Made by a program: the position numbers and the translations under genes
Shown: positions 1-50,924 of the stretch, one piece after another
How the letters are laid out: each line of letters opens with the position of its first letter
Position numbering within the stretch: position 1 is the stretch's first letter
Notes under the pieces: model-generated
The model's database searches: none
Told to the model about the DNA's origin: nothing
What the model saw: only the letters and a program-made list of their open reading frames with translations
DNA from: Eubacteriales bacterium
GTDB taxonomy: Bacteria > Bacillota > Clostridia > Monoglobales > UMGS1388
Direction of reading: 5' to 3'
Length of the DNA stretch: 50,924 nt
NCBI GenBank assembly: GCA_029004515.1
Contig: JAQVYH010000007.1
Location: 1-50,924 of the forward strand

Positions 1-675
1 ACTTGACTGCCGCGCGGCAGAAGGTACACCATTCGCCGGTTATATACTCGCCCTCACCGTCATAGGCCTTTTTTGCTTTTGGTTTGAGTTGTTTGCCGCC
101 CATTCCTTCAGTTTTGATACCGGGATCGTCCATGTGCTGACATTCTCTCTTCTTGGCTGGAAGATGGTCATCGAGACCTCTTCGATGTCATACAGTCTGT
201 CATAAATCTCAAGAGCGCACAAGGCGTAAAGCTTCATCTGCGGATTGTTTTCCGCTTCTACCAACACACCCATACCGTACTTGAAATCGATTATATGAAG
301 CCTTTTGTCCGAGATAATCAGGCAGTCGCCTGTGCCGAAACCATCAGGAACATAGCAGGAGAAGTCAAGTCGCTGTTCGATAAGTAAAATCGGGTCTTTG
401 CAGTCCTGCTTTGCCGCCTCAAACTGCTCCATGACGAACTCGGTGTAAGCGTCGGTGCTTTCCTCCATTTCATCGGAGTTGTAATCCGACACCGGTCTTT
501 TTGACCTCATATGGAGTGCTTTCTTCAGCTTGTGTTCGCATAGGGCGTGTGCTGCAGTACCTTCTTCAGCAGCAGACGATGAATTGTTCTCAAATTCCAG
601 TTCCAGCCTTGCGGACGGAATACAGTTGAGACATCTGTGGGAACTTGATGCGGAAAGAACTGCGTGTTCAGCCAT
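1..675 (-). pseudogene. DUF2800-type phage nuclease, frameshifted and cut by the window edge
   Basis: The frame opens at 675 and runs about 190 residues. It carries GTGDCLI and IDFKYG, the latter resembling the D-x-K part of a PD-(D/E)XK nuclease core, as in DUF2800 proteins that sit in prophage replication modules. Near position 95 the frame slips. The annotated frame ends at a stop at 40, but the neighbouring frame continues to the window edge with a plausible tail containing YITGEWCTFCRAA, a Cys cluster expected near the C-terminus of this family. This is therefore a frameshifted remnant. Its start overlaps the end of an upstream phage-like fragment, as in densely packed phage operons. Base composition is richer in G+C than the neighbouring genes, consistent with foreign origin. 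Confidence 0.7.
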
Positions 676-814
676 TGCCCAGCACCTCCGCTTCTTTCAG
701 CACAGCGGCGAAGTGTTCCGGCTTGATTTCCGAGAGCTTGTCCGCTCCGTACCTGCGAATGAGTTCCCGTAGCCGGAAGCCCACAGGGTGAATGTCTTCG
801 GCGTATTTATGATT
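668..814 (-). pseudogene. C-terminal fragment of a small phage protein upstream of DUF2800
   Basis: An open frame without an ATG runs from an in-frame stop at 815-817 to a stop at 668-670. It encodes a tail containing RELIRRYGADKLSEIKPEHF and ending in EVLGNG. The stop overlaps the DUF2800 start by a few bases, which suggests the two were once translationally coupled in a phage operon. The N-terminal part is missing or broken. I do not recognise a function. Sequence further up to about 905 has no intact frame. Confidence 0.4.
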
Positions 815-908
815 TCATCGCATTTGAGCCACATGAAATATCCCCAGCTGAACCGCCGACAGCAGCAGCTTCTGTATAGTAACTCTACCAATAGTCGAAT
901 AACAAAAA

Positions 909-1189
909 GGCGATGCATTGCATCGCCTCAGACCGACGAAAAAGTCGTTCAACCGCAAGCAAAATAAAAAACTTACCTCTTGTTTGGTCTATAAAATATA
1001 ATATAATAAAATTATAATGGAGTAGGTTTTATCGAAAACCTACTCCATTACTCTCTTTCACCCTTACCGACCTCTACCGTACCCTCGTACGCCGACGACA
1101 TCGGAAATGTCAAATTTAACATCCTTTTTCACAGTCTGTCAGCGCATCGATAGGTTTATCGACGTGCTGGGGCGATGAATTGCATCGCC
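909..1189 (-). repeat. Terminator-embedded structured repeat, copy A (~243 bp core, 928-1170)
   Basis: The core at 928-1170 is about 80% identical by eye, in the same orientation relative to its upstream gene, to 31590-31831. It is flanked by near-identical 19-bp hairpins: ggcgatgaattgcatcgcc (1171-1189) and ggcgatgcattgcatcgcc (909-927). Read on the minus strand, the distal hairpin is followed by TTTTTG, so together they look like one intrinsic terminator of the 1197-2048 gene that was split and duplicated by insertion. The core has a perfect 15-bp hairpin (AATGGAGTAGGTTTT with its complement), a hairpin at the proximal end, and the sequence CGTACGAGGGTACGG. There is no open reading frame of note and no obvious terminal inverted repeat. 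Confidence 0.75.
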
Positions 1190-1196
1190 TTTAATT

Positions 1197-2048
1197 TTAT
1201 ACGATTTTACTAATGAGATGCCTGCCTATTTTCTCCATAAAAACGCAAGCATCCAGCATTAATTCTTCAGGATAATGTTCCATCGAATGATCTGCTTCAA
1301 ATGTAAATACTCCGCTGTAATTAATCTCCTTCAGCGCAGCAGTTATCCCATCCCAGTCCTGAAGTGATGAATATGGCCAAATGTGCATATCTTCTTTAAA
1401 GTTATTATCGTGCACATGAAGCGCCTTAAGCCTATCATGTCCAAGCTCTCTAATAAATTCACAAGGGTCCTGACCAACTAGTCCGCAATGTCCTATATCA
1501 AGGCAAACTGTAAAATATCTACTATCAAGTTCATCGGCAAATTCACAAAGCTGATTAGGATTGCTACATACATTTTCAACTATGTAATCACGCTTCTTAT
1601 CCCTACCAAACATATTTTCAAGAGCAACCTTCACACCATAATCCTTACAATAAGGCTGAAGACTTCTATAAAATTCAAGTATAGCTTCCTTATCATGATT
1701 AATAAAGTGAGTAGGGTGAACGACTACAATTTCAGCGCCTAGAATTCCTGCTACTTCAATAGACTTTTGAATATAAGGAACTATAACTTTATTGTAATCT
1801 TCATCATTTGGCTTGTGAGAGGGAAATGGAGCATGAGCCTGATTAAATCTACATCCGTATGCTTCAACTAGCACTCTGAGTTCTTTTGCATAAGATACAT
1901 AATCGCTTCTATTAAGCATAGCGTTTTCACTAGTAATATCAAACATAGAATAATCTATTGCATCAAACCCTGCTTCACATATCCATTTAATCGCTTTTTG
2001 GTCCCCAAATCTTTTTGAACATAAATTAGTTAATGTTGATAATTGCAT
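1197..2048 (-). CDS. Sugar phosphate isomerase/epimerase-like TIM-barrel protein
   Basis: This 283-residue protein has the pattern of the xylose isomerase-like / AP endonuclease 2 TIM-barrel family: HAPFP (about 73), VVHPTH (about 108), ALENM (about 141), CLDIGH (about 183), ALHVHDN (about 209) and FEAD near the C-terminus. The His, Glu and Asp residues would ligate a divalent metal. Members isomerise or epimerise sugars and inositol derivatives, and the substrate cannot be read from sequence. It lies 10 bp downstream of the PRTase gene, probably in one transcript, and its terminator carries copy A of the repeat. The start follows a GAGGTGCG ribosome site. Confidence 0.75.
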   Translation of the reverse strand: MQLSTLTNLCSKRFGDQKAIKWICEAGFDAIDYSMFDITSENAMLNRSDYVSYAKELRVLVEAYGCRFNQAHAPFPSHKPNDEDYNKVIVPYIQKSIEVAGILGAEIVVVHPTHFINHDKEAILEFYRSLQPYCKDYGVKVALENMFGRDKKRDYIVENVCSNPNQLCEFADELDSRYFTVCLDIGHCGLVGQDPCEFIRELGHDRLKALHVHDNNFKEDMHIWPYSSLQDWDGITAALKEINYSGVFTFEADHSMEHYPEELMLDACVFMEKIGRHLISKIV

Positions 2049-2058
2049 ATCGCACCTC

Positions 2059-2619
2059 TTATACTAATGGATTTCCATCACCGTCAAAAAGCGGTAATGG
2101 TTCAAGAAAAATAATATCCTCTCTCTCGCATGCATCACCTTCAGCAAGAACAGCCATTTTACCAGCAATATTACCTCCTGCTTTTTTCACAAGCTCTTCC
2201 ATCGCATTAAGTGATTCACCAGTACTAATAACATCATCAATTATAAGAACTCTCTTGCCATTAATCATTTCAACCTCTTTTTTACCAATGCAGAGGATCT
2301 GCTGCCTTGCAGTAGTAATAGAGTTAACGGGTACTGTAAGAATATCCTCCATATATACCTTTGGACCCTTACGAGCTACAATATATGTATCATCACCAGC
2401 CTGACGTGCCATCTCATGAATTAGAGGGATACTTTTAGCTTCCGCAGTTACAAGGATATCATAGTCAGGAGCTTTTTCAAGAAGTGCTTTAGCACTTGCG
2501 CAAGTGATTTCAACATCACCAAAAATGATAAATGCAGCAATACTAAGATTATCATTTACCGGGAAAAGAGGTAATTCTCTTTTAATTCCTGCGATTTCCA
2601 TTTCATAAACTTTCTTCAT
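2059..2619 (-). CDS. Adenine phosphoribosyltransferase-like PRTase
   Basis: This 186-residue type I phosphoribosyltransferase has the PRPP-binding signature VLIIDDVISTGES at about 125-137. It also has a conserved AEAKSIPL segment, resembling the adenine PRTase branch (COG0503). The usual reaction transfers ribose 5-phosphate from PRPP to a purine base. The gene may be a true apt or one of the APRT-like paralogues found near catabolic genes; its partner is an isomerase-like protein rather than a purine gene. It has its own promoter with a long palindrome just downstream of the start site. Confidence 0.7.
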   Translation of the reverse strand: MKKVYEMEIAGIKRELPLFPVNDNLSIAAFIIFGDVEITCASAKALLEKAPDYDILVTAEAKSIPLIHEMARQAGDDTYIVARKGPKVYMEDILTVPVNSITTARQQILCIGKKEVEMINGKRVLIIDDVISTGESLNAMEELVKKAGGNIAGKMAVLAEGDACEREDIIFLEPLPLFDGDGNPLV

Positions 2620-2645
2620 CTTTCAAGACCACCTTATTAATATTG

Positions 2646-2707
2646 AATACCATATGTGACCAAAATGCCACATATGGTATTATACATCAAAGTATTTATT
2701 ATTTCAA
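2646..2707 (-). promoter_or_regulatory. Promoter and 13-bp-arm palindrome ahead of the PRTase gene
   Basis: On the minus strand TTGAAA (2702-2707) and TATAAT (2679-2684) are separated by 17 bp, and TG precedes the -10 hexamer. A perfect inverted repeat with arms AATACCATATGTG (2646-2658) and its complement (2669-2681) overlaps the likely +1. It could be a repressor operator or a 5' stem-loop. No U-run follows, so it is not an obvious terminator, and purine-riboswitch core bases are absent. Confidence 0.6.
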
Positions 2708-2725
2708 GGGTAACAGGAGCTTTTT

Positions 2726-5716
2726 TTAATATCCAAAAACGCTTAATTCTGAAATACCCAATCCTTCATCAGCTGTTTTAACAACCTTTACATAACGATA
2801 CTTATTTGAATCTATAGAGAACCAATCCCACGATTCTCTATAATTATAGGCTATACCTCCTCTTGTACCAAAAACCTTATATTCGGTAAATGTCGGATCG
2901 TTAGAAACAAGGATCTTAAAGTTCTTTCTATCATTTTCATTATTATAGTTTGTACGACTGGCAATACGAATTTGGTCGATTGTATAAGCATCACCAAGAT
3001 CAAGCATACAATAGTTCATTCCGTCATATTCACCGACAACCCAACCTGTATCTGTTGAACCATCATTAATAAAAGAAATATTATATGTACTTGATGCATT
3101 AGTAGAACTTGCGCTAGCTGTAGCATTAAGTGCAAGGTTCTCTTTTGTTGATGTGTATGAGATATTATCAACAACGTCATCAGGCACATCGATATCATAT
3201 ATCATATTGAGGATTGCATCGGCATATCTTCTGCCCATGAGCTTTGTTTCACCCGATGTAAAGTGCGAACCATCAGCAGTTACTGCACCTTCAGCTGATA
3301 CACACCATGAGTAATCAACATGGATATCACCTTTATTAATTGACATAAAGACCTTATTAAATTCAATGCGCTGATCACTGGTAGGAGCAAGTTCGCCAAC
3401 AACAAATGGGATTGTCATATCGCCAATATCTGTACGGAATGAATTAGCAAAATTATTAAGTTTGGTGATATATTCATCTCTTGTATAACCTTTACCCATA
3501 TCGCTTGAGCCAAGATGCCACAAGATACCCTTTACATTACCATACTTTAGTGCTTCATTAACCATAAGCATTGTTTTTTCATAATATCCATCCTTGCTAC
3601 CTTTTTCCCATTGATTAAGACTTGTTCCACCAATAGCGTTATTTATAATGCCAATATTACGATCAGGAATATATTGAGTAATCATCTTAGCAAATGGATA
3701 ACCAAAGTTCATATTGCCATCATATTTATAGTATGGCTCTCCAACATTATTATATCTATTAAATGAGTTTTTAGCACCCTCCCACTCATAGGAACGATTC
3801 ATAAGATATACATTGTCAAGAGTTGCCTTGCAGTCAGATGGGATACTTGCGCGTCCGGATGCATTTGACTGTCCAAGGATAAGATAAATATCCATATCTG
3901 AAAGTCCGGATGTATTGGCAGTTACCTGATATGTTACACTAGAACAATATTGCACCAAAGAGTCTGCGTTCCAAACAAAAGCCTTAACGATGCTTGCAGC
4001 ATCGGTAACTTCCCTCTCGAGGGTAAGTTCAGCTATAGCATCTTTGGACTCGCCAGGTTCAATATGTACATTATCACTTGCAGACAACGATAAAAGCTTG
4101 TTATCATCATTATATAAAGCTAATAAGGTAACTACGCTGATAGCTTCGGTTGATTTGTTTATCAAACTAGCCTTTGCGCTGAGTGTTGAAGCGCCAAAAA
4201 TTGATGTAGTAACTTCCTCGGATACTCCATCCTTATAAACAGCAAGGCTAGTAACAGGAGTTACTTCAAAATCAATCTTGCCAGAATCGGCATTTTCACC
4301 TAAGGCATTGTAAGCCTTTGCATAAATACTAAAACTACCTGTTGTATCAAACTGATACTCAGCGTCAAAAGGAGCTGTATTTGAAGAAGCGACAAGTTGA
4401 TCATCTACATAGTATTCAACCTTTGTGATAGTTGTATTATCACACTTTGCTTCTGCCGAAAGAATTACTTTTTCACCAATCGGAATTGACTCTCCATCAA
4501 CAGGAGAAATCATATTCACCATTGGAACTGTCTGTGGGATTCTTGCAGCTTCCGAAGATCTATATTCCTGCTCAATACCACTAGGATTAACTTCTGCTTG
4601 ATTCATAGGCTTAACTGAAACAGAAATATAGTATCCTACATCATTGCCTGTTATAGTATAATTAAGAGAATCTTCACTTTCTACAGGAACTGATTTAATT
4701 ATCTGTACATGAGTTGTGAATTCATCGTCAGGACATCTTTCCCAAGTAACAATTGATCCTTTTTCAACATCACCTTCAGTATCATTATAATCATAAGTAG
4801 CCTTAAGCGTTGTACCAACTGTCATAGCTCCATCGAACTTTAAGTTAGAAACAGTTGGAGCGTTCTCACTATCTGTATATGTAATGGTAAAATCATCCAA
4901 AGTAGCAAAGCTGTCCCCTGATATAGAAAATCCACCAAGTCCTACATTTGTATAATATGGTGCATCTGTAGTTCCGCTGCCATTAGCATAAAAGGCTTTT
5001 TGCGAGCCAATTGTAGTATATGAACCTGTTGCTGAGGTTTTGTAGCTTGTTGTTACAGTTTTACCACCAAGATCAAAATCAAGCTTCATCCATGGCCAAC
5101 CTTTTGCATTGGACGTGTCATGGTATCCGTCATCACTACGAGTTAATTCATTAACATAGTGACCTTTGCCTCTGAATCTGGATTTAGAAGTGCTATTAAC
5201 AAAGTATTCTAACTGATATGCTTTATCTGTTTTAGGAGCATATCCCTCTATATTATCACTATAGAATGTATAAAAGTTAGTTGTACTTTGACTCGTTCTT
5301 CTTACTCTGAACTCTACTGAAACAAGACCTCTTTTATATACTTGAGGGAAGTTTAAATAAGCTTCTGTATTTTTGCCTAACAAATATGAGCCTGTATATA
5401 CTGCTTTAGTAGCATTAATAGGTGTATTTGTACCACCGTCAACACGAATAAGCTCTTCTGTAGTCTGTGGGAAGGTTTGATCAAACGTTGCACCCGGCTT
5501 TTTAACAAAAGTTAGTACGGTTTGATCATCTTTTTTTAGTTCTTTAACATTATTATCTATGTTAGTTTCAAGAGTAAATTTGTCACTTTCAAAGTCCTCA
5601 CTATATACCACCAGTGGCTCAGCTGCCATAGTTGTAATCGGCATAACTGTTATCGATGACAAAACTAATACCATCGAAAGAAATATTAGCAAAGACCTGT
5701 TTAAATTCTTATTCAT
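2726..5716 (-). CDS. Secreted multidomain SGNH/SASA esterase with Ig-like and F5/8-type C domains
   Basis: The start at 5716 follows AAGGAG with 7-bp spacing. The protein has about 996 residues, beginning with a signal peptide ending near MAAEP. Then come a laminin-G/CBM-like beta domain starting SEDFES, two Ig-like domains, a module with ALYNDD and IVKAFVWN shared with other proteins here, and an SGNH hydrolase of the sialate O-acetylesterase/CE6 type at about 610-850. The esterase shows GQSN (nucleophile Ser block), HLGSSD and DGSH (catalytic Asp/His block). The last 140 residues resemble a discoidin F5/8-type C carbohydrate-binding domain. The likely role is deacetylating plant polysaccharide outside the cell; the substrate is inferred. 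Its start overlaps the end of the VanZ-like gene by 8 bp. Confidence 0.8.
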   Translation of the reverse strand: MNKNLNRSLLIFLSMVLVLSSITVMPITTMAAEPLVVYSEDFESDKFTLETNIDNNVKELKKDDQTVLTFVKKPGATFDQTFPQTTEELIRVDGGTNTPINATKAVYTGSYLLGKNTEAYLNFPQVYKRGLVSVEFRVRRTSQSTTNFYTFYSDNIEGYAPKTDKAYQLEYFVNSTSKSRFRGKGHYVNELTRSDDGYHDTSNAKGWPWMKLDFDLGGKTVTTSYKTSATGSYTTIGSQKAFYANGSGTTDAPYYTNVGLGGFSISGDSFATLDDFTITYTDSENAPTVSNLKFDGAMTVGTTLKATYDYNDTEGDVEKGSIVTWERCPDDEFTTHVQIIKSVPVESEDSLNYTITGNDVGYYISVSVKPMNQAEVNPSGIEQEYRSSEAARIPQTVPMVNMISPVDGESIPIGEKVILSAEAKCDNTTITKVEYYVDDQLVASSNTAPFDAEYQFDTTGSFSIYAKAYNALGENADSGKIDFEVTPVTSLAVYKDGVSEEVTTSIFGASTLSAKASLINKSTEAISVVTLLALYNDDNKLLSLSASDNVHIEPGESKDAIAELTLEREVTDAASIVKAFVWNADSLVQYCSSVTYQVTANTSGLSDMDIYLILGQSNASGRASIPSDCKATLDNVYLMNRSYEWEGAKNSFNRYNNVGEPYYKYDGNMNFGYPFAKMITQYIPDRNIGIINNAIGGTSLNQWEKGSKDGYYEKTMLMVNEALKYGNVKGILWHLGSSDMGKGYTRDEYITKLNNFANSFRTDIGDMTIPFVVGELAPTSDQRIEFNKVFMSINKGDIHVDYSWCVSAEGAVTADGSHFTSGETKLMGRRYADAILNMIYDIDVPDDVVDNISYTSTKENLALNATASASSTNASSTYNISFINDGSTDTGWVVGEYDGMNYCMLDLGDAYTIDQIRIASRTNYNNENDRKNFKILVSNDPTFTEYKVFGTRGGIAYNYRESWDWFSIDSNKYRYVKVVKTADEGLGISELSVFGY

Positions 5717-6206
5717 TTCCATTCTCCTTAATTGTAACATTTATAGTAATCAATAATTTAATCAAATAAAATAGTACTATAAAGAATAAGCAACCGCTAG
5801 CGCCTCCGATAATATCCAATATCACATCTGATATCGAATCGGTTCTACCGCTAAACTTTTGTATAAACTCATCAATAAAAGCTATCAAAGCAATCCCAGA
5901 TACCGAGAGTATTGTTAACCACGAAAATAACTTTTGTTTGTTAACAGTAACTAACAACATAATCTCAAATCCCAAAAGTGCAAACTCAAGAAAATGCGCT
6001 ATTTTGCGAATTAAATGAGACAAGTCTATTTTTGCTACTATATCATCGTCCATGTTAGCAGTTGCCATAGGTTTAACAACATCTACAACTTTATTACTCT
6101 CATTATTGGACATTTGGGGACTCATTAGTGAATTAGAAAAAATAAATGCAATTGTCAAAACTATAGAAATCGAAATTATAATAATACATGTCTTTTTATT
6201 CTTCAT
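5709..6206 (-). CDS. VanZ-like family membrane protein
   Basis: The start at 6206 follows GAGGGG. The protein is about 165 residues with four hydrophobic segments. It has the VanZ-like signatures RKIAHFLEFALLG and DEFIQ..GRTDSISDVILDIIGG. Members are integral membrane proteins; VanZ itself gives low-level teicoplanin resistance, but most chromosomal relatives are uncharacterised, so resistance should not be inferred. The 3' end overlaps the start of the secreted esterase gene, which suggests cotranscription and coupled translation. Confidence 0.8.
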   Translation of the reverse strand: MKNKKTCIIIISISIVLTIAFIFSNSLMSPQMSNNESNKVVDVVKPMATANMDDDIVAKIDLSHLIRKIAHFLEFALLGFEIMLLVTVNKQKLFSWLTILSVSGIALIAFIDEFIQKFSGRTDSISDVILDIIGGASGCLFFIVLFYLIKLLITINVTIKENGNE

Positions 6207-6313
6207 AATACCCCTCACTATAATCATAATTATATTGTTTTAGTATAATACTGTCAATAATTAAATGTAATAATTATACAACATTTTGGCAATGTAATCA
6301 ATTTTTGCTAGAA

Positions 6314-6350
6314 CAAAAAAAGGTTAAACTGCTTGAGCAATCTAACCTTT
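6314..6350 (-). terminator. Intrinsic terminator after prs
   Basis: The stem AAGGTTA/TAACCTT, with a loop of 16 nt that can extend the pairing, is followed by a run of seven T on the minus strand. It lies 22 bp beyond the prs stop. Confidence 0.75.
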
Positions 6351-6371
6351 TCGTTATGTTATATTATGTTA

Positions 6372-7328
6372 TTAAGCAAACAAAGTGCTTACGGAAATAT
6401 CACCAAAGATTCTCTCAATAGCCTCTGCAAACACAGGAGCAACAGAAAGTTCTGTAATTTTATCAATCTTCTTTTCATCAGGAATTGGAATTGTGTTGAG
6501 GAACACAAGTTCTTCAAGAGGAGAATCCTGAATTCTGCTGATTGCTTCGCCTGACAAAACACCATGAGTTGCACAACCGTAGATTTCCTTTGCACCTCTG
6601 TCTTTAAGAGCTTTAGCAGCATTACAGAATGTACCGGCAGTATCAATAAGGTCATCAACAATAATAATCTTCTTATCCTTAATATCACCAATTACATTCA
6701 TAACTTCTGAAACATTTGCTTTCTGACGACGCTTATCAACGATAGCAAGAGGGATTTCAAGTCTTTCAGCAAACTGTCTTGCTCTTGTAACACTACCAAG
6801 GTCAGGTGATACAACAACAAGGTCTTTTTTATCATTTGCAAACTTCTTTGCGAAGTAAGGTGTAATTACTGGTACACCAAGAAGATGATCAACTGGAATA
6901 TTGAAGAAGCCCTGGATCTGTGCAGCATGAAGGTCCATTGTAAGAACTCTATCAGCACCGGCAGCACTGATAAGGTCAGCACAAAGCTTTGCAGAAATTG
7001 GATCACGAGCCTTTGCCTTTCTATCCTGTCTAGCATAACCCATATAAGGGATAACAGCTGTAATTCTACCAGCTGATGCTCTCTTGAATGCATCAATCAT
7101 AATGAGCAATTCCATAAGATTATCATTGACTGGGCTACAAGTAGACTGAATAACAAATACATCAGAACCTCTGACTGTTTCGTTAATGTTTACGCTTATT
7201 TCACCATCTGCAAACTTAATAACATTAGAATCACCAAGGGGCACACCAATAATGTTTGCGATTTCTTTTGCAAGTTCAGGGTTAGAATTTGCTGAGAAAA
7301 CCTTAATGTTTTTTCCATGAGTAATCAT
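6372..7328 (-). CDS. prs: Ribose-phosphate pyrophosphokinase (PRPP synthetase)
   Basis: This full-length 318-residue class I PRPP synthetase makes PRPP from ribose 5-phosphate and ATP for nucleotide, NAD and His/Trp synthesis. Visible motifs are the ATP-binding YARQDRK region, the DLHAAQIQGFF segment, and the PRPP-binding loop IIVDDLIDTAGT. The start follows GAGGAG with suitable spacing. It lies 49 bp downstream of the glmU-like gene, the conserved Firmicute order glmU-prs, so the two are probably cotranscribed. Confidence 0.95.
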   Translation of the reverse strand: MITHGKNIKVFSANSNPELAKEIANIIGVPLGDSNVIKFADGEISVNINETVRGSDVFVIQSTCSPVNDNLMELLIMIDAFKRASAGRITAVIPYMGYARQDRKAKARDPISAKLCADLISAAGADRVLTMDLHAAQIQGFFNIPVDHLLGVPVITPYFAKKFANDKKDLVVVSPDLGSVTRARQFAERLEIPLAIVDKRRQKANVSEVMNVIGDIKDKKIIIVDDLIDTAGTFCNAAKALKDRGAKEIYGCATHGVLSGEAISRIQDSPLEELVFLNTIPIPDEKKIDKITELSVAPVFAEAIERIFGDISVSTLFA

Positions 7329-7377
7329 TTCTAAATCTCTCCTCTGATTTGTTTATGTAAATATAATAATAATCTAG

Positions 7378-8103
7378 TTAGGCAAGCTGTCTCTTTTTAA
7401 TTTCTTCTGCCTCTGCAAGTTGACTCTGATCATTAACACCAAGAATCTCGTCACAGTCATCTGTAACATATGAACCTGCGCGCTTGCCATCATCGATTAA
7501 GATTTTAAGAGTATCAGTAAGGTAATATTCACTTTGTGAATTATTATTTTTAAGTTTTGATAAAGCCTCAATAAGGTCCTTTGTCTTAAAGAAATATGTA
7601 CCGGAATTAATCTCTGTGATCAGCTTTTCTTCATCTGTAGCGTCTTTCTGCTCTACAATATGACTTACACATTCACCATCACGTATAACTCTTCCATATC
7701 CAAAGGGATTCTTAACCTCAGCAGTAAAAAGAGTGATACTGTTTCCAGATTCCTTATGTAGGTTATAAGCCTGCACTAATGATTTCCAATTAAGAAGGGG
7801 CATATCTCCGCAGGTAACAAGAGTATCTTCTTCAGTAAGATACCCAGCAGCCATCTGCACAGCATGACCTGTTCCAAGCTGCTGTGATTGTAACGCATAT
7901 TCAACTGAAGACCCAAGATGTGCTTTCACCTCGTCAGCTTTGTGACCTACTACAACGATATTCTTTGCAGAGCCAACCTTATTGACCGCATCAATCACCC
8001 AATCTACAAGAGACTTGCCGCATACTTGATGCAAAACTTTTGGAAGATCCGACTTCATTCTTTTTCCTTCGCCAGCAGCGAGGATTACAGCATTAAATGC
8101 CAC
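7378..8103 (-). CDS. glmU: UDP-GlcNAc pyrophosphorylase domain protein (GlmU N-terminal half only)
   Basis: The protein begins AFNAVILAAGEGKRMKS, the nucleotidyltransferase signature of GlmU, followed by LPKVLH, GTGHAV, TCGDMPLL and an EINSGTY segment. It would form UDP-GlcNAc from GlcNAc-1-phosphate and UTP for cell-wall synthesis. Usual GlmU is about 455 residues with a C-terminal left-handed beta-helix acetyltransferase. Here the protein ends at 241 residues, just into the linker helix, and no hexapeptide repeats follow in any frame before prs. The start codon is GTG at 8103. A separate glucosamine-1-phosphate acetyltransferase would be needed elsewhere, so the symbol covers only the uridylyltransferase half. 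Confidence 0.8.
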   Translation of the reverse strand: MAFNAVILAAGEGKRMKSDLPKVLHQVCGKSLVDWVIDAVNKVGSAKNIVVVGHKADEVKAHLGSSVEYALQSQQLGTGHAVQMAAGYLTEEDTLVTCGDMPLLNWKSLVQAYNLHKESGNSITLFTAEVKNPFGYGRVIRDGECVSHIVEQKDATDEEKLITEINSGTYFFKTKDLIEALSKLKNNNSQSEYYLTDTLKILIDDGKRAGSYVTDDCDEILGVNDQSQLAEAEEIKKRQLA

Positions 8104-8142
8104 TATACATCAGCCTTTCTTTCATGTGTCATATTTATGCAT

Positions 8143-8175
8143 AAAAAAATTCCGATACTATTATATCAGAATTTT
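8143..8175 (-). terminator. Intrinsic terminator upstream of glmU
   Basis: The arms AAATTCTGAT and ATCGGAATTT (one G-U pair) are followed by TTTT on the minus strand. It would stop transcripts coming from the ogg/Cys-rich gene pair before glmU. Confidence 0.65.
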
Positions 8176-8209
8176 CGACAAATATCAATATTAAATAAAT
8201 AAGTATGTT

Positions 8210-8255
8210 TAATAAGCCGTTAGTACGGGTACTGTAAAAAATACTAGACTTATTA
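8210..8255. other. Nested inverted repeat between the Cys-rich gene and glmU
   Basis: Outer arms TAATAAG/CTTATTA enclose inner arms TAGTA/TACTA around a central GTAC-rich loop. No T-run follows on either strand. It may be an mRNA 3'-end structure or an operator. No other function is visible. Confidence 0.35.
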
Positions 8256-8266
8256 ATCATAACGAT

Positions 8267-8926
8267 TCACTCCTCTTTGTTTTTCTTAACAAACTCAACA
8301 ATTCGTCCTTCACGGCGAATAGAGCTTTGTATTACAACCTCATCGCACGCACTAATTTCTATTAAATCGGAATCCTTAGATGCTGGAACTTCAATATACG
8401 AATCACAGTCGCAACAAACTAAAATTACCTTATCCTCAGAAAGGTCATAGTCAACATCATCACACCCACAGGTGCAATATATATTACCCTTTCCGTTTAG
8501 CTCATTTAGCTTATCCATAACCGCAAACATTACAAGGGGATCATCAAAATAATCATCATCCTCAACCTCAAGATAAAGCTGAGATATAGCCTCATCCAAA
8601 GCGTCAACCCACCTGTCGGTGAATTCTTCAACCCCTACACCACACAAAGGAAGCCCAACTTCAGGACAAGTCAACTGCACCCCACTCTTACCTGCGATTT
8701 CATACGGAGTGATTTTAAACATATGATAAGCCTCGCAAGAACCGCAAGGTACAACAAATGAAACCTTGTTATCTTTGAGCTCAATCTTTACACAACTGCC
8801 CTCACAGTCACAGTTAATCACCTGTTCACCTTTTGACTTAAGGTCAAAAATATTGAACGGGCTAAGTGTAACCTTATTACATGAAGGGCACCTGTAAACT
8901 AAATATTTTTTAGAATCTATTATCAT
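8267..8926 (-). CDS. Cys-rich protein of unknown function with zinc-ribbon-like ends
   Basis: This acidic, soluble 219-residue protein has no signal peptide or membrane segment. Cysteines cluster in three regions: CPSC at 14-17 with CDCEGSC and CGSC soon after, a middle pair, and CTCGC plus CCDC near 150-173. This suggests two or three metal-binding ribbons around an acidic centre (VEDDDYFDD). I do not recognise a named family. It lies 3 bp downstream of ogg, so it is probably cotranscribed and translationally close to a DNA-repair glycosylase. A role with nucleic acid is possible but is only inference. Confidence 0.6.
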   Translation of the reverse strand: MIIDSKKYLVYRCPSCNKVTLSPFNIFDLKSKGEQVINCDCEGSCVKIELKDNKVSFVVPCGSCEAYHMFKITPYEIAGKSGVQLTCPEVGLPLCGVGVEEFTDRWVDALDEAISQLYLEVEDDDYFDDPLVMFAVMDKLNELNGKGNIYCTCGCDDVDYDLSEDKVILVCCDCDSYIEVPASKDSDLIEISACDEVVIQSSIRREGRIVEFVKKNKEE

Positions 8927-8929
8927 AAT

Positions 8930-9742
8930 TTATATATCCTGCCGTGCACTATAAAATAAATATTGTTGTGCAAACCCACAGTTTCCTTTAAATTTTTGTT
9001 TTGCAAAGATTTCTATTTCTTCCTCTGCAACATTATATAGCTGTGACATAGTTCTTTTTATCCATACATCTTTAGGGAATGATTCAAACTTTTGAAATGC
9101 GAACAGAATAACGCAATCAGCAACCTTATTGCCAACACCCTTAATCTGCTTAAGATATTCCAAAGCTGTATCATAATCCATATTATATACAAGATTAAAA
9201 TCAATAATACCTTCAACAACCATTGAGGCTGCACTTAGAATATACTTATCACGAAATCCAGCTCTTATCACAGATAAATCCTTATTATATATCTGCTCTG
9301 GAGTTGGAAATGAATAATAAGTCTCACCATTAAAGGTAACCTTATCTCCAAAATTTTCACACAGCAGTCCGATAATCTTTTTTATTCTGGGAATATTGTT
9401 ATTCTGCGAAATAATAAATGACACTACTGTTTCCCATGGGTCTTGCTTTAAAAGTCTGATTCCTTCACCATATGAAATTGCATTTTTCATTATGTCGTCA
9501 GCAGACAAATCGTTTATTATCTGCAAATAATCTCGGTCTATGTCAAGATAGCTTTTCCAAAATAATTCATCTTCACAATTACTATCAATAACAATATCAC
9601 CATTAATGTAATTAATCTTAGCTATATGTTTTCCTACAAAACCAATATATGAACCATCTTCTTGTACATCCCAACGAAAACACTGCCCACAATCAAAGGT
9701 TTGTTCTAAAGAAAATGGAATAATATTCTTAAATATCAACAT
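8930..9742 (-). CDS. ogg: 8-oxoguanine DNA glycosylase / AP lyase, OGG1 type
   Basis: The start at 9742 is chosen because GAAAGGG precedes it by a good distance; earlier in-frame starts at 9766 lack one. The 270-residue protein has the OGG N-terminal domain (FDCGQCFRW) and a HhH-GPD fold. The hairpin IKGVGNKVADCV carries the catalytic Lys, and FPKDVWI carries the activating Asp of the family. It excises oxidised guanine opposite C and nicks the strand. It heads a two-gene unit with the Cys-rich protein and diverges from the DUF6062-like gene. Confidence 0.88.
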   Translation of the reverse strand: MLIFKNIIPFSLEQTFDCGQCFRWDVQEDGSYIGFVGKHIAKINYINGDIVIDSNCEDELFWKSYLDIDRDYLQIINDLSADDIMKNAISYGEGIRLLKQDPWETVVSFIISQNNNIPRIKKIIGLLCENFGDKVTFNGETYYSFPTPEQIYNKDLSVIRAGFRDKYILSAASMVVEGIIDFNLVYNMDYDTALEYLKQIKGVGNKVADCVILFAFQKFESFPKDVWIKRTMSQLYNVAEEEIEIFAKQKFKGNCGFAQQYLFYSARQDI

Positions 9743-9755
9743 TATCACCCTTTCC

Positions 9756-9784
9756 ATTATACACAAAATATGCTATAATAGCAA
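9756..9784. promoter_or_regulatory. Overlapping divergent promoters for ogg and the DUF6062-like gene
   Basis: Minus strand: TTGCTA (9779-9784), 17 bp, TATAAT (9756-9761) preceded by TGTG. Plus strand: TATAAT at 9774-9779 with a weak TTTCCA at 9751-9756, also 17 bp. The two polymerase sites overlap, so the genes may be expressed in competition. Confidence 0.5.
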
Positions 9785-9806
9785 TACGTAAAGGAGTGAT
9801 TTTTAT

Positions 9807-10514
9807 ATGAGAGATAAAATTTATACAATTCCAATATCAGAAGCATTTGAAAATAACTGCATTTGTCCCTTTTGCACAATACATAACAAATTAGATAAAC
9901 AATACACAGAAAGAGCTGTTGGTGCTGGTATGATGGAACCATCAATTAGAGTATTGACCAACAAACAAGGTTTCTGTAAAGTTCATTATAAAAAGATGAG
10001 GGAACAGAATCAGGTTCTTCCTCTTTCTCTTGTATTACAAAGCCACTTAAACGAAAATCTTTTATCGCTATTTGATACTCAAGTGGTACAAAAGAAAAAA
10101 TCACTTTTTTCTTCAAAAACCGATATTAGTGAGCAAGCGACCGAAGTTCTCGAAAGGCTAAAAACTCACAATCGCAGCTGTTACATATGCTCTAAAGTAA
10201 ACAAGATACTAGCTGACTATATTGACACTACTATATATATGTTTAAAACTGATAGCGAATTCAAAACTATTTTCAAAAACACCGATCACTTTTGTTTAGA
10301 ACATGCTGAGCTTTTGCTTAACTCTGCTTTAAACAATTTGGGAGAAAAGGATCTTACTGAGTTATTTGAAGCTTTAGCAGACATTGAACGCGATGAATTA
10401 AAAAATCTCTATTCATCCATCACAGAACTTGCAAACTCTTTTGATTATAGAGCAAAAGGACAGATTTCCGATAAAGCAAAAAGTTCAATTGCCGATTGCA
10501 TTGACATCATATAA
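9807..10514 (+). CDS. DUF6062-like Cys-motif protein of unknown function
   Basis: This 235-residue cytoplasmic protein follows AAAGGAGTG. Two regions pair CxxC motifs with downstream Cys-x-x-His: CICPFC plus FCKVHY in the first half, and SCYIC plus FCLEHAELLL in the second. This looks like an internal duplication of a zinc-type site. I associate this layout with the DUF6062 family of anaerobic Firmicutes, from memory. No enzymatic motif is visible. It is monocistronic and diverges from ogg. Confidence 0.6.
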   Translation: MRDKIYTIPISEAFENNCICPFCTIHNKLDKQYTERAVGAGMMEPSIRVLTNKQGFCKVHYKKMREQNQVLPLSLVLQSHLNENLLSLFDTQVVQKKKSLFSSKTDISEQATEVLERLKTHNRSCYICSKVNKILADYIDTTIYMFKTDSEFKTIFKNTDHFCLEHAELLLNSALNNLGEKDLTELFEALADIERDELKNLYSSITELANSFDYRAKGQISDKAKSSIADCIDII

Positions 10515-10517
10515 AAA

Positions 10518-10549
10518 ATAAGGGCTGTGACTTTTGGTCACAGCCTTTA
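10518..10549. terminator. Bidirectional terminator between the DUF6062-like and rubredoxin genes
   Basis: The perfect stem GGCTGTGAC/GTCACAGCC with a short T-rich loop is extended by AA/TT. A-rich and T-rich flanks allow termination of both convergent transcripts. Confidence 0.85.
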
Positions 10550-10553
10550 TTTC

Positions 10554-10709
10554 TTATTCTTCTTCAAACATATCTTTGCCTACTCCGCAAATTGGGCAAA
10601 CAAAATCTTCGGGAACATCTTCCCACTTTGTACCAGCTTCGATACCATTATCTGGATCGCCTACTGCTTCGTCATAAACATAACCGCATACTGTACATAC
10701 ATACTTCAT
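10554..10709 (-). CDS. Rubredoxin
   Basis: A 51-residue rubredoxin reads from ATG at 10709 to the stop at 10554. It has the two knuckles CTVCGY and CPICGVGK that hold one Fe(SCys)4 centre, and the typical [18 protein letters not shown] core. It is a one-electron carrier of anaerobes, often donating to peroxide- or superoxide-detoxifying enzymes. It lies 27 bp after nrdG with an AAAGGAG site, so it is the third gene of the anaerobic ribonucleotide reductase operon. Confidence 0.95.
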
Positions 10710-10736
10710 AATTTTCTCTACTCCTTTCTATTAATT

Positions 10737-11261
10737 TTATTGTTTATCCCATAGTATTACCTGTCCTGATTTAATCGATTCAGGCACATTAATAATTCTT
10801 TGATTTGATGACCCTCTAAATCTAAGAGAAATATCATATAGTTCTTCAACAAACTCTCCATCAACAAGAACATCTATCATTGATAACATCTCATCTGTAA
10901 CATCACAATACGCCCTGCCACCCGGAGCAAAATCTGTATTATAATTATAGCCGGTATATGCCCATATAGTCTTTTGCGGAACTTCCCTTTTCACTTTTCT
11001 CATAAAGGGAACTAAGGCTCGTTGGTTAGCTATTTCAAAAGGCTCACCACCAAGAAGTGTAAGTCCGCTTATATAAGGTGATTTTAGGCTGGTTATAATA
11101 TCATTTTGAACTGCATCGATAAACTCATCACCATAGTCAAAGCTTTGGGCCTCTTCATTGAAACACCCTTTGCAATTATGTGTGCAACCGGATACAAAAA
11201 GAGAAACTCTTATGCCAGTACCATTAGCAATATCATATTTTTTTATCACCGCATAGTTCAT
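10737..11261 (-). CDS. nrdG: Anaerobic ribonucleotide reductase activating protein
   Basis: This 174-residue radical-SAM enzyme has the cluster motif CTHNCKGC at about 26-33, and GGEPFE, which helps bind SAM. It reductively cleaves SAM at a 4Fe-4S cluster to generate the glycyl radical on NrdD. Its position 13 bp downstream of nrdD is the standard arrangement. The length is normal for the family. Confidence 0.95.
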   Translation of the reverse strand: MNYAVIKKYDIANGTGIRVSLFVSGCTHNCKGCFNEEAQSFDYGDEFIDAVQNDIITSLKSPYISGLTLLGGEPFEIANQRALVPFMRKVKREVPQKTIWAYTGYNYNTDFAPGGRAYCDVTDEMLSMIDVLVDGEFVEELYDISLRFRGSSNQRIINVPESIKSGQVILWDKQ

Positions 11262-11274
11262 ACATTACTACTCC

Positions 11275-13452
11275 TTACAGATGGAGAACTCTTTCTTTAA
11301 TTTCGTGTGTTCTACCCTGATTCCAATACTGTGTACCAATATATCCGCATGTTCGTCTAGCAACATTCATCTTGGACTGGTCGCGGTTCTTACATTTTGG
11401 GCATTCCCATATAAGCTTACCCGTATCATCTGTTACAACAGTAATTTCACCATCAAAGCCACAGCACTGACAATAGTCGCTCTTAGTATTTAGCTCTGCA
11501 TACATAATATTATCATAAATAAACTTCATAAGTTCAAGTACAGCTTCAATATTATCCTGCATATTAGGCACTTCTACATAAGAGATCGCACCACCAGGAG
11601 ATAGTGCCTGGAATTTCGATTCAAGCTTAAGCTTGTCAAACGCATTAATTTCTTCTGTTACATGGATATGGTAACTATTGGTAATATAGTTGCGATCTGT
11701 AACACCTTCAACCTTACCAAAACGCTTCTGAAGACACTTTGCAAACTTATATGTTGTGCTTTCAAGAGGTGTACCATAAAGTGAATAGTCAATATTTTCA
11801 GCAGCCTTCCACTTTGCAGTATATTCATTAAGCTTACGCATAATCTCAAGACCTAGCTGCTCACCCTCTGGCTCAGTAAGTTTTTTACCACTAAGGCTAT
11901 ATACACACTCCCAAAGACCGGCATAGCCAAGAGAAAGAGTTGAATAACCGCCATGAAGATACTTATCTATTGTTTCACCCTTTTTAAGTCTTAACAATGC
12001 ACCGTACTGCCAAAGTATTGGGGCTGCATCAGAAAGTGTACCAGTCAGTCTTTCATGACGGCACTGAAGAGCTTTGTGACAAAGTTCCATACGTTCTTCA
12101 AACACTTCCCAGAATATGTTCATATCCTTATTAGCAGAAAGTCCGATATCAACAAGGTTAACAGTTACAACACCCTGATTGAATCTTCCGTAATATTTAG
12201 GTTTTCCATCTTCATCAACATATGGAGTGAGGAAGCTACGACAACCCATACAGGTATAGCAGTGACCCTCACCGTTTTTATCAACCTTACTCTGAAGCAT
12301 AACCTTCTCTGAAATATAATCTGGAACAAGACGCTTTGCTGTACATTTAGCAGCAAGCTCAGTAAGATACCAATATGTAGAATCTTCTGTTATATTATCT
12401 TCTTCAAGAACATAGATAAGTTTAGGGAATGCAGGAGTTATATATTCGCCGCTTTCGTTCTTAACTCCTATATATCTCTGTTTGAGTGTTTCTTCGATAA
12501 TAAGCGCAAGGTCCTTTTTTTCTTGCTCATTTTTTGCTTCATTAAGGTACATAAATACTGTAATAAAAGGAGCTTGACCGTTAGTAGTCATAAGTGTTAC
12601 GACCTGATATTGGATAGTCTGTACACCCCTACAAACTTCATCTCTAAGCTGTTTTTCTACAATCTTATCAATTATTTCATTGTCCATTTTTGCACCAGAA
12701 ATTTCAAAGCTTTCGATAACATTCCTGCGAATCTTCTCACGAGAAATTTGAACAAATGGTGCAAGGTGGGTAAGACTTATACTCTGGCCACCATACTGGC
12801 TACTTGCAACCTGAGCTATAATCTGTGTTGCAATATTACAAGCTGTAGAGAAGCTATGAGGCTTTTCAATCATAGTGCCGCTAATTACTGTGCCATTTTG
12901 GAGCATGTCCTCAAGATTTACAAGATCACAGTTGTGCATATGCTGTGCAAAATAATCTGCATCGTGAAAGTGAATAATACCGGATTCGTGCGCTTCAACT
13001 ATCTCCTGTGGAAGAAGAATTCTCTTGGTAATGTCCTTGCTAACTTCACCAGCCATATAGTCACGTTGAACGCTATTCACAGTAGGATTCTTATTAGAAT
13101 TTTCTTGTTTAACTTCTTCATTATTGCACTCGATAAGGCTCAAAATCTGATCATCAGTAGTATTTGACGCACGAACAAGATTTCGATTAAATCTATATCT
13201 AATATATCTCTTCGCAGTTTCAGGTGCACCTTGAAGAATAATATGTGTTTCAACAAGTTCCTGTATTTCCTCAACAGATAAAGCTCTACCAATGTCGCGA
13301 CAATAATCTTCAATCACAAGTGAAATATAATCTATTTGTCTGTCTGACAATTCTCTCTTACCGTCAGGCGCTTCGTTGGCGTGCTGAATAGCAACTCTGA
13401 TTTTTTCTATATCAAATGCTACTTCTGCACCGCTACGCTTAATTATATTCAC
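11275..13452 (-). CDS. nrdD: Anaerobic ribonucleoside-triphosphate reductase, class III
   Basis: This 725-residue enzyme makes deoxynucleotides without oxygen. The N-terminal ATP-cone (about 1-90, starting NIIKRSGAEVAFD) senses ATP/dATP. The catalytic barrel follows, then a zinc site (CQCCGF and CPKC), and finally the glycyl-radical loop RTCGYIG around residue 700. The start codon is GTG at 13452, 8-10 bp after GGGGGAG. It is followed by its activase and a rubredoxin, and the upstream region carries likely NrdR boxes. Confidence 0.96.
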   Translation of the reverse strand: MNIIKRSGAEVAFDIEKIRVAIQHANEAPDGKRELSDRQIDYISLVIEDYCRDIGRALSVEEIQELVETHIILQGAPETAKRYIRYRFNRNLVRASNTTDDQILSLIECNNEEVKQENSNKNPTVNSVQRDYMAGEVSKDITKRILLPQEIVEAHESGIIHFHDADYFAQHMHNCDLVNLEDMLQNGTVISGTMIEKPHSFSTACNIATQIIAQVASSQYGGQSISLTHLAPFVQISREKIRRNVIESFEISGAKMDNEIIDKIVEKQLRDEVCRGVQTIQYQVVTLMTTNGQAPFITVFMYLNEAKNEQEKKDLALIIEETLKQRYIGVKNESGEYITPAFPKLIYVLEEDNITEDSTYWYLTELAAKCTAKRLVPDYISEKVMLQSKVDKNGEGHCYTCMGCRSFLTPYVDEDGKPKYYGRFNQGVVTVNLVDIGLSANKDMNIFWEVFEERMELCHKALQCRHERLTGTLSDAAPILWQYGALLRLKKGETIDKYLHGGYSTLSLGYAGLWECVYSLSGKKLTEPEGEQLGLEIMRKLNEYTAKWKAAENIDYSLYGTPLESTTYKFAKCLQKRFGKVEGVTDRNYITNSYHIHVTEEINAFDKLKLESKFQALSPGGAISYVEVPNMQDNIEAVLELMKFIYDNIMYAELNTKSDYCQCCGFDGEITVVTDDTGKLIWECPKCKNRDQSKMNVARRTCGYIGTQYWNQGRTHEIKERVLHL

Positions 13453-13514
13453 GGTTATCTCCCCCTTTGTTAATTTTTATACTGTGATTATAATATATCC
13501 TATTTACAAATGTT

Positions 13515-13586
13515 GTTGCATTTGCAACTTTTTTGTGATATTATTACACATATAGTGTTACACTTCTTTTACAGAACTATATATAG
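13515..13586. promoter_or_regulatory. Candidate NrdR boxes and Crp/Fnr-type site between nrdD and the regulator
   Basis: CTATATATAG (13577-13586) matches the NrdR-box core. A second, half-conserved box ends in ATATAGTGT at 13550-13558. Their centres are 31 bp apart, the spacing typical of tandem NrdR boxes. Overlapping the left box is TGTGATATTATTACACA (13534-13550), an imperfect palindrome reminiscent of Crp/Fnr sites. GTTGCATTTGCAAC (13515-13528) is a further perfect palindrome, followed by TTTTTT. Confidence 0.5.
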
Positions 13587-13600
13587 GGGGTATAAATACA

Positions 13601-14254
13601 ATGAATAACACCATTTTTTTCGGCATTAATGAAGAAAACAAAGACAAATTAATGCACTGTATGTCTGCTGAAACAAAAAATTATTCTTCATCAGAAATTA
13701 TTACATCAATTAATAAAAACATAATAACGGTAGGAGTAATAGCAAAAGGAAAAGCTCACCTTTCTTGTATTGATATTGATGGCAATGAAAGGATTCTTGA
13801 GTATTATGTTCAGGGTGATGTATTTGGAGAAATGTTTTATATGCCAATAGAAAGCATGGTCTACTATGTAACAGCTGACACAGATTGTGAAATTACATAC
13901 ATTGATTATGGACATATTGTAAAGCGATGCGAAAATGCATGCGTATATCATTCACAACTTGTAAATAACCTATTCAGAATTCTGGCAAACAAAATTAAAC
14001 AATATAATCTACATATCTCCATCCTTGGACAAAAGAACACAAGAAAAAAACTACAGACTTATTTAGAATATCAAAGTTTGATCCTTGACTCATCGTCATT
14101 TGAAATCCCCATTACCTTAGTCGAGTTATCTTCATACCTTTGTGTAGACAGGTGTGCACTTATGCGAGAAATAAAGAGTATGAAGGATGAGGGATTGATA
14201 GCATCAAAGGGGCGTAAATTTATTATACTATACTCTCAACATAGTTATATATGA
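13601..14254 (+). CDS. Crp/Fnr family transcriptional regulator
   Basis: This 217-residue protein has a cyclic-nucleotide-type beta-barrel (about 20-125, with GDVFGEMFYM) and a C-terminal winged helix (about 160-210, ELSSYLCVDRCALMREIKSM). There is no N-terminal Cys cluster like that of E. coli FNR, so the signal is unknown; it could be redox, heme or a small metabolite. It diverges from nrdDG-rubredoxin and may regulate it or itself. Confidence 0.8.
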   Translation: MNNTIFFGINEENKDKLMHCMSAETKNYSSSEIITSINKNIITVGVIAKGKAHLSCIDIDGNERILEYYVQGDVFGEMFYMPIESMVYYVTADTDCEITYIDYGHIVKRCENACVYHSQLVNNLFRILANKIKQYNLHISILGQKNTRKKLQTYLEYQSLILDSSSFEIPITLVELSSYLCVDRCALMREIKSMKDEGLIASKGRKFIILYSQHSYI

Positions 14255-14255
14255 T

Positions 14256-14297
14256 AAAAGCAGTTTCTATTAGCAAATAGAAACTGCTTTTGTTTTT
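14256..14297. terminator. Bidirectional terminator between the Crp/Fnr and GH5 genes
   Basis: The stem AAAAGCAGTTTCTATT pairs almost perfectly with its complement across a 3-nt loop and is followed by T-runs. It serves both converging genes. Confidence 0.85.
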
Positions 14298-17200
14298 AAT
14301 AATTTACTATGGCTGGAAGGTACATAGGTGCATTAAGCTCGCTCATACTGCTTCCATCACCATTCCAAATGAAGAATTTAATCATATAATTCTCCTTATC
14401 TTCAGGAAGGGTAATGTTTTCAAGGGTAAGAGAAAGACTATTTGCAGTAATATTGCCGGTGAAATTCTTTATATCATATAAAGACATATCAGATTTTCTA
14501 TAAATAGCCGCCAATATAGTATACTTTTCATCTGTTCCAGCATTATTGACAAACTGCGCTGTAACTGATCCTGTTTGTGCATTGACGCCCTGATTAATAA
14601 AGTTTGACGTTATATTATCAAGATACTGAGCATCATTTTTAAAGCCGTATTCATCAAACCAATAGCATCCGCCAACAACATCTGTTTGAGGATACATACG
14701 CATCTGAGCAATTTGATTAAAGTTAGGTGCGTTACCATCAGAATCAACAAATCCATCTACAGGAACTTTGTAGTATTTCGTAGCATAACTATCAAGAGTA
14801 ACAGCAGGAGATTTATACTCATTTCCATAAATATCAACCATACTGAACGATACATCAAGAGTTTCATTACAATAGTCATCTATATAAGGATAGGCGGTAT
14901 TTATATTTTTAGTCTTCCATCTGGTTTTTCTTGATGGATCTGTCATTAATGATGCAGCAAAACTAAAATACTCACTTCTACGAATATCCCAGAATGCTCT
15001 TGGTGTCCAATATACATAGGTATTACCTGTTGCCTTCATTTCGTCTGAATAAACGAACTGAATTGTAGCACCATGATCGCCAACAAGACCAGCATTATCA
15101 ACATTCTTGATAAACCCATTCTTTGCTGATAGCTGCTCCCATGGTGTACCGATTCCCATGCCTGTTATAGAACCGCTTTCATGGTAATCCATTGGATAAT
15201 CAACAAGTTTTTTAGATTTCAAAGAAACATAAGAGAATGTAAGATCATCAATATAAAAATCATTTTTCATACTTCCTGAATTACTAATAACCATAGAATC
15301 AGTACCTTTGAGGACACTGTCCATATCAGTAGTTATTTTGCTATTAAGTGAGAATGTACCTTCGGACCAGTTCCAACCACCCGGCGAATATGCAAGAGTT
15401 GCTGTTCCTGTGAGAGTGTCTCCATTATATAGCTTAACCGAAATATTACCTACAGTTGGAATCTTCTTAGCTCCATTAACCATATTGCTACTCTTTATCA
15501 TAGCGCCAATATAGAATGCCTTCGAGAAGTCCCAGTCGGCAGGGAAACCGGTAATTTTAATTGTGTTACTAGTGCCCGCCCAGTTATTGTAGATATGCAT
15601 TGCTCCGCTGCCATTTATGCCAGCATGAGGCTCATACTCATTATAGTAATAATTACCGCTTTCATCAGGAGCTTCAGCAGTAGAAGTTGGAGTCCATCCT
15701 CCACCATTAGCGGTGAATAAATCTTCGCCATCAAAAGTATTTACATATTCTACTAATGACTCCTCTGCTCCTGGAAGTTCTGGATCATTTGTAAGAATAA
15801 TGTTATCAATCAAGAAGCTACCAGAAGTGTTTTCCTCCGCACTTTGGAAATAATAAGACCTTACAACTGCGCATCTCATCGGGAATCCGCTAAGAGGGTC
15901 AGTAAAGGCTGAGACAGGGATTCTATATCTCTTCCATTCTGGAGTAAATTCAAATTCAAGATAATCTGAAAGGATTGTGCAGGCATCATATATCGCAAGT
16001 TTTACTTTTTCGTTTTTGCCTGACATTGACTTAGCATCAAAGACTAGATCCTCACAGGATTTCATATCTTCATACCACGTTGTACGAGATGGCGCTTTGA
16101 AAAAGTCAGAATCATTATTATACGAGATAATAGCAGTTGCAGGAGCACCACTACCTCTTGTATATGTGATATAGTTTGCCTTTGTAGATGCAAAACCGTC
16201 TTCAATAACTCGATGGGAAATTGTATCTCCCTCGTCACCTTCTTTAACTTTAAGAGCAATATCATGCTTATATGATACTGATCGTTCAAAAGTGTAAGGA
16301 AGAGTTTTAATAACAGCCTCTTCTTCCTCATCAGATGACTCAATAACTCTCTCTGGCTTCTCAGCGGTAAACGAAACATTATCGAGATAGAATGAATCGG
16401 CTACTTTGTTTTTAAGATATATTTTTAGGAACTTAACTGTAGAAGAATCAGGCACACCATCCCTGATATCGAATATAAACTGTCTCCAGTCATCATCGCC
16501 TTCGAGTATTTCTGGATAAACCGAATATCCATCCATAACCACCTGAATTTTCTGACGAGTAAGTCCTGTTCCCTTAACCATCATTGACACATATTTTGAA
16601 CCTGCCGGAACGGAGCCTTCATGGAAATTAAGCTGAACATTACCACTCCATTCACCGCTATAAACATATGAAATCTTAAGAGCATTAGTATCATTACCAT
16701 CATAGCCAGGAAGTTTTTCATAAGCATAGCTTATAGTATCCGCACTTGATGCGCCCTTCCATGGCTTGTGAGATGCAAAGGTGTTTTCGCCTGCTTCCAT
16801 ATCAAAAAACAAGTCTCTAGTTGGTAGGTCAACAATAACAGGGAGCTGAATAGTTGGATTAGCAGACTTTACAAAAGAAGTTTTCGTAACTTCGATTATA
16901 CCATCGGTAGGAGTCGAATTACTACCAATCTGCAAAGAATGTATTGAATATTGCATCGAGCCGTCCATTTTAGAATAGCTTCTGTCAAACTCAAGCTGAT
17001 CAACATTAATGCTGATGTTTTGATCTTCGCCAGTATATATAACGGGTATTGAATAAAGCTCTTCGTCTGTAGCATAAAGACCAATATACCCCTCGTGTCC
17101 TGCCGGACCTTTGATAGTAAGATTAATAGTTTCAAGACCATTCATATCCCATTCTATAGGCAGCACAAGACGGGAATAGAAATTGGTATTAGCTTTATAT

Positions 17201-18510
17201 GCTATAGAGAGCTTACCATTTTGCTCAATATTAGTAGTGTTGCTTTCTGTATATGCTCTAAATTTAGACTCACTAAAATCAACCGCTATAGTTTCATCAC
17301 GCTTAAGTGCTGTTGAAGGATAAGAAAGCAGACGTTCTTTTACATAAGCACCGTGGAATGTCGTAGGATTAAAGTTCCACCCTGTAATCATTCTAGGAGT
17401 TGAACTCATATGCATATTCCATGCAGTCCAGTTCATTGGCACACCACCATAGTCTCCAAGAGTATCATCCATAAAGTTCAGAAGTTGCATTGTCCAATAT
17501 GATGCAATATTTGAAGTACTACCTGTAACAACACTGTCACTACTATCCCATCCCCATTCACCACAAAGGATAGGATGTTTCTTTCTCATTTCACCAATAG
17601 TTGATTTCCAGTTTGAGTAGTTGCCCTTTACAGGATATATATGAGTATCATACATAATACCATAACCGGTCTTTGATGCATCTTCATTTGAGCCACAGTC
17701 TGTAAGCTCATATGTAGCACCGGTGGCTTGATCTCTGATATCTAAAATGCCACCAATGTTATATGCATAACTAAGACCACCAACAACAAGTATGTTTTTA
17801 GCACCAGTATCACGAATCTGTTCAACCATATACTGATGGCCTACATATTTGTATTCCTTTGCAGGAGATTCATCTGTTGCGTCACCGGTACCCGGTATAG
17901 CAGCAGTTTCATCTGTATATTCGCCATAGTACCATTTATCCCATGTTTTTCCATGAGGTTCGTTAAGCACGCCAAAAAGAACCGCAGGGTTATTACCATA
18001 CAATACACAAAGTTCACGAAACATCTCAGCATGATGCTCCTCTGGGAGCACATAACCATGGTTGTCAATAATAATATATTTACCTCTTGCGGCAGTGCCT
18101 TGAACCATCGCATCAATAGCAGCACGATAGTCTGCTACTGTATAGGTCTTACCGCTCTTTATATATGTACCTGTGTATTCACCTGTAGTTGCGTCCTTGT
18201 CACCAAACCAATATTTTGATGTAATTGGTAAGCGGATGAGATTAGCATTCCAAGCATCGAAACACTCCACAATAGATTCGTTAAGATGCTCTCTCATTCC
18301 CCAACCCATACTTGGAACATTCATTCCTCGAAGTGTAACCATAGTGTCAGAGTCATCTTGATACACAAGCTTATTACCCCTTACAGTAAGCTGACGGGAA
18401 TAGTTCACAAACTCAAATGGCTTATTTTCTTGTTCCTCTGCCATTACAGGGATGGTTATACAAGACATAATAAGCACAATAGATAGAACTATTGACATTA
18501 CCTTTTTCAT
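14296..18510 (-). CDS. Secreted GH5 glycoside hydrolase with multiple carbohydrate-binding modules
   Basis: This 1404-residue extracellular protein has a signal peptide ending near PVMAEE. The GH5 barrel lies at about 45-395: LRGMNVPSMGWG, IIIDNHGYV, the acid/base Glu in GVLNEPHG (about 184), and the nucleophile Glu in CGEWGWD (about 317). At least four beta-sandwich regions of CBM type follow, several starting with FxxE/D and ending FYIDDLTF- or FYLDNVSF-like strands. The C-terminus has the shared module with AAIYRKS and KFFIWN. The likely target is a beta-glucan or mannan; which one cannot be told. It is monocistronic, with a terminator between it and the preceding operon. Confidence 0.82.
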   Translation of the reverse strand: MKKVMSIVLSIVLIMSCITIPVMAEEQENKPFEFVNYSRQLTVRGNKLVYQDDSDTMVTLRGMNVPSMGWGMREHLNESIVECFDAWNANLIRLPITSKYWFGDKDATTGEYTGTYIKSGKTYTVADYRAAIDAMVQGTAARGKYIIIDNHGYVLPEEHHAEMFRELCVLYGNNPAVLFGVLNEPHGKTWDKWYYGEYTDETAAIPGTGDATDESPAKEYKYVGHQYMVEQIRDTGAKNILVVGGLSYAYNIGGILDIRDQATGATYELTDCGSNEDASKTGYGIMYDTHIYPVKGNYSNWKSTIGEMRKKHPILCGEWGWDSSDSVVTGSTSNIASYWTMQLLNFMDDTLGDYGGVPMNWTAWNMHMSSTPRMITGWNFNPTTFHGAYVKERLLSYPSTALKRDETIAVDFSESKFRAYTESNTTNIEQNGKLSIAYKANTNFYSRLVLPIEWDMNGLETINLTIKGPAGHEGYIGLYATDEELYSIPVIYTGEDQNISINVDQLEFDRSYSKMDGSMQYSIHSLQIGSNSTPTDGIIEVTKTSFVKSANPTIQLPVIVDLPTRDLFFDMEAGENTFASHKPWKGASSADTISYAYEKLPGYDGNDTNALKISYVYSGEWSGNVQLNFHEGSVPAGSKYVSMMVKGTGLTRQKIQVVMDGYSVYPEILEGDDDWRQFIFDIRDGVPDSSTVKFLKIYLKNKVADSFYLDNVSFTAEKPERVIESSDEEEEAVIKTLPYTFERSVSYKHDIALKVKEGDEGDTISHRVIEDGFASTKANYITYTRGSGAPATAIISYNNDSDFFKAPSRTTWYEDMKSCEDLVFDAKSMSGKNEKVKLAIYDACTILSDYLEFEFTPEWKRYRIPVSAFTDPLSGFPMRCAVVRSYYFQSAEENTSGSFLIDNIILTNDPELPGAEESLVEYVNTFDGEDLFTANGGGWTPTSTAEAPDESGNYYYNEYEPHAGINGSGAMHIYNNWAGTSNTIKITGFPADWDFSKAFYIGAMIKSSNMVNGAKKIPTVGNISVKLYNGDTLTGTATLAYSPGGWNWSEGTFSLNSKITTDMDSVLKGTDSMVISNSGSMKNDFYIDDLTFSYVSLKSKKLVDYPMDYHESGSITGMGIGTPWEQLSAKNGFIKNVDNAGLVGDHGATIQFVYSDEMKATGNTYVYWTPRAFWDIRRSEYFSFAASLMTDPSRKTRWKTKNINTAYPYIDDYCNETLDVSFSMVDIYGNEYKSPAVTLDSYATKYYKVPVDGFVDSDGNAPNFNQIAQMRMYPQTDVVGGCYWFDEYGFKNDAQYLDNITSNFINQGVNAQTGSVTAQFVNNAGTDEKYTILAAIYRKSDMSLYDIKNFTGNITANSLSLTLENITLPEDKENYMIKFFIWNGDGSSMSELNAPMYLPAIVNY

Positions 18511-18571
18511 TCATTTCACCCTCATTTCTATATCGCATAAGTACTATAATTGCTAAAAATATGATACCATA

Positions 18572-18607
18572 AAACAAAGGATATGTCAACGAACTTGACA
18601 TATCCTT
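18572..18607 (-). terminator. Terminator of the foldase operon
   Basis: The perfect 13-bp stem AAGGATATGTCAA with a 5-nt loop is followed by TTTGTTTT on the minus strand. It separates the 18620-18847 gene from the GH5 promoter region. Confidence 0.8.
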
Positions 18608-18619
18608 CAATTTATATAT

Positions 18620-18847
18620 TTACAATTCAAAGTCGCTTTCATGATACTGTTTTTTTATAGCTGTATGATTTCTCTTGCTTGCAGTTTTAGTAATATCTAT
18701 CTTGTATTTTCTGCAACTACTATCTGATTCTACCTCTTTCTTACCATTACATATAAGATCAAAGTCCTCATTAACTTCAGAATAGATGCAAGTACTACAA
18801 CTGGCTTTTACATTAGTTATACTGCTTTTCTTTTTGATACCAAACAT
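18620..18847 (-). CDS. Small Cys-containing protein of unknown function
   Basis: The start at 18847 (MFGIKKK) follows GAGG; an upstream in-frame ATG at 18859 overlaps the foldase stop and lacks a site. The protein has about 75 residues: basic head, then CSTC and a further Cys pair in ICNGKKE and SCRKYK. This spacing suggests a small zinc or disulfide site. It is the last gene after the foldase lipoprotein. The function is unknown to me. Confidence 0.6.
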   Translation of the reverse strand: MFGIKKKSSITNVKASCSTCIYSEVNEDFDLICNGKKEVESDSSCRKYKIDITKTASKRNHTAIKKQYHESDFEL

Positions 18848-18855
18848 ATTTAACC

Positions 18856-19800
18856 TCAATATTCAACCTTTTTTATAGCATCTTCATCGTATTCAACATC
18901 AGATGCCTGAATCCACAGGGAAACATCCTTTTCGAACATACTAGACAAAATATCAGTCTGTGATGCAGTAAACATTTCGCTGTTATCAACATGGTTAAAA
19001 CGTTTTATTATATGATAACCATAGCTTGACTGCACAATTCCTGAAACTTGACCAACTTCTAATTTCATTGAAGCCTTAACAAAAGGTTCAACAAAGCTTG
19101 AATAGTCACTCACCATATAACCAAGCTCGGTATTTGCAACATCTTCATTATATTGAGCTTTTAGAGAAGAAAAACTTTCTCCATTATTAATTCTATTTAA
19201 CGCATCATCTGCGAGAGCTTTCTTTTCTGCGATAACATCATCGGAAAGAGGAATGTTATTTTCATCCGTTATTTTGAAAAGAATATTCTGAACATTTACC
19301 ATACTTCCGTTATAAAATTCATTAATTTGTTCAGGGGTATAGCTTGATTCAACCTTCGTTTTTACTGCATTCTGAATGAGTGTATATTTGATAAGTAGCT
19401 CATAAGTATCTTCATTCAAACCATACTTTGAGAGGAATTCCTCATATTTATTGTCATTACCCGCCTGATCCTTAATGTCTGATATCTGTGAATCAAATTG
19501 AGCCTTCATTGCATCGTCAAATTCAACTCCTAATTCCTGAGCCTTTTGCGCAGTAACATAGAGTTTCACAGCAGCCTCCATAGCAAGCTTGGATGCATAT
19601 TCAGCTGCAGGCTTGCCATCAACTGTTTTAACATTTCCAATCTGAGTTTTAAGACTTGATAAAAAATATCCGTAAATGGACGATTTTATTTCTTCGCCAT
19701 TAACCGTTGCAACAGTAGGGTCCTTTGAAAAAATAGAACACGAGCAAAGAACAAATATCATCATTATACTTAACACGCACAAGGAAATTCTGGTTCTCAT
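18856..19800 (-). CDS. Foldase lipoprotein, PrsA/SurA-type peptidyl-prolyl isomerase
   Basis: This 314-residue protein has a lipoprotein signal peptide with lipobox LCSC near residue 20. A SurA-like N-domain (ATVNGEEI start) follows, then a parvulin PPIase domain at about 170-285 (VQNILFKI, SFSSLKAQYNEDV, GYHIIKRF). It would sit on the outer face of the membrane and help exported proteins fold, which suits a bacterium exporting proteins above 1000 residues. It lies downstream of mfd. Confidence 0.85.
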   Translation of the reverse strand: MRTRISLCVLSIMMIFVLCSCSIFSKDPTVATVNGEEIKSSIYGYFLSSLKTQIGNVKTVDGKPAAEYASKLAMEAAVKLYVTAQKAQELGVEFDDAMKAQFDSQISDIKDQAGNDNKYEEFLSKYGLNEDTYELLIKYTLIQNAVKTKVESSYTPEQINEFYNGSMVNVQNILFKITDENNIPLSDDVIAEKKALADDALNRINNGESFSSLKAQYNEDVANTELGYMVSDYSSFVEPFVKASMKLEVGQVSGIVQSSYGYHIIKRFNHVDNSEMFTASQTDILSSMFEKDVSLWIQASDVEYDEDAIKKVEY

Positions 19801-19907
19801 AAAAGCACGCCCCTTTCCACAGCTATACTATAGATATATAAATTATATCACAAAATTAGTCAGCGTAAACATTGGTAACAGATATTTAATAAAACAGTAA
19901 TTTTTCA

Positions 19908-22900
19908 TTAAATATCTGTTGTATTTTCATCACTATCACCTGCCAACTCGGCAAATTTAACAAACTTATTTAGTAGTTTCTTAATCTCTATAAGTCTAGC
20001 TATGCTATATCCTCTATATGTTAGGAATGGTTTATTCCCTGCAGAAAACAATAGCTTTCCTTTATATTCATTCATTATATCAGCGATGGCAAGCAGATTG
20101 ATTTTTCTGCCTTCTTCAAAGGACATAACTAGATTATTACCTTTTGCAGAAACTTCAACCATACCTAATTTTTCAGCATATGCTCTTATCACTGCGATAT
20201 CAATAAGATTGCGAACAGTAGCAGGCAAATCTCCATATCTGTCTTCTATCTCTTCATAAACATCGTCAGCATACGCCTCATCTGTTATTGCTGCTATTTT
20301 CTTATACATTTCTATTCTATAATTCTCACCATGTATATAATTTTTAGGGATATATGCATCCACCGGTATACTAATTACGATACTGGTCTCAACCGATGCT
20401 GGTAGTTTATCACCTCTTCTTTCAGCAACTGCTTCTGATAACAATCTGCAAAAAAGGTCATATCCTACTGCATCCATATGCCCATGCTGCTGCGCACCTA
20501 TAACATTGCCTGCACCACGGATTTCCAAATCTCGTAATGCAATTTTAAAACCGCTACCAAACTCCGTAAACTCTTTAATAGCCTTAAGTCTCTTTTGTGC
20601 ATCTTCATTCATAACCTTGTCCTTACGATATGTCAGATAAGCATACGCAAGACGACTGCTTCTGCCTACTCGTCCCCTTAACTGATACAACTGAGAAAGA
20701 CCCATTCTGTCAGCATCCTCGATTATTATCGTATTTACATTTGCTATATCCAGACCTGTTTCAACTATAGTAGTGCAAACAAGAACATCTATACTATTAT
20801 TAATAACCTGTTCCATAACATTTTCAAGTTCTGTTTCGTTCATCTTGCCATGAGCAACCGCAATTCTCAAATCAGGTGAAATCTCCTGAATACGCGAAGC
20901 AACACGATATATAGTCTTTGTGTTGTTATGAAGATAATAGACTTGACCGCCTCGTGAAACCTCCTTAAGGATAGCTTCACTTATAACAGAAAAATCATAT
21001 TCCATTACAAACGTTGCTACAGGGTATCTGTTTTGCGGTGGCTGTTCAATAACACTCATATCTCTGATTCCCACCAAAGACATATGAAGAGTTCTAGGAA
21101 TTGGTGTAGCAGTCAAGGTAAGCACATCCACATTGTTTTTCATTTCCTTTATCTTCTCTTTGTGTGCAACACCAAATCGTTGTTCTTCGTCGATAATCAA
21201 AAGTCCAAGCTTCTTATATTTTATCTCACTACTCAAAAGCTTGTGAGTTCCAATAGCTATATCAATCTCACCGCCAGCGAGTTGCTTAATTATCTTCTTT
21301 TGTTGCGTAGGCGATCTAAACCTTGAAAGCATCTCAACTTTAATAGGATACTGAGCCATTCTTTGCAAAAAGGTGTTAAAATGCTGATTAGCGAGAATTG
21401 TTGTTGGCACCAAGTAGACAACCTGATATCCATCATTTACTGCTTTAAATGCAGCACGAAGAGCTACTTCTGTCTTACCATATCCAACATCTCCACAAAG
21501 AAGTCTGTCCATTGGCTTGGTCTTTTCCATGTCACTTTTAACTTCAGTAATACAACGAAGCTGATCATCTGTTTCTTCATATGGAAATGCATCTTCAAAC
21601 TCCATCTGCCACTCATTATCAGCAGAAAAAGCATGCCCTTCCGTATTTTGTCGTGCAGAATACAGTGCTATAAGCTGATCTGCCATATCCACACAGGCCT
21701 TTTTTACCTTAACCTTGGTCTTGAGCCATTCTGTACCATTAAGCTTATTAAGCTTAACCCTGGATGAATCCTTACCGATATATTTATATACAGAATCTAG
21801 CTGTGTTGTTGGTATATAAAGAGTGTCCGTACCTGAATACTGAATCTGTAGGTAATCTCCCGCAGCGCCATCAATTTCAAGCTGTTTCATTCCTACAAAT
21901 TTACCTATACCATGCGCCTGATGAACAACATAGTCTCCTACATTAAGGTCGCTATAACTCATTATTCTCTGTTGGTTCGATTTCGCTGGTTTCTTAGCTG
22001 TTCTTTTACGTGAGCCAAATATTTCTTTGTCTGTAATTAAAGCAACTGAAACGATTGGATATTCAAAACCTTTTGCAAGTTCACCTGCAGTGACAAATAC
22101 TTCGCCCTTTGCTGGCAGTGATGTAAGTTCTGACTTATATGTTGCCATTATCCCATTAGATGTTAATTCATCTGTTATATGACTCGCCTTCATATTACTT
22201 CCCGCAAGAATAATGGTGCAGTATTTAATATTCTTATAGTATTTAACAGCATCAAAAAACAGCTCTGGACTTCCGTGGAACGAGCTTTGCGCTTTAGAAT
22301 TAATACTACATAGTGATAAGGGTCTATAATCTGGTGACTGATGGGAAATTGCTGAAACTCCAACGATATTCCCTTCAAGCCTACTTATCATAGAATGATA
22401 CGAGTAAGAATACGCGCCCTTCATTTTTGGAATAGCTTCTCTTTCTATATGATTTTTCACCAGTGATTCTGTAAGTTCCTTGGATGCTTTATACGATTCA
22501 GCAATTCTTTTAGGTTCTACCCAGAATATAACTGCATTTTCCATATAATCAGCAATGGTAGGAATTGTATCATAAATCGCAGGGATATACCTATCAAGAG
22601 ATGGGAAATAAATTCCTTGTTCCAATCGCTCCTTATCCCTAACAAGAATCTCAGACTGTATTTTATTTTTGCTTATTACCTCTATAAGTTTATCACGCTT
22701 TTCTTCAGATAAAATTATTTCTCTGGAAGGTGTGATTTCAGCTATGTCAACCTTGTCAAGCGAACGCTGACTGAGTACGTCAAAGACCCTGATAGAATCC
22801 ACATCCGTATTCCATAACTCAACACGGTAAGCCTCATCACCTGATAATGGGAAAAAGTCTATAATTCCACCTCTAACAGCAAACTGACCTTTACCCTCAA

Positions 22901-23402
22901 CAGATTCCTCTCTGACATATCCCATAGATACAAATTTTTCAACGTAATTTTCAGGCACTTCCTGCCCAACTTCAAACACAAGAGAATTATTTTCATAATC
23001 TTCTTTAGGCAGGGTAGGCTGCAATAGTGCGTTTACAGTAGTAACTACAAATGGTGATTTATTTTTAGCAATATAATCAATGGTTTTGATTCTATCACCG
23101 GTAATATCCTTGAAAGATGCTTCAACATCATGAAAAATATATTCCTTGTCTGGGAAGTATTCGCCTTCCCCTGACAATTCATTAACATCCTGCAATATTG
23201 ATTGCGCCATAACACCGTCAGAGCAAACAACAAGCACAGGTCTATCAACCTTTTTCCACACGCAAAAAATAAGGTGTGCGGCCGCCGTCTCCGACACACC
23301 TACAACATTAGTAGGCAACACACCTTTTTGAACATAATCAATTAGATTTTTGTACTCCTCCATTCCATCAATAAGACGGGAGAGAATAGTTAAATCATTC
23401 AT
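19908..23402 (-). CDS. mfd: Transcription-repair coupling factor
   Basis: This full-length 1164-residue protein has UvrB-like N-terminal domains, then the RNA-polymerase-interacting domain (VGDYVVHQAHGIGKFVGM, about 480). The translocase has Walker A GDVGYGKTEVA (about 640), DEEQRFG (about 737), TATPIPRTL and GRVGRSSRLAYAYL, and a C-terminal TRCF domain follows. It removes stalled RNA polymerase at lesions and recruits UvrA. It is 19 bp downstream of pth, the Bacillus order pth-mfd. Confidence 0.97.
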   Translation of the reverse strand: MNDLTILSRLIDGMEEYKNLIDYVQKGVLPTNVVGVSETAAAHLIFCVWKKVDRPVLVVCSDGVMAQSILQDVNELSGEGEYFPDKEYIFHDVEASFKDITGDRIKTIDYIAKNKSPFVVTTVNALLQPTLPKEDYENNSLVFEVGQEVPENYVEKFVSMGYVREESVEGKGQFAVRGGIIDFFPLSGDEAYRVELWNTDVDSIRVFDVLSQRSLDKVDIAEITPSREIILSEEKRDKLIEVISKNKIQSEILVRDKERLEQGIYFPSLDRYIPAIYDTIPTIADYMENAVIFWVEPKRIAESYKASKELTESLVKNHIEREAIPKMKGAYSYSYHSMISRLEGNIVGVSAISHQSPDYRPLSLCSINSKAQSSFHGSPELFFDAVKYYKNIKYCTIILAGSNMKASHITDELTSNGIMATYKSELTSLPAKGEVFVTAGELAKGFEYPIVSVALITDKEIFGSRKRTAKKPAKSNQQRIMSYSDLNVGDYVVHQAHGIGKFVGMKQLEIDGAAGDYLQIQYSGTDTLYIPTTQLDSVYKYIGKDSSRVKLNKLNGTEWLKTKVKVKKACVDMADQLIALYSARQNTEGHAFSADNEWQMEFEDAFPYEETDDQLRCITEVKSDMEKTKPMDRLLCGDVGYGKTEVALRAAFKAVNDGYQVVYLVPTTILANQHFNTFLQRMAQYPIKVEMLSRFRSPTQQKKIIKQLAGGEIDIAIGTHKLLSSEIKYKKLGLLIIDEEQRFGVAHKEKIKEMKNNVDVLTLTATPIPRTLHMSLVGIRDMSVIEQPPQNRYPVATFVMEYDFSVISEAILKEVSRGGQVYYLHNNTKTIYRVASRIQEISPDLRIAVAHGKMNETELENVMEQVINNSIDVLVCTTIVETGLDIANVNTIIIEDADRMGLSQLYQLRGRVGRSSRLAYAYLTYRKDKVMNEDAQKRLKAIKEFTEFGSGFKIALRDLEIRGAGNVIGAQQHGHMDAVGYDLFCRLLSEAVAERRGDKLPASVETSIVISIPVDAYIPKNYIHGENYRIEMYKKIAAITDEAYADDVYEEIEDRYGDLPATVRNLIDIAVIRAYAEKLGMVEVSAKGNNLVMSFEEGRKINLLAIADIMNEYKGKLLFSAGNKPFLTYRGYSIARLIEIKKLLNKFVKFAELAGDSDENTTDI

Positions 23403-23421
23403 ATAAAACTGCCCTTCAAAA

Positions 23422-23976
23422 TTAGTTATACAAATTCATGGCCTTTTCATAACCTGAGGATATAATGGTCTTTACAATATCAGGCATAATTTTTGCTATT
23501 TCAACGAACTGTCTTGTTTCTTCCTTGCTAATTTTACCAAGAACGAAATCTACCATATCGCCATTCTCTTTTGCTGAAATACCAACCCTAACACGTATAA
23601 AATTCTCTGTCTTAAGTTGATATATAATGTTTTTGATCCCATTGTGACCTGCGGAGCTACCATTAGGGCGAATTCGGAGCTTTCCAACAGCAAGAGCTGC
23701 TTCGTCATACAGTATAATTATATTCTCTGACGGAATCTTATAGTATTGTGCTATCTCACGAATAGATTCTCCGCTAAGATTCATATAGGTCTGTGGTTTT
23801 GCAAGTACAACTCTTTCTCCTGCAATCTCACCTTCACCAATAAGAGCCTTATGCTTAACTTTTTTTACTTTAATGTCATAATACGCTGCAACAGCGTCTA
23901 GCATTTCAAAGCCTACATTATGACGAGTATTAACATATTTTAAGCCTGGATTGCCAAGGCCAGCTATTAAGTACAT
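23422..23976 (-). CDS. pth: Peptidyl-tRNA hydrolase
   Basis: This 184-residue enzyme has LIAGLGNPGLKYVNTRHNVG, containing the conserved Asn and catalytic His. It also has MNLSGES and SSAGHNGIKNI, all typical of bacterial Pth. It recycles peptidyl-tRNA released prematurely from ribosomes. The loop with the general-base Asp reads ILYDEAALAVGKLR rather than the common YDDLDLP form, but the Asp is kept. It is in the dtd-pth-mfd transcript. Confidence 0.95.
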   Translation of the reverse strand: MYLIAGLGNPGLKYVNTRHNVGFEMLDAVAAYYDIKVKKVKHKALIGEGEIAGERVVLAKPQTYMNLSGESIREIAQYYKIPSENIIILYDEAALAVGKLRIRPNGSSAGHNGIKNIIYQLKTENFIRVRVGISAKENGDMVDFVLGKISKEETRQFVEIAKIMPDIVKTIISSGYEKAMNLYN

Positions 23977-23997
23977 AAATAAATATTCCTTTCTTAA

Positions 23998-24432
23998 TCA
24001 GTCCCCTAGAATTACAGTAAATGGACCGTCATTCTCAAGACTAACCATCATATATTCTCCAAAAACCCCATGCTGAACCGACTTGAATTTATCCTGTGCA
24101 TATCCTAAAAAGTATTCATATAATTCTTCTGCCATAGCAGGTGGTGCAGCCTTTGAGAAACTTGGACGATTTTTCTTACAATCTGCATACAACGTAAATT
24201 GTGATACTACTAATATTTCACCCTCTACATCACCAATTGAAAGATTAGTCTTTCCTTCCTCGTCCTCAAAAAGACGAAGTTTGCTTATTTTATCAACATA
24301 TTTCTCTACAAGTTCTTTTGTGTCCTCTCCGCCAATGCCAAGGAGAACAAGATAACCCTTGCCGATTTTGCCTACAACTTCATCATTTACAGAAACGCTT
24401 GCTCCTATTACTCTCTGCAAAACTATTTTCAT
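23998..24432 (-). CDS. dtd: D-aminoacyl-tRNA deacylase
   Basis: This 144-residue protein has the two family signatures: SQFTLYAD (about 78-85) and an NDGPFT near the C-terminus, where most homologues read NxGPVT. It hydrolyses D-amino acids from mischarged tRNA. The length is usual. It stands between a WYL regulator and pth, with small gaps suggesting one operon. Confidence 0.93.
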   Translation of the reverse strand: MKIVLQRVIGASVSVNDEVVGKIGKGYLVLLGIGGEDTKELVEKYVDKISKLRLFEDEEGKTNLSIGDVEGEILVVSQFTLYADCKKNRPSFSKAAPPAMAEELYEYFLGYAQDKFKSVQHGVFGEYMMVSLENDGPFTVILGD

Positions 24433-24449
24433 TTTGCTTTATCTTCCTT

Positions 24450-25436
24450 TCAACTGTAATGCTTCTTCACGTTATTAATATGCTCAAGCATTTCTTCTGT
24501 TACATATTTAGGCGCAACAATTCTCATCTTATCACCGAAGCTGAATACCCAGGCAAAAAACTGCGGACTTACCGCCACTCGTACAGTTATCCTAAATGTA
24601 TCGTTATCTACCGAAGAAATTGTTACTTCATTACCAAATCTATCAATAATAACACCAGCAAGACTATTATCGCAAACTAGTGTCACACTATCTTCCTTAC
24701 CATTGAACATACCAAACATTTTCTTTGAATAAGCTCCCATATCAAAGGATTTGAACCGCTCAAATCCAGCTCTCTTTTCATTGGTAAGACGGATGCTGAG
24801 CATCTTATCAACTCTGAAGTGTTTGATTATTTCGGCTTGTTCATCATAACCTATCAGATAATAGCTCTCATCATCCCAACAAAGCGCCCACGGGCTGATT
24901 TTGTAGTCTTCTCCGCTCTTTCTTAATAATCTTTCTTTGCTTGGTAGCCATGTAGAATATTTAAAAAGTATAGAAGAATCCTCACCAATAGCATGGTAAA
25001 TCTCGTCTATTGTATAATATATACTTTCGTTAGCGTTTTTTATGCGATTAGCAACATACACCTGTCTATGTAGCTCCCTTGCTCCGTATGAGCTTGCAAG
25101 ACCTTCAATTTTTTTAATAAGCTCGTTGCTCTTTTTATGAGTAATAAATTTTGAGGATTGAACCGCATCAACTAAAATTTTCAGTTCAGGAAGTTCAAAA
25201 TCTCTGGACGCAACATAATATCCATGGGTTTTATCTCTGCGCGAGACAATATCCACACCAAAATAACGCAGAACCTCTATATCATCATATAAACTCTTTC
25301 TTTCAGCAGTAATCCCATACTCGCCTAGGGCTTCTATGATCTGAGCGATAGTCATTGGATGCTCTTCATCAGTTCTATCATTTAATATTCTCATCAAAAA
25401 CAATATTTTAGCTTTCTGATTTGGTCCTTTTGGCAT
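24450..25436 (-). CDS. WYL-domain transcriptional regulator
   Basis: This 328-residue protein has an N-terminal winged helix (about 10-75, MTIAQIIEALGEYGITAERKS) and a central WYL domain (SSILFKYSTWL, ISPWALCWDDESYYLIGYDE, IKHFRVDKM). WYL proteins often bind single-stranded nucleic acid or a ligand and act in DNA-damage or phage-defence regulation. Here it sits among repair and tRNA-quality genes (rarA upstream, dtd and mfd downstream). There is no defence island in view, so housekeeping regulation seems more likely. Confidence 0.85.
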   Translation of the reverse strand: MPKGPNQKAKILFLMRILNDRTDEEHPMTIAQIIEALGEYGITAERKSLYDDIEVLRYFGVDIVSRRDKTHGYYVASRDFELPELKILVDAVQSSKFITHKKSNELIKKIEGLASSYGARELHRQVYVANRIKNANESIYYTIDEIYHAIGEDSSILFKYSTWLPSKERLLRKSGEDYKISPWALCWDDESYYLIGYDEQAEIIKHFRVDKMLSIRLTNEKRAGFERFKSFDMGAYSKKMFGMFNGKEDSVTLVCDNSLAGVIIDRFGNEVTISSVDNDTFRITVRVAVSPQFFAWVFSFGDKMRIVAPKYVTEEMLEHINNVKKHYS

Positions 25437-25450
25437 AATTAATCACCCTG

Positions 25451-26716
25451 TTATTTCTTCTTGATAGCCTTCCAATACTCTTCTATACCTTGCTCAAATT
25501 TGTTCTTTTGCGGCGTATAGTAGCATGCGTTTTTAAGAAGGTCAGGTAAGTATTGTTGCTTAACATAATTGTTTGGAAATGAATGTGGGTACTTATACTC
25601 TACAGCCCTGCCAAGATTTTTCGCACCGCTGTAATGTCCATCTCTTAAATGCGAAGGAATATCCCCAAGCTTACCGGAGGATATATCCCCCAAAGCACTA
25701 TCAATTGCAGTAACAACTGAGTTAGACTTTGGTGCTGTTGCAAGAAGCAAAACGGCCTCTGCGAGAGGGATTCTCGCTTCTGGAAATCCTAGTTGCAGTG
25801 CACAGTCTACACAAGATTTAACAATAGTAATTGCCATTGGATAGGCAAGTCCTATATCCTCTGCCGCTATAACCATAAGTCTGCGACAAATTGACGGTAA
25901 ATCTCCTGCTGAAACTAATCGAGCAAGATAGTGCATAGCAGCATCAGGGTCACTACCTCTGATGGACTTTTGAAATGAACTAAGTATATCATAATGGTTA
26001 TCGCCCATTTTGTCATAATTCATTGCCTGTTTCTGGCTTGCTTGCTGGGCAACGTCAATTGATAAATGAATTTCACCATCTTTAGGCATTGTATTTACAG
26101 CCGCTATTTCAAGAGCATTGATGCCTCTTCTTACATCACCGTTTGACATTCTTGAAAAATGCTCCAACGAATCATTGTCAACATTTATCTTAACCCCTAG
26201 CTTTTCTTCAAGGATACCTATGCCTCTTATAAGTGCGGCTTTGATATCATCTGCATCAATTGGCTTGAACTCAAAAACCGTGCTTCGACTAAGAATAGCA
26301 TTATACACATAGAAATATGGATTTTCTGTTGTACTTGCGATAAGAGTTATATCACCATTTTCTATAAATTCTAATAGTGATTGCTGTTGCTTTTTATTAA
26401 AGTTTTGGATTTCATCCAAATACAAAAGAATCCCATTTTCAGTACCAAAACCACCTATCTCTGATATTATTGCTTTTATATCCGAAACAGACGCAGTAGT
26501 TGCATTAAGTTTGTAAAATCTCTTATTCGTAGATCTGGCAGCAATATTAGCTATAGTAGTCTTCCCCGTACCAGACGGTCCGTAAAAAATCATATTAGAA
26601 AGATTGCCACTTTCAATCATTCGCCTTAACAATCTGTCATTGCCAATAATATGCTTTTGTCCCACTACATCATCAAGCGTAGCAGGTCTTATTTCATCAG
26701 CTAATGGCTTTGGCAT
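25451..26716 (-). CDS. rarA: Replication-associated recombination protein A (AAA ATPase)
   Basis: This 421-residue clamp-loader-like AAA+ protein has RPATLDDVVGQ at the N-terminus, Walker A GPSGTGKTT (about 48), Walker B LYLDEIQNF and sensor STTENPYF. The C-terminal MgsA region includes AAEDIGLA and YKYPHSF. It acts at stalled replication forks. The gene is upstream of the WYL regulator and close behind pncB in the same direction. Confidence 0.94.
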   Translation of the reverse strand: MPKPLADEIRPATLDDVVGQKHIIGNDRLLRRMIESGNLSNMIFYGPSGTGKTTIANIAARSTNKRFYKLNATTASVSDIKAIISEIGGFGTENGILLYLDEIQNFNKKQQQSLLEFIENGDITLIASTTENPYFYVYNAILSRSTVFEFKPIDADDIKAALIRGIGILEEKLGVKINVDNDSLEHFSRMSNGDVRRGINALEIAAVNTMPKDGEIHLSIDVAQQASQKQAMNYDKMGDNHYDILSSFQKSIRGSDPDAAMHYLARLVSAGDLPSICRRLMVIAAEDIGLAYPMAITIVKSCVDCALQLGFPEARIPLAEAVLLLATAPKSNSVVTAIDSALGDISSGKLGDIPSHLRDGHYSGAKNLGRAVEYKYPHSFPNNYVKQQYLPDLLKNACYYTPQKNKFEQGIEEYWKAIKKK

Positions 26717-26736
26717 GGTAGTTCACATCCTTATAA

Positions 26737-28176
26737 TTACTTGCTTGACTGTGAATCAAGAAGCTTCTGCTTTTCTTTCCAGAGTTTTCTAGAAAGGTCA
26801 ACATAGTACTCGTGAGGATTTTCAAATCTCTTAACTTCATCCCAAAGAGTGTCAACCTGCTGTTTACAAAAAACTTTAATCTCCTCAAGGGATGGGCAAG
26901 TATAGACGCATTTGCCTTTACTAAAAATTTTCTTCATAAGGGGTTTTGCCACATAATCAGTAACAAGCTGCTTCTTCCATGTATACTCAGGATCAAAAAG
27001 TTCATAAGGTTTACTTGAATTAATTTTTTCACCGTGAAGTGTTACAACATCGGCGATAGCCTTGCCTGTTGATTTTGAGAACAATCTATATACTGACTTA
27101 AAGCATGGAGTTGTTATCTTGCCTACATTCTCGCTAAGCTTAATCTTAGGGATGATTTTTCCATTTTTTTCAATGGCAGCAAGCTTATATACACCGCCAA
27201 ATACAGGTTCAGAACGAGAGGTAATAAGTCTTTCACCTACGCCAAATGAATCTACATATGCGCCCTGTGTAAGAATGTCTCTTATAATAAACTCATCAAG
27301 TGAGTTTGAAATGCATATCTGGCAATCCTTCATATCATTTTCATCAAAAATTGCCCTTACCCTCTTGGTAAGATATGTTATATCACCACTATCAATACGG
27401 ATTCCCTTAAGCCTTTTTCCCATAGGCAACAAAACTTCCTTATGGATACGAATAGCATTAGGAAGACCGCTCTTAAGAACATTATATGTGTCAATAAGAA
27501 GTGTACAGTTGTCCGGATAAGTTCTTGCATATGCCTCAAACGCCTCATATTCGGAATCAAAAAGCTGTACCCAGCTATGAGCCATTGTTCCCAATGCAGG
27601 GATTTTGTGTACTTTATCTGAGATTGTGCAAGCAGTACCGACACAACCACCAATATATGCAGCTCTAGCACCATAAATAGCACCATCATAGCCCTGCGCT
27701 CTTCTCGAACCAAATTCCATTACGGGGCGACCCTGAGCTGCTCGGACAATTCTGTTTGCCTTTGTAGCAATAAGGCTTTGATGGTTAATAGTAAGAAGAA
27801 CCATTGTTTCTACAAACTGTGCCTGTATAACTGGACCTCTTACAGTAACAAGAGGCTCATTAGGGAACACAGGAGTTCCTTCCTCAACAGCCCATACATC
27901 ACATTCAAATTTAAAATCAGCAAGATATTCAAGAAACTTTTCTGAAAAAATGCCTTTACCGCGGAGATATTCGATATCTTCAGAGGTAAAGCTCAAATGC
28001 TTAAGATATTCGACAAGCTGCTCAACACCAGCCATTATTGCAAAGCCACCAGCATCAGGAACTTTGCGAAAATACATATCAAAATAGGCAATTGTATCTT
28101 CCTTACCATTTTCCATATAACCATTAGCCATAGTTATCTCATAGAAATCGGTAAGCATTGTTAAATTATCTATCAT
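26737..28176 (-). CDS. pncB: Nicotinate phosphoribosyltransferase
   Basis: The start at 28176 (MIDNLTMLTDFYEITM) follows GGAGG by 9 bp; the longer frame to 28212 has no site. The protein of about 479 residues shows EFGSRRAQGYDGA, GTMAHSWVQ, DTYNV and GIRIDSGD, standard for NAPRTase. It makes nicotinate mononucleotide from nicotinate, PRPP and ATP in NAD salvage. nadE, the last step of NAD synthesis, is also in the window at 35470. Confidence 0.93.
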   Translation of the reverse strand: MIDNLTMLTDFYEITMANGYMENGKEDTIAYFDMYFRKVPDAGGFAIMAGVEQLVEYLKHLSFTSEDIEYLRGKGIFSEKFLEYLADFKFECDVWAVEEGTPVFPNEPLVTVRGPVIQAQFVETMVLLTINHQSLIATKANRIVRAAQGRPVMEFGSRRAQGYDGAIYGARAAYIGGCVGTACTISDKVHKIPALGTMAHSWVQLFDSEYEAFEAYARTYPDNCTLLIDTYNVLKSGLPNAIRIHKEVLLPMGKRLKGIRIDSGDITYLTKRVRAIFDENDMKDCQICISNSLDEFIIRDILTQGAYVDSFGVGERLITSRSEPVFGGVYKLAAIEKNGKIIPKIKLSENVGKITTPCFKSVYRLFSKSTGKAIADVVTLHGEKINSSKPYELFDPEYTWKKQLVTDYVAKPLMKKIFSKGKCVYTCPSLEEIKVFCKQQVDTLWDEVKRFENPHEYYVDLSRKLWKEKQKLLDSQSSK

Positions 28177-28293
28177 AAGTGCGCACCTCCATTGTTTAAT
28201 ATATAATAACACAGAAGCCTTGTGTTTTCAAACCTTTTATTGCATTTTGTGCAAATTTATGGTAAAATATTAATAATTAAGGAGTGATACCAT

Positions 28294-28569
28294 ATGACAA
28301 ACGAAGAATTAGGCAAAATTCAAAGGTTAATGAAAAAGGTTTTTCTTATAAGTGCCGGGCTCTACGGTTTATTTGTATTCTGTGTTATATTTTTATTTAA
28401 AAACATTCTAACTGATACGCAAAAAGTCTTGATAGTAATATTTGCACCAATGATTGTAGGTTTTATTATTTTATTTATATATAAAATTAAAAATCCACCT
28501 GTACTTGACGAAACTTGCGATGATGAATTAGATACCGAATTGTCAGAAACAAAAGAATCAGAGGAATAA
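28294..28569 (+). CDS. Small two-helix membrane protein, unknown function
   Basis: This 91-residue protein has two hydrophobic segments (about 17-35 and 47-65) and a strongly acidic C-terminal tail (DETCDDELDTELSE). It follows AAGGAGTG with good spacing and diverges from pncB. No family is recognised. The topology suggests a hairpin membrane protein with both ends in the cytoplasm. Confidence 0.6.
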   Translation: MTNEELGKIQRLMKKVFLISAGLYGLFVFCVIFLFKNILTDTQKVLIVIFAPMIVGFIILFIYKIKNPPVLDETCDDELDTELSETKESEE

Positions 28570-28660
28570 TTTTTCCAAAAACTCTATTTTACTTATTGAC
28601 AATTCGCCTCTTAAATGGTATTATATTCGAGTGACTTGCCCAATAGCAACACTCTTATAG

Positions 28661-28748
28661 GCTCGAGTGGCGGAACTGGCAGACGCATGGGACTTAAAAT
28701 CCCACGGCCCTTAAAGCCGTACCGGTTCGATTCCGGTCTCGAGCACCA
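28661..28748 (+). tRNA. tRNA-Leu (anticodon TAA)
   Basis: The acceptor GCTCGAG pairs with CTCGAGC. The anticodon stem TGGGA/TCCCA has loop CTTAAAA, giving anticodon TAA for UUA codons. A long variable arm and the T-loop GTTCGATTC are present, and CCA is encoded. Confidence 0.97.
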
Positions 28749-28786
28749 AAAAAGACATTTTTCACCTAGAAAAGTGTCTTTTTTAA
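28749..28786 (+). terminator. Terminator after tRNA-Leu
   Basis: The stem AAAGACA/TGTCTTT is followed by a T-run, immediately after the CCA end. Confidence 0.75.
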
Positions 28787-28837
28787 TAGCTTGATGTAGA
28801 TCATTCCTCCTCAAAGCAACCTATTGCTTAAATATAT

Positions 28838-28914
28838 GTGCCCGTAGCTCAGCTGGATAGAGTGTCAGACTCCGACTCTGAAGGTCGTGCGTTCGAATCG
28901 CATCGGGCATACCA
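28838..28914 (+). tRNA. tRNA-Arg (anticodon CCG)
   Basis: The acceptor GTGCCCG pairs with CGGGCAT (first pair G-U). The anticodon stem TCAGA/TCTGA has loop CTCCGAC, giving CCG. The T-loop is TTCGAAT, and CCA is encoded. It reads the CGG codon, which is rare in A+T-rich genomes. Confidence 0.95.
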
Positions 28915-28949
28915 AAAAAATCCCCATTCAAAAGAATGGGGATTTTTTT
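28914..28949. terminator. Bidirectional terminator after tRNA-Arg
   Basis: The perfect stem ATCCCCATTC/GAATGGGGAT has a 4-nt loop with A-run and T-run flanks. It also faces the end of the convergent surface-protein gene. Confidence 0.85.
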
Positions 28950-28963
28950 ATATTAAAACTTAA

Positions 28964-29974
28964 CTATTTAATGTTAAGAACACCATCTACGATAGTAACT
29001 TCTGCTTCAAGAATTTCTGAAAAGAAATCTACTGGAACATAAGTAAGGTCATTAATAAGCTGTGGAGCAGCTGAAAGTGTAGCAGGCATCATTTTTGCCT
29101 TGTTATACCTATTTTCACCAATCTTAAAGTTAACACCCATTGGAACTGTGCCAACTGCTACTGCGAATAACTGATTATCCCAAGCAACCTCGTAACCTAA
29201 AGTTTCACTGATTGCTCTTACATGAACAAGTGTTGTTTCGCCATCTATAACCTTTGTTGTAATTTCCTTGCCATTTACAACAACCTTATCCAGATTAGTA
29301 ACCTTTTCTTCTGCTACTTCTGCAGCGGAGTTAAGAACTACAATACTATCAGCATTACCCTGTGCAGGAATACTGAATGTAAGAATTGATGTTGAAAAGA
29401 GAATTGTATCTCCAGCCTTAACTTCTGCAACCTTTTCACCATTAAGTTTAGTAACTATTGTTTCAGGTGTAACTCTAACGATGTACTGACCATCAGCGCT
29501 TGTAATAAGTGTAAATCCTTCTCCAGTTGCTATTTTTGCTACTTCTGCATAGATTGGGAACAATGGCTGTTCAGCTTCTGATATCATCACAACATAACCA
29601 TAGCTCTGTGGTGGGATGCTTCTTGTTTCCATAGCACTTGCTATAACTCTGATTTTGCTGTTTTCCTTAACATCAGCAAGCGTAATAACCTGCATCTTTT
29701 CATTGATAATTATTGTGTTTTCATCTGTATTGATTGCAAAGTTTGAATCATTGTCAATAATGATTCTACCTTCTTCGACGCCTGCAATTGTACCATCAAT
29801 TATCTGCTTGTCTGTTATTGGTGAGAACACTGCCGGTCTTTCGTCTAATTCATTGATAGCCATAATGTCACCCTGAATAATAGACAGTGAACCATCACCA
29901 ATTTCTTCCGCAAATGATACAACTGATGTAAGCAGAATTGCTGCAATTGTTAGAATTAATAAGAATTTCTTCAT
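28964..29974 (-). CDS. Secreted protein with copper-amine-oxidase-like N-terminal (stalk) domain
   Basis: This 336-residue protein has a signal peptide ending near SFAEEI. The middle consists of beta-rich repeats. The C-terminal about 110 residues (VVNGKEI, LVHVRAISETLGYEVAWD, YVPVDFFSEIL) match the copper amine oxidase N-terminal-like domain, a non-enzymatic cell-surface stalk common in Firmicutes. It lies 27 bp downstream of the anti-sigma gene and could be a target of the same sigma factor. Confidence 0.75.
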   Translation of the reverse strand: MKKFLLILTIAAILLTSVVSFAEEIGDGSLSIIQGDIMAINELDERPAVFSPITDKQIIDGTIAGVEEGRIIIDNDSNFAINTDENTIIINEKMQVITLADVKENSKIRVIASAMETRSIPPQSYGYVVMISEAEQPLFPIYAEVAKIATGEGFTLITSADGQYIVRVTPETIVTKLNGEKVAEVKAGDTILFSTSILTFSIPAQGNADSIVVLNSAAEVAEEKVTNLDKVVVNGKEITTKVIDGETTLVHVRAISETLGYEVAWDNQLFAVAVGTVPMGVNFKIGENRYNKAKMMPATLSAAPQLINDLTYVPVDFFSEILEAEVTIVDGVLNIK

Positions 29975-30001
29975 TTTATTTTTCTCCTTATTGCATTATT
30001 G

Positions 30002-30952
30002 CTAGTCAGATACAATTGATGTAAGTAGACTTGATAACTCTGTCTGTGATACACCAAGAGTATCTACTGTGTAACCAACTTCATTATGAATCATATATGC
30101 CTTATAGGAATCGTCATTTTTTATTACAATAACATCTTCGCCACTTATATTTGACTTGCTAAATTTGTCATCATTTATGTAGTTAGTGATTGATTCTAGA
30201 TTTTTCGTGGTATTTACCATTATGTATCCAGTGTCTGACACATATCTGAAATTCCAATCATCAAAGCTAACCAGATCAATTTGGCTTGAATGTGGCGTTT
30301 CATTTGTAAATGTATCAGGTATCACAAGCTTTTCTTCCACATTAACACCAAGATAATCATAGTACTCTTCAATTGTCATCTCTTGTGCAAGTGCCATAGT
30401 CATTGATACCATGCTGCTACCTTCATCACCAAGACCTTCATCGGTATCAGGAGGAGCCTTTCTCATCATTGATGAGTTATCATCTGTTGTTGATTCATAA
30501 TTATCAACAACATTTGGATCTTCCTGATTAATTTCAGGTGCTGTTTCATTTGTTTCAGCAGTAACTGTACTCGGCATAACATCATCCGATGCAGCTACAC
30601 TGTCAGATTCATTCACTGTATTATCAGATACTGTGTTATCAGATACTGTATTATCAGATACTGCAATATCTGCCTTGTCATCTGTCTTATCCTCATAAGT
30701 AACGACAGGTTTAGGCGTATTTACAGGGATCTGTTCTACTTCATGATGATTGTACCATGGACCAACTGTTACTGCTACGGCTACGGCGCAAAGACCAACG
30801 GCTGCAGTTGTAAAAGCATACTTAAAATCAAAAGATACTTTATGTACATCCTTTTTCATTCCGTAGTTTAGAATATTACTGAGCATCTTTTCCTTCTGAG
30901 AGTCGGAGGGTGATAAATGTTCAAATGATTTTAGTAAATTATCTTTATGCAT
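30002..30952 (-). CDS. Membrane-anchored probable anti-sigma factor
   Basis: This 316-residue protein has a short cytoplasmic N-terminus, one membrane span at about 45-66, and a long extracytoplasmic part. Just outside the membrane is a low-complexity linker with VSDNT repeated in tandem, coded by 15-bp DNA repeats around 30615-30665. The 8-bp overlap with the ECF sigma gene is typical of sigma/anti-sigma pairs. No ZAS-type zinc motif (HxxxCxxC) is visible, so the assignment rests on context and topology. A role as sensor of envelope stress is inferred. Confidence 0.65.
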   Translation of the reverse strand: MHKDNLLKSFEHLSPSDSQKEKMLSNILNYGMKKDVHKVSFDFKYAFTTAAVGLCAVAVAVTVGPWYNHHEVEQIPVNTPKPVVTYEDKTDDKADIAVSDNTVSDNTVSDNTVNESDSVAASDDVMPSTVTAETNETAPEINQEDPNVVDNYESTTDDNSSMMRKAPPDTDEGLGDEGSSMVSMTMALAQEMTIEEYYDYLGVNVEEKLVIPDTFTNETPHSSQIDLVSFDDWNFRYVSDTGYIMVNTTKNLESITNYINDDKFSKSNISGEDVIVIKNDDSYKAYMIHNEVGYTVDTLGVSQTELSSLLTSIVSD

Positions 30953-31442
30953 TTTCTCCCACCTCCAATAAGAGCTTTAACTGTTTTCTTGCCGTAACGA
31001 GCCTTGTTCTGAGTGTTGACTCATTAACCTTAAGTAAACCTGCGATTTCTGCTGTTGTATAACCCTCATAGTAATGTAAATAAAGGGGCAATTTGAATTT
31101 ATCTGGTAACTTGAGAACTTCTACAAGCACTCCATCACTCGGATTATTTGATTTGAATTCCGGCTCACTGACATTTTCAATATCTGATCTTTTTGAATGC
31201 CACCAATGCTTGAGTAGATTTCTACATTCATTTTTTGCAGTCACAATAAGCCATGCTTTTATATGTTCATCATTCTCAAATGGCTTATCACACTTCATAT
31301 ATTTAATAAATACATTCTGTACTGCATCTTGTGTTTCTTCTACATTCTTAAGCATAAGGGCGCATATCCTATACACCGTATCCGCATACATGCCATATAT
31401 CCGAGTTATTTCTTCGTTCGTACGCAACTCCGAATAACTCAA
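30945..31442 (-). CDS. ECF-type RNA polymerase sigma factor
   Basis: This 165-residue protein has region 2 (about 15-80: YADTVYRICALML, AVQNVFIKYM, AWLIVTAKNECRNLLK) and region 4 (about 110-160: LPLYLHYYEGYTTAEIAGLL, TLRTRLVTARKQL). The best start is TTG at 31442, preceded by GGGAGG. It would direct transcription of its own operon and probably envelope genes. It overlaps its probable anti-sigma partner. Confidence 0.9.
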   Translation of the reverse strand: MSYSELRTNEEITRIYGMYADTVYRICALMLKNVEETQDAVQNVFIKYMKCDKPFENDEHIKAWLIVTAKNECRNLLKHWWHSKRSDIENVSEPEFKSNNPSDGVLVEVLKLPDKFKLPLYLHYYEGYTTAEIAGLLKVNESTLRTRLVTARKQLKLLLEVGENA

Positions 31443-31570
31443 TTTTTGACACCTCCCAAAAGGCTTTACACTTATAATACAATTATAAAGTGAAAATTGT
31501 TGATTTTTTTTACAAAAAATTTTTTACTGATTCATTATACAACATGTTAATCTTTTTTTCAACAACAAAA

Positions 31571-31850
31571 AAGCCCCTACAAAGGGGCTCAGCGTGTCGA
31601 TAAGCCTATAGACACGCTGGCAGACTGCGAAAAAGGAAGTTAAATTCGACATACCCGACATCGTCGGCGTACGAGGGTACGGTAGAGGTCGGAAGGGTGA
31701 AAGCAAGCAATGGCGTAGGTTTTATCGAAAACCCTACGCCATTATAATTATATATTATTATTTTTTATAGAAAAAGCAAGAGATAAATATTTTCTATTTT
31801 GCTTGTGGTTGAACGACTTTTTCGACGGTCTAAGCCCCTACAAAGGGGCT
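31571..31850 (-). repeat. Terminator-embedded structured repeat, copy B (242-bp core, 31590-31831)
   Basis: The core is flanked by an exact 19-bp direct repeat, aagcccctacaaaggggct (31571-31589 and 31832-31850), itself a terminator-type hairpin. On the minus strand only the distal copy is followed by TTTTTTG. Thus the terminator of the FAD oxidoreductase gene appears to have been interrupted between stem and U-run with duplication of the stem. The core starts with hairpin CAGCGTGTC/GACACGCTG and contains AATGGCGTAGG pairing with CCTACGCCATT. Compared with copy A, C-G replaces A-T in this stem, a compensatory change. The stretch 31443-31570 otherwise holds only the A+T-rich sigma-gene upstream region. 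Confidence 0.78.
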
Positions 31851-31858
31851 TTAACAAA

Positions 31859-33148
31859 TTAATCAACTGTAACGCCAAGCTCTGTAAGGCGAGCCTGAAT
31901 CTCATTAACATCAACATCTCTTGGGATAATATTTTTCTTAACTGCTATTGCAGCAGCAATACCTGCCGCCTGTCCCATATTCATACAAATAGGCATAACT
32001 CTATAATTTGAATGTGCCTTATGTGTTCCGGAAATATTTCTTCCCGCCAAAAGAAGCCCATCAATCTTAATAGGAACAAGACAACCATAAGGGATTGTAT
32101 AGCCTGTTGCCTGTTTAAAATGTTTCTGGCAACCTGTTTCGTCAAGACCGCTACCCGAAATATTATGAATATCAAAGTTAAAGTGAGCTTTGGTCACAAC
32201 CCAATCATCAAAAACACGTGCCTCTGCAATATCCTGTTCGGTAATTGTCTTTACACCCTTAAAATGACGAGTTTCTCTAATACCAATAAATGATGCACTT
32301 GTTATAATATAACAATTTTCAAAACCGGGAACAAACTCGTTAAGATATTTAATAATATCATCCATCTGATTTCTGCACGTAAGAGTAGCTTTAGTAAGGT
32401 CATTACTATCTGTACCATCCACATTAATTACATTGGTCATATTACAGGTGATAACATCTTTGAGCGGGTTGTTGTAAACCAGAAGATGACCTGCAGGGAA
32501 TGGTATATGCAATTTTGCAAGTGCCTGAAGCTCGCCTTTTTCGGTTTCATATGTATGTTCAAATCCATGTAGAAGAACCATTCTATTCTTATCAACGCCA
32601 CCAACCTTAAACATAAGTGTCATTGGCTGCATTTTGCCATCAGTTTCTCTGCCTTTAATATACTCTGCGCCTGCTCTTGCGGCAATATCACCATCACCAG
32701 AGCAATCAATAACAACATCTGCCATATATGCAACTCTTCCCTGTTTCGCTTCGCATATAACGCCCTTAATCGTGTCGCCTTCCATAACAGGAGCAACAGC
32801 ATATGTATAAAGCTTAACATCAACACCTGCTTCTACAAGCATATTAAGCATCTTAGTCTTTAGTTTTTCAGTATTAATAGAACATCTGGTATCACAGTAT
32901 TCATTACAATCACTTGTCTTATCGAGAATTTCTTCATACAATCCACCTTTGGTATTACCTGTCCAATGGCTCATCATACCAATAGTAGCAACACCACCAA
33001 CATCACCGGCTGGTTCGATAAGAATTGTTTTTACGCCTTCTCTTGCTGCAGAAAGAGCCGCACCAACACCGGCAGGTCCTGCACCAACGACTATAACGTC
33101 TGCAGTCTGTTCAACAGGGGTTGAAAGCTGCTCATTAATCATTTTCAT
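31859..33148 (-). CDS. FAD-dependent oxidoreductase
   Basis: The start at 33148 follows AGGAGTG; the frame to 33181 has no site. The protein of about 429 residues begins with a Rossmann FAD-binding motif, VVGAGPAGVGAALSAAREG, and continues with IGMMSHWTG and DCSGDGDIAARAG. A C-terminal FAD loop follows with GLLLAGRNISGTHKA and GQAAGIAAA. This is the FAD_oxidored family, whose members often act on sugars or glycosides; the substrate is unknown. It is expressed away from, and probably controlled by, the adjacent PocR-type AraC regulator. Confidence 0.8.
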   Translation of the reverse strand: MKMINEQLSTPVEQTADVIVVGAGPAGVGAALSAAREGVKTILIEPAGDVGGVATIGMMSHWTGNTKGGLYEEILDKTSDCNEYCDTRCSINTEKLKTKMLNMLVEAGVDVKLYTYAVAPVMEGDTIKGVICEAKQGRVAYMADVVIDCSGDGDIAARAGAEYIKGRETDGKMQPMTLMFKVGGVDKNRMVLLHGFEHTYETEKGELQALAKLHIPFPAGHLLVYNNPLKDVITCNMTNVINVDGTDSNDLTKATLTCRNQMDDIIKYLNEFVPGFENCYIITSASFIGIRETRHFKGVKTITEQDIAEARVFDDWVVTKAHFNFDIHNISGSGLDETGCQKHFKQATGYTIPYGCLVPIKIDGLLLAGRNISGTHKAHSNYRVMPICMNMGQAAGIAAAIAVKKNIIPRDVDVNEIQARLTELGVTVD

Positions 33149-33221
33149 TAATATCACTCCTAATTGTATGTTCACATACATTATATCAATAATAACAAAC
33201 TATGTATTGTATTTAATTTAC

Positions 33222-34082
33222 TTATTTATTATCAAGATTTTTATATTTTTTTGGTGTAATACCTTCTATGCCTTTAAACACTTTGGAAAAGTATGCAGTA
33301 TCGCCGTAACCAACCTCATATGCTATTTCAGTAATGGATTTTTCAGTAAAGCGTAGTGCAGTTTTTGCCCTCTCTATTCTTACTTTATTAATGTATTCAG
33401 AAATATTAGTGCCGGTACTATTCTTGAAATTACGACTTAAATAGGATGCGTTACAATAACAACTGTTGGCTATAAGCTCCAAAGTAAGCTGAGCTGTATA
33501 ATTTCGATTTATGAAAGAGATGGCTTGATTAACAATGTGGTTACTATATATTGATTCAGTGAATTGATAATCGGATTCATACAAAAACAATGTAAAAAGT
33601 TTTACAAGCATTTCTACCTTCTCTTGTATCCCCTTTGGTTCCCTTATAAGAACTTTCGAAAATAACTCCTGTGCTTTTTTTATGTCAACACCGATATGCT
33701 TTGCCTCATCTGCAAGTTGTTTATATTGATTGTCCTCGTCGAAATAAAATTCTCCGATGAACAACACGGTAACTACTTTGTTTTTAAAGTAAATAGGATA
33801 AACATATTCTCCCAATCCCATATAACAGCATCCACGATATGGAATGTCTTCACTGCATTTAGCAACAGCACATGCCTTTGCTTTTATGCATCTGGCAAGT
33901 CCCAAAGGACTTCTCTTAATAAAATCACAAAAGGGATTATTATGAACAAGATATTTGGACAAAACTTCATTTAACTCTTTATTAAAATGAGTTATTCCAT
34001 ATATATCGTGTATATTTATTCTTACTCCATAACTATCTGAAATTTCCTCTATATATTTAGAAATCATATCAATAGTTTTCAT
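33222..34082 (-). CDS. AraC family regulator with PocR-like sensory domain
   Basis: This 286-residue protein has an N-terminal PocR-type sensory domain at about 1-165, with conserved cysteines (NPFCDFI, RCIKAKACAVAKC, YRGCCYMG) and a small-ligand pocket. The C-terminus has two helix-turn-helix motifs of AraC type (about 185-280: ANSCYCNASYLSRNFK, ITEIAYEVGYGDTAYFSKVFK). PocR domains sense small organic ligands such as propanediol in the founding case. It is upstream of, and collinear with, the FAD oxidoreductase. Confidence 0.85.
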   Translation of the reverse strand: MKTIDMISKYIEEISDSYGVRINIHDIYGITHFNKELNEVLSKYLVHNNPFCDFIKRSPLGLARCIKAKACAVAKCSEDIPYRGCCYMGLGEYVYPIYFKNKVVTVLFIGEFYFDEDNQYKQLADEAKHIGVDIKKAQELFSKVLIREPKGIQEKVEMLVKLFTLFLYESDYQFTESIYSNHIVNQAISFINRNYTAQLTLELIANSCYCNASYLSRNFKNSTGTNISEYINKVRIERAKTALRFTEKSITEIAYEVGYGDTAYFSKVFKGIEGITPKKYKNLDNK

Positions 34083-34270
34083 AATAGCACCTCATTTACA
34101 GTAATCTTATCACATATAAAATTTCAAGTCAACAAATACATAATAGTTCTAAATACTACAATAATGATTGATATGATACGATGTAAATTTTTGAATATTT
34201 TAAATAAAATGTGACATAACCGCCTTTACTTTTGTAAAAATTATATTATAATTTGTATTGAGGTGATATT

Positions 34271-35101
34271 ATGCACGAATTCAAAACTATCCCTGAAGAA
34301 TTTGTTGTACAATATAAAGATAGAAAAAAGTGGGGAAAAATAGAAGAACTACATACCCATGATTGTTATGAACTCTATTATCTTATTGAGGGTGAATTAA
34401 TTTTCAATACAGAATCGGAAAGCTACTTAATGAGAAAAGGTTCAATAGCTCTTTTCCCACCAGGCGTATCACATAAATCATATCCTAAAGACGACCCTCA
34501 CCATAGAAGAATCCTTATATATTTAAAGGAATCCTTTATTAGGGAATTTTTAGAGCTAGATTCCAAATTTATGAAGTGCTTTGACTACGGACACATACAG
34601 TTAATGAAGGTTCAACAAAAGCGTTTAGAGTCGTTTCTTGACCAAATTATGAACGAATTCTATCGTGATGATGAAACTCGTAATATGGTTATGGTCAAAT
34701 CTTTGCTTGGAATTATTATCTGCTATATCAACAGATTCTGTCAGGAAAACAACAAAATCACTACTACATTAGAGGATAGTATTCCATCGGGTAACATATC
34801 CAGAGCTGTAAGCCATATTAATAATCACTATGCAAACGATATAACTCTTTCATCAACTGCACAGGCTCTTGGAATCAACCCATCATATTTAAGTCGAAGT
34901 TTTAAGGCCGCTATGGACTGTAACTTTTCGGATTATTTGACTAATGTTAGAATAAACAAAGCTATTGTTCTACTATTAAACTCAGACAAAAATATTACTG
35001 AGATCGCCTTTGAAGTGGGTTATAACTCAAGCAATCACTTCTGCAAGGCATTTAGACTAGCAATGGGAATATCTCCACTTAGGTATAGAAAAAGGGCTTA
35101 A
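34271..35101 (+). CDS. AraC family regulator with cupin sensor domain
   Basis: This 276-residue protein has an N-terminal cupin at about 15-90 (HTHDCYELYYLIEGELIF, IALFPPGVSHKSYP), the kind that binds sugars in AraC/RhaS relatives. The C-terminal double helix-turn-helix (about 175-275) includes AQALGINPSYLSRSFK and ITEIAFEVGYNSSNHFCKAFR. The promoter has TATAAT 34 bp or so upstream. It diverges from the PocR-type regulator; 34083-34270 holds their promoters. Confidence 0.85.
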   Translation: MHEFKTIPEEFVVQYKDRKKWGKIEELHTHDCYELYYLIEGELIFNTESESYLMRKGSIALFPPGVSHKSYPKDDPHHRRILIYLKESFIREFLELDSKFMKCFDYGHIQLMKVQQKRLESFLDQIMNEFYRDDETRNMVMVKSLLGIIICYINRFCQENNKITTTLEDSIPSGNISRAVSHINNHYANDITLSSTAQALGINPSYLSRSFKAAMDCNFSDYLTNVRINKAIVLLLNSDKNITEIAFEVGYNSSNHFCKAFRLAMGISPLRYRKRA

Positions 35102-35102
35102 A

Positions 35103-35143
35103 AAAAACACTGTGACATATTTTGTTATGTCACAGTGTTCTTT
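35103..35143. terminator. Bidirectional terminator between the AraC gene and spoIIID
   Basis: The stem AACACTGTGACATA/TATGTCACAGTGTT is perfect, with a short T-rich loop and A- and T-rich flanks. Confidence 0.88.
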
Positions 35144-35406
35144 TACTTTGCAAGATATTTTCTTTTAGTTGCAAGTCCGCCCCTTATATGCCTTTCCGCT
35201 TTGTTCTTTTCCAGTACAGAATGCACTTGCTGCCACATATCCCTATTTATGGTTCTTAGTCGTTCAGACATATCCTTATGTACAGTTGACTTCGATACTC
35301 CGAACTTTTTGGCTGCAGAACGAACGGTGCTTTTGTTTTCAACAATATATTCAGCAAGTGTGATTACTCTGTCAGATATATAGTCCCTCAACAAATTCGC
35401 CTCCAT
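35143..35406 (-). CDS. spoIIID: Sporulation transcription regulator SpoIIID
   Basis: This 87-residue DNA-binding protein has the helix-turn-helix SAAKKFGVSKSTVHKDMSER and a basic C-terminal region, the SpoIIID layout and length. SpoIIID tunes sigma-E-dependent genes in the mother cell. Its presence says that the lineage sporulates or recently did. It stands alone between convergent and collinear neighbours. Confidence 0.95.
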   Translation of the reverse strand: MEANLLRDYISDRVITLAEYIVENKSTVRSAAKKFGVSKSTVHKDMSERLRTINRDMWQQVHSVLEKNKAERHIRGGLATKRKYLAK

Positions 35407-35469
35407 ATATTCTTATATAGAAATATATGAAGGCGATAATTAATATATGTTTATTTTAGACAATCATAA

Positions 35470-36201
35470 TTACAATTCGGGCATAAAGCTAGGCATCAGT
35501 TCAAGCTTAAAAAGATTAGCCTTGTGCTTTCTGTCAATAATGTCTTTTTTGTTCTGATCAGCAATCACACCTGTTCTGATATATACATCTAGCTGCGCAT
35601 ATGTGAAACCAAGATTATCTTCATCCGTCATGCCACAAAGACCATCAATAGGGGTTTTATCAACTAGCTCTTTTGGAAGTCCCAAAAGGTGACCAATTTC
35701 TTTTACCTCTGTTACAGTCAAGTGTGACATTGGTGAAAAATCGCCAACAGAATCACCATACCTTGTGGAATAGCCCACCCAATCTTCAGAAAGATTGCAG
35801 GTATTTGCAACTCTGCCATTACAGCTTTGAGAGACAGTATATAGGGTTGACATTCTGATTCTTGGTGGTAGATTAGTTATTGCCTGCTGTGTAACTTCAA
35901 GGTCATTCGGAATATTATCAATTATTCCATCAACTGCATCTTTAATGTTCACAACAAAGTGCTTAATTTGCAAATGATTAACAAGAAGATGTGCCATATC
36001 TATATCGTGTTGCTCACCTTGTGGCATTAGAACCCCTATTACTCTATCCTTGCCAAGAGCCTCGACGCACAATGCAGCTGCAATCGAGCTATCCTTACCA
36101 CCGGATATACCAACAACAGCATTACAACCCTGACCATTCTTATCAAAAAAGTCTCTTATCCAAGCGATGCAATCGTTCTTTACCTTTTCTGCGTTGAACA
36201 T
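35470..36201 (-). CDS. nadE: NAD synthetase, ammonia-dependent
   Basis: This 243-residue protein has the P-loop-like ATP-pyrophosphatase motif GISGGKDSS at 33-41, NLSEDWVGYSTRYGD, and LCGMTDEDNLGF. It amidates nicotinate adenine dinucleotide to NAD. The short form lacks the glutaminase domain, so it uses ammonia directly. The 5' region has AAGGAGAAG before the ATG. Confidence 0.93.
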   Translation of the reverse strand: MFNAEKVKNDCIAWIRDFFDKNGQGCNAVVGISGGKDSSIAAALCVEALGKDRVIGVLMPQGEQHDIDMAHLLVNHLQIKHFVVNIKDAVDGIIDNIPNDLEVTQQAITNLPPRIRMSTLYTVSQSCNGRVANTCNLSEDWVGYSTRYGDSVGDFSPMSHLTVTEVKEIGHLLGLPKELVDKTPIDGLCGMTDEDNLGFTYAQLDVYIRTGVIADQNKKDIIDRKHKANLFKLELMPSFMPEL

Positions 36202-36461
36202 TTTCTTCTTCTCCTTTTATCTTCTTTGTTATTAATATAATTAACAAAAGGGTTTTTATTCTCCAATAGAATCAAACTGATGTAATATCATTTTTATTAA
36301 GTATAAACAGAAAGATAATCAAACAAAATGAGGGCTTCTCAAGTAAACGCCTTTTTTCATTAACTACTAGTATCTTTCTCAATATCTATTGTCTCTTTTG
36401 CTATTCATTTTTATTTATTGTACCATATACAAATCATAAAATCAATAAATTGCAAAAACAC
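36202..36461. other. A+T-rich intergenic region, no gene seen
   Basis: This holds the upstream region of nadE and the downstream region of the SLH gene. The only structure I can support is a short plus-strand hairpin (AGGGC pairing with GCCTT across a 12-nt loop) followed by TTTTTT near 36328-36356. It might end a small RNA, but no promoter for one is convincing. A weak TTGATT/TAATAA pair on the minus strand could serve nadE. Confidence 0.35.
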
Positions 36462-36494
36462 AAAAAAACACGGCAAAGATTTCTCTTTGCCGTG
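36462..36494 (-). terminator. Terminator after the SLH gene
   Basis: The stem CACGGCAAAGA/TCTTTGCCGTG with a 4-nt loop is followed by seven T on the minus strand. Confidence 0.9.
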
Positions 36495-36505
36495 AATCGT
36501 TTAAA

Positions 36506-38242
36506 TTAGTAGACTAATTGACTATCAAATTGGTCAACTTTATTTCTTATGTTTTCCTGTCTTAACTCAAAATCAACGTAACCATCTTCGTTATATGAGC
36601 TAGTTGCCTTCAAACATTCTTCGTAAGCCCAGTGGCTCCTTGAAAGATCAGTTATGAAGTAATCCTTAGGAGTTACTGTAAATTCCTCACCGTCTGCATT
36701 GATTGCTGTAAGACCAAACTCGCCTCTGCCAATTATGTTATTGAACAAACGACAGAACTGCGCTCTTGTCATTACTGAATTAGGACTGAACTCCGTGCTA
36801 GACATACCGTTCATATAACCGTAAGCATATACCTTCTTGATATATTCAAGCTCTTCGCTATTTGCAACGTCAGTAAATGGAACGTCCTTCGTAAGGTTAA
36901 GGTTGAGTGCGCAAGCAATCAACTTGGCAACCTGTGCTCGTGTTACGTCTCCTATAGCAACAGGTGTTTCCTCGTCCAAACCACCTTGTTCAACCATGTA
37001 TGCAAGACCTCTTATAAACCATGTTCCTCTGTATTTTTCGATTGAAGGCGTCACCATGTATCTATTGTTACTAGTTTTACCGCTTTGATCAAGCAAACGC
37101 ATAAGCATAGTGGAAACTTGTTCAACGCTTACGTTGTCGTCAGGAGCCATTTCGATTCTAACAACAACAGTTTCGTTACCTTCTTCATCAACATTCTTGC
37201 TGATCGTTGGCTCGTAACCGAAAATATAAGCATTTGTAACACCGATAAGCTTAATTGAAGTATCTTCTTCCGGCTGTTCTGGTTCTTCCGGAACTTCCGG
37301 TTCTTCTTCTACGCCGAATTTTGGGATAATTGTTGCGGTTGTTTCGTCAAATATAACCTGACCATTACCTGAGAGGTATAATGACTTTGCAATTACGTTA
37401 CCTTTTACTGTGCAGTCACCGTATATTTTCACGTCTGCTTCTGGAGCGTATAACGTTCCGTAGATTGTAACAGGCGAACCAATTTCAATACTCTTCGCAT
37501 TTGAATATATGCTACCTACGATGTCGATTTTACTATTAACATACATCGTATTGTTCGTATAGATGTTGCCGTGGAATTGTGCCACTCCGCCCATGTAGAA
37601 CGTACCGCCTACATATAGATTAAGCGACTCTGCAGCGCCAGCTGCATTAACCTTGGGACTTCCTGACGAAATATTAAAATCACTTTTTGCAAAGAAGTTA
37701 ACAGTTCCGCCACCGATAATCTTAATCTCGGCACTTGCACCGATATAAACGTTATCACATACAACGTTTATATCACCCTTTGTTGTATCAAATGTAAGCG
37801 TTCCCCAACCAAGATTGAAATTTGGAAAATAAGTGTCCTTATCAATCGTTGATGGAGCATTCCAGTCAGTGTACTTGTTTGCAATCGTAGGTGCTACTGG
37901 AATTTCAGTTGCTTTGAACGGGAACTGCGTTTCATCAAGTGCGATTACCTCACCAGTAATTTTTGCAGGTTCTTCGTACTGATTCAATTGATAATATCTG
38001 TAATTTTTGTTGTAAAAAATATTCCCTCTAAAAAAGTTTGTTTGTGTGCCGTATCCGACAACGAAATCACCGTCAGAAACATAACTGTCACCCTCAATGT
38101 TCATCGTGCTGGTTCCTGTAATATTGGTTTTTGCGTATACTGCAAGTCTTTCGCTTTTGTTTGTTCCATTAGCAAATACACTAATCGAAACACTGCTAAG
38201 CACCATAATTAATGCAAGCGTTGTTGAAAGTAATTTTTTCAT
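36506..38242 (-). CDS. Surface protein with bactofilin-like beta region and SLH motifs
   Basis: This 578-residue protein has a signal peptide ending near SVFANG. The middle (about 150-310) is a run of short beta-solenoid-like strands (GDINVVCDNVYIG, LNLYVGGTFYMGG, IYGTLYAPEADVKIYGD) like polymer-forming/bactofilin domains. A Pro/Glu linker follows (EEPEVPEEPEQPEE). The C-terminus holds one to two S-layer-homology motifs (VTRAQVAKLIACAL, VPFTDV, YAYGYMNGMSSTEFSPN, MTRAQFCRLF) that would anchor it to the cell wall. A cyclic-di-GMP riboswitch with its own terminator precedes it, so expression should follow the motile/sessile signal. It may be an adhesin or matrix anchor. Confidence 0.78.
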   Translation of the reverse strand: MKKLLSTTLALIMVLSSVSISVFANGTNKSERLAVYAKTNITGTSTMNIEGDSYVSDGDFVVGYGTQTNFFRGNIFYNKNYRYYQLNQYEEPAKITGEVIALDETQFPFKATEIPVAPTIANKYTDWNAPSTIDKDTYFPNFNLGWGTLTFDTTKGDINVVCDNVYIGASAEIKIIGGGTVNFFAKSDFNISSGSPKVNAAGAAESLNLYVGGTFYMGGVAQFHGNIYTNNTMYVNSKIDIVGSIYSNAKSIEIGSPVTIYGTLYAPEADVKIYGDCTVKGNVIAKSLYLSGNGQVIFDETTATIIPKFGVEEEPEVPEEPEQPEEDTSIKLIGVTNAYIFGYEPTISKNVDEEGNETVVVRIEMAPDDNVSVEQVSTMLMRLLDQSGKTSNNRYMVTPSIEKYRGTWFIRGLAYMVEQGGLDEETPVAIGDVTRAQVAKLIACALNLNLTKDVPFTDVANSEELEYIKKVYAYGYMNGMSSTEFSPNSVMTRAQFCRLFNNIIGRGEFGLTAINADGEEFTVTPKDYFITDLSRSHWAYEECLKATSSYNEDGYVDFELRQENIRNKVDQFDSQLVY

Positions 38243-38284
38243 TTTAATTTCCCCTTTCGGTGCGTATCTTCATTTTTGGGGTAC

Positions 38285-38321
38285 AAAAAAGACCGCAAAA
38301 TATCATACGAAATTTGCAGCC
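38285..38321 (-). terminator. Riboswitch-associated terminator
   Basis: GGCTGCAAA pairs with TTTGCGGTC (two G-U pairs) and is followed by TTTTTT. The first arm overlaps the 3' end of the c-di-GMP aptamer, so aptamer folding and termination can be mutually exclusive. Confidence 0.7.
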
Positions 38322-38385
38322 TGACAATCATAATTAAATAAGACTCATGGCTTTGCGTCCCACCCTCACGAATGGTTTGCCCTCT
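38311..38385 (-). promoter_or_regulatory. Cyclic-di-GMP-I (GEMM-I) riboswitch
   Basis: On the minus strand the hallmarks occur in order: GGGCAAACCATTCG, then GTGGGACGCAAAGCC, then a variable P3 stem and CAGGCTGC. These match the GEMM-I core, including the tetraloop and the ACGCAAAGCC segment that contacts the ligand. It begins close to the predicted transcription start and ends in a terminator, so it likely controls elongation into the SLH gene. Confidence 0.92.
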
Positions 38386-38396
38386 AATTGTATTAT

Positions 38397-38425
38397 ATTA
38401 TAACAATGCTTTTTATGTTTGTCAA
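38397..38425 (-). promoter_or_regulatory. Promoter of the riboswitch/SLH transcript
   Basis: TTGACA (38420-38425), 17 bp, TATAAT (38397-38402): a consensus housekeeping promoter just upstream of the aptamer. Confidence 0.8.
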
Positions 38426-38527
38426 GCATATTTTAAACATTGTTTTCCAAAATAATAAATATAGGGTTATATATGCAAAAAAAGCTGAGTAGGTATTTCA
38501 TACCAATAGCAAAGATAACTTCATATA

Positions 38528-38579
38528 CAAATACAAGCAAGAGTCACACCATATGGTGCAACTCTTATCTTTGTATTTG
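38528..38579. other. 52-nt long inverted repeat between metY and the SLH transcript
   Basis: The outer arms CAAATACAA/TTGTATTTG, middle arms GAGT/ACTC and the self-complementary centre CACCATATGGTG form one extended cruciform-like hairpin. It is downstream of metY, but no T-run follows on the minus strand. It may be a 3'-end processing structure or a protein-binding palindrome. Confidence 0.5.
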
Positions 38580-38585
38580 CACCTA

Positions 38586-38663
38586 TTATTTACTTTTTCT
38601 TTGTGCGTTAGCACCGTTAAGTACTTCTTCAGTAGTTACTGCTGATTCTAGAAATGTATCCAT
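38586..38663 (-). CDS. Possible 25-residue ORF after metY
   Basis: The frame begins MDTFLESAVTTEEVLNG and ends QRKSK. It remains open upstream for a few codons without a start, so it may be a gene remnant. The ribosome site (AGGTAGG) touches the ATG and is poor. I do not recognise the peptide. Confidence 0.2.
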   Translation of the reverse strand: MDTFLESAVTTEEVLNGANAQRKSK

Positions 38664-38693
38664 CCTACCTGAAGGGGCTTTTATGCTGCATTA

Positions 38694-39968
38694 TTAGAAT
38701 GCTTGAGCCAAATCAGCAATTATATCATCAATATGCTCTGTTCCGATTGAAAGACGAATTGTGTTCGGTTTAATTCCTTGATCAAGTAGTTCATCGGCAC
38801 TGAGCTGTGAATGTGTTGTGCTTGCTGGATGAATCACAAGTGACTTAACATCGGCAACATTAGCAAGAAGCGAGAAAATCTCTAGCTTATCGATAAAAGT
38901 CTTTGCTCTTAGTGCATCGCCCTTGATTTCAAATGTAAAGATCGAACCAGCGCCATTCGGGAAATACTTTTTATACAGCTCGTGGTCAGGATGACTCTCG
39001 AGTGAGGGATGATTGACCACTTCAACCTCTGGATGACTAGAAAGGTATTCTACCACCTTTAAAGCATTCTCAACATGGCGTTCTACACGCAGTGATAATG
39101 TTTCGAGTCCCTGCAAAAATAAGAAGGAATGAAACGGGCTAACCGTTGCGCCGGTATCTCTGAGCAGTGTTACCCTTATTTTAATTATGAATGCGAGATT
39201 TCCTACAGCCTCTGTGAACACTACGCCGTGGTAACTCGGATTTGGTTTTGACAGGCCTGGAAATTTGTCATTTGCCGCCCAATCAAAGTTGCCTGAATCA
39301 ACAATCACGCCACCGATAACTGTACCGTGCCCGCCTATAAACTTAGTTGCAGAATGAATAACAACATCTGCGCCATGCTCAATCGGGCGGAAAAGATACG
39401 GTGTTGCAAAGGTATTGTCAACAATCAACGGAATGCCATTTTTATGAGCGATTTCTGCTAGTGTATCGACATCAACTATGGAGGAGTTCGGATTTCCTAA
39501 AGTTTCTATAAAGATTGCCTTTGTATTAGGTCTAATAGCTTCTTCAAAATTTTTAGGATCATTGCCGTCAACAAAGGTAGTCTCGATACCAAAATCAGGA
39601 AGCGTGTGTGAGAAAAGATTATAAGAGCCTCCATAAATACGCTTGTCAGATACGATATGATCTCCAGAATGGGCAATATTTTGTATAGCGTAGGTTACCG
39701 CTGCCGCACCGGAGGATGTGGCAAGTGCCGCAACACCGCCTTCAAGCGCCGCTATTCTCTGTTCAAAAACATCTGATGTCGGGTTCATCAATCTTGTATA
39801 GATGTTGCCGCCTTCGGCAAGACTGAATCTTCCTTCTGCTTGTGCAGAATTGGCAAACACATATGATGAGGTCGCATATATAGGAACTGCTCTTGCGTCG
39901 GTTGCGGAATCGGGATTTTCTTGTCCAACATGAAGCTGAAGTGTTTCAAATTTATAGTTTTTACTCAT
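38694..39968 (-). CDS. metY: O-acetylhomoserine sulfhydrylase
   Basis: This 424-residue PLP enzyme of the Cys/Met metabolism family has the PLP-lysine motif [11 protein letters not shown] (about 207), [19 protein letters not shown] and a C-terminal RLSIGTEH. It makes homocysteine (or cysteine) from O-acetylhomoserine (or O-acetylserine) and sulfide. It is last in the sulfur cluster, behind its own promoter and a Cys-containing leader ORF. The ribosome site is AGAGG. Confidence 0.93.
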
Positions 39969-40017
39969 TGTAAATTACCTCTTTCTTTTAATAAAATTTT
40001 GTTTAAGTTAGATTGGG

Positions 40018-40086
40018 TTACTTACAACGGCACATTCGTCCGTTCCTGTAGTTGTGCCTGAGCATTATAAAAATTATCGAATACAT
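40018..40086 (-). CDS. Candidate cysteine-sensing leader peptide of metY (22 aa)
   Basis: A strong AAAGGAGG site precedes ATG at 40086. The peptide ends GRMCRCK, with two Cys codons just before the stop. The segment GTTGTAAGT spanning the last Cys codon and stop (40020-40028) can pair over 9 bp with ATTTACAAT at the metY start (39967-39975). Also AATGTGCC in the leader can pair with GGCACATT at the leader's own ribosome site or with an internal GGCACA. A ribosome paused at the Cys codons could free the metY start. This mechanism is inference. Confidence 0.6.
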   Translation of the reverse strand: MYSIIFIMLRHNYRNGRMCRCK

Positions 40087-40172
40087 AAATGTGCCTCCTT
40101 TTATTTATAAGACTAAATTACATCTGTTGATATATATATAATAAATGGTGAGTGATAAAACATATAAACCTA

Positions 40173-40200
40173 ATTATAAGATTGCTCCATATATAATCAA
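40173..40200 (-). promoter_or_regulatory. Promoter of the metY leader transcript
   Basis: TTGATT (40195-40200), 16 bp, TATAAT (40173-40178), overlapping the mnmA stop. The downstream CATCTGTTGATATAT (from 40121) shares ATCTGTTrA with the cysK palindrome and could be a regulator site. Confidence 0.55.
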
Positions 40201-41270
40201 GCTATAATACCGCCGCCTATAACATAATCTCCATCATATAATACGACTGACTGACCTTTTGTAATAGCCCTTTGCGGTGTATCAAATTCAATACGCAGTG
40301 TATCTTCATCAAGCTGTTCCACCATCGCGCTTTGTTCCTTTTGACCGTAACGAATTTTTGCTTTAACCTTTATTTTAGAGTCGATTCTATCAAACGGTAT
40401 AAGATTAATCTGTTTTGCAATAAGTGATTTTGAGTAAAGCTCCCTTTCATTTCCAAGAATAACTTGGTTATCTTCTGGCAATATATCACATACATACATA
40501 GGTTCAGAAGACGAAATACCAAGACCTTTGCGTTGCCCTATGGTATACCGTATAATACCTTTATGCGTTCCTAATATATTCCCGTTCTTATTTACAAAGT
40601 CTCCAGAAGCGAATTTTTGTCCTGTGTATTGTTCTATAAAACCTGCATAATCTCCGTCACGTACAAAACAAATATCTTGACTGTCACGCTTGTTAGCATT
40701 AATAAAGCCGTTTGATTCGGCAATATAGCGAACTTCACTTTTCCTCAGATTGCCGAGCGGAAATAATGTCATTGCTAGTTGCTTTTGTGTCATTGAATAC
40801 AAGACATAGCTCTGATCCTTAGTTTCATCTTCCGCTTTTTTAAGAAGATATCGTCCGCTTGTTGCATCATTTTCTATTATTGCATAATGCCCCGTCACAA
40901 CAAAGTCAAAGTCAAGTTGCATAGCACGAAGCATAAGATGTTCAAATTTTATATACCGATTACAGTCGATGCATGGATTCGGTGTTGAACCATTCATATA
41001 AGAATTGATGAATCGATCTATAACATTATTCTTGAACTGGTCAGTAAAATTATAAACATAATATGGAATACCTAACCGATAAGCAACACTACGGGCATCC
41101 TCGACATCTTCAAGCGAACAACAGGATTTTTCACGGCTGATTTCAACATCTTCATTGTTAAATAGCTTTAGTGTTATACCTGTTAGGTCATACCCTTGTT
41201 GTTTCATTAAAAACGCTGCGACGGAGCTGTCAACTCCGCCGCTCATTGCGATTAGAGCTTTTTTGTTCAT
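40197..41270 (-). CDS. mnmA: tRNA-specific 2-thiouridylase
   Basis: This 357-residue protein has the ATP-pyrophosphatase loop SGGVDSS (9-15), NPCIDCNRYIKF with the first catalytic Cys (about 102), GHYA, DQSYVLY and QDICFV with the second Cys (about 200). It inserts sulfur at position 2 of the wobble uridine of Lys, Glu and Gln tRNAs. In B. subtilis trmU also lies near cymR, together with a cysteine desulfurase. No desulfurase is present here, and cysK fills the slot. Confidence 0.92.
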   Translation of the reverse strand: MNKKALIAMSGGVDSSVAAFLMKQQGYDLTGITLKLFNNEDVEISREKSCCSLEDVEDARSVAYRLGIPYYVYNFTDQFKNNVIDRFINSYMNGSTPNPCIDCNRYIKFEHLMLRAMQLDFDFVVTGHYAIIENDATSGRYLLKKAEDETKDQSYVLYSMTQKQLAMTLFPLGNLRKSEVRYIAESNGFINANKRDSQDICFVRDGDYAGFIEQYTGQKFASGDFVNKNGNILGTHKGIIRYTIGQRKGLGISSSEPMYVCDILPEDNQVILGNERELYSKSLIAKQINLIPFDRIDSKIKVKAKIRYGQKEQSAMVEQLDEDTLRIEFDTPQRAITKGQSVVLYDGDYVIGGGIIA

Positions 41271-41316
41271 ATATAAATACAGCCTCTCTGCTCTAAGCTA
41301 TTGGCTAAAATAATAT

Positions 41317-41382
41317 CTATCCATGTCCAAGCTTTTTATCTTTTTTAAGATAGATATATTGCAAGTGCTCAGCTATGCTCAT
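41317..41382 (-). CDS. Possible 21-residue ORF upstream of mnmA
   Basis: The frame starts MSIAEHLQYIYLKKDKK and ends GHG. Only a weak GAG ribosome site is present, and there is no Cys codon. It could be a small protein, a decayed fragment or chance. It is recorded because metY and cysK both have short upstream ORFs. Confidence 0.2.
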   Translation of the reverse strand: MSIAEHLQYIYLKKDKKLGHG

Positions 41383-41453
41383 TTGTGTCTCAATTATGAA
41401 TTAGTACTTTGAACTCGACAGCTGGAAACTGCCATTATACTTAATACTAGTTT

Positions 41454-42386
41454 TTACTCCGAAAAAAGCGGAGTTGAAAGATATCTATCACCTGTATCAG
41501 GGAGCAATACAACGATAACCTTCCCAACATTTTCAGGGCGTTTAGCAATTTCTATTGCCGCCCATGCTGCGGCGCCGGAGGAAATACCGACTAATATACC
41601 TTCGCTGCGTGCGATTTCTTTTCCTATCTTGAATGCATCTTCATTTTCGACACGGATTATTTCATCATAAACAGATGTGTTAAGAACGCTCGGAACAAAG
41701 CCGGCACCAATACCTTGAATTTTATGTGGACCGCTCTTCCCTTCGGATAAGACTGGGGAGTCAGCCGGCTCGACTGCAACAACCTTTACGTTGGGGTTTT
41801 GCGATTTCAGATACTCACCAACACCGGTAATCGTTCCACCGGTACCGACACCTGAAACAAATATATCGACCTTCCCCTCACTCTGACGCCATATTTCAGG
41901 TCCTGTTGTTGCTTTGTGAATAGCAGGGTTTGCAGGGTTATCAAATTGTGCTGGAATAAAACTATTTGGAGTAGTCTCGGCAAGCTCATTCGCTTTGGCG
42001 ATTGCGCCCTTCATACCAAGAGTACCGTCGGTCAAGACAAGCTCTGCTCCATATGCTTTAAGGAGATTTCTCCGCTCTACGCTCATAGTCTCTGGCATTG
42101 TAAGAATGATACGGTAGCCCTTTGATGCTGCGACCGCAGCCAGACCAATTCCAGTATTTCCGCTAGTCGGTTCGATAATAACCGAGCCCTGCTGTAGTAA
42201 CCCTTTTTCTTCAGCATCCTCTACCATCGCTTTTGCAATTCTGTCCTTTACGCTTCCTGCGGGATTAAAGTATTCAAGCTTTGCTATAATTTTTGCTGAT
42301 AAGTTATTTGATTTCTGGATATTTTCAAGTTCCAGTAAGGGAGTATTACCTATAAGTTCGGTAAAGCTTTTGATAATTTCTGACAT
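41454..42386 (-). CDS. cysK: Cysteine synthase (O-acetylserine sulfhydrylase)
   Basis: The start at 42386 (MSEIIKSF) has an AAAGG site at useful distance; GTG at 42395 is too close to it. The 310-residue PLP enzyme shows GSVKDRIA (PLP Lys), [20 protein letters not shown] and SSGAAAWAA. It forms cysteine from O-acetylserine and sulfide. In B. subtilis CysK also signals to the Rrf2-type repressor CymR, and here such a regulator lies just upstream. Confidence 0.95.
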
Positions 42387-42447
42387 TGAATACACAACCT
42401 TTCCATAATATAGAGTTTCTTCAATTTATGAGATATATATACGATTA

Positions 42448-42525
42448 CTAGCCACAACATCGTTTATTTAAGACATTATTTATGATTTGATTAGTGCCTA
42501 AAATAATATTAATTTGTTTATTCAT
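42448..42525 (-). CDS. Candidate cysteine-sensing leader peptide of cysK (25 aa)
   Basis: A GAGGTG site precedes ATG at 42525. The peptide ends NKRCCG, two consecutive Cys codons just before the stop, 61 bp ahead of cysK. It sits downstream of a strong promoter and palindrome. I did not find pairing with the cysK start as clear as at metY, so any mechanism is open. Confidence 0.55.
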   Translation of the reverse strand: MNKQINIILGTNQIINNVLNKRCCG

Positions 42526-42550
42526 ATCAGCACCTCTTTCTATTCCCTAT

Positions 42551-42605
42551 ATATCATATCTGTTAAGTATGATATGAGTATAACCTATAATTGCCAGTTT
42601 GTCAA
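42551..42605 (-). promoter_or_regulatory. cysK leader promoter with overlapping operator palindrome
   Basis: TTGACA (42600-42605), 17 bp, TATACT (42577-42582). Immediately downstream an inverted repeat ATATCAT/ATGATAT (42551-42575) overlaps the expected start of transcription. It is a good place for repression by the adjacent Rrf2-type regulator. Confidence 0.65.
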
Positions 42606-42628
42606 TACTAAATATTATTTTTTTATTT

Positions 42629-43066
42629 TTATATTGAATAATCGCATCCTTCATCAATACACCCGGAGGTTGCCAAATCCTGTAATGTGACAGAATCTAC
42701 ATAGTTATTTATGACAGTATATAGGCCTTCCCAAAAATCAATTGTCGGACATATACTGCGTCGTTCACATTGATTTGAATCGTTTTCCAAGCATGCTACA
42801 GGAGCTAAATTGCCCTCAATCACGCGTAGTATTTCTCCAGCGGTATATTTATCAGGAGATTTCGCGAGCTTATATCCTCCTTTTGGCCCACGACTGCTGA
42901 TCAACAATCCTGATTTAGTTAAATTGGTTACAATTTGTTCCAGATATTTTATCGAAATTCCCTGACGTTCGGAAATATCCTTTATTGAAGTCCATTCGCC
43001 GGCGTTGTGCTGGGCTATACCAATCATCATTCTAAGTGCATAACGTCCCTTTGAAGATATTTTCAT
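42629..43066 (-). CDS. Rrf2 family transcriptional regulator (CymR/IscR-like)
   Basis: This 145-residue protein has a winged helix at about 10-65 (ISIKYLEQIVTNLTKSGLL, SSRGPKGGYKLA) and a long dimer helix. Three cysteines in the IscR-like loop (ACLENDSNQCERRSICPT) could hold an Fe-S cluster. A further Cys pair (GCIDEGC) is near the C-terminus. Position next to cysK argues for a cysteine-metabolism regulator (CymR role); the cysteines argue for redox or Fe-S input. Confidence 0.85.
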   Translation of the reverse strand: MKISSKGRYALRMMIGIAQHNAGEWTSIKDISERQGISIKYLEQIVTNLTKSGLLISSRGPKGGYKLAKSPDKYTAGEILRVIEGNLAPVACLENDSNQCERRSICPTIDFWEGLYTVINNYVDSVTLQDLATSGCIDEGCDYSI

Positions 43067-43094
43067 ATAGTAATCACTCCTTTTTTATATCTCT

Positions 43095-43123
43095 ATTATA
43101 CTATATGAATAATATGAAATCAA
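43095..43123 (-). promoter_or_regulatory. Promoter of the Rrf2 regulator gene
   Basis: TTGATT (43118-43123), 17 bp, TATAAT (43095-43100), 29 bp before the start codon; the ribosome site AAGGAG lies between. Confidence 0.6.
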
Positions 43124-43176
43124 GGTGCAAAATGATAGTTCAGTAAAATATGCACTTTTGCGATCTTAGGCAAAAC

Positions 43177-43219
43177 AAAACCACCGTCTATTTTTATCAA
43201 TAGATGGTAGTTTATTTGG
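43177..43219. repeat. Left copy of the tRNA-Ser terminator repeat
   Basis: This 43-nt stretch is nearly identical (three differences) to 48132-48175, the terminator plus CCA end of tRNA-Ser. Here no tRNA follows. The two copies are in direct orientation and bracket the thiamine operon and IS fragment. Confidence 0.7.
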
Positions 43220-43385
43220 AGAAGCACACGAGTTTAATACAAAATGCACCCGGTAGCCTCGTTCCCGTTTGTTCCGTTTGCTTTGTGCACACCCTCGACT
43301 TTTTCCGCTTGCTTCGTGTGCTGGGCGTAAACTGTTCGATTAAACGGAAGTCGTATTAATGAAATATAATTTTTCGGCTGAGTGA
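43220..43385. other. Odd-composition spacer with internal repeats
   Basis: This is richer in G+C than its surroundings. It contains AGCACACGA with an inverted partner TCGTGTGCT about 90 bp later, and two related units GTTTGCTTTGTGC and GCTTGCTTCGTGTGC. A minus-strand frame (43234-43428) reads through it with a hydrophilic C-terminus ending GNEATGCILY. There is no credible ribosome site, so I do not call it a gene. Confidence 0.35.
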
Positions 43386-43414
43386 TTGACAAACTCAAAT
43401 GTTTGTGATAGACT
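43386..43414 (+). promoter_or_regulatory. Promoter of the thiamine operon
   Basis: TTGACA (43386-43391), 17 bp, TAGACT (43409-43414), about 20 bp before the TPP aptamer. Confidence 0.7.
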
Positions 43415-43432
43415 ATATTAAAATTCAATAGA

Positions 43433-43519
43433 TTTCAGGGGAGCTTGTAAGCAGGCTGAGAGGAAGTAATCAACTTCGACCCTTAAACCTGATTTGGGTA
43501 ATGCCAACGTAGGAAGTAA
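43433..43519 (+). promoter_or_regulatory. TPP riboswitch
   Basis: The signature segments occur in order: CAGGGGAGC, GGCTGAGAGG, GACCCTT, ACCTGATTTGGGTAATGCC and CGTAGGAAG. They form the thiamine pyrophosphate aptamer. A terminator follows, so TPP should stop transcription of thiC and the rest of the operon. Confidence 0.97.
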
Positions 43520-43530
43520 CAATTGCTTTT

Positions 43531-43566
43531 CAGCGGGAAATACCTTTCAGGTGTTTCCCGCTTTTT
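43531..43566 (+). terminator. Terminator of the TPP riboswitch
   Basis: The stem AGCGGGAAA/TTTCCCGCT, with an inner ACCT/AGGT pairing, is followed by TTTTT. It is the expression platform. Confidence 0.9.
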
Positions 43567-43597
43567 AATTTTCATTAATAAATTAGGAGGAATTACA

Positions 43598-44902
43598 ATG
43601 AAGTATTACACAACCCAAATGGATGCGGCAAAACAAAACATTATTACAAAAGAAATGAAAATTGTTGCAAAAAAAGAAAACCGTACTCCAGAGGAAATAA
43701 GATCACTTATCGCCGATGGAAAGGTTGCAATATGTGCAAATAAGAATCACAAATGTCTTGATGCAAACGGCGTCGGTTCAATGCTGAAAACAAAAATCAA
43801 TGTTAACCTGGGTGTTTCAAGGGACTGCAAAGACTATAACATTGAAATGCAAAAGGTTATGGAAGCCGTCAACATGGGTGCAGATGCAATAATGGATTTG
43901 TCATCTCATGGTGATACAACGGCTTTTAGACGTAAGTTAACAGCAGAATGCCCTGCAATGATAGGTACAGTTCCGGTTTATGATTCAGTAATTCACTATC
44001 AGCGTGACCTTGCAACATTGACGGCAAAAGATTTTATCGACGTCGTAAAACTTCACGCACAGGATGGCGTTGACTTTGTAACGCTTCACTGCGGCATTAC
44101 CCGCAAAACCATAAAGCAGATTAAAACCCACAAAAGAAAGATGAATATAGTTTCAAGGGGAGGCTCGCTTGTTTTTGCGTGGATGTGTATGACAGGAAAT
44201 GAGAATCCCTTCTATGAGTATTATGATGAAATATTAGATATTTGCAGAGAGTACGATGTTACTGTATCGCTCGGTGACGCTTGTAGACCAGGCTGCCTTT
44301 CTGACGCAGGAGATGTGTGTCAGATTGAAGAACTTGTAAGACTCGGAGAATTGACAAAGCGTGCCTGGGCAAAAAATGTTCAGGTTATCGTCGAAGGCCC
44401 CGGACATGTTCCACTTGACCAGATAGAGGCAAATATGAAGATTCAACAGACAATTTGCATGGGCGCACCGTTCTATGTCCTCGGTCCTCTTGTAACCGAT
44501 ATAGCTCCGGGATATGATCATATCACTTCCGCTATTGGCGGCGCACTAGCAGCGGCAGCAGGCGCGGCCTTTCTTTGCTATGTTACGCCCGCGGAGCATC
44601 TTGCTTTACCGAATCTTGACGATGTTAAGCAAGGCATAATTGCAAGTAAAATCGCAGCTCACGCGGCAGATATCGCAAAGCATATCCCTGGTGCAAGAGA
44701 AATTGATGACAAGATGGCGGATGCTCGGCGTAATCTTGACTGGGAAGCTCAATGGAAATGTGCTATTGACCCCGATACCGCAAAGGCGATAAGAGCAGAC
44801 AGAAGTCCGGAGCACGACGACACCTGCTCTATGTGCGGGAAATTCTGCGCTGTAAGAAGCATGAACAAAGCTCTGAACGGCGAATATATTGATATTCTGT
44901 GA
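43598..44902 (+). CDS. thiC: Phosphomethylpyrimidine synthase
   Basis: The start at 43598 follows AGGAGG; the earlier frame to 43523 runs through the terminator. This 434-residue radical-SAM enzyme converts aminoimidazole ribotide to the HMP phosphate moiety of thiamine. Visible are [26 protein letters not shown] and VEGPGHVP. The C-terminal cluster motif CSMCGKFC has the spacing CX2CX3C. It opens the riboswitch-controlled operon and is visibly richer in G+C than most of the window. Confidence 0.96.
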
Positions 44903-44920
44903 TATAAAGAGGTGAAAAAT

Positions 44921-45742
44921 ATGTTTAAAAATATACTAGAAAATGTTAGGAACAAATTCCCGCTCATTCATAATATTACAAACTATGTTACCGTGAACGA
45001 CTGCGCCAATATTCTGCTTGCCTGTGGCAGTTCACCTATTATGTCGGATGACTTAGATGATGTTGTAGATATTACTTCAATCTGCGGAGGACTCAATATT
45101 AACATCGGAACACTTAACAAAAACACAATTCCTTCAATGTTTGCCGCAGGAAAGAAAGCCAATGAACTATCTCATCCTGTTGTCCTTGACCCAGTTGGCG
45201 TCGGTGCATCAACACTCAGAACCGAAACCGCCAAAAATCTCCTAAAAGAAATTAAGTTTTCAGTTATCAAGGGAAATATATCGGAGATTAAAACACTTGC
45301 TTTCGGTTCAGGAACGACCAAAGGCGTTGACGCCGATGTAGCAGATACAGTGACATCAGAAACCTTACCCGGAGTTGTGGCATTTGCGAAGAAGTTTGCA
45401 AAAGAAACCGGAGCGGTAATTGTTATCACCGGTGCTACTGATATAATTACTGACAGTGCTAAAGCAATTGCCGTTAGAAACGGCCATCCTATGATGTCAA
45501 AAATCACTGGAACAGGCTGTATGCTGAGTGCTTTGATTGCCGCATTTGTTGCATCTAACAGTGATAATATCTATGAAGCAACGGTTACCGCTGTTTGCGT
45601 TATGGGGCTTTGCGGAGAAAAAGCCTTTGCCCGTATGAAGAAAGAAGACGGCAATGCAAGCTTCAGAAATTATCTGATTGACTCTGTATATAACCTGGAC
45701 GGCGAATCCCTTGAAAGAGGTGCAAAATATGAAATATACTAA
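44921..45742 (+). CDS. thiM: Hydroxyethylthiazole kinase
   Basis: The start at 44921 follows AGAGGTG. The 273-residue ribokinase-like protein has HNITNYVTVNDCAN at the N-terminus, DPVGVGAS (about 90), GNISEIKTL and the anion hole GTGCMLSALIA. It phosphorylates salvaged thiazole alcohol. No thiG/thiS/thiH is present, so the operon makes HMP de novo but appears to rely on salvaged thiazole, unless those genes lie elsewhere. Confidence 0.94.
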   Translation: MFKNILENVRNKFPLIHNITNYVTVNDCANILLACGSSPIMSDDLDDVVDITSICGGLNINIGTLNKNTIPSMFAAGKKANELSHPVVLDPVGVGASTLRTETAKNLLKEIKFSVIKGNISEIKTLAFGSGTTKGVDADVADTVTSETLPGVVAFAKKFAKETGAVIVITGATDIITDSAKAIAVRNGHPMMSKITGTGCMLSALIAAFVASNSDNIYEATVTAVCVMGLCGEKAFARMKKEDGNASFRNYLIDSVYNLDGESLERGAKYEIY

Positions 45743-46376
45743 AGAGTATATGCGGCTTTATGCTGTAACAGACCGCGCATGGCTTAATGGCAGAACACTT
45801 GCTATGCAGGTGGAAGAAGCCTTAAAAGGCGGTGTTACCTGCGTTCAGCTTAGGGAAAAGGAATTAAGTGACGATGACTATCTGAAAGAAGCTTTTACAA
45901 TAAAGGCACTTTGCAAAAAATACTCAGTTCCGTTTTTTATCAATGACAATGTGGGTATTGCCATAAAATGCGGTGCTGACGGCGTTCATGTCGGACAGCA
46001 TGATATGGCGACAAGTAATGTCCGGGCAAAAATTGGAGAAAAGATGATACTTGGAGTTTCAGCTCAGACTGTCAAACAAGCGGTTGAAGCCGAAAGAAAC
46101 GGAGCGGATTATCTTGGCGTAGGGGCGGTATTTTCTACCTCAACAAAGCTTGATGCCGACTCGGTAAGCCATGCAACATTAAGAGCAATCTGCGATGCAG
46201 TTTCAATTCCTGTTGTTGCAATCGGAGGTATCGGTAAATCTAATATTATGGAGCTTGCATGTACAGGCGTTGACGGTGTTGCCCTTGTGAGTGCGATATT
46301 TGCGAGTGCTGACATTGGAAAAGAATGTCGAGAGTTGCTTAATTTATCCGAAAAGATGGTGAAGATATTAAATTAA
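45729..46376 (+). CDS. thiE: Thiamine-phosphate synthase
   Basis: The start at 45729 (MKYTKEYMRLYAVTDR) follows AGAGGTG and overlaps thiM by 14 bp. This 215-residue TIM barrel has VTCVQLREKEL, FINDNVGIA, DGVHVGQHDM and LGVGAVFSTSTK. It joins HMP pyrophosphate and thiazole phosphate to give thiamine monophosphate. Confidence 0.95.
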   Translation: MKYTKEYMRLYAVTDRAWLNGRTLAMQVEEALKGGVTCVQLREKELSDDDYLKEAFTIKALCKKYSVPFFINDNVGIAIKCGADGVHVGQHDMATSNVRAKIGEKMILGVSAQTVKQAVEAERNGADYLGVGAVFSTSTKLDADSVSHATLRAICDAVSIPVVAIGGIGKSNIMELACTGVDGVALVSAIFASADIGKECRELLNLSEKMVKILN

Positions 46377-47017
46377 ACGGTGCAATATTTGACCTTGACG
46401 GCACATTGCTTGACTCCATGTATATCTGGGATACCATAGGTTCTGATTACCTTATCTCACGTGGGATTTTACCTGAGCCCAATCTTAACGAAATATTCAA
46501 AAAGATGAGCATTGTTCAGGCTGCCGAATACTATCAAAAGGTCTATGGATTAACTGACAACGTTGAGGGTATTGTTGATGGTGTCAATAATATGATTGAG
46601 CATCTATATGCTAACGTTGTAAAACTAAAGCCGGGAATACCTGAATTGCTCTGCAAAATGCACGGGAAATGCATAAAAATGTGTGTTGCAACCGCAACAG
46701 ACAGATATATGGTTGAGGCGGCTCTCAAAAGCAACGGTATAGACAAATACTTTTGTGGCATTCTGACTTGTACGGAAGTAGCTTCCGGAAAAGATTCACC
46801 CGAAATATTTGAAAAGGCGCTCAAATTGCTTGGAACATCCAAAGAGGATACCCTCATATTTGAGGATGCGCTACACGCCATCGAAACCGCAAAAAATGCT
46901 GGGTTTAAGGTTGCCGGAGTCTATGATAAATCTTCGGATAACGAAACCGATAAAATCAAAGAATTGTGTGATGAATACATCACAGCATACAAGGAATGGA
47001 GTGATAAGCGTTTATGA
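46367..47017 (+). CDS. HAD phosphatase, probable thiamine monophosphate phosphatase, non-ATG start
   Basis: The first ATG is at 46406, but the catalytic motif I (FDLDGTLLD) is coded just upstream of it in the same frame. The frame is open back past the thiE stop. The best start is ATT at 46367 (giving KLNGAIFDLDG) with GGTG nearby, overlapping thiE by 10 bp. Motif II (ATATDR), Lys in GKDSPE and motif IV (IFEDALHAI) complete a HAD hydrolase of about 216 residues. Lying between thiE and thiD with no thiL, it fits the HAD phosphatases described for the TMP-to-thiamine step. The substrate is inferred from context. Confidence 0.75.
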   Translation: MKLNGAIFDLDGTLLDSMYIWDTIGSDYLISRGILPEPNLNEIFKKMSIVQAAEYYQKVYGLTDNVEGIVDGVNNMIEHLYANVVKLKPGIPELLCKMHGKCIKMCVATATDRYMVEAALKSNGIDKYFCGILTCTEVASGKDSPEIFEKALKLLGTSKEDTLIFEDALHAIETAKNAGFKVAGVYDKSSDNETDKIKELCDEYITAYKEWSDKRL

Positions 47018-47793
47018 AAAAAGTACTGACAATAGCCGGCTCGGATTCAAGCGGTGGCGCAGGAATACAAGCCGATATAAAAACCATCACAGTACACAAA
47101 ATGTATGCGATGAGTGCCATTACAGCGCTAACAGCGCAAAATACCACAGGCGTTTACGGCATCATGGAGGCTTCACCTAAATTTGTCGGACAGCAAATCG
47201 ACTGTATTTTTAACGATATTAGGCCCGATGCTGTTAAAATCGGAATGGTATCAAGTAGCAAGATTATTGAAGTGATTGCTGAAAAGCTCAAGCAATATAA
47301 AGCCGAAAACATTGTGGTTGATCCTGTTATGGTTTCGACAAGCGGTTCAAGGCTATTGTCAGACAATGCCATGACAGCGCTGATTAATACGCTTTTGCCA
47401 CTTGGCACGGTAATAACGCCAAACATTCCGGAAGCAGAAGTATTAAGCGAAATTAAAATAAAAGATGAAAATGATATGATTACAGCAGCAAAGAATATTT
47501 CAAAAAGTGTGAACTGCAAAATTCTTGTAAAAGGCGGACATCTTGTAAGTGATGCAATAGACATGCTTTATGACAACGGCAATATTCATTGGTTTAAATC
47601 CAAACGAATCAACACCAACAATACTCACGGGACAGGATGCACGTTATCATCTGCAATAGCTTGCAACCTTGCTGACGGTAAAAGCTTACCCGAAAGCATA
47701 CAAAATGCAAAGGACTTTTTGTCAGGTGCTTTAGCTGCCAGACTTGATCTTGGTAAAGGCAATGGTCCAATGAACCATATGTATCGGTTATAA
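47014..47793 (+). CDS. thiD: Hydroxymethylpyrimidine/phosphomethylpyrimidine kinase
   Basis: The start overlaps the HAD stop in ATGA. The 259-residue protein has GSDSSGGAGIQADIKT, VDPVMVSTSG, VKGGHL and THGTGCTLSSAI. It makes HMP pyrophosphate for ThiE. It is the last gene of the operon. Confidence 0.95.
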   Translation: MKKVLTIAGSDSSGGAGIQADIKTITVHKMYAMSAITALTAQNTTGVYGIMEASPKFVGQQIDCIFNDIRPDAVKIGMVSSSKIIEVIAEKLKQYKAENIVVDPVMVSTSGSRLLSDNAMTALINTLLPLGTVITPNIPEAEVLSEIKIKDENDMITAAKNISKSVNCKILVKGGHLVSDAIDMLYDNGNIHWFKSKRINTNNTHGTGCTLSSAIACNLADGKSLPESIQNAKDFLSGALAARLDLGKGNGPMNHMYRL

Positions 47794-47854
47794 CGCAAAC
47801 ACCTCCGCCGCATTTTGAAGAAGTCCAGTAAAAACGGACAATAGAAAAAACAAC

Positions 47855-47898
47855 CCCCTTTATGGTAGAATAAAAATAACTACTGTAAAGGGGCTTTT
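47855..47898 (+). terminator. Hairpin after thiD, just before the IS fragment
   Basis: The arms CCCCTTTA/TAAAGGGG with inner GGTAG/CTAC are followed by CTTTT. It may end the thi transcript or belong to the IS end. Confidence 0.5.
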
Positions 47899-47900
47899 GT

Positions 47901-48194
47901 ATGCCTAGAGAGTATAGACATATCAAGATTTACGAAAAGGAAATATTTGAACTTAGGGAACAGGGGTTAAGTCAACGACAAATTGTAGAAAAGTTGGGTT
48001 TTCCATATGAGAAAATGCGCGACTTTTTTAGACGCCACAATCTAAACCAGCGAAAAGCATCTTCCGGTGAAGGGCTAAAACGACAAGGCAGACCGAAAAA
48101 AGAAGGCACTTTTAGGATTTTGAGCAAAGTTAAAACCACCATCTATTTTTTATCAATAGATGGTGGTTTATTTGGCGGAGATGGTGGGATTTGA
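47901..48194 (+). pseudogene. Truncated IS helix-turn-helix ORF (IS3 OrfA-like)
   Basis: The first about 70 residues (IYEKEIFELREQGLSQRQIVEKL, MRDFFRRHNLNQRK) look like the DNA-binding N-terminus of a transposase OrfA. From about 48130 the frame runs into the tRNA-Ser terminator repeat and becomes unrelated sequence (ending GGDGGI). No OrfB or right end is present. The element is therefore broken exactly at the repeat. Confidence 0.6.
48132..48175 (-). terminator. Terminator of tRNA-Ser, right copy of the flanking repeat
   Basis: The perfect 14-bp stem AAACCACCATCTAT has a short loop and sits right after the CCA end on the minus strand. It is near-identical to 43177-43219. Confidence 0.75.
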
Positions 48195-48264
48195 ACCCAC
48201 GTGCCGGGATTACCGACAACACGATTTCCAATCGTGCTCGTTATGACCACTTCGATACATCTCC
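48173..48264 (-). tRNA. tRNA-Ser (anticodon GGA)
   Basis: The acceptor GGAGATG pairs with CATCTCC. The anticodon stem CACGA/TCGTG has loop TTGGAAA, giving GGA. A long variable arm, T-loop GTTCAAATC and encoded CCA are present. Confidence 0.96.
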
Positions 48265-48348
48265 ATATAAAAGCTATGATGAGACACAGCTTTTACAGTA
48301 TATAACAACTTACGATAAAAATCAAGTGTTTTTTCGAATTTTGGCAAC

Positions 48349-48375
48349 AAAAAATCGCCCTACGGCGATTTTTTT
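48349..48375. terminator. Terminator after the 48385-49503 gene
   Basis: The stem AATCGCC/GGCGATT with a 4-nt loop is flanked by A- and T-runs, so it can act on either strand. Confidence 0.85.
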
Positions 48376-48384
48376 AATAACATA

Positions 48385-49503
48385 TTAATTTAATACAATT
48401 TCAGTTGTTGCATAAGGACTGAATGACTCAAAGTCCCAAACAAATGCTTTAATATATTTTGCTCCCGTAGGGATAGAGATGGCATCTGTTGTGAGAGTTT
48501 TTGTCGGATCAGCTTCTGTTACAGTTACATCAGCACTACTCTTAATTCCTATGAGCATCTTATCATTGTTATAAATAGCCGTTATAATACGAGCGGTCTT
48601 TGACGGCGCATCGCCTGCTACCCAATTAAATGTAGCTGTTGAAGATGCTCCAGCATCTGCAGTGATTGCAAGGCCTTCGATTTCATCCTTTGGAGTTTCT
48701 TCTGACTTAGTATAGGTATGAGTAATTTCGATATTGTCCACTAGAACAACATCGTTAGCCGTGAACGCCATACTGCTTACACCATCAGCCATATAATATG
48801 AACCTGCTTCACCATTAGCGTACCAGTTCAAATTGTTATCCTCAGACCAAGTTCTATAAGTGTTAGTTACTTTCTTATTATCTATATCGATTGTAAGTAC
48901 ATAATCGATAAACCCACTTATACCACTTCTATCCTGATAAGAACCACTTGTTTTTGTATTGGCATCAATATAGGCGTTTGTGTTTTTTCTAAATCTCGTG
49001 GCGCTTGAGGATCTATAAACTTCAGTATAATATACATAGTCACTTAATGAGTTATCAGTATTAAGCCCATCTGAAAGAGGTATCATCCAAACTTTATTAT
49101 TAGTACTTGCAGGTCTCGCTACACTATATTTGATGGTCAATACACCATGAGTTTTCTTAGGAAAATTGACAAGCAAAGCATCTGTAGCAACCCCCGAGAA
49201 AGTATAACCACCAGCACTAAGTATATTAGTAGTGTTATTCGCTGCTGTTCCTACACTTACAACTTCAGATGGAAATGAATCTAAAAATGCTTGACCATTA
49301 ATTTTAGCATAGCTCAAATTAGTAGTAACGCCATCTTTATAAATTGTTTTAATGGTATTGCTGGCATTAGATGTTACAGTAAATGCTCCTGATTCAAAAT
49401 CTTCGCTATAAATTGTTTCTGTTACTTCTTCTGCAAAAGCCATAGGAGTAATAACTGTTGCTAAAAGAGAAAAAAGCAACACAATTGAAAGAATCTTTTT
49501 CAC
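48385..49503 (-). CDS. Secreted beta-rich protein with the shared C-terminal module
   Basis: The start is GTG at 49503, 8 bp after GGAGG; the frame to 49518 begins inside that site. The protein of about 372 residues has a signal peptide ending near MAFAEE. A laminin-G/CBM-like domain starting YSEDFESGAF matches the N-terminal domain of the 2726-5716 esterase. The C-terminal module contains TAIYNNDKMLIGI and YIKAFVWD. There is no catalytic domain. It may be a carbohydrate-binding or scaffold protein. Confidence 0.72.
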   Translation of the reverse strand: MKKILSIVLLFSLLATVITPMAFAEEVTETIYSEDFESGAFTVTSNASNTIKTIYKDGVTTNLSYAKINGQAFLDSFPSEVVSVGTAANNTTNILSAGGYTFSGVATDALLVNFPKKTHGVLTIKYSVARPASTNNKVWMIPLSDGLNTDNSLSDYVYYTEVYRSSSATRFRKNTNAYIDANTKTSGSYQDRSGISGFIDYVLTIDIDNKKVTNTYRTWSEDNNLNWYANGEAGSYYMADGVSSMAFTANDVVLVDNIEITHTYTKSEETPKDEIEGLAITADAGASSTATFNWVAGDAPSKTARIITAIYNNDKMLIGIKSSADVTVTEADPTKTLTTDAISIPTGAKYIKAFVWDFESFSPYATTEIVLN

Positions 49504-49686
49504 ATTAATTACCTCCAAGCATTATTTGCCATTATTATAATACATGGCTATTATAAAGGCAAGGTAATAAAAGGATAATTCGTGAGTATTATTAAACTAT
49601 TTTGACATAGAGCAATCTATTATTTTTCAATAATTTCTACAGTAGAAACTGGAGAGAGTTACCTATTTTGTATGGGTCTATACTGA

Positions 49687-50403
49687 CTAAAAGTTTTGTC
49701 TGTTAATAATTTCGTTTATTACTTCTCCTGCGATAATCAAGCCGGCTACGGATGGAACAAAGGAAACACTACCTGGTGTTGCTCGCCTGTTAGAATCTTG
49801 CGCTTTGCCGACTGGTGTAATTGGCGGTTCAGTCGAATATAGAACCTTTAACTTCTCAACATTTCTCTTTCTAAGCTCCTGGCGCATGACTTTTGCTAAT
49901 GGACATACTGAGGTGTTATAAACATCATCAATTTTGAGCTGTTTTGGATCAAGTTTGTTGCCTGTACCAAAACAGCTTATAACAGGTATGTTATCCTTTT
50001 GAGCTTTTACTATAATTTCAATTTTACCTGTAACTGTATCAATAGCATCTACAATATAATCATACTGTGTAAAGTCAAACTCATTAGAATTTTCCGGCAA
50101 GAAAAAAGAGTTACTTGTTATAACATTTGCATCAGGATTAATTGAAAGGATTCTCTCCTTCATAACATCAGTTTTTAATCTGCCAATAGTGTTATGAGTT
50201 GCAATAATCTGCCGATTTAGATTGGACAAGGCAACAGTATCGTTATCTATAATTGTAAGCGAACCAACACCACATCTAGCAAACGCCTCTACAACATATC
50301 CACCTACTCCGCCTATACCAAAGACTGCAATATGCGACCTAGAAAGTTTATTAAGTCCCTCTTCTCCTATTAACATTTCCGTTCTGAAAAATATCTCTGA
50401 CAT
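49687..50403 (-). CDS. tcdA: tRNA threonylcarbamoyladenosine dehydratase (TcdA/CsdL-like)
   Basis: This 238-residue E1/ThiF-superfamily protein has GIGGVGGYV (about 29), IDNDTVALSNLNRQ and a conserved GNKLDP segment. C-terminal SVSFVPSVAGLIIAGEVI also fits this family, which uses ATP to cyclise t6A37 to ct6A in tRNA. The length and motifs fit TcdA better than ThiF or MoeB, and no ThiS/MoaD partner is present. Confidence 0.88.
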   Translation of the reverse strand: MSEIFFRTEMLIGEEGLNKLSRSHIAVFGIGGVGGYVVEAFARCGVGSLTIIDNDTVALSNLNRQIIATHNTIGRLKTDVMKERILSINPDANVITSNSFFLPENSNEFDFTQYDYIVDAIDTVTGKIEIIVKAQKDNIPVISCFGTGNKLDPKQLKIDDVYNTSVCPLAKVMRQELRKRNVEKLKVLYSTEPPITPVGKAQDSNRRATPGSVSFVPSVAGLIIAGEVINEIINRQNF

Positions 50404-50463
50404 TTACAAACCGCCTTTATTATTAATGTCAGTATTATAACCTTTATTGGCTTAATAGTCAAT

Positions 50464-50491
50464 AAAAAAGCGAGTGGATTTCTCCACTCGC
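50464..50491 (-). terminator. Terminator of the gene at the right edge
   Basis: The stem GCGAGTGGA/TCCACTCGC with a short loop is followed by TTTTTT on the minus strand. Confidence 0.9.
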
Positions 50492-50498
50492 GTACTTC

Positions 50499-50924
50499 TT
50501 AATTAACCGCTAAAGGTTGTAAATTTTTTATATTCCATAATAAGGGTTTAATTGTGCACCCATCAATATACTTGATAGGCTCTGTAAGAATTATTTTCTC
50601 AGCGGTTTGAATACCATTAAATATTTTGATGCTTACAAGCATATTGTCCTTATACAATGCAACTATAAAGTCCGCGGTCGCCCCAGCACTTTGAGCATTT
50701 TGAATATTAACCGCTGTAATATAACCATCAATAATATCGGTATTAACTACCTGTGCAGTATTTTCCATATTGATATAAACAAATGGAGATTTGCCCTGTG
50801 CATTTATTGCCACAAACTTAACTGCATCCGCACTCGTCTGTCCTACACCATCAGCAAGTAGTTTAACATATCCGTCCGTTCCGCTATTCATCTTATAAGT
50901 GCCAAGATATGTCCATATCCCACC
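50499..50924 (-). CDS. C-terminal part of a secreted polysaccharide-active protein (cut by the window)
   Basis: The frame is open through the window edge, giving 141 residues. The first about 60 (WTYLGTYKM, GYVKLLADG, ADAVKFVAI) resemble a golvesin-type beta-sandwich found on lyases and peptidases. The end is the shared module (FIVALYKDNMLVSI, IKPLLWNIKNLQPL). The catalytic part lies beyond the window. Confidence 0.65.
   Translation of the reverse strand, partial: GGIWTYLGTYKMNSGTDGYVKLLADGVGQTSADAVKFVAINAQGKSPFVYINMENTAQVVNTDIIDGYITAVNIQNAQSAGATADFIVALYKDNMLVSIKIFNGIQTAEKIILTEPIKYIDGCTIKPLLWNIKNLQPLAVN

Follow-up and report, generated by a model that had tools for sequence, protein, structure and literature searches.

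A 243-bp repeat found in a clostridial genome (Eubacteriales bacterium, contig JAQVYH010000007.1) is, judged from its sequence, a terminator-targeting MITE with ends of the IS1182 family, and it duplicates the terminators into which it inserts. The window, which is the whole stretch of 50,924 nucleotides analysed here, holds two copies of it, A and B (Table 1). The explanation that best fits the observations as a whole is an IS1182-type MITE with hairpin-duplicating insertion and a folded interior module, and we hold it with high confidence. The interior module is undescribed, and it is its pairing rather than its sequence that is conserved across many gut bacteria.

Table 1. Features of the element and its surroundings in the window.
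Feature	Position	Strand	Remarks
MITE copy B, 243-bp class	31590..31833	+	
MITE copy A	928..1170	-	
H2 module of copy A	1048-1139	-	R1 model match, 81.7 bits
Duplicated terminator stem-loop of copy B, left copy AAGCCCCTACAAAGGGGCT	31571..31589		exact direct repeat
Duplicated terminator stem-loop of copy B, right copy	31832..31850		exact 19-bp repeat
Terminator stem-loop duplicate of copy A, left in window	909..928		20-bp repeat, 95% identical
Terminator stem-loop duplicate of copy A, right	1171..1190		20-bp repeat, 95% identical
H1, left-end hairpin CAGCGTGTCGATAAGCCTATAGACACGCTG	31590..31619	+	inverted repeat; directly adjoins the duplicated hairpin in every intact copy
Outer inverted repeat TCAGCGTGTCGATAA	within left end of copy B		first arm of H1 plus the preceding T
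Inner inverted repeat GCAGACTGCGAAAAAGGAAG	31620..31639	+	from folds, pairs with the right end as helix H0
Conserved 92-nt module holding H2 (91 nt in copy B)	31620..31710	+	R1 model match, 90.8 bits; covariation
H2, stem around invariant loop GTCGGCGTACGAGGGTACGGTA, then AGCAAGCAA	within 31620..31710	+	
H4, central 15-bp hairpin	31709..31743	+	inverted repeat; length constant, sequence variable across lineages
GCTTGTGG, pairing with AGCAAGCAA as helix H3	31801..31808	+	from folds; H3 encloses H4
Right terminal inverted repeat CGACTTTTTCGACGGTCTAA, consensus ...GTCTGA	31814..31833	+	end invariant across copies; shared with IS1182 elements
Gene adjoining copy A	1197-2048	-	
FAD-dependent oxidoreductase gene, neighbour of copy B	31859-33181	-	PF12831
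c-di-GMP-I-GGC riboswitch	38311-38390	-	Rfam gathering match
TPP riboswitch	43427-43532	+	Rfam gathering match

Copies and their terminator targets

The initial annotation had described copy B as a second copy of copy A, about 80% identical by eye, and this was borne out, with cores that are 84% identical over their full length. A whole-genome search returned around 33 copies or fragments of the 243-bp core with best E values from 1e-155 to 1e-17, and therefore the repeat is not a product of chance. The exact right end CGACTTTTTCGACGGTCTGA was found in 43 further stretches from other Clostridia genomes, which share the architecture of copy B. Longer variants, enlarged by an additional insert of about 100 bp or longer, were seen at loci L132 and L142 (genome G020) and L143, L147, and L158 (genome G037). 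One locus (C6:9029) was considered as a longer autonomous element and rejected, as it consists of a solo right end only.

The most striking feature of the element is what it duplicates. The exact 19-bp repeat reported around copy B is present and its interpretation as a target duplication stands; the target, however, is an entire terminator stem-loop of 19-35 bp and not an arbitrary 19-mer. Across several genomes, matching flanking hairpins (score of at least 10) were found at 36 of 42 full copies but at none of 1722 mismatched flank pairs. When all copies were read with their flanks, the stem-loop differed from site to site (for example, AAGGATTTGCGCTTTCACGCAAATCCTT and AGCCACTTTACTTTTTATGGTAAAGTGGCT). 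Replacement of the IS1272 type, in which the stem-loop is deleted and nothing is duplicated, is not what is seen, since the hairpin is doubled at those 36 copies. At two duplicated terminators (L003, the same copy as L052, and L007, the same copy as L056) the left and right stem-loops have loops in opposite senses, TTTT against AAAA and ATTC against GAAA, as though one hairpin had flipped. At L147 and L152 of G037, the two terminator copies of each insertion differ by compensatory double changes, and these insertions look recent.

All 31 scored copies in this genome are faced by one or more gene 3′ ends. Neighboring genes are convergent at 14 of these, in tandem at 15, and divergent at none; at the remaining 2 the right-hand gene alone was scored. 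Genome-wide, the tandem sites hold 7 sense and 8 antisense insertions. Insertion is thus at gene ends in either orientation, and orientation relative to the genes is random. Within the window, copy A lies in sense (minus) and copy B in antisense (plus) to genes that are both on the minus strand; the same orientation for both, as given in the initial annotation, was incorrect. At the site of copy B the sole T-tailed terminator-like match is on the minus strand (31590-31571), where the T-tract follows the left stem-loop when reading out of the FAD oxidoreductase gene. As the T-tract is kept at this far stem-loop, copy B would now form part of the 3′ untranslated region of that gene.

Relation to IS1182-family elements

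An order-level search with two mismatches allowed in the right end recovered the same end on transposase-bearing elements, and the transposase next to the matching ends belongs to the IS1182 family (NF033551, E 7.6e-48, partial gene). The element ends TCAGNNNGTCGAAAAAG agree with the ends found on autonomous members of the IS1182 family from related Clostridia; CTTTTTCGACAGTCTGA ends adjoin IS1182 transposase genes, with TCAGTCTGTCGAAAAAG at L247, and the inner inverted repeat of copy B is similar to the left end TCAGACTGTCGAAAAAGGGAAG of an IS1182 element at L194. Terminal inverted repeats are therefore common to the MITE and to autonomous IS1182, and the same was found for the hairpin target and its duplication. 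At least seven autonomous IS1182-family elements in related Clostridia likewise duplicate whole hairpins, with palindromic duplications at L238, L239, L240, L242, L243, L246, and L247. A complete IS1182 element in genome G043 (504 aa, 438.8 bits) has ends TCAGACTGAAGACAAAAAG and carries exact copies of GACAGTATGGCATATGGCCGTACTGTC on both flanks. The elements at the seven loci named above are complete IS1182 copies from the class; their palindromic duplications span 22-35 bp, and ends of the kind CAGTCTGTCGAAAAAG or CAGACTGTAGACAAAG are found on them. The IS1182 at L259 is more complex and has a larger inverted repeat. At L246 (G310:C1) one terminator hairpin occurs three times, separating an IS1182 element from a second short element, which amounts to two insertions at one terminator.

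Because autonomous IS1182 elements show near-identical ends and hairpin duplication, the short element is best read as an IS1182-type MITE, probably mobilized by an IS1182-type transposase. Its design, earlier thought to be without a described parallel, is accordingly of a recognizable kind. Against this reading, the left hairpin of 30 bp that lies beyond the inner repeat is without a counterpart in the autonomous elements seen. The H2 module is absent from those inspected.

A transposase with matching ends, suggested earlier as a search target, was found on the IS1182 elements of related Clostridia, but no intact one was found in this genome. The sole IS1182 relative here is a weak 476-aa DUF772 protein (L205 2262-3689, G000:C154), a candidate partner. 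Two rve-domain transposases of the same genome (C42 and C187) were rejected as partners as they have no matching ends. IS1182 matches are present in G037 and G085; by our own count they occur in 10 of 34 module-bearing genomes versus 148 of 357 others, showing no enrichment of detectable IS1182 genes, which speaks against the link. Loss of repeats from MAGs, through binning and contig breaks, is a likely reason and may hide such genes, as many contigs end inside these elements. Assemblies break there in G066, G402, G336, G369, and G085, often at the central hairpin or within an IS1182 end, and copy numbers from draft genomes are consequently underestimates. A search for phage, plasmid, or viral carriers of the element found none.

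IS1272 and TnSha1, IS1182-family elements of staphylococci, target hairpins or terminators without sequence preference, and the stem-loop is deleted with no target duplication left (PMC4923244; PMC5678879). Duplication of the whole stem-loop was drawn as a hypothetical outcome (path b of Fig. 13), which requires joining of the element's 3′ ends to the stem-loop at its 5′ feet (PMC5678879). The present element is similar to these in its ends, in the transposase family of its autonomous relatives, and in its sequence-independent choice of hairpins or terminators. IS1272 reportedly removes the hairpin or takes its place, whereas the present element duplicates the hairpin whole; unlike IS1182-family insertion sequences, it has no gene and contains a conserved folded module. 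With bacterial MITEs it shares short length, high copy number, terminal repeats, target duplication, and a lack of coding capacity, whereas duplication of a whole terminator stem-loop and a class-wide, covarying structured interior set it apart. Support for the mobile element and for its habit of duplicating terminators is good, and this habit extends the known behavior of the IS1182 family.

A mechanism can be proposed in which an IS1182-type DDE transposase, acting in trans, would recognize the terminator hairpin, whether as an extruded structure or as a palindrome. The two 3′ ends would then be joined on opposite strands, each at an outer foot of the stem, after which gap repair would copy the stem-loop and so leave one on each side. 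Since the target is symmetric, orientation would be random. With a full terminator remaining downstream, insertion would be tolerated and the element would join the 3′ untranslated region.

Other sources of mobility were weighed against these ends and targets. IS1630, an IS30-family element of Mycoplasma fermentans, duplicates inverted repeats of variable length, and this similar target behavior could point to an IS30-type element. Its transposase family differs from the one linked to the present element; moreover, an IS30 transposase was found in only 1 of 10 element-bearing genomes and its ends do not match, so that IS30/IS1630 was rejected as the mobilizer and we give this idea almost no credence. 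A structured, RNA-like interior could also be that of a retro-element or an RNA-guided element that brings its own machinery (a retron, a group II-C intron derivative, a HEARO/omega-RNA, or a bridge-RNA system). HEARO/omega-RNAs and other mobile structured RNAs are repeated mobile elements with a conserved RNA fold, and class IIC introns too favor terminators. The present element differs from HEARO/omega-RNA in its ends, in its target duplications, and in having no Rfam match. Inverted terminal repeats and long target duplications fit IS1182 DDE elements instead, and a guide match is impossible where the target sequence varies at every site. This origin is thus very improbable.

Interior fold and covariation

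In the predicted fold, the outer left hairpin H1 is followed by the closing helix H0 (inner repeat with right end), the long hairpin H2 with its loop GTCGGCGTACNNNGGTACGGTA, and helix H3 (AGCAAGC with GCTTGCGG) around the central hairpin H4. Compared with shuffled sequences, the folded copies gave z-scores from -6 to -13; the window copy scored -6.07 as RNA and -8.07 as DNA, and L089 scored -13.03 as RNA. Almost all copies have an H2 module of 92 nt, and the H2 stem is 18 bp. Stem sequences of H2 are wholly different between lineages, but pairing is kept. In an alignment of 16 sequences, 94.0% of H2 cells were paired, with a covariation score of 0.633 versus 0.205 when shuffled. A larger alignment of 41 distinct rows, which was gathered with a model of the same structure and includes related copies that are not independent, gave 96.8% paired cells; double-change cells numbered 218, compared with 67.5 after shuffling, and the covariation score was 0.638, compared with 0.192 after shuffling and at most 0.137 after sliding.

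The initial annotation had argued for selection on an RNA or single-strand DNA structure from a compensatory change in the central hairpin, GGCGTAGG/CCTACGCC versus GGAGTAGG/CCTACTCC. That change is present in the sequence, and covariation over more copies, proposed there as a check, proved strong and supports selection on a folded structure; the strongest signal lies in the hairpin at 31645-31701 and not in the one cited. In most lineages H4 consists of 15 bp closed by a 5-nt loop, and the stem sequences are unrelated. Its G.U and A.C cells (7 versus 5) show no strand preference, and at L089 it resembles a terminator on both strands. The best reading of H4 is a bidirectional terminator-like stem; a terminator or DNA-palindrome function would explain it as well as RNA would.

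H2 behaves differently in this respect. Among 17 arm families, 20 G.U pairs were counted versus 3 A.C (p = 0.006 against the shuffled ratio, composition-corrected), a test mildly biased by the copy-collecting model, which scores G.U above A.C. The G.U cells are spread, without one fixed wobble column. This excess indicates that pairing is kept on the top strand and points to H2 working in the form of RNA, or of single-stranded DNA, of that strand.

The interior structure might serve DNA, with H2 and H4 forming hairpins or cruciforms that are bound by the transposase or host proteins during transposition. The better folding of the window copy as single-stranded DNA than as RNA, the lack of G.U/A.C asymmetry in H4, and the palindromic nature of both element ends and targets are consistent with this, and a DNA role could apply to H4 especially. 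For H2, the favored strand argues against it, as does the absence of the module from inspected autonomous IS1182 elements. As an account of the interior, we consider this possible but rather doubtful.

Alternatively, the covariation could be mutational, as template switching rewrites palindromes and yields compensatory pairs without selection. The duplicated terminators do show three compensatory double changes between copies as well as the inverted loops of two pairs (L003 and L007). In the same 42 terminator pairs, however, single-side changes number 27 versus the 3 compensatory ones, and the H2 loop and the stem lengths (18 bp and 15 bp) are conserved despite changing stems, for which drift alone is inadequate. 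Rapid sequence drift in palindromes could contribute to the covariation; as its whole explanation it is improbable. As a new family of RNA (or single-strand DNA), the folded module is a strong candidate. Its putative role is most likely that of a 3′-UTR element or a transposition cofactor, and the likeliest sites of action for H2 would be the read-through 3′ UTR and a complex with the transposase.

Distribution and significance

The module model matches 34 of 391 genomes of the class, in 26 of 223 genera, and module-bearing genomes often have at least 11 copies each. For comparison at genus and family level, this genome is the sole member in each. No Rfam family matches the element at gathering score in the window or at 13 related loci, so identification as a known Rfam RNA, the outcome that might have undone the initial annotation, did not occur. 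In the open-access literature, no paper was found on this element or on IS1182 MITEs with hairpin duplication. A structured RNA, undescribed so far and spread across the class, may reside inside terminator-targeting IS1182 MITEs. In each genome these would plant the same fold at the 3′ ends of dozens of genes unrelated to one another, to act as a portable 3′-UTR element or as a cofactor required for its own transposition; we put forward this fuller reading tentatively, at somewhat short of even chances.

These elements provide many natural examples of stem-loop-duplicating transposition, which so far was merely a hypothetical alternative for IS1272. They represent a transposon that uses terminators as safe sites: the terminator is copied and the gene retains its stop signal. 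Should the module prove to be a functional RNA, many gut Clostridia would contain a new RNA family in high copy number, and it would offer a testable link between transposition and RNA structure.
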